Source: Chloroflexota bacterium
GTDB lineage: Bacteria; Chloroflexota; Anaerolineae; Anaerolineales; Villigracilaceae
Length of the DNA: 35,600 nucleotides
Assembly (NCBI GenBank): GCA_019873655.1
Contig: JAIOAU010000027.1
Coordinates: 1 to 35,600, forward strand
Direction: 5' to 3'
This document shows, one piece after another, positions 1-35,600 of the stretch. Numbering within the stretch: the first letter of the stretch is position 1; each line of letters starts with the position of its first letter. The notes under the pieces were generated by a model. The model saw only the letters and a list, made by a program, of their open reading frames with translations. It was not told where the DNA came from and searched no databases. The position numbers were made by a program, and so were the translations under genes.

Positions 1-108
1 CATTTCTTGAGCGGTTATGTGGCTATCCACGAGTTTCGCGTCAACCTGAAGCGCATTTCGCCAGAATTCATTTCTGCTCTCGTCGCTGTTCACTCTTTCT
101 ACAGATGA
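1..108 (+). CDS. Possible 3' end of a truncated gene (unknown)
   Basis: Frame 1 is open from the first base of the window to a TGA at 106-108, giving a 35-residue C-terminal tail that starts HFLSGYVAIHEF and ends AVHSFYR. The next gene has its own Shine-Dalgarno about 20 bases downstream, which suits a gene end here. The fragment is too short to assign to any family, and a chance open frame cannot be excluded. Confidence 0.3.
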   Translation, partial: HFLSGYVAIHEFRVNLKRISPEFISALVAVHSFYR

Positions 109-137
109 GCCAACAATTCTCATCCTAGGAGGAATGC

Positions 138-365
138 ATGCCCCGCATTCGCTGCCACTACTCAGACTGTGTCTTCCTCGATGAAGGGTACTGCAGCGCT
201 GCAGCAGTCGAGATCGATCCCGACACCGGTTGCGCCACCTATTCCCCCACCGAAGAGGCTCTCGCCAGCGACGAGGACTGGGAAGACGAAGAAGAGGAAT
301 GGGAAGAAGAAGACCTGGAAGAAGAAGACGAGGACCTTTGGGAAGACGAAGAAGACGAATTCTAA
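138..365 (+). CDS. Small acidic protein with N-terminal Cys cluster
   Basis: This 75-residue protein starts at an ATG preceded by a strong AGGAGG at 127-132. The first ~35 residues carry four cysteines (CHYSDC, then EGYCSA, then TGCATY), an arrangement that could bind a metal ion. From about residue 37 to the end the protein is almost entirely Asp/Glu with interspersed Trp, giving an extremely acidic tail. I do not recognise a named family. The Cys pattern is seen in the sequence, while metal binding is inference. A hairpin terminator follows directly, so it is probably monocistronic. The acidic tail could mediate binding to basic proteins or nucleic-acid-binding partners, but nothing here shows this. 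Confidence 0.8.
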   Translation: MPRIRCHYSDCVFLDEGYCSAAAVEIDPDTGCATYSPTEEALASDEDWEDEEEEWEEEDLEEEDEDLWEDEEDEF

Positions 366-384
366 GATTCTCCCCAAACAAACC

Positions 385-413
385 ATGGGCGCGGAACTGC
401 GCCCATTCTGTTT
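385..413 (+). terminator. Rho-independent terminator after the acidic protein
   Basis: ATGGGCGC (385-392), a 6-base loop and GCGCCCAT (399-406) form a perfect 8-bp GC-rich stem, followed by TCTGTTT. It lies about 20 bases after the stop codon of the acidic 75-residue protein. Confidence 0.6.
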
Positions 414-421
414 AAAACGGC

Positions 422-439
422 TATAATCGCCCCAGGAGG
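422..439 (+). promoter_or_regulatory. -10 box and Shine-Dalgarno ahead of a tiny ORF / membrane protein
   Basis: TATAAT at 422-427 is a consensus -10 hexamer, although no convincing -35 is seen 17 bases upstream. AGGAGG at 434-439 is a strong Shine-Dalgarno, but it is 83 bases from the ATG at 523. It could instead serve a TTG-started 23-codon frame (449-520) whose stop lies 2 bases before that ATG. Confidence 0.35.
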
Positions 440-522
440 CAAAACTGCTTGCCAATTGAAATCGAAATGCTCCAAAACTCGCGTCATTCGTGTAATTCGA
501 TGCTCGACTTCTCTGGATAAAC

Positions 523-900
523 ATGTCCTACCTCGACCGACACCCTGCCGGCGCCCTGCCCAAGCCCGTCCGCGCCCGAATCCTCGAATTTCTCACCGGC
601 TTCGCCGGCTGGTTCGCCCTCTTCAGCCTGGCCTGGACCGTCGCGGCGGCCCTCGGACAGCCCGCCCTGGCGCAAAACAGCGCTCTGTGCCTCTTCGCCC
701 CCGGCGGCCTGGACATGATCATCGCCGTTGCCCTGATTGCCGCCAAAAAATGGTACGCCCTGAGCGGATTCGTCGCCGCCTTCCTGGTCAACGGCCTGGG
801 GCTGTTCCTCGTCGCCGTCGCCGGTTACCTGCCGGGCGGTTTCAATCTGCCTGCCCTGGTCCTGCACATCCCGTTCTATTTCCCGCTGATGACCCCCTGA
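523..900 (+). CDS. Small integral membrane protein, unknown function
   Basis: The 125-residue product has three hydrophobic stretches (about residues 23-48, 63-80 and 80-118) and short polar termini, so it is probably a three- or four-pass membrane protein. The sequence contains no charged motif or catalytic signature that I can recognise. It ends 34 bases before the next gene, a cell-wall lipoprotein on the same strand, which has its own -10 box. Function is unknown. The codon pattern (strong GC bias at third positions) supports it being a real gene. Confidence 0.65.
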   Translation: MSYLDRHPAGALPKPVRARILEFLTGFAGWFALFSLAWTVAAALGQPALAQNSALCLFAPGGLDMIIAVALIAAKKWYALSGFVAAFLVNGLGLFLVAVAGYLPGGFNLPALVLHIPFYFPLMTP

Positions 901-921
901 GAAAGCCCACCGGCCTTGTGA

Positions 922-927
922 TACAAT
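922..927 (+). promoter_or_regulatory. -10 box immediately upstream of the G5/3D lipoprotein gene
   Basis: TACAAT at 922-927 ends only 7 bases before the ATG at 935, so transcription would begin at or next to the start codon. No Shine-Dalgarno is present. This matches the pattern at 5746, 29823 and 34558. Confidence 0.4.
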
Positions 928-934
928 CTCCAGC

Positions 935-2137
935 ATGAAACGCAGTCTGGGGTTTCTGCTGATTCTGCTCCTGGTCGCCGCCTGCCAGCCGGCTGCGGCA
1001 GAGGTCACGCTGATAGACGGCGAGCGGATTCTCACGCTGACCACTGCGGAACGCCTCCCCTCCGCCCTGTTGGCCGAGGCGGGCGTTGCCCTCGGCGAGG
1101 CCGACCGCCTGTACTACCTCGGGGCGGCCATTCCCCTCGATCAGCCGCTGCCCGAAGCAAACGCCTACCACCTGACCGTCCGCCGCGCCGTCCGCCTGAC
1201 CCTGGTCACCCCCGATGAGACCCGCATCCTGCAAACCGCCGCCGAGACCGTCGGTCAGGCCCTGCGCGAGGCCGGCATCGAACTCTACGCCGCCGACCGC
1301 CTCGACCCGCCCGCCGAAACCCCGCTCACCGACGGCTTGAGCGTCGTCTATCAACCCGCCCGCCCATTGACCATCGCCGTCGACGGGCGCGAAGTGCAGA
1401 CGCGCTCCACCGCCGCCACCGTCGGGCAGGCGCTGGCCGAAGCCGGCCTCCCCCTCCTCGGCCTGGACTACGCCGTCCCGCCCGAAACCGCCCCCCTGCC
1501 CGCCGACGGCCGCATCCGCATCGTGCGCGTCCGCGAGGACGTCATCCTGACCCAGACCAGCCTGCCCTACGAAACCCGCACCGAACTGACCCCGCAACTG
1601 GAACTCGACCAGCAGGAAATCATCCAGGTCGGCGAACCGGGGCTGGCCGTCAGCCGGACGCGCGTCCGCTACGAGGACGGCGTCGAGGCGGCGCGCCGCA
1701 CCGAGGCCGAGACGGTCGTCCGCCCGCCCCGCGACCAGATCACCGGTTACGGCACGCAGGTCGTCGTCCGCACCGCCGTCGTGGACGGCGTCACCATCGA
1801 ATACTGGCGCTCGCTGCGGGTGTACGTCACCTCCTATGCGCCCTGCGGCGGTTACACCGTCTATCCCTGCTACTATTACACCTCCAGCCGCAAGCCTGTC
1901 CAGATCGGCGTGGTCGGCGTGGTGCGCTCCTGGTACTACCTCATGCAGGGCTGGCCCATCTACGTCCCCGGCTACGGCCGCGCCACCATCGAAGACGTCG
2001 GGGCCGGCTGGCCGCCCGGCAATCACTACTGGATCGACCTGGGCTACACCGACGACAACTACGTCCCCTGGAGCGGCTGGATCACCATTTACTTCCTGAC
2101 CCCCGTGCCGGAAAACATCCCCTACATCCTGCCATGA
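935..2137 (+). CDS. DUF348/G5/3D-domain lipoprotein (YabE/Rpf-B-like)
   Basis: The 400-residue protein begins with a lipoprotein signal whose lipobox is VAAC (Cys17). It then has about three DUF348-type repeats (roughly residues 24-200, each containing a 'TVGQALREAGI'-like helix) and a G5-like domain (about 207-285). The C-terminal part (about 300-400) resembles the 3D/double-psi barrel domain, with YVTSYAPCGG, then EDVGAG and DLGYTDD supplying Asp residues. By family knowledge, such proteins are surface peptidoglycan-remodelling or adhesin-like factors related to resuscitation-promoting factors and YabE. The C-terminal domain is divergent and unusually rich in Tyr and Trp, so lytic activity is not assured. 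The stop overlaps the start of rsmA as ATGA, implying translational coupling. Confidence 0.8.
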   Translation: MKRSLGFLLILLLVAACQPAAAEVTLIDGERILTLTTAERLPSALLAEAGVALGEADRLYYLGAAIPLDQPLPEANAYHLTVRRAVRLTLVTPDETRILQTAAETVGQALREAGIELYAADRLDPPAETPLTDGLSVVYQPARPLTIAVDGREVQTRSTAATVGQALAEAGLPLLGLDYAVPPETAPLPADGRIRIVRVREDVILTQTSLPYETRTELTPQLELDQQEIIQVGEPGLAVSRTRVRYEDGVEAARRTEAETVVRPPRDQITGYGTQVVVRTAVVDGVTIEYWRSLRVYVTSYAPCGGYTVYPCYYYTSSRKPVQIGVVGVVRSWYYLMQGWPIYVPGYGRATIEDVGAGWPPGNHYWIDLGYTDDNYVPWSGWITIYFLTPVPENIPYILP

Positions 2138-2967
2138 CCGCCATCGGGCTGCCTCCCCTCGACGTCCCTGCCCTGCTGCGGCAGTACGGCCTGCGCCCCA
2201 GCAAGGGCCTGGGACAGAATTTCCTGCAGGACAACCACGCCCTGCAGAAAATCGTCGCCGCCGCGGACCTCGAACCGGGCGACTCCGTCCTGGAAATCGG
2301 CCCCGGCCTCGGCAGCCTGACCCGTTACCTGGCCCTCGCCGCCCGCGCCGTCACCGCCGTCGAACTGGACGAGGCGCTCTTCCCGGCCCTGCGCGCCGTC
2401 CTGGCCCCCTACCCCAACGTCCGTCTCGTCCAGGGCGACATTCTCGACCTCCGGCCCGCCGACCTGATCGAAGCCTCCGACTACCTGGTGGTCGCCAACA
2501 TCCCCTACTACATCACCTCGGCCCTGCTGCGGCACCTGCTGGAGAGCGAACCGCGCCCCCGCCGGCTGGTATTGACCGTCCAGCGCGAGGTGGCCGAGCG
2601 CATCTGCGCCGGGCCCGGACGGCTGAGTCTGCTGGCCTTGAGTGTGCAGGTCTATGGGGCGCCGCGCCTGGCGGCGCGCATCCCCGCCGAAGCCTTTTAC
2701 CCCCCGCCCAAGGTCGACTCGGCCGTGGTGCGCATCGAAGTCGCCCCGCAGCCGCGCTTCCCCGCGCCCCAAATGGAAGCCTTCTTCCGCCTGATCAAAG
2801 CCGGTTTCTCGCAGAAGCGCAAGACCCTGCGCAACGCCCTGGCCGGCGGCCTGGCCATCGAACCCGCCGCCGCCGAACGTCTGCTCGCCGCCGCAGGCAT
2901 CGACCCAATGCGGCGGGCCGAAACGCTCAGTCTGGACGAATGGGGAAAACTAATCGAACATCTGTGA
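2134..2967 (+). CDS. rsmA: 16S rRNA dimethyladenosine transferase RsmA/KsgA
   Basis: RsmA dimethylates two adjacent adenosines near the 3' end of 16S rRNA late in 30S assembly, using S-adenosylmethionine. The 277-residue length is normal. The N-terminal 'PSKGLGQNFLQD' motif, SAM-binding EIGPGLGSLT, and the NIPYYI catalytic motif (a form of the family N-[IL]-P-[YF]) are all visible. The C-terminal 'FSQKRKTLRNAL' signature is also present. The gene overlaps the upstream lipoprotein by 4 bases, and its last 18 bases overlap the convergent glycosyltransferase gene. YabE-type genes commonly lie near ksgA in Gram-positive bacteria, so this pairing is a known neighbourhood. Confidence 0.96.
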   Translation: MTAIGLPPLDVPALLRQYGLRPSKGLGQNFLQDNHALQKIVAAADLEPGDSVLEIGPGLGSLTRYLALAARAVTAVELDEALFPALRAVLAPYPNVRLVQGDILDLRPADLIEASDYLVVANIPYYITSALLRHLLESEPRPRRLVLTVQREVAERICAGPGRLSLLALSVQVYGAPRLAARIPAEAFYPPPKVDSAVVRIEVAPQPRFPAPQMEAFFRLIKAGFSQKRKTLRNALAGGLAIEPAAAERLLAAAGIDPMRRAETLSLDEWGKLIEHL

Positions 2968-3714
2968 GGCGACGTCGCGCCTGCCGGCGCGGCCCAGCCG
3001 GCGCAAATCCCGATAGCCCCACCAAACCTGCCAGACGCGCAGCGCGGCCTCGATCTGAATGCGCAGCGACATCTTCGATTTCCCGGCCCGGCGTTCGGCA
3101 AAATAGATCGGCACTTCGCCCAGTCGGAACTCCAGGCAGTGCGCCAGATAAGCCATCTCGACCAGGAAAATATAGCCGCTGGCGCGAATGCGCTCGAGGG
3201 GCATGGCCAGCAAGGTTTCGCGCCGCCACAACCGGAAGCCGGTCGTCACATCGCGCAGCGGCAGCCCCAAAATGGTGCGGGCGTAGAAATTGCCAAACGC
3301 CGAGAGCATCTTGCGCCAAGGAGACCAGCGCACGTCCACGCTGCCGCCCGGCACATAGCGCGACCCCAGCACCACGTCGCAAGTCGCCAGGCGCTCCGCC
3401 ATCGCAATCAACGCCTGGGGATCATGCGAAAAATCGGCGTCCATCTGAGCGATGGCTTCGGCGCCGCTCTCCAGCGCCAGCCGGAAGCCCTCCAAATAAG
3501 CCGAACGCAATCCCAGTTTGCCGGCGCGGTGCAGGACGGCCAGCCGCCCCGGATGAGCCGCCGCCAGTTCATCGGCGAGGCGGCCGGTGCCGTCCGGACT
3601 GGCGTCGTCCACCACGATGACGCTCACATCCAGCGGCAGCATAAATAAAGCGGAGACCAACTTCGGCAGGTTCTCCGCTTCGTTATACGTCGGAATGACG
3701 ATGGTAATTCGCAA
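2950..3714 (-). CDS. Polyprenol-monophosphomannose synthase-like GT2
   Basis: This 254-residue protein is a GT-A fold family 2 glycosyltransferase of the DPM1 type. Members transfer mannose from GDP-mannose to a polyprenyl phosphate at the cytoplasmic membrane. Visible motifs are IVIPTYNEAENL at the N-terminus, VVDDASPDGT (nucleotide binding), MDADFSHDP (the DxD-like metal site) and the LGSRYVPGGSV...DVTTGFR block typical of polyprenol-phosphate mannosyltransferases. No C-terminal GtrA-like membrane domain follows, so it is the short soluble form. It lies convergent to rsmA with an 18-base 3' overlap and 8 bases after the response-regulator gene. The exact sugar and lipid acceptor cannot be told from sequence. 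Confidence 0.88.
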   Translation of the reverse strand: MRITIVIPTYNEAENLPKLVSALFMLPLDVSVIVVDDASPDGTGRLADELAAAHPGRLAVLHRAGKLGLRSAYLEGFRLALESGAEAIAQMDADFSHDPQALIAMAERLATCDVVLGSRYVPGGSVDVRWSPWRKMLSAFGNFYARTILGLPLRDVTTGFRLWRRETLLAMPLERIRASGYIFLVEMAYLAHCLEFRLGEVPIYFAERRAGKSKMSLRIQIEAALRVWQVWWGYRDLRRLGRAGRRDVASQMFD

Positions 3715-3722
3715 CCGTGCTC

Positions 3723-4571
3723 CTATTTACGCGTGCGCAGCAGGGCCATCTTCAGATCCTCGATGGTCGCATACGCGCCGCGCGGCAACTCGCCAATGCG
3801 AATCGCCAGGCGTTGACTGCGCGGCACCGGCTGCTCACGGTCTTTGATGGGATAGAAATAGTCGAGAGATTGCTCCAGACGCGACCGCACCCGCTCCTGA
3901 AGAGTCGCTGCCCGCTCGGGACTGGTGATCAGGACGAAATCGGTCGGGCCGATATGACCAAGAAAGTCGCCGGAGGTGCCGATCTCGCGCATGGCGTTGT
4001 GGACCATCAGGCTGACCGCCCGCAGGACGTCATCCGAGGCGACAAAACCGTACGACTCGCGAAAAGCGTCCAGATTTTCGAGCGAGACGAGCAGCATGGC
4101 CCAGTTGCCGCCCTTCAGGCACTCGCGCAGCCGTTCATCCACCAGCCGGCCATCCGGCAAACCGGTGACCGGGTTGGTCAGTGTATCCTGGCTGGCCCGC
4201 CGCAAGGCGTTGCGCACGCGCAGGCGCAGTTCCTGGACGTCGAAAGGCTTGGTGATGTAGTCATCGGCGCCGAGTTCCAATCCCTGCAAACGGTCGGCCC
4301 GCTCACGCTTTTCGGTCAAGAAGATAATGGGAATGTCGGCCGTGCGGCGGTCGGAACGCAGGCGGCGGGCGACCTCGTATCCGTCGATGTCCGGCAGACG
4401 GATGTCGAGGATGATCAAATCCGGGCGCGAGGCCTGGCTGGCCCGCACGCCGTCTTCGCCCCAGTTAACGGTAAACACCTCGTAGCCCTGAACGCGGAAA
4501 TAGGCGTTCAGCATATCGGCCACATCGAGGTCGTCTTCGACAATGAGGAGCTTCGGCTTGGCCTCGGCCAT
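3723..4571 (-). CDS. Response regulator with degenerate GGDEF domain
   Basis: Residues 1-125 form a CheY-like receiver: acidic pocket Glu12/Asp13, phospho-acceptor Asp56 in ILDIRLPD, and the conserved Lys in TKPFD. Residues ~130-282 resemble a GGDEF domain ('NPVTGLPDGRLVDERL' corresponds to the usual entry motif), but the signature loop reads GPTDF instead of GG(D/E)EF. By family knowledge this loop binds GTP, so diguanylate cyclase activity is unlikely. The domain is more probably a binding or regulatory module. A GGTGG Shine-Dalgarno-like sequence precedes the ATG. It is the last gene of a three-gene minus-strand cassette behind a V4R protein and a roadblock protein. No histidine kinase is adjacent. 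Confidence 0.88.
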   Translation of the reverse strand: MAEAKPKLLIVEDDLDVADMLNAYFRVQGYEVFTVNWGEDGVRASQASRPDLIILDIRLPDIDGYEVARRLRSDRRTADIPIIFLTEKRERADRLQGLELGADDYITKPFDVQELRLRVRNALRRASQDTLTNPVTGLPDGRLVDERLRECLKGGNWAMLLVSLENLDAFRESYGFVASDDVLRAVSLMVHNAMREIGTSGDFLGHIGPTDFVLITSPERAATLQERVRSRLEQSLDYFYPIKDREQPVPRSQRLAIRIGELPRGAYATIEDLKMALLRTRK

Positions 4572-4587
4572 GTCCCACCTCTCGGAA

Positions 4588-5223
4588 TCAGGTCAACGGT
4601 TCTTTCTGGATCACAAACTCGCAGACCGTATCGCCCATCGCGCAGCAACGCGACTCATTGACGCGGAACTCCAGCCCGCCCGAGACCCAGGTCAACATGG
4701 CTTGCAGCAAGCCCGTCGAAATGTAGCAGACGGGTTTGTCCAGCCCCTTACGGCCCCAGCAGATGGGACAGCGATGAATGGTCCAGATGAACTCGTTTTC
4801 GGTTTCGTCGACCGTGGAATACTGGTCGGTGACTTGCGAGAAAATCTTGGCACTGGCCGGCAGACCGATGCGCAATTTGGCCACCAGGGGCAGCACCTTG
4901 AAAGCCAGGTCGCCCACTCCGGCCAGGGCGCCGAAGTTCTTCAGAGCGTCGTTGAAGGTCGCTCGACCGGCGCGCAGGGCCAGGCCGCGGCCGCCGCGCG
5001 GGCCGTACATTTCCTCCAGAGCCACATGGATGGCCGTGAAATCGGCGAAATCGAATTCGCGCTCCAGATTGTCGGGAGGATAATTGTCGATCAAATGGCT
5101 CAGCCCGGCCAGGTTCAGAATGGCATTGAGGCCGTTCTTCCCCATCACTTCCTCATAGGCCTTGAGGGTGATCAGGGCAAATTTATTGGCGTAGTAATAA
5201 CCGCTCTTCGGAATAGGCTCCAT
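4588..5223 (-). CDS. V4R (4-vinyl reductase) domain protein
   Basis: The 211-residue protein ends in a V4R domain (about residues 120-211). It has the Cys pattern HRCPICWGRKG (Cys152, Cys155), Cys166, 'ESRCCAMGD' (Cys193/194) and Cys201. V4R domains are small-molecule-binding modules, several thought to bind hydrocarbons or metals, and are used in sensors such as XylR/DmpR. The first ~115 residues contain no clear domain but have the 'SGYYYANKFALITLKAYEEVMG' pattern seen at the start of stand-alone V4R proteins. It sits 12 bases downstream of the roadblock gene and 16 upstream of the response regulator, so it is probably co-transcribed with them and may serve as the sensor of this cassette. 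Confidence 0.85.
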   Translation of the reverse strand: MEPIPKSGYYYANKFALITLKAYEEVMGKNGLNAILNLAGLSHLIDNYPPDNLEREFDFADFTAIHVALEEMYGPRGGRGLALRAGRATFNDALKNFGALAGVGDLAFKVLPLVAKLRIGLPASAKIFSQVTDQYSTVDETENEFIWTIHRCPICWGRKGLDKPVCYISTGLLQAMLTWVSGGLEFRVNESRCCAMGDTVCEFVIQKEPLT

Positions 5224-5235
5224 GTCTGTGCTGCC

Positions 5236-5607
5236 TTAGATGAGTTTGGTCAAGTCTTCTGCAGCGCGGCGCATGTCCAGGAGAATAAGGCCCAGTTTGG
5301 CCTGTTCACGCGCCAGCGCCGTGAGAACGGCATCCTCGCCCACCGACATCAGGACGACATAGCCCTTCTCGCCTTTAATGTAAACCTGCTCGAGCGTACC
5401 GCGGCCAAGTTCGGTGGCAATGCGTTCGCCCAGCGATAGCATGGCTGCCGACATAGCCGAAACGCGGTCTTCCTCTACCCCCTGAGGCAAAGCCGAGGCG
5501 ATGCTCAGGCCATCCACGCTGACGATGGCCGAGGCCTCGATGTCCGGCGACGAGGCTTGCATTTCTCGAAGCCGATCCACCATCAATTGAGTGCGATTCT
5601 TGGTCAA
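5236..5607 (-). CDS. Roadblock/LC7 domain protein
   Basis: The protein is about 123 residues and almost entirely a roadblock/LC7 domain. It has 'IEASAIVSVDGLSIAS', 'VSAMSAAMLSLGERIATEL' and 'QVYIKGEKGYVVLMSVG'. By family knowledge, bacterial roadblock proteins such as MglB act as regulators of small Ras-like GTPases or as dimeric signalling scaffolds. I chose the TTG at 5607 because AAGGAGG lies 5 bases upstream. An in-frame TTG at 5637 would add ten residues but has no such site. It is the first gene of the roadblock-V4R-response regulator cassette. No Ras-like GTPase gene is present nearby, so its partner is encoded elsewhere or absent. Confidence 0.88.
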   Translation of the reverse strand: MTKNRTQLMVDRLREMQASSPDIEASAIVSVDGLSIASALPQGVEEDRVSAMSAAMLSLGERIATELGRGTLEQVYIKGEKGYVVLMSVGEDAVLTALAREQAKLGLILLDMRRAAEDLTKLI

Positions 5608-5720
5608 CCCTGCCTCCTTGACACAAGGCTTTTGCAATGAAACATAATGATGACTGTTGCTAATTTAGCACAGGGCGGAAAATGTGTCAAGTTGCTTAGC
5701 GCGCCTTTTTCGCCCTCCGC

Positions 5721-5751
5721 TTTACAAAATAGTAAGCCGCCATGCTATAAT
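5721..5751 (+). promoter_or_regulatory. Promoter of the L,D-transpeptidase gene
   Basis: TTTACA (5721-5726) and a perfect TATAAT (5746-5751) are separated by 19 bases (18 if TTACAA is used). The ATG at 5761 is only 9 bases after the -10, so the mRNA would be leaderless or nearly so. No Shine-Dalgarno is seen. Confidence 0.6.
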
Positions 5752-5760
5752 CCCCTGCAC

Positions 5761-6918
5761 ATGAAAACTCGCCTGCTCTTCCCTGTGGCCCTGGCCTTGT
5801 TGGCCGCCTTGACGCCCGCCCAAATCGCCGCTCCTCAAGGTCTGCCGGAGACCGACGCCGGCGCGGTCGTCTGTCCGCCCGATTTGTATTTCATGCTCCC
5901 AGAGGACTGTCTGACGCTCGGCCCTTCGCAGTTTCTGCGACAGGCCGCCGAGGAGGGCATCCCCTATCCGATTCTGCCCCTGCCAGCCTACCCGCCCGAC
6001 GCCGCGCTCGGCCTCGTACCGTACTCGTATTTCCGGGTCGAAGAGACGGGGACGCCTGTCTTCCCCTCCCTGCCGGCAGCCATCAACGGCGGCAGCGCCG
6101 GACTGTATATCGGCCCCGGCGACATCCTGTACGTTTCCTACACCGAACGCACCGAAGCCGAGGGAGGCATCTACTACTTGCGCCGCGCCGGCGGCTGGAT
6201 TCGCGGCGACGGCTCGCGCGTGGGACTTCCTTACCCCTTCCAGGGACTCCTCTTCAGTTCGACGCCGCGCAACGCCTTCGGCTGGGTTCTGCAAGAAGCC
6301 GTCAGCCGCGCCGCGCCCGGCTTCAACGCCCCCCTCGCCGGAACCAGTTACTCGCGCTTTAATATCGTCCAGGTGTTCGATATCCAACGGGCAGACGGCG
6401 TTGATTGGGTGCGCATCGCCCCGGGTGAATGGCTGGAAGACCGGCTGGTCGCCGTCGTCACGCCGGACGTCACGCCGCCGCCAGGCGTGAACGCCAATCG
6501 CTGGATTTCGATCGACCTTTACCAGCAAACGCTGAGCGTTTACGAAAACGGAGAATTGATCTTCGCCACGCTGGTTTCGAGCGGCATCGAGCCATTTTGG
6601 ACGCAACCGGGGACGTTCCAAATCTATGAAAAGAAAGAGGTAGAGACCATGCAGGGCGCCTTCGAGGCCGACCGCTCCGACTACTACTACCTCGAAGACG
6701 TGCCCTGGACGATGTATTTCGACCAAAAACGCGCCCTGCACGGCGCGTACTGGCACTCGTTCTTCGGCTACCCGCGCTCGCACGGCTGCGTCAACCTGTC
6801 GCTGGGCGATTCGCACTGGCTCTACAACTGGGCCGAAGTCGGCGACTGGGTCTACGTCTTCGACCCCTCCGGTCAGACGCCGACCGACCCGGCCCTCTAC
6901 GGAAGCGGCGCGCCTTGA
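5761..6918 (+). CDS. L,D-transpeptidase (YkuD family), exported
   Basis: This 385-residue protein has a signal peptide (MKTRLLFPVALALLAAL...) and a C-terminal YkuD domain. It carries the catalytic block HGAYWHSFFGYPRSHGCVNLS, in which the SHGC Cys is the nucleophile and the upstream His is part of the site. L,D-transpeptidases form 3-3 crosslinks in peptidoglycan or attach proteins to it. The region before the catalytic domain (about residues 30-240) has two SH3-like or substrate-positioning segments but no domain I can name. The ATG at 5761 is preferred over upstream in-frame starts because it begins the signal peptide and sits just after a -10 box. The TGA stop overlaps the tRNA-Asp promoter. 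Confidence 0.9.
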   Translation: MKTRLLFPVALALLAALTPAQIAAPQGLPETDAGAVVCPPDLYFMLPEDCLTLGPSQFLRQAAEEGIPYPILPLPAYPPDAALGLVPYSYFRVEETGTPVFPSLPAAINGGSAGLYIGPGDILYVSYTERTEAEGGIYYLRRAGGWIRGDGSRVGLPYPFQGLLFSSTPRNAFGWVLQEAVSRAAPGFNAPLAGTSYSRFNIVQVFDIQRADGVDWVRIAPGEWLEDRLVAVVTPDVTPPPGVNANRWISIDLYQQTLSVYENGELIFATLVSSGIEPFWTQPGTFQIYEKKEVETMQGAFEADRSDYYYLEDVPWTMYFDQKRALHGAYWHSFFGYPRSHGCVNLSLGDSHWLYNWAEVGDWVYVFDPSGQTPTDPALYGSGAP

Positions 6919-6943
6919 CGCTTGCCGCGCCGTATGGTATATT
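6915..6943 (+). promoter_or_regulatory. Promoter of tRNA-Asp
   Basis: TTGACG (6915-6920) and TATATT (6938-6943) are spaced by 17 bases, and the tRNA begins 13 bases after the -10. The TGA within the -35 hexamer is also the stop codon of the L,D-transpeptidase gene (6916-6918). Confidence 0.65.
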
Positions 6944-6956
6944 TGCGCCCGCTAAC

Positions 6957-7029
6957 GGTCCCGTGGTGTAGCGGTTAACATGCGGCCCTGTCAAGGCCGA
7001 GATCGCGGGTTCGAATCCCGTCGGGGCCG
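6957..7029 (+). tRNA. tRNA-Asp (anticodon GTC)
   Basis: The sequence folds as a full cloverleaf. The acceptor strands GGTCCCG and CGGGGCC pair with one G-T wobble, and the anticodon stem CGGCC/GGCCG encloses the 7-base loop CTGTCAA. The T arm contains GGTTCGAATCC, and the discriminator base is G at 7029. The anticodon GTC reads Asp codons GAC/GAT. The 3' CCA is not encoded (GCTGA follows). A strong terminator lies immediately downstream. Confidence 0.96.
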
Positions 7030-7032
7030 CTG

Positions 7033-7065
7033 AAAGAAGACTGGTAAGCGCCAGTCTTCTTTGAT
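7033..7065 (+). terminator. Terminator downstream of tRNA-Asp
   Basis: A perfect 12-bp inverted repeat, AAAGAAGACTGG (7033-7044) and CCAGTCTTCTTT (7051-7062), encloses a 6-base loop. The T-rich 3' arm serves as the U-tract. It begins 4 bases after the tRNA discriminator base. Confidence 0.8.
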
Positions 7066-7169
7066 TCAACAATCAATCCCCTTCCAGCAGAGGAGTAAAG
7101 CCGTTCCGGTGGGCCAGGATGAATCCGGTACAAGCGACAACGATGAGGTTTTTGTCGGCAAAACGATAG

Positions 7170-7496
7170 GTTGTCCTGCCCAAACAGGAACGGCTCCCTG
7201 ATCCTTCGGCGGACACTCAGCCGCGTCACACCGGCACAGCGCTGACCTTCGCCTATCGCGCCCGTCTGCGCAGCCGGCAGACGCTCATCCTGCCGCAGGT
7301 GGACAGCCCGGTCTTCTTCCCCGATGTGCTAGTGGAGAAGGATGGACGCAAAATTTACGTGGAAGTGGAACTCGGCACGCGCAAGGAGCAGAAATGGCGC
7401 AACATGCAGGCCGCGCAGGGCTTTGTAGCACTGTGCGCCAGAACCCCCGCCAGCCACTGCTCGCTCGTCCGCGAGCGTCGCAATATGGATGCTTAA
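7170..7496 (+). pseudogene. Gene remnant, nuclease-like/replication-relaxation-like fragment
   Basis: This frame is open from just after a TAG at 7167 to a TAA at 7494-7496, with no credible start codon or Shine-Dalgarno. The best-preserved part reads 'FFPDVLVEKDG' then 'IYVEVELGTRKEQKW', an arrangement (PD, then ExE, then a downstream Lys/Trp) that resembles the PD-(D/E)xK-like C-terminal part of replication-relaxation-type proteins. The resemblance is weak and seen by eye only. The 3' end overlaps the radical SAM gene by 4 bases. I interpret it as a decayed fragment of a plasmid- or integrative-element-type gene left beside tRNA-Asp. The rest of the 7066-7170 stretch holds nothing I can identify. 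Confidence 0.4.
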
Positions 7497-8728
7497 TCAA
7501 TCCGCGCGTAGCCGCGGCGCAACAGTTCACCTACGAAATCGAGCGCTTCTTGCCCATGCGCGGCTTGCAGGTCTTGCAAGGTATGCGCGCCGTCTAAAGA
7601 TTGTAATACTGGCAAAGATTCTGCCGCGACCGGCAAAAGCGAAAGTCCTCTGACGAGCGCCCAGCCGGGATCGGCGGGCACGATCTCACAGTTCAGCGCC
7701 GGGCGGGCCAGGCGGTAGAGTTCTACCTCGTACATTTCCCCATCGGGCGGCAAGGGCATGCTCATCAGGGGATCTTGCACCGTCTTGTTGAGTTCTTCCA
7801 GCGCCCGGCAACCGCCGTGGCAACGCTCATACGCGCCGCAGGTCAGGCAGGCTGCGGGCGTCAACTGCCGCCAACGCTGCATGGCCTCGTTTTGCCAGAG
7901 TTCTTGCAGCGAATGCTCGAAGAGACTGCCCACAATGGTGGGGGAATGATTGCAGGGGCGCAGGCGGCCCCAAGGGTCAATGGTGCAATAAGATACACCT
8001 GCCCAACAGCCAGAAGCGCCCGATTCGGCAAAACATTGAGGAATGCAATTGCCGTAACGCACGCTGAACCGTCCGTCGGCGTGAACGGGGTATTGCCGCC
8101 GCAAGCGTTCGATCTCTACCATGGCCTGGCGCAGGGCAGCAGAGACAGGCTGAAAGGGCGAATCCGCGGCGCCGAGGAAGCGGTTGAAAACCACCCGCCG
8201 GGCGCCAAGCGAACGCGCCAGTTCGACCACTTCGACCAGTTGATGCAGGTTGAAAGCGTTCAATACGGTGCTGATGTGAACACGCAGCCCCGTCTCTGCG
8301 GCGCGGCGGATGTTGGCGCAGGTCTCTTCGAAAGCGCCGGGCACGCCCACAAAGGCTTCGTGCGCTGCGGCGTCGGCCCCGTGCAGGGAGACGAGCAGGC
8401 CGTCCAGATGCTTTGCCCGCCGGAGCAGGCCGAGGAGTTGTTCTGGCCTGTTCCAGCGGGCACTGGTAAACAGGGTGAAGGGGACGTCTAGGGCGTCAAT
8501 CTCGCTCAGAAGGTCGGAAAACCGGGGGTGCAGGGTCGGCTCGCCGCCGGTGATTTTGAGGGCGCGGGCATAGGGGTGAATCATCTTCAGGATTTGCCGC
8601 CAGCCCTGAAGTGAAAGGGCGGCGGGCTGGCGCGCAAAGACGTTCCCGCACCCCTCGCAGCGGTTATTGCAGGCCGGGGTGAGTTCCAGCGAAAAGAGGA
8701 AGGGCGCGCGCAGATAAAACAGGGTCAC
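7493..8728 (-). CDS. Radical SAM/SPASM enzyme with PqqD-like C-terminal domain
   Basis: This 411-residue enzyme has the radical SAM [4Fe-4S] motif CNNRCEGC (Cys20, Cys24, Cys27) and the SAM-contacting GGEP at 61-64. After the barrel comes a SPASM domain with 'CWAGVSYCTIDPWGRLRPC' and 'CLTCGAYERCHGGC', which binds auxiliary Fe-S clusters. Two further Cys sit before it in 'GNCIPQC'. The last ~65 residues (from about 345, with 'VLQSLDGAHTLQDLQAAHG') match the pattern of PqqD-like/RiPP recognition domains. By family knowledge, SPASM enzymes usually modify ribosomal peptides (thioether or C-C crosslinks) or activate enzymes. It starts at GTG overlapping the TGA of the upstream Cys-repeat NTPase gene (GTGA), so the two are translationally coupled. 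No Shine-Dalgarno is seen. Confidence 0.88.
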   Translation of the reverse strand: MTLFYLRAPFLFSLELTPACNNRCEGCGNVFARQPAALSLQGWRQILKMIHPYARALKITGGEPTLHPRFSDLLSEIDALDVPFTLFTSARWNRPEQLLGLLRRAKHLDGLLVSLHGADAAAHEAFVGVPGAFEETCANIRRAAETGLRVHISTVLNAFNLHQLVEVVELARSLGARRVVFNRFLGAADSPFQPVSAALRQAMVEIERLRRQYPVHADGRFSVRYGNCIPQCFAESGASGCWAGVSYCTIDPWGRLRPCNHSPTIVGSLFEHSLQELWQNEAMQRWRQLTPAACLTCGAYERCHGGCRALEELNKTVQDPLMSMPLPPDGEMYEVELYRLARPALNCEIVPADPGWALVRGLSLLPVAAESLPVLQSLDGAHTLQDLQAAHGQEALDFVGELLRRGYARID

Positions 8729-10707
8729 TGGGGGCTGTAGAGATGGACGTAAATCTCGGCCAGTTCGGCGGCGGCATCATCATAAATTTTCTTGTACCCG
8801 TCTATTTCTTGTTCCAGTTCCGCTTTCTCTTTAAGAGAAGCTAACATCGCCAGTTTACTGGTCAGCCGCCCTATACTTTTTTGAGCATTGAGCATGGTTG
8901 TCTGCAAGTCTTCCAGGTACTGCTCATCAAGCATTACCGACTCGCCGTTATCCAGTCTTATACTGCCTGGTATAGCAGACAGGTCTTGCTGCAGGGATTG
9001 TTTGATTTCCTGTAGTCTGGCCTGCTCATTTGGTTCTTTGCTGTACTCAAAAATCGGCGGGGTCTTGGCTTTGCCAAGGTTGCGCTTTTCCCAACGCTCA
9101 CGCAGGACGTTTTCGGCGTTTTGGCGCAGGAAGTCGAGCGCCCGCGCCAGGGCGTCGAGCAGTTTGGATTCTATCGTCAGGGCATGGGAAGCAGGCATTT
9201 CCTTGGCCTGCAACTTGAGAAATTGCTCAATTTCATCCGCAGAGGGGCGCTCTTTGTGGCGGATTTCGAGGTACTCGAACCAGCGATGTTCGTCCTCCAA
9301 GTCTTCTTCTTTGAATTCTGCCTTGCGGTAGAGTTCAAGCCATGTTTCCGGAGAAGCCGTGGGGATGGAGCGCAAAGCAGCGGCAATGCGCTGGGCAATT
9401 TGGTCTCTTGTCATGTCGCTGTTGACGGCATGATAGATTATGTTGCGAAGGGCATTGACCTGCCATTCTGGTTCGGGGATTTTGCGGAGATACTCTTCCC
9501 AAAGTTCTAAGGCAATTCCATGAAACCGGCGATATCTGTCGTTTTCGAGGATTTCCAGTTGTCGCGCCAGTACCTGGACAACGATGCCATCTTTCCAGAA
9601 AACACCGCTATGAACGAAAATTTTCCTGCGGATTAATCTGACCCAAGTTTTAAGGTAGTCTATCTTCAAATCTATCTTCTGGCAGAACTGTTCGAGCAAC
9701 CAGATTGTGATTTGTCGGAAAATACTGATGGCCTGCAATAATTCTTGTTCGTCTATGGCCGTTCCTTGCAGCATTTCCCGAACTTCGGTTTGGATACTTT
9801 GTTGCCAAACCTCCCTGAGTTCGGCAAGGTTTGTGGGATCAAACTCGTCTCCCAAACTCGACCATCGTTTAATAAGTTTTTCAATAGTGTCAGGGTGACC
9901 GCCGCTTAACAAGGCAATATTTTCGCTAAGTTCACGCAGAAACTCTGCCCGATAATTTTGGATTGTTCTCCCTAGCCAATGTTCAAGTATCTTTCCCACG
10001 TGAGAGGGCTGAAGAGGACTCAGAGATATCCTTTTGAGAAAGACAGAACGCCAATTCTCCCAATTATACGGATTGTCCTCTCTTTCAATATAACGCCCAG
10101 CCAGGATGACCTTATAGTCCCTCGCACGGCGTTTATACAATGGAAGGGCGATTTCGTTATATAGCCATTCAATCAACCTCCCTTGACTGTCACTTTCAAT
10201 GGAATCAAGCACGAGTACGAATTTTTCTTCAAGATTAACCAATCTGCCAAGTAAGTTCTTAGGCCCCTGGCTTGTTTGAGAAGCGCCAAACAACGCTTGG
10301 CTGATTTGATCACAGAGGGTTTGTGGAGTAGAAGCGCTCTCTAAACAAATATAGGCCCAACGATATCCGGCGCGTTCCAATCGCTCTTTGGCCTCTGTGC
10401 ACAACAGGAAGGTCTTGCCATAGCCGGCAGGCGCGTCCAAGGCTATATATCTCGATCCGTCTTTAATAGCAGCCAGTGCTGTTTCCTGATTTTGGAACAA
10501 CCGATGTCTTATATCCCCAGTTGCAGGGCTGCTCTCCGGCGTGCAAGCGCAATCGCTGGCGCAGTCGCAGTCACTAGCACAGTCACAGTCGCTGGCATAA
10601 TTGCTTTGCCCGCGTGTATCAAAAGAATTGATGCCAACCCCTTGGGCCGATGGTCTGTTGATCAAACGCACGCGCGTTTTTGTATGGAATTTGTTATTCT
10701 TTTCCAT
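8725..10707 (-). CDS. STAND-like P-loop NTPase with N-terminal Cys-rich repeat
   Basis: The 660-residue protein begins with ~37 polar residues followed by the repeat ASDCDCASDCDCASDCAC (residues 38-55), a Pro/Ser linker and then an NTPase domain. Walker A is APAGYGKT (92-99) and Walker B is FVLVLDSIE (163-171). A 'LSGGHPDTIEKLIKRW' segment resembles the GxP motif of AAA+/STAND NTPases. The C-terminal half is helical and ends in a predicted coiled coil (~575-650). The ATG at 10707 lies within the end of the upstream STAND-TPR gene (14-base overlap) and no other Met precedes the repeat. The repeat units use different synonymous codons, so the motif looks preserved at protein level. I infer that the N-terminus may be modified by the downstream radical SAM enzyme. 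No homologous precursor-NTPase fusion is known to me. Confidence 0.75.
   Translation of the reverse strand: MEKNNKFHTKTRVRLINRPSAQGVGINSFDTRGQSNYASDCDCASDCDCASDCACTPESSPATGDIRHRLFQNQETALAAIKDGSRYIALDAPAGYGKTFLLCTEAKERLERAGYRWAYICLESASTPQTLCDQISQALFGASQTSQGPKNLLGRLVNLEEKFVLVLDSIESDSQGRLIEWLYNEIALPLYKRRARDYKVILAGRYIEREDNPYNWENWRSVFLKRISLSPLQPSHVGKILEHWLGRTIQNYRAEFLRELSENIALLSGGHPDTIEKLIKRWSSLGDEFDPTNLAELREVWQQSIQTEVREMLQGTAIDEQELLQAISIFRQITIWLLEQFCQKIDLKIDYLKTWVRLIRRKIFVHSGVFWKDGIVVQVLARQLEILENDRYRRFHGIALELWEEYLRKIPEPEWQVNALRNIIYHAVNSDMTRDQIAQRIAAALRSIPTASPETWLELYRKAEFKEEDLEDEHRWFEYLEIRHKERPSADEIEQFLKLQAKEMPASHALTIESKLLDALARALDFLRQNAENVLRERWEKRNLGKAKTPPIFEYSKEPNEQARLQEIKQSLQQDLSAIPGSIRLDNGESVMLDEQYLEDLQTTMLNAQKSIGRLTSKLAMLASLKEKAELEQEIDGYKKIYDDAAAELAEIYVHLYSPQ
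10543..10596 (-). repeat. Cys-rich ASDCDC repeat within the NTPase gene
   Basis: Three 6-codon units encode ASDCDC, ASDCDC and ASDCAC in succession (read on the minus strand). Codons vary among units (GCC/GCT for Ala, AGC/AGT for Ser, TGT/TGC for Cys, GAC/GAT for Asp), so this is not a fresh DNA duplication. Confidence 0.9.
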
Positions 10708-13546
10708 CCGTTTTCGGGTTCTTCAGGAGTTGATAATCCCGGCGGGCGCTCTGCATGGCAGTAATGAAACCCGGAAATTCGGTGACCAGTTTTTTGCCGG
10801 TTTCTGGCTCGACAATTTCGTTCTTCCAGCGCTCGGTCAAGAGGTTGACAAGTTCGTCAACCAAACCCTGGTCGGGCAATTGCATGATGACCTCTTCTCG
10901 TAACCAACGCACAACCCGCTCGTATTCGAGCGTTCGCTTGGCTGCACTTTCAACGAAACGATTCGGGCTGAGTCGCAAAATGCCGGTTGCAGCGTCTGCC
11001 GCCGCTTCGAAAGCGAATTTATACCCTTCTGCCCATCCTTGTCGGGCCTTCTCCAGGTAAATGCTTGCCGAAGTTTGACGCGCCTTGGACTTGATATAGT
11101 AGGTCTGCGCCTCATCGGCAATTTTGGCGGCGCGTTCAGAATGTTCCAATGCCTTCTCTGCATCTTCTGGCCGGCCATCTGCTTTCCACTTTTGGAAATA
11201 AAGGATACCTAGGTCGCACTCGTTATCTGCCTGGCGGTATTGGTTCGAAAGGCCTACGGCCAACCTAAGGCTTTCTGTGTAACAACTCTCGGCTTCGTCC
11301 CAGCGTTGCACTTGACGCAGGAGAGTGCCTTTTTCATTGAGCGCTTCTGTCAAATTGGGGCGGTCTCCTAGGCGGCGGAAAATTTCCACCGCCTGGGTCA
11401 ACATCGGCTTTGCGGCTTCGTACTTTTCTTTGGCCTTCTCCGTTGGCTCGCCATGGATTTGACGATATTGACCCCATTGGCGCAGCAGCCGCCCGTGGGC
11501 AACCAACACCAAGCCGATTCCGCTCTCGAAGTTGGCTTTTTCGAAATAACTACGGGCCTTTCGAAAACAACTTTCGGCTTCTTCAGGACGGAGTTGTTCG
11601 ACCCGAATGGTGCCAATGACGTTGTAACTGTATCCGAGTTGTTCCGGATTGCCAAAACGTTCGCGGATCTCAAGCGCAGCCTGACATTCTGCCAGCGCCT
11701 CGTCTGTCCGCCCCATGCGCTGATACACATAGCCGAGATTGTTCTGCGCGTTCGCAACGGCTAGGGCGATTGCCTTTTGAATTTCAAAGTCTTCTGCTCG
11801 CACAGTCTCGCAAATACGAATAGCCTCTTTGAAACATGCAATGGCATGATTCATATGATTTTGACTTCGATAAGCCAGGCCAACAACGGTCAGAAGACGT
11901 GCATAATCCAGCAAGATAGCAAGGTGGTCGGAGGGAGACAACTCCTTTCGTAAAGCGGATTCGGACCGATGAATCCATTCTCCCTTTTGGTTTTCTTCAA
12001 AGGCGCACACTTCAAACAAGCGGCCCATTTGCCCTGAACGCTGGTAAATACGCGCCAAGCGGTAGCGAATTTCTGCCTGACTGACCGCATCCCAATTTTG
12101 CCAATTCTCTGAGTCCATTGTTTGGAGGGCGCGTTCAGTCGCTGCTTTTTCTGTTGAAAATGAACCCGCAATGACCTGATTGACCTTCCATTTTCTGCGT
12201 TGCCTCTCATTCATGCGGAACTGATAAGGCTCGAGTTCTGCATTCAAGGCTTCGAAATAGGATGCGGTGCGTTCCTGCCCTTTCTCAGCCTCGGCCGCCA
12301 AACTTTCATATTTCTCAAAAGCCTTCTCAAAGTCTATTTGCAACAAGTAATAAAGCCACTCCTGTTTTAAATCCGCAAGGATGAAGGAATCTGGTGAGGC
12401 TTGTTCGATTTGGGGCTGGTAATAGCCTTCTACGACCTTTCTGCAAACCTGGAGTCGGATTTCGCCGGTTGGGTCTTCGTCGGGCCAGATATGGATATTC
12501 AGGAGGTCGCGCATTTCGTCATGCAGTTGCCAGTTCCCTTGGGGCTGAGAGCGGGAGGGTGGAGAATATTTCACAAAGAAAAAACGACGCATCCCCTCCA
12601 AATATTCCTTGAGTTTTTCAGGGTCATCTGGCAACAAGATGGAAGCGAATTCCTGATTGAAGCGCCGGCTGAACAGCGCCATATACAGAATTAACCAGTC
12701 TTGAGGATATTGCACAGAAGCCACGCGTCGAACGAGGTTGCGATCAATATGCTTGGAATCTTTGAGATCGCCCAATAGTTCTGGGAGTGAGTTGCCTTCT
12801 TTCAGCCAATCAATGACTAGCGCTATCCGAATGGGTTTCCCGCCGGTTAATTCTGCAATTTCGGCGAGGTCCTCTTCCTTCAGCCCTTGAAGTCCTTCTT
12901 TTACTAGATAGCCTTTAATGTCATCCTTGTCCAGGCATCCAATTTCCCAAGATTCACACGCGTCGCCCAAGGCTTCTTCAACCTTTTGCCGCGCCTCCGA
13001 TCTGCCGGCCAACAGCACCAATGTTCCCGGTTTTCCTTTGTGCATGTCATGCAACAAGCCGCGGAAAAAGTGCAACGCCGATTCGGTGAGGCGCTCTGCT
13101 GTGTCAAACGCCAAAATGATTTGGCCAGGTTTTAGACGAGAATACCCCATTAAGAAAGCGTCTCGCAATCTTTCCAAGCCCACCGTGTCCTCGTCTGAGA
13201 CGATATCGTGGGCATAATCCTCTGATGCAGCAAAAAATTCCTGAAAGCCTTCGGGGTCAAGTCTATAGGCAAGGCTTCGGAGCAAAGATTCCTCGCGGCG
13301 ATGTTCGGTCCAATACAGGTCAATGATGTCGTCTTCAGAGAAGACAAGACTTTCCTCTTTGGATGAGTATTTTTCCCTGGCCAATTGCAAGAATTTCTTG
13401 AGAAGTTGGGTTTTGCCGATTCCGCCCGGCCCGTGTAATAAAATTGCCCATTTCTCCCTTGCATGTTGCTCGAGAATTTGCTCAAAACGCTTTAATTCAT
13501 CTTCTCTGCCTACAAACCGAATTTCTGGATAGATAGATTGGGTCAT
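10694..13546 (-). CDS. STAND NTPase with TPR repeats
   Basis: The 950-residue protein has an N-terminal NB-ARC/STAND-type NTPase. The 'FVGREDELKRFEQIL' motif is followed by Walker A GPGGIGKT (about 39-46), Walker B 'IILAFDTAERL', and a winged-helix-like region. From about residue 530 to 880 it contains tetratricopeptide repeats ('NAQNNLGYVYQRMGRTDEALAECQ', 'LTEALNEKGTLLRQ' and similar). STAND proteins act as signal-dependent switches that oligomerise on ligand binding. The start is placed at the ATG at 13546, which has GGAGG 5 bases upstream. An upstream GTG at 13594 would add 16 residues. It follows the KAP-FGE gene by 66 bases and overlaps the next gene by 14. No effector domain is fused to it, so its output must be via partners. 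Confidence 0.85.
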   Translation of the reverse strand: MTQSIYPEIRFVGREDELKRFEQILEQHAREKWAILLHGPGGIGKTQLLKKFLQLAREKYSSKEESLVFSEDDIIDLYWTEHRREESLLRSLAYRLDPEGFQEFFAASEDYAHDIVSDEDTVGLERLRDAFLMGYSRLKPGQIILAFDTAERLTESALHFFRGLLHDMHKGKPGTLVLLAGRSEARQKVEEALGDACESWEIGCLDKDDIKGYLVKEGLQGLKEEDLAEIAELTGGKPIRIALVIDWLKEGNSLPELLGDLKDSKHIDRNLVRRVASVQYPQDWLILYMALFSRRFNQEFASILLPDDPEKLKEYLEGMRRFFFVKYSPPSRSQPQGNWQLHDEMRDLLNIHIWPDEDPTGEIRLQVCRKVVEGYYQPQIEQASPDSFILADLKQEWLYYLLQIDFEKAFEKYESLAAEAEKGQERTASYFEALNAELEPYQFRMNERQRRKWKVNQVIAGSFSTEKAATERALQTMDSENWQNWDAVSQAEIRYRLARIYQRSGQMGRLFEVCAFEENQKGEWIHRSESALRKELSPSDHLAILLDYARLLTVVGLAYRSQNHMNHAIACFKEAIRICETVRAEDFEIQKAIALAVANAQNNLGYVYQRMGRTDEALAECQAALEIRERFGNPEQLGYSYNVIGTIRVEQLRPEEAESCFRKARSYFEKANFESGIGLVLVAHGRLLRQWGQYRQIHGEPTEKAKEKYEAAKPMLTQAVEIFRRLGDRPNLTEALNEKGTLLRQVQRWDEAESCYTESLRLAVGLSNQYRQADNECDLGILYFQKWKADGRPEDAEKALEHSERAAKIADEAQTYYIKSKARQTSASIYLEKARQGWAEGYKFAFEAAADAATGILRLSPNRFVESAAKRTLEYERVVRWLREEVIMQLPDQGLVDELVNLLTERWKNEIVEPETGKKLVTEFPGFITAMQSARRDYQLLKNPKTDGKE

Positions 13547-13612
13547 GAGAGCCTCCAAATGCTCGATTTTCTTCTCTATACTCTTCGATCGCACTTTGCC
13601 CTATCCAGGCGG

Positions 13613-15835
13613 TTAAACGAGGTTATCAGATAACAAAAGAGGTTTCCATATAACGATTCGAAAGCCCAAATCGTCGGCTTTCATCTGGCAATGGTGATAC
13701 ATGCGGTAAGCGGCTCGCGCTATATCCTGCCTGCACTTGAATGAACCTCCGCGCTTGATTCTAAACGTCTCGTTTGATGATAACAGATTTGGGATCTCTT
13801 TAGACAGATTTATTTTCTCAGAATAAGATCGAGGTCTGGACAGAGTCCATTCCCAAACATTTCCCACCATGTCGCTAACGCCATAACGACTATCTCCAAC
13901 AGGGGAATATTGGCCAACCGGGGTGGTTTGTCCAAGTTTTGATTCCTTGGAGTTGCATTTGGATGGGTCGAAGGTGTTGCCCCATGGCCATACATTCCCA
14001 TATTCCCCTCGGGCGGCTTTTTCCCACTCCTCTTCTGTGGGTAACCGGGCTTGCCAGTCCGTCATGTCCTGCGGCCACATGTTGGCCTCCATCATTTCCT
14101 TCTGCCAAATCTCGCAAAATGATTTTGCCTCTTCCCAAGTAATTTCTGTCATTGGATGTTCGTTTGGATTTGTAGTGCTTTTGTACACAGACGCCCAGAG
14201 TTGTCTGGTGACAGGGTAACGTGAAATCCAGTAGTCATAGGGTATCTTCTCTGAATGCTGGGGAATTTCGAGATTGTCCCAAAAATCTGCCCCCGAAGGA
14301 GTTCCCATAATGAATTCCCCAGCAGGAATTTGTATAAATTCTATTTCTCCAATCTTGAGAATTTCAGGAGGGCGGTAAGAGCGGCCAATTTCATCTCCTC
14401 TGTCGTCTCCTTCTTTGCCTTTATCGGACAGCAATCTCGGCGTCAAATAGATAAACGTATTGAGCTGTGAACTTGAAAATTTTTCACTGAAACCGCCCTC
14501 TTCTCCGATTGTTCGTAAAACTTGGACAAAAGTGCCTTCGTAATCGTCTGACTTATATTCCGAGTACGTCGCATTATGCTCCTGGTCTCCACTAGCCCAT
14601 CTAACAGCGTCCTTGATAAATCTGTACAATAATTCTGTTTCGGTCAGGATTGTGCGAACCTTCTTGCGAAAAGATGGAGGGGATGATGTAATCAATAGCT
14701 GCCACAGGAAGAAATCTCTTTGCGTAATTTGTCCGCCATGCAAATTGCACACGACCGCCCATTGCAAACTAAGTTGGTTGATGAGAAGTTTCAATTTGCG
14801 CGGATTGGAATGTGATGCAGCATACAATACTGGCCATATTTTCTCAAGCAATTCTTTTAATGGCGCGTCTGTCTTGCTACTTATAAAAGTTTTTACATCG
14901 TTTCTCTCTATGGGAGGTAGGAAAAAACTCTCTTGGATCATTTTGTCCAAATAATCACGCGCATTCTCCTCCGCGTTGGGAAGCCCCGAATAATGTTTCA
15001 GAACAGACTGCTGAATTACATCGGTGTCTGCACCAATCACAAAAACGCAACCAGGAATATCCATAAACAGTTTTATGGCTTCTAAAACCTGGACTGTTTT
15101 ATCAGGTAAACAGCGGTCTAAATCATCTATGAAAATAACTAGAACTGCTTTATCGTCTTCGATTCGATCAAAGTCCGATTCGCCATGAACCCATCTTGCA
15201 ATAAGCGTCTCAAAAGCACTCTTAAAATGCTCAAAAAAGGCTATATTTTCGCCCAACGGTGTCTCAGTTCGGAATTTGTTAATATCCAGACCTACTTCAA
15301 GGAAATCGCCGAATCGCAGTTTAAACATGTTGACAAATGTCGCCAACACGTCATAACGTGGTTTGGTGGGGTCTAATATCTTCGACAAAATATTAGACTT
15401 CAAGTTTTCTTGAGACATTGTTGCAAGAATTGCCTGGATCAGCGCAACAAGTAGCGAATTTTCGTTCGAATATTTCCATGCGTTGAACCAGACCGTCTTG
15501 CATGTTCTAAACTCTGCGGTCACATCTTCGCCTTGGTTGGCGAATTCTACTGGCGGCGCTTTCTTTTTGCCAGAAATGGCCTGTTGACTGTTGATGAGCA
15601 TTTGCATAGTTGCTCTCAGCAGGCTGGTTTTCCCGGATCCCCATTTTCCGTTGACTGCTATTGTAATAGGTGTTTTGGTCTTCTTTGAGGCAATTAATCT
15701 GGCTAGGGTAATTGCATATTCTCTAAAGTTGAAGGATAATTCTGCGATCTGTGTCTCCTCGTTAGGTAGAGAAAGCGCAGGATTATCATCCAATACAAAA
15801 GGAGTGATGTAGGTGATCTTTCTTTCTTCGGACAT
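13613..15835 (-). CDS. KAP P-loop NTPase fused to FGE/C-type-lectin domain
   Basis: Residues 1-~400 are a KAP-family NTPase. Walker A is GKWGSGKT (63-70), the KAP hallmark is VWFNAWKYS (~115-123), Walker B is LVIFIDDLDRC (~232-242), followed by 'VLEAIKLFMDIPGCVFVIGAD'. Residues ~500-735 are an FGE-sulfatase/C-type-lectin fold domain ('IPAGEFIMGTPSG', 'RLPTEEEWEKAARGE', 'YGVSDMVGNVWEWT', 'RGGSFKC', 'DDLGFRIV'). Formylglycine-generating enzymes use a Cys pair after RGGS. Here only one Cys is in the right place (GGSFKC), so catalysis is doubtful and the domain is more likely a ligand-binding module. KAP proteins are membrane-associated or signalling NTPases, but no membrane span is obvious here. 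A weak AAGGTG Shine-Dalgarno precedes the ATG. Confidence 0.85.
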   Translation of the reverse strand: MSEERKITYITPFVLDDNPALSLPNEETQIAELSFNFREYAITLARLIASKKTKTPITIAVNGKWGSGKTSLLRATMQMLINSQQAISGKKKAPPVEFANQGEDVTAEFRTCKTVWFNAWKYSNENSLLVALIQAILATMSQENLKSNILSKILDPTKPRYDVLATFVNMFKLRFGDFLEVGLDINKFRTETPLGENIAFFEHFKSAFETLIARWVHGESDFDRIEDDKAVLVIFIDDLDRCLPDKTVQVLEAIKLFMDIPGCVFVIGADTDVIQQSVLKHYSGLPNAEENARDYLDKMIQESFFLPPIERNDVKTFISSKTDAPLKELLEKIWPVLYAASHSNPRKLKLLINQLSLQWAVVCNLHGGQITQRDFFLWQLLITSSPPSFRKKVRTILTETELLYRFIKDAVRWASGDQEHNATYSEYKSDDYEGTFVQVLRTIGEEGGFSEKFSSSQLNTFIYLTPRLLSDKGKEGDDRGDEIGRSYRPPEILKIGEIEFIQIPAGEFIMGTPSGADFWDNLEIPQHSEKIPYDYWISRYPVTRQLWASVYKSTTNPNEHPMTEITWEEAKSFCEIWQKEMMEANMWPQDMTDWQARLPTEEEWEKAARGEYGNVWPWGNTFDPSKCNSKESKLGQTTPVGQYSPVGDSRYGVSDMVGNVWEWTLSRPRSYSEKINLSKEIPNLLSSNETFRIKRGGSFKCRQDIARAAYRMYHHCQMKADDLGFRIVIWKPLLLSDNLV

Positions 15836-15864
15836 ATGACACCTTCAGGTTGTTTGTATCTCTG

Positions 15865-16782
15865 TCAGGCCTTTATCATCCACACTTTTCCAACCTCAAA
15901 CCCTATCCCTACCACTTTTTCCATAGACTTTTTATACGCCTCTCGTAGTTTTTGTCGTGTGTTGGCCGTGGTATCGAATTCTTCGATGCCGCTTCGGAGT
16001 CCAATTCTATTGTACAACATGTCGTACAAAATCAGGCGGTAATTGCTTTCCGTCAATCCCATGAGGGTAGGCAAAAAATAAATTTCAGTATCCCCATTGA
16101 CCAGCCAATTAGGCAGAGCGCCCATTCCGCTCATCTTGCTGGTCATGATGAAAAAGTCGGCGGGGGGCAATTCTTCCCCGTAGTAAGCAGAAATCAGTTC
16201 GGGGGTAGTCGGGATGCGTCCTTCACGAATCGCAAACTGAGCAGCAAATTGCGCGGCCTGTTCTCCCACCAGCGGCGATTCGCCAATGGCGTAGAAGAGC
16301 TTGTGCTGTGAATAAACAGATGTTTGCCGACAGGTCTCTTCTATCCAGACCAGCGCCCTTTCACATTCTGTGCCTTTAAGCCTGTCAGGTTCCCCGTACA
16401 CGCGAACCCGCATCTGATATGCGTGGTACAGTTCAAGCGTCTCTTCTGCGTGAAATAAAATTCGCAAACCTTCCAGGAGCGTGATGGCGCGGTACTTGGG
16501 ACCTCGCTTCAAAACCGAACGCCCTAGAATGGGAACGAGTAAGACAGGCAGGCCATAGTCGAAGAACACTTTTAGGCTTTTCAACACAAAGTCGGCGGGG
16601 ATTTGCGCCGAGGCTCGATAAAATTCATCTGATCCTGGTTCGTAATCGGTGTAAGCCAACACCAGGCGGCGGCTTCCATCTGGCACGAAAACGCCCACTT
16701 GCGGACGTCCAAATTTTGCCAGAATTTGCAGAATCTCTTCTCTGGGGAGAGCGAGAAAGTCTTCCGGTGATATGTCTGTCAT
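15865..16782 (-). CDS. Rv3378c-like cis-prenyltransferase-fold protein (diterpene synthase/tuberculosinyl transferase type)
   Basis: This 305-residue protein closely follows, by eye, the mycobacterial tuberculosinyl transferase Rv3378c. Matches run through the N-terminal 'EDFLALP...EILQILAKFGRPQVGVFVPDGSRR', where the Asp of DGSRR matches the catalytic DG-[TS]-RR. They continue with 'ILGRSVLKRGPKYRAITLLEGL', 'YGEPDRLKG', 'PTTPELISAYYGEELPPADFFI' and 'LYDMLYNR', and end with a 'VGIGFE...VWMI' C-terminus. Rv3378c has a (Z)-prenyl synthase fold and joins a diterpene diphosphate to adenosine. The substrate here is unknown. The resemblance is strong in pattern but comes from memory, not alignment. 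It is the first gene of the island operon, 30 bases ahead of the KAP-FGE gene. A -10-like TATGAT lies at 16812-16807. Confidence 0.7.
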   Translation of the reverse strand: MTDISPEDFLALPREEILQILAKFGRPQVGVFVPDGSRRLVLAYTDYEPGSDEFYRASAQIPADFVLKSLKVFFDYGLPVLLVPILGRSVLKRGPKYRAITLLEGLRILFHAEETLELYHAYQMRVRVYGEPDRLKGTECERALVWIEETCRQTSVYSQHKLFYAIGESPLVGEQAAQFAAQFAIREGRIPTTPELISAYYGEELPPADFFIMTSKMSGMGALPNWLVNGDTEIYFLPTLMGLTESNYRLILYDMLYNRIGLRSGIEEFDTTANTRQKLREAYKKSMEKVVGIGFEVGKVWMIKA

Positions 16783-16841
16783 TTCTCTATCCCATCAAGA
16801 GGTTCTATCATAATCTTATAAACCCTGGGCCAAAACAATTC

Positions 16842-18842
16842 CTACGTCTGCAACGCTTCCCATTCGTTCAGCAATCCATCCATCTCATACTGCACGCGAG
16901 CGTAGTCGCGGCCCAGTTGGGCGACGCGCGCCGGGTCGGCGGGGGGATTCTCGAGACGCGCGCCCAGGGCCGCCAGTTCGGCCTCCAGGGCGGCGATTTT
17001 GTTTTCCAGTTCCTGCAAACGGGCCAGACGACGGCGTTCGGCCTTGACCGCCTCAGAGGCCTCGCGGCGGCGCGAGGCGGCGGGACGGGCCGCCTCCGTC
17101 TCGGCGGCGCGCAGGGCGGCCAGCCGCGCCCGCTCCTCCTTGCGCTGGCTGTACGTCCCCTCGAAAACATCCAGGCTGGTCTCGTCCGGGTTGATTTCCC
17201 AGATCTGAGTCGCCAGGGCGTCGATGAGATACCGGTCGTGGGTGACCAGCAGGATGGTCCCGGCGTAGTCGTCCAGGACGGCCTGTAAGACCTCTTGAGA
17301 AGGGATGTCGAGGTGGTTGGTCGGTTCGTCGAGCAGAAGCAGGTTCGTGTCCTGGAGCGCCAGTTTTGCCAGCGCCAGCCGCCCGCGCTCGCCGCCCGAA
17401 ATCATGGCGACCGTCTTGTAGACATCGTCGCCGGAGAAGAGAAACTTGCCCAGGTAATCGCGAATCTGCCCTGGCAGCCAGTGCGGCATGAGCGTTTCGA
17501 TCTCCTGCATCAGCGTATTGGACGGGTTCAGCCCCTCGTGCGCCTGGGCAAAATAGCCGACATGCAGCGACGCCCCCAGCGTCACCTCCCCTGAAAGCGG
17601 CGGGATTTCGCCCAGAATGGTCCGCAGAAAGGTGGTCTTGCCCGCCCCATTGGGACCGATGAGCGCCGCGCATTCGCCGCGCCGCAGAACGATGTCGGGG
17701 GCGCGGAACAGGACCCGGCCCGGGTAACCGACGATCAGGTTCGAGGTCCGCAGAACAAGTTCGCCGGAGCGGCCGGCCGTCCGCAGGTTCAGGCGCAGCC
17801 GAGGCAGAGTCCGGACCGGAGAACGGAGGGCGCGCACGCGGCGTTCGGCTTCCTCGACTCCAAAAGGCGAGGCGGCAATCGTGACCTCGTCGGCCGTCTC
17901 GGCCCATTTCTGGTTGAGCGCCGCCTCGAAACCGATCTGCTCGATGGCCTGGACGATGCGGCTCAGACGCCGCAGCCGCCCCTTGGCCTGGCTGACGTTC
18001 TGGCCGGAGATGTTCTTCTTGATGTACTCGACTTCCTTGAGCAGTTTTTCTTTTTCGGCTTCGAAGATTTCCTGGCGGCGCTCGGCGCGCGCCTGACGCT
18101 CATGCAGGTAGGCGGTGTAATTGCCGGGATAATACTCCAGCCCGGCGGGAGTCATTTCGAGCAGGCCGTTGCAGACGGCGTCGAGGAAATAGCGGTCGTG
18201 GGAAACGATCAGGGCCGCGCCCGGCCACTGGGCAAGGTAGCCCTCCAGCCATTCGACGGCGGCGATATCAAGGTGATTGGTCGGCTCGTCGAGCAGGAGC
18301 AGGTCGGGGTCGGAGAGCAGCAGATGGGCCAGATAGGCGCGCGTCCGCTGACCGCCGGAAAGATGTTCGAGCGGCAGATGAAAGTCGGCGGGCGCGAATC
18401 CCAGGCCGGTCAGCACCTGTTGGATGCGCGTCGTGTAGGTGTAGCCGCCCTGGCGCTCGAATTGTTCCTGCAATTTGCCGTATCGTTCCAGGATGGCCTC
18501 CGCCCGCCCGGCCTCGGCCATTTCGGCTTCGAGACGGTGCAATTCTTCCTGACGGGCAATCAGGCCGGCGAAGGGCGCCAGGCAGAAATCCCAAACCGTC
18601 CCTTCCATCTCGAACCCGGCTTCCTGCGGCAGATAGCCGATGCGCAAGTTCTTTGCCCGCGTCACCGTCCCGCCGGAGGGGTCTTCCAGGCCGAGCAGAA
18701 TGCGCAAGAGGGTGGTCTTCCCAATCCCGTTCGGACCGACCAGCGCCAGGCGGGCGCCCCTGGAAATGCTGAACGAGACGCCGGCGAAGAGATCGACCGG
18801 GCCGAAGGATTTGGAGAGATCGTGGACGGAAAGGAGGGACAT
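16842..18842 (-). CDS. ABC-F family ATPase
   Basis: The 666-residue protein has two ABC ATPase domains and no membrane segment, the hallmark of the ABC-F family of ribosome-associated translation factors (EttA/Uup/YdiF group). The first domain has GPNGIGKTT, LSGGQRTRAYLA and LLLLDEPTNHLD. The second has GPNGAGKTT, SGGERGRLALA and LLLLDEPTNHLD. Between them is a charged helical linker (about residues 235-300, the P-site tRNA interaction region). The C-terminus (570-660) is a coiled coil typical of Uup/YdiF-type members. No Shine-Dalgarno precedes the ATG; instead a period-7 repeat array starts 10 bases upstream. It follows the hypothetical gene and ruvA on the same strand. Confidence 0.93.
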   Translation of the reverse strand: MSLLSVHDLSKSFGPVDLFAGVSFSISRGARLALVGPNGIGKTTLLRILLGLEDPSGGTVTRAKNLRIGYLPQEAGFEMEGTVWDFCLAPFAGLIARQEELHRLEAEMAEAGRAEAILERYGKLQEQFERQGGYTYTTRIQQVLTGLGFAPADFHLPLEHLSGGQRTRAYLAHLLLSDPDLLLLDEPTNHLDIAAVEWLEGYLAQWPGAALIVSHDRYFLDAVCNGLLEMTPAGLEYYPGNYTAYLHERQARAERRQEIFEAEKEKLLKEVEYIKKNISGQNVSQAKGRLRRLSRIVQAIEQIGFEAALNQKWAETADEVTIAASPFGVEEAERRVRALRSPVRTLPRLRLNLRTAGRSGELVLRTSNLIVGYPGRVLFRAPDIVLRRGECAALIGPNGAGKTTFLRTILGEIPPLSGEVTLGASLHVGYFAQAHEGLNPSNTLMQEIETLMPHWLPGQIRDYLGKFLFSGDDVYKTVAMISGGERGRLALAKLALQDTNLLLLDEPTNHLDIPSQEVLQAVLDDYAGTILLVTHDRYLIDALATQIWEINPDETSLDVFEGTYSQRKEERARLAALRAAETEAARPAASRRREASEAVKAERRRLARLQELENKIAALEAELAALGARLENPPADPARVAQLGRDYARVQYEMDGLLNEWEALQT

Positions 18843-18852
18843 GAGCGGATTC

Positions 18853-18908
18853 GGGGTGCGGAGTGCAGGGTGCGGGGTGCAGAGTTCAGGCGTCAGTCGT
18901 CAGTCAAA
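18853..18908 (-). repeat. Period-7 array between the hypothetical gene and ABC-F gene
   Basis: On the plus strand the sequence reads GGGGTGC, GGAGTGC, AGGGTGC, GGGGTGC, AGAGTTC, AGGCGTC, AGTCGTC, then a degenerate copy: eight consecutive heptamers. It fills most of the 103-base gap and ends next to the start of the downstream gene. Confidence 0.75.
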
Positions 18909-18945
18909 GAGGGCGGGAGGGGGGCGACCGGGGGCTTCTGTCCGT

Positions 18946-19632
18946 TCAGAGACAATACTGGACCTGATCTAGGTAGGGAAAGTCGGCCGGCTCGACGCGA
19001 ATCTGCGCCACCGGCTTGACCGGGGTCTCGCTGCCCCATTCTTCGTATTCGCCGCCGAAGAAAGCGAGCGCCCGGATGCGATGCCGCGAGGGGATATCCT
19101 CGGCGCGGGCAAAGTAGAGCGTCCCGGCGGTGAAAGGAAACTGGTCTTTGAGGGCGCTCTCCAATTCGAAGTGATAGTATTTTTCGCGGCGCGCGCCGCT
19201 GCCAATCGCCACGCAGCCGTTGCGGGTGCGGCGGCACTTTTCCCTGTCCAGGATGGCGAACCACAGCGCCCAGACGGCGTCGGGGGAAGCGAAAATCTGG
19301 GGCCGGTTGCCGAATTCGGTGACGTCATGGCTGGACCGAATCGGCTCGAGGGTCTTCAAATCGGGCAGGTTCGAGCCATGGACGACCAGCCCGCGCCAGT
19401 CGCACAAGTAGTTCAGGAAATCGATCTTGGGGTAGGGCAGGTCGTATTCGATGGGCCGTTCGGCGCGGACGGGCAGCCAGGTGTTGAACAGGCGGTTGAA
19501 CTCGTAGGAAATCTTCGGGTCGAGGGAAATCACCCGCCGGCGGATGGGCGATGTCGGACTGCCTTCCGCTCTGCGCACTCTGGGATAGATCAGTCGAAAG
19601 AGCGGCAAAGCCAGGAACTCGGGGAGAGGCAT
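18946..19632 (-). CDS. Conserved-looking hypothetical protein (possible ART-like)
   Basis: The 228-residue protein lies 5 bases downstream of ruvA, so it is probably co-transcribed. The segment 'LVVHGSNLPDLKTLEP...PQIFASPDAVWALWFA' resembles the HGS...FA(T/S)..xxA pattern seen in ADP-ribosyltransferase-like proteins, where the conserved HGS-type strand contacts NAD. This similarity is weak and I do not assign the function. The C-terminal part (~150-228) has many aromatic and charged residues and ends 'YLDQVQYCL'. It has no signal peptide or membrane segment, so it is probably cytoplasmic. The base composition is like its neighbours. Confidence 0.7.
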   Translation of the reverse strand: MPLPEFLALPLFRLIYPRVRRAEGSPTSPIRRRVISLDPKISYEFNRLFNTWLPVRAERPIEYDLPYPKIDFLNYLCDWRGLVVHGSNLPDLKTLEPIRSSHDVTEFGNRPQIFASPDAVWALWFAILDREKCRRTRNGCVAIGSGARREKYYHFELESALKDQFPFTAGTLYFARAEDIPSRHRIRALAFFGGEYEEWGSETPVKPVAQIRVEPADFPYLDQVQYCL

Positions 19633-19637
19633 GGCGA

Positions 19638-20219
19638 CTATTTCCCGCCGAATTGCTGCAGAGCCAGCCGCAGGCGTTCTTCCACGTCCTGGGGGGCGTC
19701 CTTGGGAAGGGCCTGGATGGCGGTCTGCGCCTCGACGACCGAGTAGCCGAGCGCCGTCAGGGCGGCCAGCACCTCGCTGTCGGCGTCGGACATGGCCGCC
19801 ACAGCCTGCAAAGCATCGGCCGGACGCAGACGATCCTTGAGATAGAGGACGATCTTCTGGGCGGTCTTCTTGCCGACGCCGGGGACGCGCCCAATCAAAT
19901 CCGGGTCTTCGCCGAAGACGGCGCGCTGGATGGCGTCCAGCGAGGAGCCGGAGAGCAGCGCCAGGGCGGTGCGCGGCCCGACCCCGTCCACGCCGAGCAG
20001 GAGGACGAACAGGTCGCGGTCGGCCTGGGTCTCGAAGCCATACAAACTCCAGGAATCCTCGCGCACGACCAGATGGGTGTAGAGCATGGTCGCCTCGCCG
20101 ACTTGCATGCGGGCGCGCGCCCGGGCGGGGACGAAGACGCGCAGCCCAACCCCGCCGGTCTCGACGATGATGGCGTTGTCTTCGATTTGGGTGATTTCAC
20201 CGCGCAAGGTTGCAATCAT
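19638..20219 (-). CDS. ruvA: Holliday junction branch migration protein RuvA
   Basis: RuvA binds the four-way Holliday junction and loads RuvB hexamers for branch migration in recombination repair. The 193-residue product begins MIATLRGEI, the family N-terminus. It has the OB-fold domain with 'VGLRVFVPARAR' and 'YTHLVVREDSWSLYGF', then two helix-hairpin-helix motifs ('VDGVGPRTALALL', 'VPGVGKKTAQKIVLYLKDRL'). The C-terminal RuvB-binding domain is 'DADSEVLAALTALGYSVVEAQTAI'. A TTG at 20237 could add six residues but the family start is at 20219. No ruvB or ruvC gene is in the window. Confidence 0.95.
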   Translation of the reverse strand: MIATLRGEITQIEDNAIIVETGGVGLRVFVPARARARMQVGEATMLYTHLVVREDSWSLYGFETQADRDLFVLLLGVDGVGPRTALALLSGSSLDAIQRAVFGEDPDLIGRVPGVGKKTAQKIVLYLKDRLRPADALQAVAAMSDADSEVLAALTALGYSVVEAQTAIQALPKDAPQDVEERLRLALQQFGGK

Positions 20220-20258
20220 GGGCTTATTTAACCACAAATGCGCCCAGATGAATATGTT

Positions 20259-21833
20259 TCAACGGATCGAACGAAAGTAGGCGCTCAGCAAATCCGAAAT
20301 CTCGGCGCTGCTGTGCTGGCGCAGGATGCGGAAGAAATCCGCCGCGGTCGCCCGCCGGCCCGACATCTGAGCGGCGTAATCCTGCAGAAAAGCGAAAAAG
20401 GCCTCATCGCCCACGCGCTGACGCAAGGCCTGCAAGAAGCGCGCCCCGCGCAAATAGACCGCGTCCGTATAGGCCCGAAAACTGCCCGCCGTGTAGATGT
20501 CCGCGTCCACCCAGCCGCGCGGGTCGAAGGCGTTCACCCGGAACGCCCACCAGGCGTTGACCCAGCCGGGATAGTTGTCCTCGTAGTAAATTTCCTCGGC
20601 ATAGACGGCGAGGGCTTCGTCCAGCCAGGGTTCGAGGGCCTGGTCGTTGCCCACCCTCTCGTACCACCACTGATGCGCCGTCTCGTGGACGCCGATCGAG
20701 ACCAGGTTATTCACCACGCTGCCGTCATACTGGCGATAAAAATCGCGGTTGAGAAACACCAGGCCGCTGTATTCCATGCCGTCCGGATGAAGCGCCTCGA
20801 CGAGGCTCAAACTGGCATGCGGATAAGGCCCAAAGCGGGCGCTGTAGGTCGTCACAGCGCGGGCGGCATGACTCAGAATCGCCTCGCCGGCCGCCGCCTC
20901 GCCGCTGAAATAGTAACTGGCGATCGTCACCGGCCCGGCCGTCGTCACAGAGACGCGGTACGCCGGGCTGGCCGAAAAGACGAAAGCGCGGGCGTTCTCC
21001 AGGCGGTAGTGATAGCCGCCGGGCAGGTCGCTGGGCGCGCTGGCCGCAATCACCAGCGCCGGGTCGGAAACTTCGAGCGTGACCTCGAAATCGGCGGCGT
21101 CATAGACGAGATGCTCGCCGACGCCCGCCGGCGGATGCAGCAGCCAGCCCTGGGCTGGATCATAGGGAACAATGAAGGGATACCAGTCAACCAGGTTGGC
21201 CTGCAAGTAGTTATAGCCGTAAATGTGCGCCGAACTCGTCTGCGGCAGGGACAACATGTACTGGATGACCAGCGTGACCGCGCCGCCCGGGTCGAGGGGT
21301 TCGGCCAGCCGGACCTCGAGGCGGTTGCCGTCCAGGCTGAAGTCGGTGGTTGGCTGGTCGTTGACCGCCAGAAAGTACAGGCTGAATCCGCCCGGCCAGC
21401 GGTTGGGCTCCACTGCCAGCGCCAGAGACTGGAGCGGGACGCCGGTCTGATTCCGGTAGCGGATGACCTCGCCGACGCCCAGCCGGTGTCCGGCGTAATC
21501 GAGGCTGGCGTAGAGAGTGTACTGCGTCCGTTCAGAGGGGGTGGAGGGAAAAGGTTCAGCGGTCGCAGGGACGGGCGAGGGCGGTTCGAGGGTCGGCGTG
21601 AAGGTGGGGGTTGGAAGCGGCGTCGGGGTGGCGGTTGGGAGCGGCGAAGGCGTCGGGCTGAGAGTCGCCGTCTCCTCGGCGGGCAGGAAGGGGGTCGGCG
21701 TGACGGACGGGAAGGGCTGGGGGGTGAGAGTCGGAGGGGGTTGGGTGGACGGGGACGGGGCCGCGGGAAAGCAGCCAGCCAGCAGTCCCGTCGTCAACAA
21801 AAAAAGGGCGGCCAAGGATCGAGAGCGCGGCAT
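20259..21833 (-). CDS. M1-type metallopeptidase lipoprotein (copy 2)
   Basis: The 524-residue product starts MPRSRSLAALFLLTTGLLAGC, a lipoprotein signal with lipobox LAGC, followed by ~80 residues of Pro/Thr/Ser linker. The catalytic domain has the gluzincin zinc site HETAHQWW (His at about residue 383) and the third ligand Glu in 'WLDEALAVYAEEI', the M1 aminopeptidase arrangement. The family's GxMEN exopeptidase motif is replaced by 'DGMEYSGLVFL', so the substrate preference may differ from classical M1 enzymes. The start ATG at 21833 lies 2 bases after the TGA of the paralogue upstream. A long open frame reading upstream of this Met overlaps the paralogue and is not coding. Confidence 0.88.
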   Translation of the reverse strand: MPRSRSLAALFLLTTGLLAGCFPAAPSPSTQPPPTLTPQPFPSVTPTPFLPAEETATLSPTPSPLPTATPTPLPTPTFTPTLEPPSPVPATAEPFPSTPSERTQYTLYASLDYAGHRLGVGEVIRYRNQTGVPLQSLALAVEPNRWPGGFSLYFLAVNDQPTTDFSLDGNRLEVRLAEPLDPGGAVTLVIQYMLSLPQTSSAHIYGYNYLQANLVDWYPFIVPYDPAQGWLLHPPAGVGEHLVYDAADFEVTLEVSDPALVIAASAPSDLPGGYHYRLENARAFVFSASPAYRVSVTTAGPVTIASYYFSGEAAAGEAILSHAARAVTTYSARFGPYPHASLSLVEALHPDGMEYSGLVFLNRDFYRQYDGSVVNNLVSIGVHETAHQWWYERVGNDQALEPWLDEALAVYAEEIYYEDNYPGWVNAWWAFRVNAFDPRGWVDADIYTAGSFRAYTDAVYLRGARFLQALRQRVGDEAFFAFLQDYAAQMSGRRATAADFFRILRQHSSAEISDLLSAYFRSIR

Positions 21834-21835
21834 CG

Positions 21836-23320
21836 TCAGTAAGAAACCAGAAAATAGCGGGCCTGGATGTCGGAAAAATCTACGCCGGTGTGCTGGCGCA
21901 GGAGGGCAAAGAATTCGGGCGTGGTCGCCCGGCCGTAACGGAAGCGGGCGGCGTAATCGGCCAGGAAGCCGAAAAAGGCCTCGTCGCCGATGCGGCCGCG
22001 CAGTTCCTCGAAAAAGCGGGCGCCGTTGAGGTAGATGGCGCGCCGATAGGGTTCGTAACCGGCCGTGGCGCTGACGGGCGAATCGATCCAGCCGGAGGGG
22101 GAATACAGGTTGATGCGGAAGTACCACCACCAGTCCACCAGGTCGGGATAGTAGGTTTCGTAAAAGATGTGTTCGGTGTAGGTGCACAGCGCCTCGTCCA
22201 GCCAGGGTTCGAGGGCCTGATCGTTGCCGACCAGTTCAAACCACCATTGATGGGCGGTTTCGTGGACGGCGATGATGGTCAGATAATCCTGCGGGGTGCC
22301 GGTGTAGGTGCGGTAGAAATCGCGGCTGAGGAAATAGAGAGCGGAGTACTCCATGCCGTCGGCGAAGTCGGCGGCCACGGCGGTGAGGGTGGCGTGGGGA
22401 TAGGGGCCGAAGAGGCGGGAATACAGTTCCAGGGCGCGGGCCGTCTCGCGCAGCACGGCCGCGCCGCGGTCCTCGTAGAGCGGAAAGTAATAACTGTAAA
22501 CGGTCACGTCGCCGACCTGCTGGCTGAGGACTTGATACTGGGGACTAAAAGAGAAGACAAAGGCCCGGCCCTTCTCCAGCCGGTAGAGGGTCGCCTCGCC
22601 CTCGGCGACGACCGCCCCGCTGGCGGCGACCGGCACCGCCCCGGCCGACCCGGTGAAGCGCAGACTCACCTCGTAGTCGGCCGCGTCATAGACCAGGTGC
22701 TCGCCGTAGGCGTACGGTTCGTGCAAAATCCAGCCCTGTCCGGGTTGATAGGGGACGACAAAGGGATACCAGTTGACCAGGTTGGTCTGGCGCGCCATCC
22801 AGCCGAAGATGCGCGGCCGTTGATCGTTCGGGTCGATGAACATCTCGGCCTGCGGCAGAGCCAGGGTGTACTGCAGGGACAGGTTGACCGTGGCCCCCGG
22901 CGCAAGCGGCTGCGGCAGGATTACTTCCATGCGCTGGCCGCTCAAGCGGACCTCGGCCGGGTTTCCATCCACGAGCAAAGCGTACAGCGAAAAACAGTTC
23001 GGCCACAGGTTCGGTTCGACGGCCAGGACAAGGACGGGGAGCGTCTCGCCGGCGCGGTTGGAGTAGGCGATGGATTCATTCACCTCGACCCAGTGGGCGG
23101 CGTAATCGAAGGTCACGTCCAGGCGGTAGAAGGGGATGGCTGGCGCGTCCGCAGGAGGCGTAGGCGAAGGGTCGTTTGCAGGCGTGGAGGACGCCGCGGC
23201 GGTGGGAGTGGACGACGGCAACGGCGGCGGCAGGGTGGCCGTGGCCGTCGGCGAGGGCGCAGGCGCGCCGCAGGCCGTCAGCCAGATCAACAAAAGGGCA
23301 AAAGGCAGAAATCGCTTCAT
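21836..23320 (-). CDS. M1-type metallopeptidase lipoprotein (copy 1)
   Basis: This 494-residue paralogue of the downstream gene begins MKRFLPFALLLIWLTAC with lipobox LTAC, then a shorter Pro/Thr linker. The zinc site is HETAHQWWFELVGNDQALEPWLDEAL, with the first His at about residue 353. The two copies share 'GNDQALEPWLDEAL', 'NLVNWYPFVVPY' versus 'NLVDWYPFIVPY', and 'DGMEYS', so they arose by tandem duplication but have diverged. It starts 3 bases after the znuB-like gene and is probably in the same transcript. Both would sit on the outer face of the membrane. Confidence 0.88.
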   Translation of the reverse strand: MKRFLPFALLLIWLTACGAPAPSPTATATLPPPLPSSTPTAAASSTPANDPSPTPPADAPAIPFYRLDVTFDYAAHWVEVNESIAYSNRAGETLPVLVLAVEPNLWPNCFSLYALLVDGNPAEVRLSGQRMEVILPQPLAPGATVNLSLQYTLALPQAEMFIDPNDQRPRIFGWMARQTNLVNWYPFVVPYQPGQGWILHEPYAYGEHLVYDAADYEVSLRFTGSAGAVPVAASGAVVAEGEATLYRLEKGRAFVFSFSPQYQVLSQQVGDVTVYSYYFPLYEDRGAAVLRETARALELYSRLFGPYPHATLTAVAADFADGMEYSALYFLSRDFYRTYTGTPQDYLTIIAVHETAHQWWFELVGNDQALEPWLDEALCTYTEHIFYETYYPDLVDWWWYFRINLYSPSGWIDSPVSATAGYEPYRRAIYLNGARFFEELRGRIGDEAFFGFLADYAARFRYGRATTPEFFALLRQHTGVDFSDIQARYFLVSY

Positions 23321-23323
23321 GGG

Positions 23324-24172
23324 TCAGGCGCGGGGACGCTTCCAGAGCAGGCCGCCGCGCGGCGCAAAGAGAAAGGCCAGCAGGAAGAGCAGGGTGGCCG
23401 TCAGCACAATCGCTGCGCCCGAAGCGATGCCCAGGTAGTAGGACGCGTACAGCCCGACGACGCCGGAAAGCGCCGCCAGCGCCGCGGCCAGCGCCATCAT
23501 CGGGAGCAGGCGGCGGGTCAGGAGCGAAGCGGTCGCCGCCGGGGTGACCAGCATGGCGACCATCAGCGCCACGCCAACCGTCTGCATGGCGACCGCCACC
23601 GTCACGGCAATCAGGACCAGCATCAGGTTGTTGAAGAGCGTCACCGGCAGGCGCAGGGTCTGCGCCAGGACGGGGTCGAAGGAAACGGCGAGGAATTCCT
23701 TGTAGAAGAGGGCGACGACCAGAATCACCGCCGCCCCAAAGGCGGCCATCCAGGCCAGGCTTTGCAGACTGACGCCCAGCACGTCGCCGAAGAGGAAGTG
23801 GCTCAAGTCCACGGCGTAACTGCGGACGGTGGAAATGAGGGCGATGCCCAGGGCAAACATGCCGGCGAAGACGATGCCGATGGCGGTGTCTTCCTTGACG
23901 CGCCCGCGGCGGCTGATGGCGCCGATGCCGAGCGAGGCCGCCACCGAGGTGCCGAGCGCCCACCAGAAGAGCGGCTCGCGCGCCCCGCCGCTGATCAGGT
24001 AACCCGCCGCGACGCCGGGCAGGATGGTGTGCGCCAGGGCGTCGCCGAAGAAGGCCATGCCGCGCAGGACGACATACGTCCCCACTACGGCGCAGATGAC
24101 GCCCGCCAGCACCGCCGCAGCCAGTCCGCGCAGCATGAAGGAGTATTGGAGGGGTTCGAGGAGGAAGGACAT
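23324..24172 (-). CDS. znuB: Metal ABC transporter permease (ZnuB/MntB type)
   Basis: The 282-residue protein is an ABC-3 family permease with about eight hydrophobic segments. The conserved 'VVGTYVVLRGMAFFGDALAHTILPGVA' near the N-terminus is the family signature, followed by 'RRGRVKEDTAIGIVFAGMFALG'. By family knowledge it forms the membrane channel of a high-affinity zinc or manganese importer. The ATG at 24172 has no Shine-Dalgarno because a period-7 repeat array abuts it. In most relatives znuB follows znuC directly. Here a four-helix-bundle gene and its repeats lie between them. The gene is named by type; whether the metal is Zn or Mn is inferred from context. Confidence 0.9.
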   Translation of the reverse strand: MSFLLEPLQYSFMLRGLAAAVLAGVICAVVGTYVVLRGMAFFGDALAHTILPGVAAGYLISGGAREPLFWWALGTSVAASLGIGAISRRGRVKEDTAIGIVFAGMFALGIALISTVRSYAVDLSHFLFGDVLGVSLQSLAWMAAFGAAVILVVALFYKEFLAVSFDPVLAQTLRLPVTLFNNLMLVLIAVTVAVAMQTVGVALMVAMLVTPAATASLLTRRLLPMMALAAALAALSGVVGLYASYYLGIASGAAIVLTATLLFLLAFLFAPRGGLLWKRPRA

Positions 24173-24175
24173 GGC

Positions 24176-24245
24176 GATTGGTGATTGACGATTGACAATT
24201 GACGATTTACGATTGACGATTTACGATTGGCGATTTGATGATTAC
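24176..24245 (-). repeat. Period-7 GATTKAC array between four-helix-bundle gene and znuB
   Basis: On the plus strand: GATTGGT, GATTGAC, GATTGAC, AATTGAC, GATTTAC, GATTGAC, GATTTAC, GATTGGC, GATTTGA, TGATTAC. Ten heptamers begin 3 bases upstream of the znuB ATG and reach the stop codon of the four-helix-bundle gene (24242-24244). Confidence 0.85.
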
Positions 24246-24601
24246 TTCGCTTGTTTCGAGCGCAGGGTTTTCAGGGAGGCGACCGTCATGGCAGTAATTT
24301 CGCCGGCCTCTTTTACCAGAGAAGTCGTACTGCCTTTCGGAAGAATGTTCGCTTCTTCAATGAGTTCGAGCCAGTAAATGGTCTCGTCGCTCTCTTCCTC
24401 GACAATCTTCAGTTTGTTAATCATGTCAGCAGTGGATTTGGCGCGGCAGGCCGCCCGGTAATTTGCGCCGATGGAAGTGGACGAACGCAGCACCTGTCGT
24501 CCCAAAACATCTGCCGCCATCGTCTTTGGCATTCCATCCGTCAGCCGAATCACCGCCAGGGCAAGTTGTTTTGTCCGCATCTTGAAAGTCTTCTCGTCCA
24601 C
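24242..24601 (-). CDS. Four-helix-bundle protein (23S rRNA intervening-sequence protein family)
   Basis: The 119-residue product has the IVP family pattern 'RTKQLALAVIRLTDGMP', 'LGRQVLRSSTSIGANYRAACRAKSTADMINKLKIVEEESDETIYWLELIEE'. It starts at GTG (24601) with GAAGGAGG upstream. An in-frame ATG at 24634 would begin inside the repeat array. Family members were first found in intervening sequences of 23S rRNA genes but are widespread at other loci; their molecular role is unknown. It is flanked by heptamer arrays in inverted orientation and splits the metal-transporter genes, which suggests a mobile cassette. Confidence 0.85.
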   Translation of the reverse strand: MDEKTFKMRTKQLALAVIRLTDGMPKTMAADVLGRQVLRSSTSIGANYRAACRAKSTADMINKLKIVEEESDETIYWLELIEEANILPKGSTTSLVKEAGEITAMTVASLKTLRSKQAK

Positions 24602-24613
24602 CTTGCCTCCTTC

Positions 24614-24683
24614 AATCAAAAATCGTAAATCCAAAATCGCAAATCGAAAATCGTAAATCGAAAATCGAAAATCGTAAATCTAC
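24614..24683 (-). repeat. Period-7 AATCGWA array between znuC and the four-helix-bundle gene
   Basis: On the plus strand: AATCAAA, AATCGTA, AATCCAA, AATCGCA, AATCGAA, AATCGTA, AATCGAA, AATCGAA, AATCGTA, AATCTAC. On the minus strand it reads as GATTTWC units, the same family as the plus-strand array at 24176-24245, so the two arrays are inverted relative to each other. The array ends inside the znuC stop codon (24680-24682). Confidence 0.85.
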
Positions 24684-25447
24684 TCGCCCTGGCAACACTC
24701 ATCCATCAAAATCTTCCGGCTGCCGTAGGCGCGCGTCAGGTTGCCAGCCTGCAAGACCTGCTCCGGCGCTCCGAAGGCAATCAGCCGCCGGTTGAGGAGC
24801 AGGATGCGGTCGAAGTGAAGCCGCGCCTGCTCCAGGTCGTGGGTGGCGACCATCAGGGTCACGCCGCGCCGCTGAAGGTCGTCCAGCAGGGCCAGCAGAC
24901 TCTCCTGGGCGGGCGTATCCAGACCGGTGAGCGGCTCGTCCATCAGCATCAGTTCGGCTTCCTGCGCCAGGGCGCGGGCGATGAACATGCGCTGCTGCTG
25001 GCCGCCGGAGAGTTCGTTAATCTGACGATTCGCCAGACCGGCCATCCCCACCGTCTCCAGCGCGGCGTGGACCAGGTCCCAGTCGCGTTTCTTCGGCCAG
25101 TTGAACAGCCCCAGTTTGGCAATGCGCCCCATCATGACCACGTCCGCCACCGAGACGGGGAAGCGCCAGTCCACCTGACTGCGCTGGGGGACGTAGCCGA
25201 TGCAGACGTGTCCGCCCGGCCCGGACCCGTAGACGGTCACCTCGCCCTCGGTCGGGCGCAGCACCCCGGCCACAATCTTGAACAGCGTGCTTTTTCCCGC
25301 CCCGTTCGGCCCGACGACCGCCACCCGTTCTCCGGCGTGCAGGTGAAAGGTGACGTCCTCCAGCGCGGTGTGGCCGTCATAGCGCAGGGAGACGCCGGCG
25401 AGGTTCAGGATGGGCTGGTCGGGGAGGTGAGAAACGTGAGGGGACAT
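24680..25447 (-). CDS. znuC: Metal ABC transporter ATP-binding protein (ZnuC/MntA type)
   Basis: The 255-residue ATPase has Walker A GPNGAGKST, Q-loop 'IGYVPQRSQVDWRFPVSVADVVMMGR', signature LSGGQQQR, Walker B LMLMDEPLTGLD and H-loop 'VATHD'. The 'VDWRFPVSV' segment after the Q-loop is characteristic of manganese/zinc-type ABC transporter ATPases. It supplies ATP hydrolysis for the permease and the binding protein encoded on either side. A period-7 array lies 5 bases upstream of the ATG in place of a Shine-Dalgarno. Its C-terminus has 'MDECCQGE', adjacent cysteines that are not part of the core family. Confidence 0.92.
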   Translation of the reverse strand: MSPHVSHLPDQPILNLAGVSLRYDGHTALEDVTFHLHAGERVAVVGPNGAGKSTLFKIVAGVLRPTEGEVTVYGSGPGGHVCIGYVPQRSQVDWRFPVSVADVVMMGRIAKLGLFNWPKKRDWDLVHAALETVGMAGLANRQINELSGGQQQRMFIARALAQEAELMLMDEPLTGLDTPAQESLLALLDDLQRRGVTLMVATHDLEQARLHFDRILLLNRRLIAFGAPEQVLQAGNLTRAYGSRKILMDECCQGE

Positions 25448-25452
25448 GAGAC

Positions 25453-25487
25453 GGGAGTCGGGTGTCGGGTGTCGGGAGTCGAGAGGC
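25453..25487 (-). repeat. Period-7 GGGWGTC array between znuA and znuC
   Basis: On the plus strand: GGGAGTC, GGGTGTC, GGGTGTC, GGGAGTC, GAGAGGC. Five heptamers fill the gap between the znuA stop (25495) and the znuC start (25447). Confidence 0.75.
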
Positions 25488-25494
25488 GGATAGT

Positions 25495-26433
25495 CTATTT
25501 GAGCGCTTCGACGATGGCGCTGACATTATAGCGCATAAACTCCAGGTAGGTCGGGGCCGGGCCGCTGGCGTTGGTCAGCGAGCCGTGGTAGAGCGGGACG
25601 AGTTGCACGCCGGTATCCTGGGCGATCTGGCGGGCCAGATTTTGATTGACATCCGCGCCGACAAAGACGGCCTTCACTCCATAGGCGCGAATCTGGTCTT
25701 CGAGGGCGGCCAGTTCCTGGGCCGAGGGCGACGCGCCGGTGCTGAACGAGCCGGTAATCGTCCCCAACTGCGTGAAGCCGTACTCATGGGCAAAATAGCC
25801 AAAGACGGCATGGTCAGAAACCAGATAGCGGTTCTCCGCCGGGACCCGGGCAACCTGCTGGCGAATCCACTCGTCGAGGGCGCGCAGTTCGGCGGCGTAG
25901 GCCTCAGCGTTGGCCCGGTACGCGTCGGCGTGCGCCGGGTCGGCCTCCGAGAGCGCGGCGGCGATGTTCTCCACCCAGACGAGGACGTTGTTCGGGTCCA
26001 TCCAGGTGTGCGGGTCGCCGCCTTCGTGATGATGTTCTTCGCCTTCGCCCTCATGATGATGTTCCTCGCCCTCGAAGGGCAGGAGTTCGATGCCTTCCGA
26101 GACCTCGACCAGTTTGTCGGTCGCGCCAGCGCTTTCCAGAAGCGGCTCGAGGAACTCCTCCAGCCCCGCGCCGTTGGCAAAAACGATCTGCGCGTCGGCG
26201 ATGGCGGCGGCGTCCTGCGGACGCGGCTCGAAGGTGTGCGGGTCCGTACCGAGGGGCAGGAGTTGCGTCACCTGGACGTAGTCGCCGCCCACCTGGCGGA
26301 CGACGTCGGCGACAATCGAGGTCGTGGCGAGGACCTGGAGTTTGCCGTCCGCCGAGGGCTGGCCACCCGCGCAGGCCGAAAGAATCAGGCTGATGAGGGC
26401 CAGCACAGAGAGGAGAGTCAGTTTGGTTTTCAT
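25495..26433 (-). CDS. znuA: Metal-binding lipoprotein of ABC importer (ZnuA type)
   Basis: The 312-residue protein is a cluster A-I solute-binding lipoprotein. The signal ends in the lipobox LSAC. Typical metal-site His appear in 'GTDPHTFEPRPQD', 'GGDPHTWMDPNN' and 'LVSDHAVFGYFAHEYG', with a final Asp in 'VFVGADVNQN'. A His/Glu-rich loop (EEHHHEGEGEEHHHEGGD, about residues 119-138) is the zinc-sensing or loading loop found in ZnuA rather than in manganese-binding relatives, supporting zinc. The ATG at 26433 has AGGAG upstream. A Fur-family-type palindrome lies at 26452-26470. Confidence 0.93.
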   Translation of the reverse strand: MKTKLTLLSVLALISLILSACAGGQPSADGKLQVLATTSIVADVVRQVGGDYVQVTQLLPLGTDPHTFEPRPQDAAAIADAQIVFANGAGLEEFLEPLLESAGATDKLVEVSEGIELLPFEGEEHHHEGEGEEHHHEGGDPHTWMDPNNVLVWVENIAAALSEADPAHADAYRANAEAYAAELRALDEWIRQQVARVPAENRYLVSDHAVFGYFAHEYGFTQLGTITGSFSTGASPSAQELAALEDQIRAYGVKAVFVGADVNQNLARQIAQDTGVQLVPLYHGSLTNASGPAPTYLEFMRYNVSAIVEALK

Positions 26434-26451
26434 GGGTTTCTCCTTTATGAA

Positions 26452-26470
26452 ATTGATATTCTTTTTCAAT
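26452..26470 (-). promoter_or_regulatory. Probable Zur/Fur-family operator upstream of znuA
   Basis: ATTGATA-TTCTT-TTTCAAT is a 7-5-7 inverted repeat with one mismatch, 18 bases upstream of the znuA ATG. It matches the perfect palindrome upstream of the Fur-family gene (27174-27192), so both are likely targets of that regulator. Confidence 0.65.
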
Positions 26471-26486
26471 AAAAACGAGCATTTTT

Positions 26487-26513
26487 GTAGGTCGGATGGA
26501 CAATCCGACCTAC
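26487..26513. repeat. Extragenic palindrome (11-bp stem)
   Basis: GTAGGTCGGAT (26487-26497), loop GGACA, ATCCGACCTAC (26503-26513). It has no T-run on the 3' side of either strand, so it is not a canonical Rho-independent terminator. It could be a REP-type element or a Rho-dependent structure between the 65-aa protein gene and znuA. Confidence 0.6.
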
Positions 26514-26521
26514 TACACAGT

Positions 26522-26719
26522 TCAGCCCAGTTGAGGAAACTTGATGTGGAAGATGGCCGAACCAACCGCCAGCAGGAGCAGAACCAGCGCAGTCAACGCG
26601 GCAAAGGGACGGACGCGCTGCGGCGGCAGACCTTTCTGTTGCCGCGACTTGCGCTGTTTGCTATCCAGCGCAACGCCGGCCGCGGCGGCGGTGGGAATGG
26701 CGGCGCAAAACATGCACAT
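26522..26719 (-). CDS. Small membrane protein in the zinc operon
   Basis: The 65-residue product begins MCMFCAAIPTAAAAG, with two cysteines at positions 2 and 5, then a basic stretch ('SKQRKSRQQKGLPPQRVRP') and one membrane span ('AALTALVLLLLAVGSAIFHI'). The ATG at 26719 has GGAGG 5 bases upstream, which makes it a convincing gene. It lies between the Fur-family regulator and the znuA-type gene. I do not recognise the family. By position, a role in metal handling, for example a Cys-based sensor or chaperone at the membrane, is plausible but not shown. Confidence 0.7.
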   Translation of the reverse strand: MCMFCAAIPTAAAAGVALDSKQRKSRQQKGLPPQRVRPFAALTALVLLLLAVGSAIFHIKFPQLG

Positions 26720-26730
26720 AAGAACCTCCT

Positions 26731-26749
26731 GACAGGCTAAAAGCCTGTC
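26731..26749. repeat. Small hairpin at the 3' end of the Fur-family gene
   Basis: GACAGGCT (26731-26738), loop AAA, AGCCTGTC (26742-26749) form a perfect 8-bp stem that includes the stop codon of the Fur-family gene. It could attenuate or stabilise the transcript running into the small membrane-protein gene. Confidence 0.5.
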
Positions 26750-27162
26750 CTGCAATCCTGGCACAGGCCGTAGAGTTGCAGCCAGTGCGACTTGATTTCG
26801 AAGCCGGTCTGCTCGCCAACGCGCTCGAAGAGCGCCTCGAGGTCATCGCCCTCGAAGTGCACCGCCCGTCCGCAGCGTTCGCAGAGCAGGATGTGCTGAT
26901 GCCCCACCCCGGCGCGCAGGAAAGCCTGACAGCCCTGCTCATGGTGGACGCGCTGGATGAGACCGAGCGCCTCGAGTTTTTCCAGTGTGCGATAGACCGT
27001 CACCAGCCCCAGGCGCGGGTCGCGCTTGCGGGCGGCGTCGTAGACCTCGACCGGGGTCAGCGCCCGCTCGGCGGACTGCATCACCTCGGTCACGGCGCGG
27101 CGGGCGGCGGTGAGGCGGCAACCATCCGCCCGCAGTTGGGTCAGCCAGAGATTTTCAGCCAT
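26737..27162 (-). CDS. Fur-family metal-dependent regulator (probable Zur)
   Basis: The 141-residue protein is a Fur-family repressor. It has the N-terminal winged helix 'RLTAARRAVTEVM...PVEVYDAARKRDPRLGLVTVYRTLEKLEALGLIQRV', the metal-binding 'GHQHILLCERCGRAVHF' and the second Cys pair 'CQDC' forming the structural zinc site (Cys4). Family members bind AT-rich palindromes when loaded with Fe, Mn, Zn or with peroxide-sensing Mn. Linkage to a znuA-type operon and shared operators argue for Zur. Its own promoter (TTGACG at 27218-27213, TATAAT at 27196-27191) is overlapped by the palindrome at 27174-27192, so it is likely autoregulated. Confidence 0.92.
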   Translation of the reverse strand: MAENLWLTQLRADGCRLTAARRAVTEVMQSAERALTPVEVYDAARKRDPRLGLVTVYRTLEKLEALGLIQRVHHEQGCQAFLRAGVGHQHILLCERCGRAVHFEGDDLEALFERVGEQTGFEIKSHWLQLYGLCQDCRTGF

Positions 27163-27173
27163 TCAGCGTCCTT

Positions 27174-27192
27174 ATTGAAATTGTTTTTCAAT
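27174..27192 (-). promoter_or_regulatory. Probable Zur/Fur-family operator
   Basis: ATTGAAA-TTGTT-TTTCAAT is a perfect 7-5-7 inverted repeat. It covers the expected transcription start and the last two bases of the -10 box of the Fur-family gene, so binding there would block transcription. A near-identical site lies before znuA. Confidence 0.75.
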
Positions 27193-27218
27193 TATAACAG
27201 AAAAAAGAACCACGTCAA
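27191..27218 (-). promoter_or_regulatory. Promoter of the Fur-family gene
   Basis: On the minus strand TTGACG (27218-27213), a 16-base spacer and TATAAT (27196-27191) form a good sigma-70-type promoter, about 28 bases from the ATG at 27162. Confidence 0.7.
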
Positions 27219-27252
27219 GTCCCTCTAGCGCGTGCGCGCTCAAAATAAGAGT

Positions 27253-27283
27253 TGTAGGACAACTCTCGAAGAGTTGTCCTACA
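27253..27283. repeat. Extragenic palindrome (14-bp stem), possible terminator
   Basis: TGTAGGACAACTCT (27253-27266), loop CGA, AGAGTTGTCCTACA (27270-27283). It lies downstream of the rhodanese genes. On the minus strand the stem is followed after a few bases by TTATTTT, so it could act as a terminator. The GTAGG...CCTAC ends resemble the palindrome at 26487-26513. Confidence 0.65.
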
Positions 27284-27313
27284 GGTTGCTCGTACAAAAG
27301 ATTTGGGCGCGCT

Positions 27314-27808
27314 CTAGCGCGGAAAGACTCCGTAGAAAGGATAGCCTCGCTCCAGAATCCAGACTTCCAGCCCGCCCTTGAGGGCCGTGACACGCTGAAA
27401 TCCGGCCGCAATCAGGATGTCGCGCCCGCGCGCAGCGTCCAGGCCGGTTTCGTCCACCACGACGATGTCGCCCACTGTCGGGACCTCATCCAGGCGATCC
27501 GGGAGTTCGTCGAGCGGAATGTTGATCGAATTGGGAATGGCGCCCATCCGATAAGCGCCTTCCGGCCGCACGTCCAGGAAGATGGCGTCGTGGTTGTACA
27601 TGATGTAAGCCACATCCACTTCGACTTCTTCGGGCAGGGGCTGTCTGACCAGCGGCGGCTGCTCGACAGGCCGGAAACGAATGAAAAGCAAATAGCCGGT
27701 TGCAATCGCGACCAGGCCCAACACGACCCAGGCCCAGATGGGCAGCACTGCTTCGGCATCCTTTCTTCCTTTTTTGCGGCTCTTGGCAAGACTTTTCTTT
27801 GCAGGCAT
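27314..27808 (-). CDS. Membrane-anchored rhodanese-like protein lacking catalytic Cys
   Basis: The 164-residue protein has a basic N-terminus, one membrane span (about residues 22-43) and a rhodanese-like domain (about 64-160, with 'AIFLDVRPEGAYRMGAIPNSINIP'). In the active-site loop, where rhodaneses have CRxGxR, this protein reads VVVDETGLDAARG, so Cys is replaced by Asp. It therefore cannot carry a persulfide at that site and is probably a binding or regulatory form. It follows the intact paralogue by 34 bases. The two are likely co-expressed. Confidence 0.82.
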   Translation of the reverse strand: MPAKKSLAKSRKKGRKDAEAVLPIWAWVVLGLVAIATGYLLFIRFRPVEQPPLVRQPLPEEVEVDVAYIMYNHDAIFLDVRPEGAYRMGAIPNSINIPLDELPDRLDEVPTVGDIVVVDETGLDAARGRDILIAAGFQRVTALKGGLEVWILERGYPFYGVFPR

Positions 27809-27842
27809 AGTTTTCTCGTTTCGATGAAAGATCTACGGCCGC

Positions 27843-28307
27843 TCAGGGCCGCGTCCCCTCGATGGGATAGTTCAAGGCGCTCCAGCGTTCGACCCCGCCA
27901 GCCATGCTGGTCACGGTCGAGAAACCGACCGAGCGAAGATAGTCGCGCGCCTGGGCGCTGCGGTTGCCCGTCCGGCAGACGACGACGATCTCCCGGTCGC
28001 GCGGCAATTCGTTCACGCGAGAAGGCAATTCTTCGAGCGGGATGAGAGTGGTGTTCGGAATGTGATAGGTCTCCCACTCGTCGACCCGGCGGACATCCAG
28101 GAAGAAGACCCCCTGTTGATATTTCTGATAGGCTTCCTCGACGCTGATCTCGGCTGGCAGAGACGCCGAACCGGACGCCGTGCCGCGGCTGACCAGGTAG
28201 AGAACCGCCGCCGAGACGACGAGGAAGAGAATGACGATCCAGCGCATCGTATCTTTCGACAGGCCTCGCCGACTCGAGCGCCGGGAGCGATGATATTTGC
28301 GGGGCAT
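27843..28307 (-). CDS. Membrane-anchored rhodanese
   Basis: The 154-residue protein has an N-terminal basic stretch, one membrane span ('WIVILFLVVSAAVLYLV') and a rhodanese domain. The 'GVFFLDVRRVDEWETYHIPNTTLIP' motif is followed by the active-site loop VVVCRTGNRSAQ, with the catalytic Cys present. Rhodaneses carry sulfane sulfur as a Cys persulfide. By its signal anchor it would face the outside of the membrane. AAGGAG precedes the ATG and a TATAAT (minus strand, 28336-28331) lies about 23 bases upstream. Confidence 0.87.
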   Translation of the reverse strand: MPRKYHRSRRSSRRGLSKDTMRWIVILFLVVSAAVLYLVSRGTASGSASLPAEISVEEAYQKYQQGVFFLDVRRVDEWETYHIPNTTLIPLEELPSRVNELPRDREIVVVCRTGNRSAQARDYLRSVGFSTVTSMAGGVERWSALNYPIEGTRP

Positions 28308-28330
28308 GAGAATCTCCTTTCGCGGGCCTG

Positions 28331-28336
28331 ATTATA
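28331..28336 (-). promoter_or_regulatory. -10 box upstream of the rhodanese genes
   Basis: TATAAT on the minus strand lies 23 bases before the ATG at 28307, with an AAGGAG site between. The -35 region is not well conserved. Confidence 0.4.
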
Positions 28337-28393
28337 ACAAAACCGGCGGCTAGAATGGGGGGAGAGTCCGAGTCCAAGATTGCGCGGGCCGGT

Positions 28394-29809
28394 TCACGCT
28401 GTCCTCCCGGCCTTCGTCTCCAGGCGCCGCAGGCGATGTTCGAGTTCGGCCGCCCAGTGATCGGCGGCGTAGGACGGCAGGCTCGCCGCGGCGAGATACT
28501 CCAGGGCGCGGCGCGTCCAGGTTAGGGCGGCGGCCGGATCGTGAAGACGATGCTCGCAATGTTTGGCCAGTTCGACGCAGGCATAGATGTGGCCCTGGGC
28601 GGCAGCCTGCTCCCACAGGCGAACCGCCGCCTCCAGGTCGCCGCGGCGGCGCTCCAGGCGCGAAAGCCGCCGCACCGCCTCCCAGAAATCGGTTTCCGGC
28701 AACTCGACCTCCAGGCCGCGCTCATAGAGACGGGCCGCCAGGTCCCACTTTCCGAGTTCCTCGAACAACTTGGCCAGGGCGATGAAGTCCAGGCCATGTC
28801 GGACGCGCCCATCGAAGGGATTGTACAAAATGGCAGCCACGTGGCTGGTCAGAGCGGCCAGGGCGACGATGTCCATGGCGTTGTGGTAGAAAACCCCTTT
28901 GAGCGGCGCAGCGTCGCCGGTGCGCAGGTAATCGAAGTACAGATAGGGGATTTCATAGCCGGGCACTTCTTCGCTCGTGCGCGGCGCCAGCAGGACATTC
29001 TCTTCGAGGTACTTGAGCGCCCGCGACGGGAGGCGGTCGCGCCATAAGCGGCGGGCCAGAGGAAGCAGGTCGAGATGCAAACAATCCTCGAAGGGGACCG
29101 GGATACTGTGCAAGCGGTAACGGGTGGCCAGCAGCGGAGCGTCGAAGGCCTTGCCGTTGAAGGTCACCAGCGCCCGGGCCGGAGCGAGGGCCTGCGCCAG
29201 CGCCTCCAACAGCGCCGCCTCCTCCGACGGATCGCGCATGAAGTACTGCTCCACCCGAAACACCATCCGTTTATCCGTTCCAAAATCCGTTTCCGTCCGT
29301 TTATCCGTTCCAAAATCCGTTCCCATCCGTGTGTCCGTTTGAGAGTCCGTTGACTTCCGTCCGAAATCCGTTTCCGTCCGTTTGTCCGCTTCAGCGTCCG
29401 TTGACTTCCATGTGTCCGTTTCAGAGTCCGTTGACAAAAAGCGCCCCACGCCGACCAGGAACGCGTACGTCCCTGTGCCGCCCGCCAGGCCGGAGGTCTC
29501 GGCATCCAGAAAGACGAACGCCTCGAGCGGCAACTCCGCCAGCAAAGGAGACTGCGCCCAGGCGGCGATTCCATCCAGGGAGGCCGCGCACGTCAGCGGC
29601 ATCTGGCCGTGACAGTAATCGGAAGGGAAAGTCCGCTCGGCGACGAAGGTCTCGCCGCGGGGGGTGAGGACGACGCGCCCGTCCACGACCGACTGAATCG
29701 AGGCGCCCGCCGCCGGGGCCCGAGACGCAGGCCGGAGGTCCGCAGCGCCGACTTTGACGCCCAACGCCCTGAGTTTGTCGCTCAGCGAAGATTTGCCAGA
29801 ATCCGACAT
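28394..29809 (-). CDS. YprB-like RNase H-fold exonuclease with repeat insertion
   Basis: The 471-residue protein has a DEDD-type 3'-5' exonuclease domain of the YprB family. The metal ligands Asp102 and Glu104 are in FLDAETSG, a further Asp is in 'VTFNGKAFDAPLL', and another in 'HNAMDIVALAAL'. The C-terminal ~170 residues have TPR-like helices ('DLAARLYERGLEVELPE', 'GDLEAAVRLWEQAA'). Between the first strand and 'FRVEQYFMRD' lies a hydrophilic insert (about residues 126-182) made of Thr/Asp/Lys-rich repeats such as TDKRTETDFG. By family knowledge YprB-like proteins are predicted nucleases with uncertain substrates. A TATAAT on the minus strand (29823-29818) ends 8 bases before the ATG, so the mRNA may be leaderless. 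Confidence 0.82.
   Translation of the reverse strand: MSDSGKSSLSDKLRALGVKVGAADLRPASRAPAAGASIQSVVDGRVVLTPRGETFVAERTFPSDYCHGQMPLTCAASLDGIAAWAQSPLLAELPLEAFVFLDAETSGLAGGTGTYAFLVGVGRFLSTDSETDTWKSTDAEADKRTETDFGRKSTDSQTDTRMGTDFGTDKRTETDFGTDKRMVFRVEQYFMRDPSEEAALLEALAQALAPARALVTFNGKAFDAPLLATRYRLHSIPVPFEDCLHLDLLPLARRLWRDRLPSRALKYLEENVLLAPRTSEEVPGYEIPYLYFDYLRTGDAAPLKGVFYHNAMDIVALAALTSHVAAILYNPFDGRVRHGLDFIALAKLFEELGKWDLAARLYERGLEVELPETDFWEAVRRLSRLERRRGDLEAAVRLWEQAAAQGHIYACVELAKHCEHRLHDPAAALTWTRRALEYLAAASLPSYAADHWAAELEHRLRRLETKAGRTA
29264..29435 (-). repeat. In-frame ~30-bp tandem repeat inside the exonuclease gene
   Basis: On the plus strand the array is built of blocks ending in TCC: an 8-mer like GTTTATCC, a 12-mer like GTTCCAAAATCC and a 10-mer like GTTTCCGTCC, together 30 bases. 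About five to six units are visible, one short (21 bases). All lengths are multiples of 3, so the gene stays open. Confidence 0.85.
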
Positions 29810-29817
29810 CGCCGCCG

Positions 29818-29823
29818 ATTATA
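29818..29823 (-). promoter_or_regulatory. -10 box of the exonuclease gene
   Basis: TATAAT on the minus strand (29823 to 29818) with 8 bases to the ATG at 29809. No Shine-Dalgarno and no clear -35 are seen. Confidence 0.4.
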
Positions 29824-29907
29824 CGTTAAGAAGCCGTTAAATTTCGAGGAGAAATCGTCCTCTTGGGGTATGATTAATCGAATCATTCCAACTCGAGGAG
29901 AGGCCCA

Positions 29908-31347
29908 ATGAACGAAACCGCTGTCATCAAAGAGAAAGGCCTGCCGTTCTTTACCAAGATGATCTTCGGTTCGGGGGACTGGAGCATCGCCACCTTCGGC
30001 ACGCTGCGACAACTGTTCTACGCCATCTTCCTGACGGACGTCGTCGGCCTGGACGCCCGGCTGGCCTCCGTCGCCGCCCTGCTGGGAATCGTGTGGGATG
30101 CCCTCAACGATCCGCTGGTGGGGACGCTGAGCGACCGGGTGCGCACCCGCTGGGGACGGAGGCGTCCGTTCTTGCTGTGGTTTGCCATCCCGTATGGGGC
30201 TGCCTTTGTGATGTTGTGGTGGGCGCCGCCCTTCGAAAACCAGTTGGCCCTGGCAGCCACGGTGATGCTGGTCTACATGTTGAGCGACACGCTCCAGACG
30301 CTAGTCAGTGTGCCGCTCTACGCCCTGACCCCCGACATCAGCCGCGATTACGATGAACGCACTTCCCTGACCGGCTATCGTATGTTCTTCAACCTGGTCG
30401 CCTCGCTGGTGGCGGCGGTGGCCGCGCCTGCCATCGTGGACGCCGTCCTGAGCAGCGGGGGAACGCAGCAGCAAGGCTACTTCATCGTTTCGGCCATTTT
30501 CGGCGGGCTGGCGGTCATTCCGCTCCTGCTCATCTTCTTCGTCGTCCGCGAACAGCCGCGCCCGGCCGAGGAGGAAAAAGAAGCGCATGTTCCCTTCATC
30601 GTCATCCTGCGCACGGCGTGGAGCAACATCCCTTTCCGCTTCGCCACCGCCTTGTACATGCTCAACTGGATCACCTTCGACCTGATCGGCCTGGTGCTGC
30701 CTTTTTTCGTGGCCTATTGGGTGGCCAGCGGGGATTTGCTCAAAAAGGCGCTCGGCCTGCCGCTCGAATCGACCGTCTTCGCCTTCCTGCTGGTGACTTC
30801 GGTCGTTGTGCTGCCCTTCTGGGTCTGGCTGGCGAAAAAACTGAGCAAGAACATCGCCTATATCATTGGGATGGCTTTCTGGGCTGTGGTGCAGATTCTC
30901 ATCTTCACCATCCAGCCGGGCCAGGTGACCTACATCCTGATTCTCTCGGTGGCCGCCGGCGTCTCGGTCGCCACGGCGCACGTGCTGCCAGACTCCATCT
31001 TCCCCGATGTCATCGAGTGGGATGAACTGCGCACCCGCCGCCGACAGGAGGGCATCTACTACGGGGTCAAGAACTTCATCCGCAAACTGACCGGCGCGCT
31101 GGCGATCTTCATCGCCTTGCAGGTGCTCGGCTGGGTCGGCTACCAGTCGCCGCCCGAAGGAGCGACCTTTTTCGTCCAATCGCCCGCCACGCTGACCGCC
31201 ATCCGCATCCTGATCGGCCCCTTCGGGGCGGCCCTGCTCTTGAGCGCCATCGCGATCGCCTGGTTCTACCCGCTGACGCGCGAAAAACATGGCCGCATCC
31301 GCCGTCTGCTGGCGCGGCGACGCGAGAAAAAACAGAACGGCGGGTAG
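29908..31347 (+). CDS. GPH-family sugar/cation symporter (MelB-like), copy 1
   Basis: The 479-residue protein has about 12 hydrophobic spans and belongs to the glycoside-pentoside-hexuronide:cation symporter family within the MFS. The signature between spans 2 and 3, 'DALNDPLVGTLSDRVRTRWGRRRPFLLW', is present. A second conserved block is 'LPDSIFPDVIEWDELRTRRRQEGIYYG', which includes the family's charged loop. Such transporters bring in glycosides with H+ or Na+. The substrate is not predictable. A GAGGAG site precedes the ATG. It is followed by a paralogue after 23 bases. Confidence 0.9.
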   Translation: MNETAVIKEKGLPFFTKMIFGSGDWSIATFGTLRQLFYAIFLTDVVGLDARLASVAALLGIVWDALNDPLVGTLSDRVRTRWGRRRPFLLWFAIPYGAAFVMLWWAPPFENQLALAATVMLVYMLSDTLQTLVSVPLYALTPDISRDYDERTSLTGYRMFFNLVASLVAAVAAPAIVDAVLSSGGTQQQGYFIVSAIFGGLAVIPLLLIFFVVREQPRPAEEEKEAHVPFIVILRTAWSNIPFRFATALYMLNWITFDLIGLVLPFFVAYWVASGDLLKKALGLPLESTVFAFLLVTSVVVLPFWVWLAKKLSKNIAYIIGMAFWAVVQILIFTIQPGQVTYILILSVAAGVSVATAHVLPDSIFPDVIEWDELRTRRRQEGIYYGVKNFIRKLTGALAIFIALQVLGWVGYQSPPEGATFFVQSPATLTAIRILIGPFGAALLLSAIAIAWFYPLTREKHGRIRRLLARRREKKQNGG

Positions 31348-31370
31348 CCCCTTCTCCCCGCGGCGCAATC

Positions 31371-32807
31371 GTGGAAACCCGACTCCCCTTCCTCACCAAA
31401 CTCATCTACGGTTCCGGCGACTGGGGCCTGTCCAGCAGCGGGATGATGCGCTCGGTCTTCTATGCCATCTACATGACCGATGTGGTCGGCCTGGACCCGC
31501 GCCTGGCCTCCCTGGGGGCGCTGATCGGCATCATCTGGGACGCCATCAACGACCCGCTGATCGGCCGTCTCAGCGACCGGGTGCGCACCCGCTGGGGACG
31601 GCGGCGGCCGTTCCTGTTGTGGTTCGCCGTTCCGTTTGCGCTTGGCTTCACCTTGCTGTGGTGGGCCCCGCCGTGGGAGAGTCAACTTGCCCTGACCATC
31701 TACATCACCTGCGCTTACATGCTGGCCGATACGCTCACCACCCTGGTCAGCGTTCCCTTTCTCTCCCTGACCCCCGAACTGGCCGCCGATTACGACAGCC
31801 GCACCTCGCTGACGGGTTTCCGCACCTTCTTCCAGTTGACCGCCTCGCTGACCGTCGTCGTCGCCGCCCCGGCCATCGTGGACGCCATGCTGGCCGCCGG
31901 TCACAGCCAGCAGCAAGGCTTCATGCTGACGGCGGCCCTCTTCGGCTCGCTGGGGGCGGTTTCCTTCCTGCTCATCTTCTGGCGGGTGCGCGAGACCGCC
32001 TCGCCCGAACAGAACGAAACCCTGCCAATTCGTCAGACTCTGAAAACCGCCTGGCAGAACGTCCCCTTCCGCTTCGCGGTCGGCATTCACCTGCTCAACT
32101 GGTCGGCCGTGGACATGGTGGCGGTGTTGGTGCCTTATTTCCTGCTCTACTGGATCGCCCGCGGCGACCTGCTGGCCAAGGTCAATCTGTTCGGCCTGCC
32201 GGTGGCCCTCGAGTCGGCCTTCTTCGGCCTGCTGATGCTGGCCTGCATCCTGAGCCTGCCTTTCTGGCTGTGGCTGGCGCATCGTTCGAGCAAACCGCTG
32301 GCCTACCTTTCGGGCATGACCATCTTCCTCGTCGCTCAACTCCTGCTCTTCGGAGTCGGCCCGGGGCAGATGACGGCCGCCCTCGTCCTGGCCGTCCTGG
32401 CCGGCGTGGGAATCTCGGCCGCCTACACCCTGCCCGATTCCATCTTCCCCGACATCATCGAATGGGACGAACTGCGCACCCGCCGCCGCCAGGAGGGAAT
32501 CTACTACGGGGCGCGCGCCTTCGTCCGCAAATTGACCGGCGCGTTGACCATCTTCGGCGCTTTGCAAATCCTCGGCTGGGCCGGTTACCAGGCCCCGCCC
32601 GAAGGGGCGACGCTCTTCCGTCAGCCCGATTCGGCGCTGCTGGCCATTCGTCTGCTGATTTCGCCCATCGGCGCGCTGCTCCTGTTCGGCGCGGCGACGC
32701 TGGCCTGGTTCTATCCGCTGACGCGCGAAAAGCACGGCCGCATCCGCCGTCTGCTGGCGCGGCGCAAACAACGCCGTCAGGAAAAAATGCAGCCAGAAAG
32801 TCCGTAA
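31371..32807 (+). CDS. GPH-family sugar/cation symporter (MelB-like), copy 2
   Basis: This 478-residue paralogue shares the signature 'DAINDPLIGRLSDRVRTRWGRRRPFLLW' and 'LPDSIFPDIIEWDELRTRRRQEGIYYG' with the gene before it. It begins at GTG (31371), with no clear Shine-Dalgarno, and is probably translated by coupling with copy 1. Both have the same C-terminal 'WFYPLTREKHGRIRRLLARR'. The two are tandem duplicates that have diverged along their whole length, most visibly in the membrane spans, so they may handle different substrates. No glycosidase gene is adjacent to indicate which sugars. Confidence 0.9.
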   Translation: METRLPFLTKLIYGSGDWGLSSSGMMRSVFYAIYMTDVVGLDPRLASLGALIGIIWDAINDPLIGRLSDRVRTRWGRRRPFLLWFAVPFALGFTLLWWAPPWESQLALTIYITCAYMLADTLTTLVSVPFLSLTPELAADYDSRTSLTGFRTFFQLTASLTVVVAAPAIVDAMLAAGHSQQQGFMLTAALFGSLGAVSFLLIFWRVRETASPEQNETLPIRQTLKTAWQNVPFRFAVGIHLLNWSAVDMVAVLVPYFLLYWIARGDLLAKVNLFGLPVALESAFFGLLMLACILSLPFWLWLAHRSSKPLAYLSGMTIFLVAQLLLFGVGPGQMTAALVLAVLAGVGISAAYTLPDSIFPDIIEWDELRTRRRQEGIYYGARAFVRKLTGALTIFGALQILGWAGYQAPPEGATLFRQPDSALLAIRLLISPIGALLLFGAATLAWFYPLTREKHGRIRRLLARRKQRRQEKMQPESP

Positions 32808-32869
32808 GCCCTCCCTTGTAACCGGCCAGCATTGCGCGTACACTTGGAGAAACACCCCGCGGAGGAACC

Positions 32870-34420
32870 ATGACCTTTCTCGCCGTCCTGCTCGCCTTGC
32901 TCCCCATCCTGGTCGTCCTTGTCCTGCTCCTGTGGCGGCGCATGGCCGCCGACCTGGCCGGACTCATCGGCTGGGGCGTCGCCGTCCTAGCCGCCGTGTT
33001 CTACTTCCAGACCCCGCCCGCCGTGGCGCTGACCGCCAGCCTGGCGGGCGTGGTGGCCTCCTTTCCCATCACGCTGATGGTCGCCGCCTCGCTCCTGCAA
33101 ATCTTCCTCATGGCCGAGACCGGCGCGTTGGCGCGCGTCGTCGCCCTCATCAAGACCATCTCGCCCGCCGACCAGGTGGTGCAAATCATGATCGTCAACG
33201 TCGGCTTCGGGACGCTCCTGGCCGCGCTGGGCGCGACGCCCGTCTCCATCCTGCCGCCCATCATGCTGGCTCTCGGCTACTCGTCCTTCGTCGCCATCGC
33301 CCTGCCCGCCATCGGCTACGACGCCCTGTGCACCTACGCCTTGCTGGGCGTGCCGGTGGTGGTCTTCTCCGGCATGGTCGGCCTGCCGGTGAACGAAGTC
33401 GGCGGCTACTTTGCCCGCTTCATGCCGGTCATCAGCACCTGCATCGCCCTCGGCATGTTGTGGATTGTCGGACGCTGGAAACTGGTCTGGAAGGGACTGC
33501 TGCCGGCGCTCCTTTCGGGACTCTCGGCCGGGTTCGTCGCCGTTGGCATGAACGCCGTCGGCCTGGTGCCGCTGACGGGCGTGGCCGCCGGCCTGGGCGT
33601 GATTCTCACCATGCTGTTCTACCTTGTGGCTACACGAAAACCGCTGCGCGACCGCGCCGCCCTGACCGAAGCAGACCGGAGCGCCGAACAGCGTCTCCCG
33701 CTTGGGGCGGCCCTCTCCCCCTGGCTGATTCTGGTCGTCTTCGCCGTGCTGGTCAACCTGCCCGCCCTGCCCTTCTACGACCTGACCTTCAAGACCCTCT
33801 CCATGCCGGTCGAAATCATCCCCGGCGCGCCGGAGAAGGTGCGACTCTTCTGGCAAGCCTATTTCTGGATTCTGGTCAGCACCCTGCTGGCCCTGCCCTT
33901 CCTGAAGCCCACCAGACAGCAACTCGGCGCCTCGCTCAAGAAATGGCTCCAGCGCGCCCCGCGCCCGATGCTGGCCTCGGCGGTCTTCTTCGCCATCGCC
34001 TACCTGATGAACCACTCCGGCAAGGGCCTGGACTGGACGCTGGCCGACCCGTCGCGCAACATGATCGTCGTCCTGGCAAACGCCTCGGCGGCGGCCTTCG
34101 GCAGACTCTACCCGCTGGCCGCGCCGTACCTGGGGCTGCTGGCCGGGTTCGTCAGCGGGTCGGAGGCCTCGGCCATCGCCATGCTGACTCATCTGCATCT
34201 TGCCACTGCCGAACAGATCGGCGCAGTCGGACTGCTCATCGCGGCGGTCAGCGGCATCGGCGGCGGACTGGCCTCGGTCATCTCCCCGGCCAAGTTGCAG
34301 AACGCCGCGGCGGCCATCGGACGCATCGGCGAGGAGGCCGGCGTGCTGCGCGTCACCTTCGTCATCTCGCTGGTCATCACCGCCGTGGCCGCGGCCATGG
34401 CCATGCTCTGGGCATTCTAG
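32870..34420 (+). CDS. L-lactate permease family (LctP) transporter
   Basis: The 516-residue protein is strongly hydrophobic, with around 13 spans. It has LctP-family features such as 'VVQIMIVNVGFGTLLAALGATPVSILPPIMLALGYSSFVAIALPAIGYDAL' and the C-terminal 'AGFVSGSEASAIAMLTHLHLATAEQIG...GLASVISPAKLQNAAAAIG'. Family members import L-lactate, D-lactate or glycolate with H+. GGAGG precedes the ATG. A terminator follows at 34438. There is no adjacent lactate dehydrogenase or lactate-utilisation operon, so the substrate is not confirmed. Confidence 0.85.
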   Translation: MTFLAVLLALLPILVVLVLLLWRRMAADLAGLIGWGVAVLAAVFYFQTPPAVALTASLAGVVASFPITLMVAASLLQIFLMAETGALARVVALIKTISPADQVVQIMIVNVGFGTLLAALGATPVSILPPIMLALGYSSFVAIALPAIGYDALCTYALLGVPVVVFSGMVGLPVNEVGGYFARFMPVISTCIALGMLWIVGRWKLVWKGLLPALLSGLSAGFVAVGMNAVGLVPLTGVAAGLGVILTMLFYLVATRKPLRDRAALTEADRSAEQRLPLGAALSPWLILVVFAVLVNLPALPFYDLTFKTLSMPVEIIPGAPEKVRLFWQAYFWILVSTLLALPFLKPTRQQLGASLKKWLQRAPRPMLASAVFFAIAYLMNHSGKGLDWTLADPSRNMIVVLANASAAAFGRLYPLAAPYLGLLAGFVSGSEASAIAMLTHLHLATAEQIGAVGLLIAAVSGIGGGLASVISPAKLQNAAAAIGRIGEEAGVLRVTFVISLVITAVAAAMAMLWAF

Positions 34421-34437
34421 ATTTCGTTCGCTCCGAC

Positions 34438-34475
34438 AACCGGCGGGCCGGCGCAGCGTCCGCCGGTTATCTTTT
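34438..34475 (+). terminator. Terminator downstream of the LctP gene
   Basis: AACCGGCGG (34438-34446) and CCGCCGGTT (34460-34468) form a perfect 9-bp stem with a 13-base loop, followed by ATCTTTT. Confidence 0.6.
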
Positions 34476-34557
34476 GCAGGCTCTTTCCCACCCTGACGAC
34501 GGGGGAAAATTTACAAAAACTTTATCCACTCTTCGCGGCCAGTTTACCGTGGACGAA

Positions 34558-34563
34558 TATGAT
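34558..34563 (+). promoter_or_regulatory. -10 box of the DUF4405-like gene
   Basis: TATGAT ends 7 bases before the ATG at 34571. No Shine-Dalgarno is seen. This box supports choosing 34571 over the ATG at 34559, which would lie inside it. Confidence 0.4.
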
Positions 34564-34570
34564 TTGTGTC

Positions 34571-35431
34571 ATGAACACCAATCGGCAAAAAGGAAACTGG
34601 CTCCTGGATTTTCTCCTTTTCATCGGATTCCTGGTCTCCTTCTTCCTCGACCTGACAGGATTGCCGCTCCACCAGTGGATCGGCGTCATCGGCGGGGCGT
34701 TGATCGCCTGGCACCTGATTCTGCACTGGAACTGGGTCAAGGCCATCACCTGCCGGTTCTTCGGGAAGACATGCGGCCAGGCGAGAGTCTATTATCTGCT
34801 CGACGTCATCCTGACGGCAGGTTTCCTGCTCATTCTGGTCAGCGGGCTGGTCATCTCGACCTGGCTGAACCTTCCGCTGACGAATTATCTGGACTGGAAA
34901 GCATTCCATGTCGCCGCTTCCTTGACCACCCTGGCCGTCCTGGTCCTCAAAATCGTCCTGCACTGGCGCTGGATTCTGCGAACGGCGAGCCAGCCGCTTT
35001 TCCTGCCCTCCCGTCCGCCTCTCAAACCGAGCCCGGCCGCCGCCGGCATGAGCCGCAGAGATTTCTTGAAACTGGTTGGCATCGTCGGCGCGGCTTCCCT
35101 GCTGGCCGCCTATTCGGCGGTCAACGACAACCGGGCGGCGCAGGCCGTCTCGCCCACCGGGACTCCCCCCTCCCCCACACCGACCCAAGGGCCAAACGCC
35201 TCGCTGAACAAGAACGCTGCCCAGGCAACCTATTCGGACGCCGCTCCGACTGCCGTCTGGCCAGAGGCGACCAGCACCCTCCCGCCCACCTCGACCCCCG
35301 CCGCCGCGCCGACCGAGAGCATCCCCGGCTGCATCGTCCGGTGCAGCAACCATTGCTCCTATCCCGGCAGTTGCCGCCGCTATCAGGATACGAACTTCAA
35401 CAACCTGTGCGATCTCGGCGAATGTCTGTAA
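34571..35431 (+). CDS. DUF4405-like membrane protein with Tat-like segment and Cys-rich tail
   Basis: The 286-residue protein has four membrane spans in residues ~10-130, with His residues spaced across them ('LPLHQWIGVIGGALIAWHLILHWNW', 'FHVAAS', 'VLHWRW') as in DUF4405/cytochrome b-like proteins, suggesting haem ligation. Next is an 'MSRRDFLKLVGIVGAASLLAAY' segment resembling a twin-arginine signal or signal anchor, a Pro/Thr-rich linker, and a tail with six cysteines (CIVRCSNHC...SCRRY...LCDLGEC). Such a tail resembles Cys-rich modules of Fe-S or redox proteins, but I cannot assign it. It may be a membrane electron-transfer protein with an outside Cys module. An alternative start at 34559 adds four residues. 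Confidence 0.75.
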   Translation: MNTNRQKGNWLLDFLLFIGFLVSFFLDLTGLPLHQWIGVIGGALIAWHLILHWNWVKAITCRFFGKTCGQARVYYLLDVILTAGFLLILVSGLVISTWLNLPLTNYLDWKAFHVAASLTTLAVLVLKIVLHWRWILRTASQPLFLPSRPPLKPSPAAAGMSRRDFLKLVGIVGAASLLAAYSAVNDNRAAQAVSPTGTPPSPTPTQGPNASLNKNAAQATYSDAAPTAVWPEATSTLPPTSTPAAAPTESIPGCIVRCSNHCSYPGSCRRYQDTNFNNLCDLGECL

Positions 35432-35600
35432 TCGTGGGGCCTGCGGCGCCGAAAAACTCCCTGGGACAAAAAACATCCGCGTTCTAACATAGAAGATTTG
35501 TTGCGTAATTGTATAAAGTTGAATCGTTCTCCATGATGCGAGGAGATCGCCAAAGGTCACCAGGTGACTGCAAGCGCCAAGCGCCGTTGAATGCGCGGAT
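35432..35600. other. Intergenic end of window, no gene seen
   Basis: No ORF of note is present. A palindrome GTCACC-A-GGTGAC lies near 35557-35569 and CTCC/GGAG arms flank it upstream, so the stretch may form an RNA structure at the 5' leader of a gene beyond the window. It does not match any riboswitch consensus that I can recall. Confidence 0.25.

What the first reader, a model, noticed from the sequence alone, without database searches (positions are those of the whole stretch)
24176..24683. Four-helix-bundle gene packaged between inverted period-7 arrays, splitting a zinc-uptake operon
Ten heptamers (GATTKAC on the plus strand) and ten heptamers (GATTTWC on the minus strand) flank the gene as a long degenerate inverted pair. 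One array ends in the znuC stop codon and the other begins 3 bases from the znuB ATG, so the cassette fits exactly the znuC-znuB junction. In RNA the arrays could pair around the gene, like the stem of 23S rRNA intervening sequences in which this protein family was first found and which RNase III removes. That suggests an mRNA intervening-type cassette.
Basis: partly seen in the sequence, partly recalled or inferred. Interest (0 to 1): 0.72.

Follow-up and report, generated by a model that had tools for sequence, protein, structure and literature searches.

The report
Heptamer-bracketed four-helix-bundle cassette in operons
A small four-helix-bundle gene sits exactly between two metal-uptake genes, wrapped in mirror-image arrays of a seven-letter repeat, and the same arrangement around the same gene family turned up in several bacterial phyla, which gives a first handle on the unexplained seven-letter repeats of bacterial genomes.

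Summary
In detail: two period-7 arrays bracket a PF05635/TIGR02436 gene and exactly fill the znuC-znuB junction. It is not a local oddity. In 71 loci from related genomes and 80 named loci from several phyla, such arrays are about 10-fold denser beside this gene family than further away. The two arms are inverted copies of a locus-specific heptamer: complementarity 23.6 within loci against 11.8 between (17.1 against 11.0 with stricter trimming); no permutation of 2000 reaches either. The gene is co-directional with both neighbours in 63 of 71 loci where both could be scored. Gene-less arrays are dispersed in the same genomes, and their number rises with gene number (150 genomes, rho 0.72), but not for another heptamer in 44 cross-phylum genomes. 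The znu site is occupied in four fetched genomes and tight in near relatives. Best reading: an IVS-like operon-junction element whose arms fold in RNA and whose 4HB protein acts on its own arrays. Pairing is predicted only; processing, binding and mobility are untested. I found no paper making this link in the library searched.

The parts
24242..24601 (-). four-helix-bundle gene (119 aa; GTG start, TAA stop)
   Evidence: PF05635 64.7 bits, TIGR02436 86.5 bits, AlphaFold2 pLDDT 97.1, start fixed by orthologues
24606..24612 (-). Shine-Dalgarno-like AAGGAGG of the 4HB gene
   Evidence: sequence
24614..24680 (-). upstream arm (5' of the gene): GATTTAC/GATTTTC heptamer array; its first base is the last base of the znuC stop codon
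   Evidence: TRF, period scan
24176..24243 (+). downstream arm (3' of the gene): inverted GATTKAC array, ending 3 bases before the znuB ATG
   Evidence: TRF, period scan
23324..24172 (-). znuB-type permease (ABC-3), gene after the cassette
   Evidence: Pfam
24680..25447 (-). znuC-type ATPase, gene before the cassette
   Evidence: Pfam
25448..25494 (.). gene-less heptamer array (GAGTCGG theme) filling the znuA-znuC junction
25495..26457 (-). znuA-type binding protein, first gene of the operon
   Evidence: Pfam

Best explanation
The 4HB gene and its two inverted heptamer arrays are one element that lives in operon junctions. It is transcribed with the operon; in the RNA the arms can pair, so the insert becomes a looped-out hairpin that brings the upstream stop codon and the downstream start codon close together, as the stem of a 23S rRNA intervening sequence does for the ribosome. 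The 4HB protein, a relative of S23p and Avd, acts on arrays of its own heptamer theme and drives or guards their spread; gene-less hairpins and single arrays are derivatives or scars. Shown: the architecture, its recurrence, arm matching, fixed polarity, co-direction with operons, occupied and empty sites, and the rise of array number with gene number in one class. Inferred: RNA pairing in the cell, RNase processing, recognition of arrays by the protein, and spread.
For: Arrays about 10-fold denser near the gene than further away in 71 related and 80 cross-phylum loci. Own-arm complementarity 23.6 against 11.8 between loci, 35 of 69 own arm best, 0 of 2000 permutations; with strict trimming 17.1 against 11.0, 15 of 69 own best, 0 of 2000. 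Cross-phylum set: 17.8 against 10.9, own best 26 of 80. Unit order of the arms beats unit-shuffled arms in most of the 68 loci with arrays on both sides (z over 1.64 in 43, below 0 in 3). Co-directional with both neighbours 63 of 71, opposite to both 2. Array edge within -33 to +11 nt of the upstream stop codon in 54 of 67. Polarity of the heptamer relative to the gene agrees in 99 of 111 arms. Arms pair in the predicted RNA fold. Arrays track gene number: 66 of 107 genomes with PF05635 against 3 of 43 without have 3 or more array windows, rho 0.72; 0 arrays in 397 kb of five gene-free genomes against 15 in 800 kb of seven gene-bearing ones. Purifying selection on the protein, dN/dS 0.12 or less in 9 of 9 pairs, several with saturated dS. 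The published 23S IVS of Coxiella has an S23p ORF, complementary ends, RNase III cleavage and tandem heptamers (passages of PMC4990558).
Against: No transcript data. Arms match at the level of theme more than base by base: in 14 disjoint orthologue pairs arms fit their own partner better in 6, worse in 5, equal in 3. With another theme (TCAGNNN) array windows did not follow gene number in 44 cross-phylum genomes, rho -0.16, p 0.31. Three genomes without a detectable family member hold 10 or more array windows (G086, G120, G073). The family is not generally basic: median pI of 69 domains 6.3, 15 above 8, although the window protein has pI 9.3. 83 of 151 loci lack same-period arrays on both sides at the threshold used. 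No near-identical copies within a genome were seen among the loci compared, so recent movement is not shown.
Confidence: 0.5

Rival explanations
1. DNA-level element of REP/RAYT kind: the arms act as single-stranded DNA hairpins and the 4HB protein, perhaps with a host nuclease, spreads them; orientation in operons reflects only the need for read-through transcription.
For: Gene flanked by inverted repeats, gene-less inverted pairs elsewhere (C5, C8, C18 of the own genome), and array number rising with gene number match what was reported for RAYT and REP (passages of PMC2817692).
Against: No nuclease or transposase domain, only PF05635/TIGR02436; strong co-direction, 63 against 2 among co-directional neighbour pairs, is not expected of a DNA transposon without selection.
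Confidence: 0.2
2. Host-domesticated regulator: the protein binds its heptamer array in its own operon mRNA and tunes translation of the downstream gene; mobility is a thing of the past.
For: Purifying selection; the same site keeps its theme in relatives; arrays touch stop and start codons.
Against: Patchy occupation of the znu site and occupied genomes in separate places of the znuC+znuB tree, pseudogene and remnant copies, a second gene type with another theme at one same junction.
Confidence: 0.15
3. Retro-mobile unit moved by a reverse transcriptase in trans, with the 4HB as an Avd-like accessory protein.
For: Fold match to Avd (4dwl, TM up to 0.79) and to the DGR particle (8ub7); fixed orientation in transcripts.
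Against: RT genes do not follow 4HB genes in 41 relatives: G006 has 22 family matches and no RT match, G026 16 and none, G018 7 and none.
Confidence: 0.07
4. Arrays are ordinary slippage repeats of intergenic DNA, and the 4HB gene is merely often found in such regions.
For: Heptamer repeats are common between genes in many prokaryotes (passages of PMC6344855), and the far regions used as control include coding DNA.
Against: Slippage gives direct, unrelated arrays, not inverted arms with one theme, one period and fixed polarity around one gene family, nor dependence on the gene across genomes.
Confidence: 0.08

Closest known systems
23S rRNA intervening sequences with an S23p ORF (Coxiella, Leptospira)
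   Same: PF05635-type ORF in a loop closed by complementary ends; the Coxiella one has tandem heptamers before the ORF and RNase III cuts at the first repeat (passages of PMC4990558)
   Different: sits in an mRNA operon junction, not in 23S rRNA; the ends are arrays of a locus-specific heptamer; processing not shown
REP/BIME repeats with RAYT transposases (REPtrons)
   Same: gene between inverted repeats, gene-less dispersed copies, repeat number tied to the gene (passages of PMC2817692)
   Different: no tyrosine HuH transposase; repeats are period 7-9 arrays, not GTAG-tagged palindromes
TAACTGA and other tandem heptamers (Beggiatoaceae, Cyanobacteria, Xanthomonas, Nostoc)
   Same: same period, intergenic, near start codons; the CAGTTAT arrays here are the reverse complement of TAACTGA
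   Different: the passages seen tie them to no gene family; here they bracket 4HB genes
DGR accessory protein Avd
   Same: same fold
   Different: no RT beside the gene; the one RT match of this genome lies on another contig
Foldback (FB/TU) elements of eukaryotes (recalled, no call)
   Same: inverted ends made of short tandem repeats
   Different: different host domain and gene content; no common descent claimed

Membership tests
PF05635 / TIGR02436 four-helix-bundle (S23p) family | profile match above the curated cut-off and four-helix fold | tested here: met
   64.7 bits against 33.8 and 86.5 against 24; model with four helices, pLDDT 97.1, best PDB match 2rld
23S rRNA intervening sequence | location inside a 23S rRNA gene | tested here: not met
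   lies between two protein genes
23S rRNA intervening sequence | complementary ends able to form a closing stem | tested here: met
   inverted arrays pair in the predicted fold
23S rRNA intervening sequence | excision by RNase III | not testable with these tools
   no transcripts available
REP/RAYT (REPtron) | HuH tyrosine transposase gene | tested here: not met
   the gene matches only PF05635 in Pfam and TIGR02436 plus two weak PRK12275 models in NCBIfam
REP/RAYT (REPtron) | repeat abundance tied to presence of the gene | tested here: inconclusive
   met in one class for two themes, not seen in 44 cross-phylum genomes for a third theme
Diversity-generating retroelement | reverse transcriptase beside the Avd-like gene | tested here: not met
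   only RVT_1 match of the genome is on C14, the window is C27
Known structured RNA (Rfam), including group I/II introns | covariance-model match over the gathering score | tested here: not met
   0 matches in window 23200-26600

The most novel reading that the evidence does not exclude
Four-helix-bundle proteins and tandem heptamer arrays form one transposase-free repeat-spreading system of bacteria: the protein reads its own heptamer theme, the arrays disperse as foldback units through operon junctions where their RNA folds them out of harm's way, and the 23S rRNA intervening sequences are one special landing site of it. This would explain the widespread prokaryotic heptamer repeats.
Probability: 0.35. 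Interest if true: 0.92.

Novelty: new variant of a known kind. Interest (0 to 1): 0.82.

Why it matters
Tandem heptamers were reported as the most abundant periodic DNA repeats between prokaryotic genes, with 'no clear clue' to their function (passages of PMC6344855), and S23p-type proteins have no known function (passages of PMC4990558). A tie between the two gives each a testable partner: a protein to try on the repeats, and a target for the protein. It would also widen intervening sequences from rRNA to ordinary mRNAs and show how a selfish insert can sit inside an operon without breaking it.

Tried and rejected
Rejected: a chance repeat (0 arrays in 50 window shuffles); insertion into one pre-existing direct array (the arms are inverted and matched); an RT-driven unit as the main reading; a known Rfam RNA.

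Led nowhere or against: arm-arm co-evolution in orthologues is not significant in disjoint pairs; the TCAG-theme correlation across phyla is absent; the theme follows the protein only for close relatives when shared sites are set aside (6 of 8 pairs at similarity 0.8 or more, 3 of 24 at 0.7-0.8, 7 of 51 at 0.6-0.7, 22 of 2200 below; Mantel 13 of 1000). A test in Bacteroidia as a class could not be run.

Rows dropped: 7 of 78 loci (offsets at contig ends not at hand), then L009 and L127; 11 of 30 znu loci not printed; 3 of 30 without a znuC hit left out of the tree. Orientation could not be called upstream in 52 and downstream in 50 of 151 loci, and 3 and 4 had too little flank.

Literature: searches showed no paper that links tandem heptamers with this gene family other than the Coxiella passage; the library lacks most subscription journals. 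Papers were seen as passages (PMC4853749, PMC4679880, PMC4990558, PMC2817692, PMC6344855, PMC10053308, PMC4692102) or listings only.

Full report
What is there. The window is contig C27 of a 3.04-Mb assembly of 45 contigs. On the minus strand it holds znuA, znuC, the 4HB gene and znuB in that order, with a Fur-family gene before them. The 4HB gene (24242-24601, GTG start) has an array of GATTTAC/GATTTTC units before it (24614-24680) and the inverse of GATTKAC units behind it (24176-24243). One array shares a base with the znuC stop codon, the other ends 3 bases before the znuB ATG. GC is 0.53 in the gene and 0.28-0.38 in the arrays, against 0.67-0.68 in znuC and znuB. The minus-strand RNA folds with the two arrays paired (-163.7 kcal/mol, z -3.63).

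The znu site in relatives. A znuB search matched 36 of 41 genomes; 30 loci were fetched. A 4HB gene lies between znuC and znuB in four of the 30: the window's genome, G009, G007 and G003, the last with an in-frame stop. Of 19 junctions printed, those four are occupied; G004 has a remnant with arrays on both sides; G012 has an array-only piece and G013 perhaps another; G011 has 75 bp without a clear array; the remaining 11 are 12-37 bp, among them the congener G002 and the nearest relative by znuB, G015. In a tree of 27 znuC+znuB rows the window's genome stands next to G015, G008 and G002, all empty, while G009, G007 and G003 form another clade. So there were at least two gains at one junction, or one old gain with several clean losses or exchanges; the data do not decide. 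The occupied copies share the GATTKAC theme (read by eye).

Recurrence in related genomes. PF05635 matches 34 of 41 relatives, with up to 22 copies. In 71 loci, period-7 arrays at the 0.68 threshold occur upstream in 33, downstream in 31 and on both sides in 24; period 8 gives 11, 14 and 9; periods 4-6 and 9-12 give 0 or 1 per side; random 260-bp windows of the own genome score 24 of 5000. Arms match within loci: 23.6 against 11.8 between loci (69 loci, 0 of 2000 permutations). Because that first trim can include some coding sequence, it was repeated with the flank cut well upstream of the gene: 17.1 against 11.0, highest permutation 12.6, own arm best in 15 of 69.

Recurrence in other phyla. 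Period-7 arrays are upstream in 29, downstream in 23 and on both sides in 10 of 80; arm complementarity is 17.8 against 10.9. Array density near the gene is 10.6 times that of the rest of the locus in both sets for period 7 (54 near and 20 far; 58 near and 27 far). The far regions include coding DNA, so part of this excess could be intergenic location alone.

Rules of the architecture. With the 71 and 80 loci together, 68 of 151 have arrays of the same period on both sides (period 7: 51, 8: 16, 9: 1), and arms in their real unit order fit better than unit-shuffled arms (mean z 2.07). In 54 of 67 the array edge lies within -33 to +11 nt of the upstream stop codon. The upstream neighbour is co-directional in 89 of 96 scorable loci and the downstream one in 87 of 97; where both could be scored, 63 of 71 are co-directional on both sides and 2 opposite on both (a longest-ORF heuristic). 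A strand-free model of 111 arms gives the same strand for 99, with a purine-G-pyrimidine core on the coding strand upstream of the gene.

Theme and protein. When sites that share neighbouring proteins are set aside, cassettes with very similar proteins share the theme (6 of 8 pairs), and this fades fast with distance. At one junction, between what look like E1-beta and E2 dehydrogenase genes (named from sequence, no call), two genera carry one 4HB type with a GGTTG-like theme and two others a different 4HB type with a CAGTGAT theme.

Arrays without the gene. Sampling 400 kb of the own genome, free of family matches, gave 6 period-7 arrays. The GATTKNC pattern hits 59 windows of the genome at 13 places: 9 single arrays, 3 short inverted pairs without a gene, and the znu cassette. 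One inverted pair lies between two tRNA genes. In the 41 relatives the pattern occurs in 25 of the 34 genomes with the family and in 0 of the 7 without. In 397 kb of five family-free genomes there are 0 period-7 arrays, against 15 in 800 kb of seven family-bearing ones. In 150 genomes of the class, 3 or more windows of two themes occur in 66 of 107 with the family and 3 of 43 without, rho 0.72; some of those windows belong to cassettes themselves, phylogeny was not corrected for, and G086, G120 and G073 are exceptions. A third theme in 44 cross-phylum genomes, all with the family, showed no correlation (rho -0.16).

Protein. The model is a four-helix bundle closest to 2rld and 2gsc, then Avd. 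Nine orthologue pairs show dN/dS of 0.12 or less, several as upper bounds because dS is saturated. The window protein is basic (pI 9.3), the family in general is not (median 6.3 of 69), which weakens a simple charge-based binding argument.

How it most likely works. An element of this form, co-directional in operons and touching stop and start codons, is best read as an RNA-level guest: its arms can close a stem that returns the next start codon to the previous stop. The published Coxiella IVS shows the same parts, S23p ORF, complementary ends, tandem heptamers and RNase III cuts (passages of PMC4990558). The rise of arrays with gene number, and gene-less inverted pairs, recall REP and RAYT (passages of PMC2817692). 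Shown here are the anatomy and the statistics; pairing in the cell, processing, binding and spread are inferred.

Noticed in passing
window 18847-18906: Gene-less period-7 array next to an open frame that reads like an ABC-F ATPase (named from sequence only).
   Followed up: no
window 25435-25494: Gene-less GAGTCGG array fills the znuA-znuC junction of the same operon.
   Followed up: partly
window 29263-29435: Tandem coding repeat (TDKRTETD-like) in a protein gene; a similar repeat shows in an unrelated open frame of the same genome at C1 about 39606-39984.
   Followed up: no
window about 10000-16000: GC falls to 0.43-0.51 against about 0.60-0.66 over most of the rest of the window, perhaps a foreign stretch.
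   Followed up: no
L273 (G000:C8), between tRNA genes at 1424-1499 and 1587-1661: A gene-less inverted heptamer pair sits between two tRNA genes.
   Followed up: yes
L209 and L214: Two genera carry a 4HB cassette before what reads like carB, with a GAATG-like theme.
   Followed up: no
G086, G120 (class sample): Many GATT-theme array windows but no PF05635 or TIGR02436 match; assemblies 81 and 90 percent complete.
   Followed up: partly
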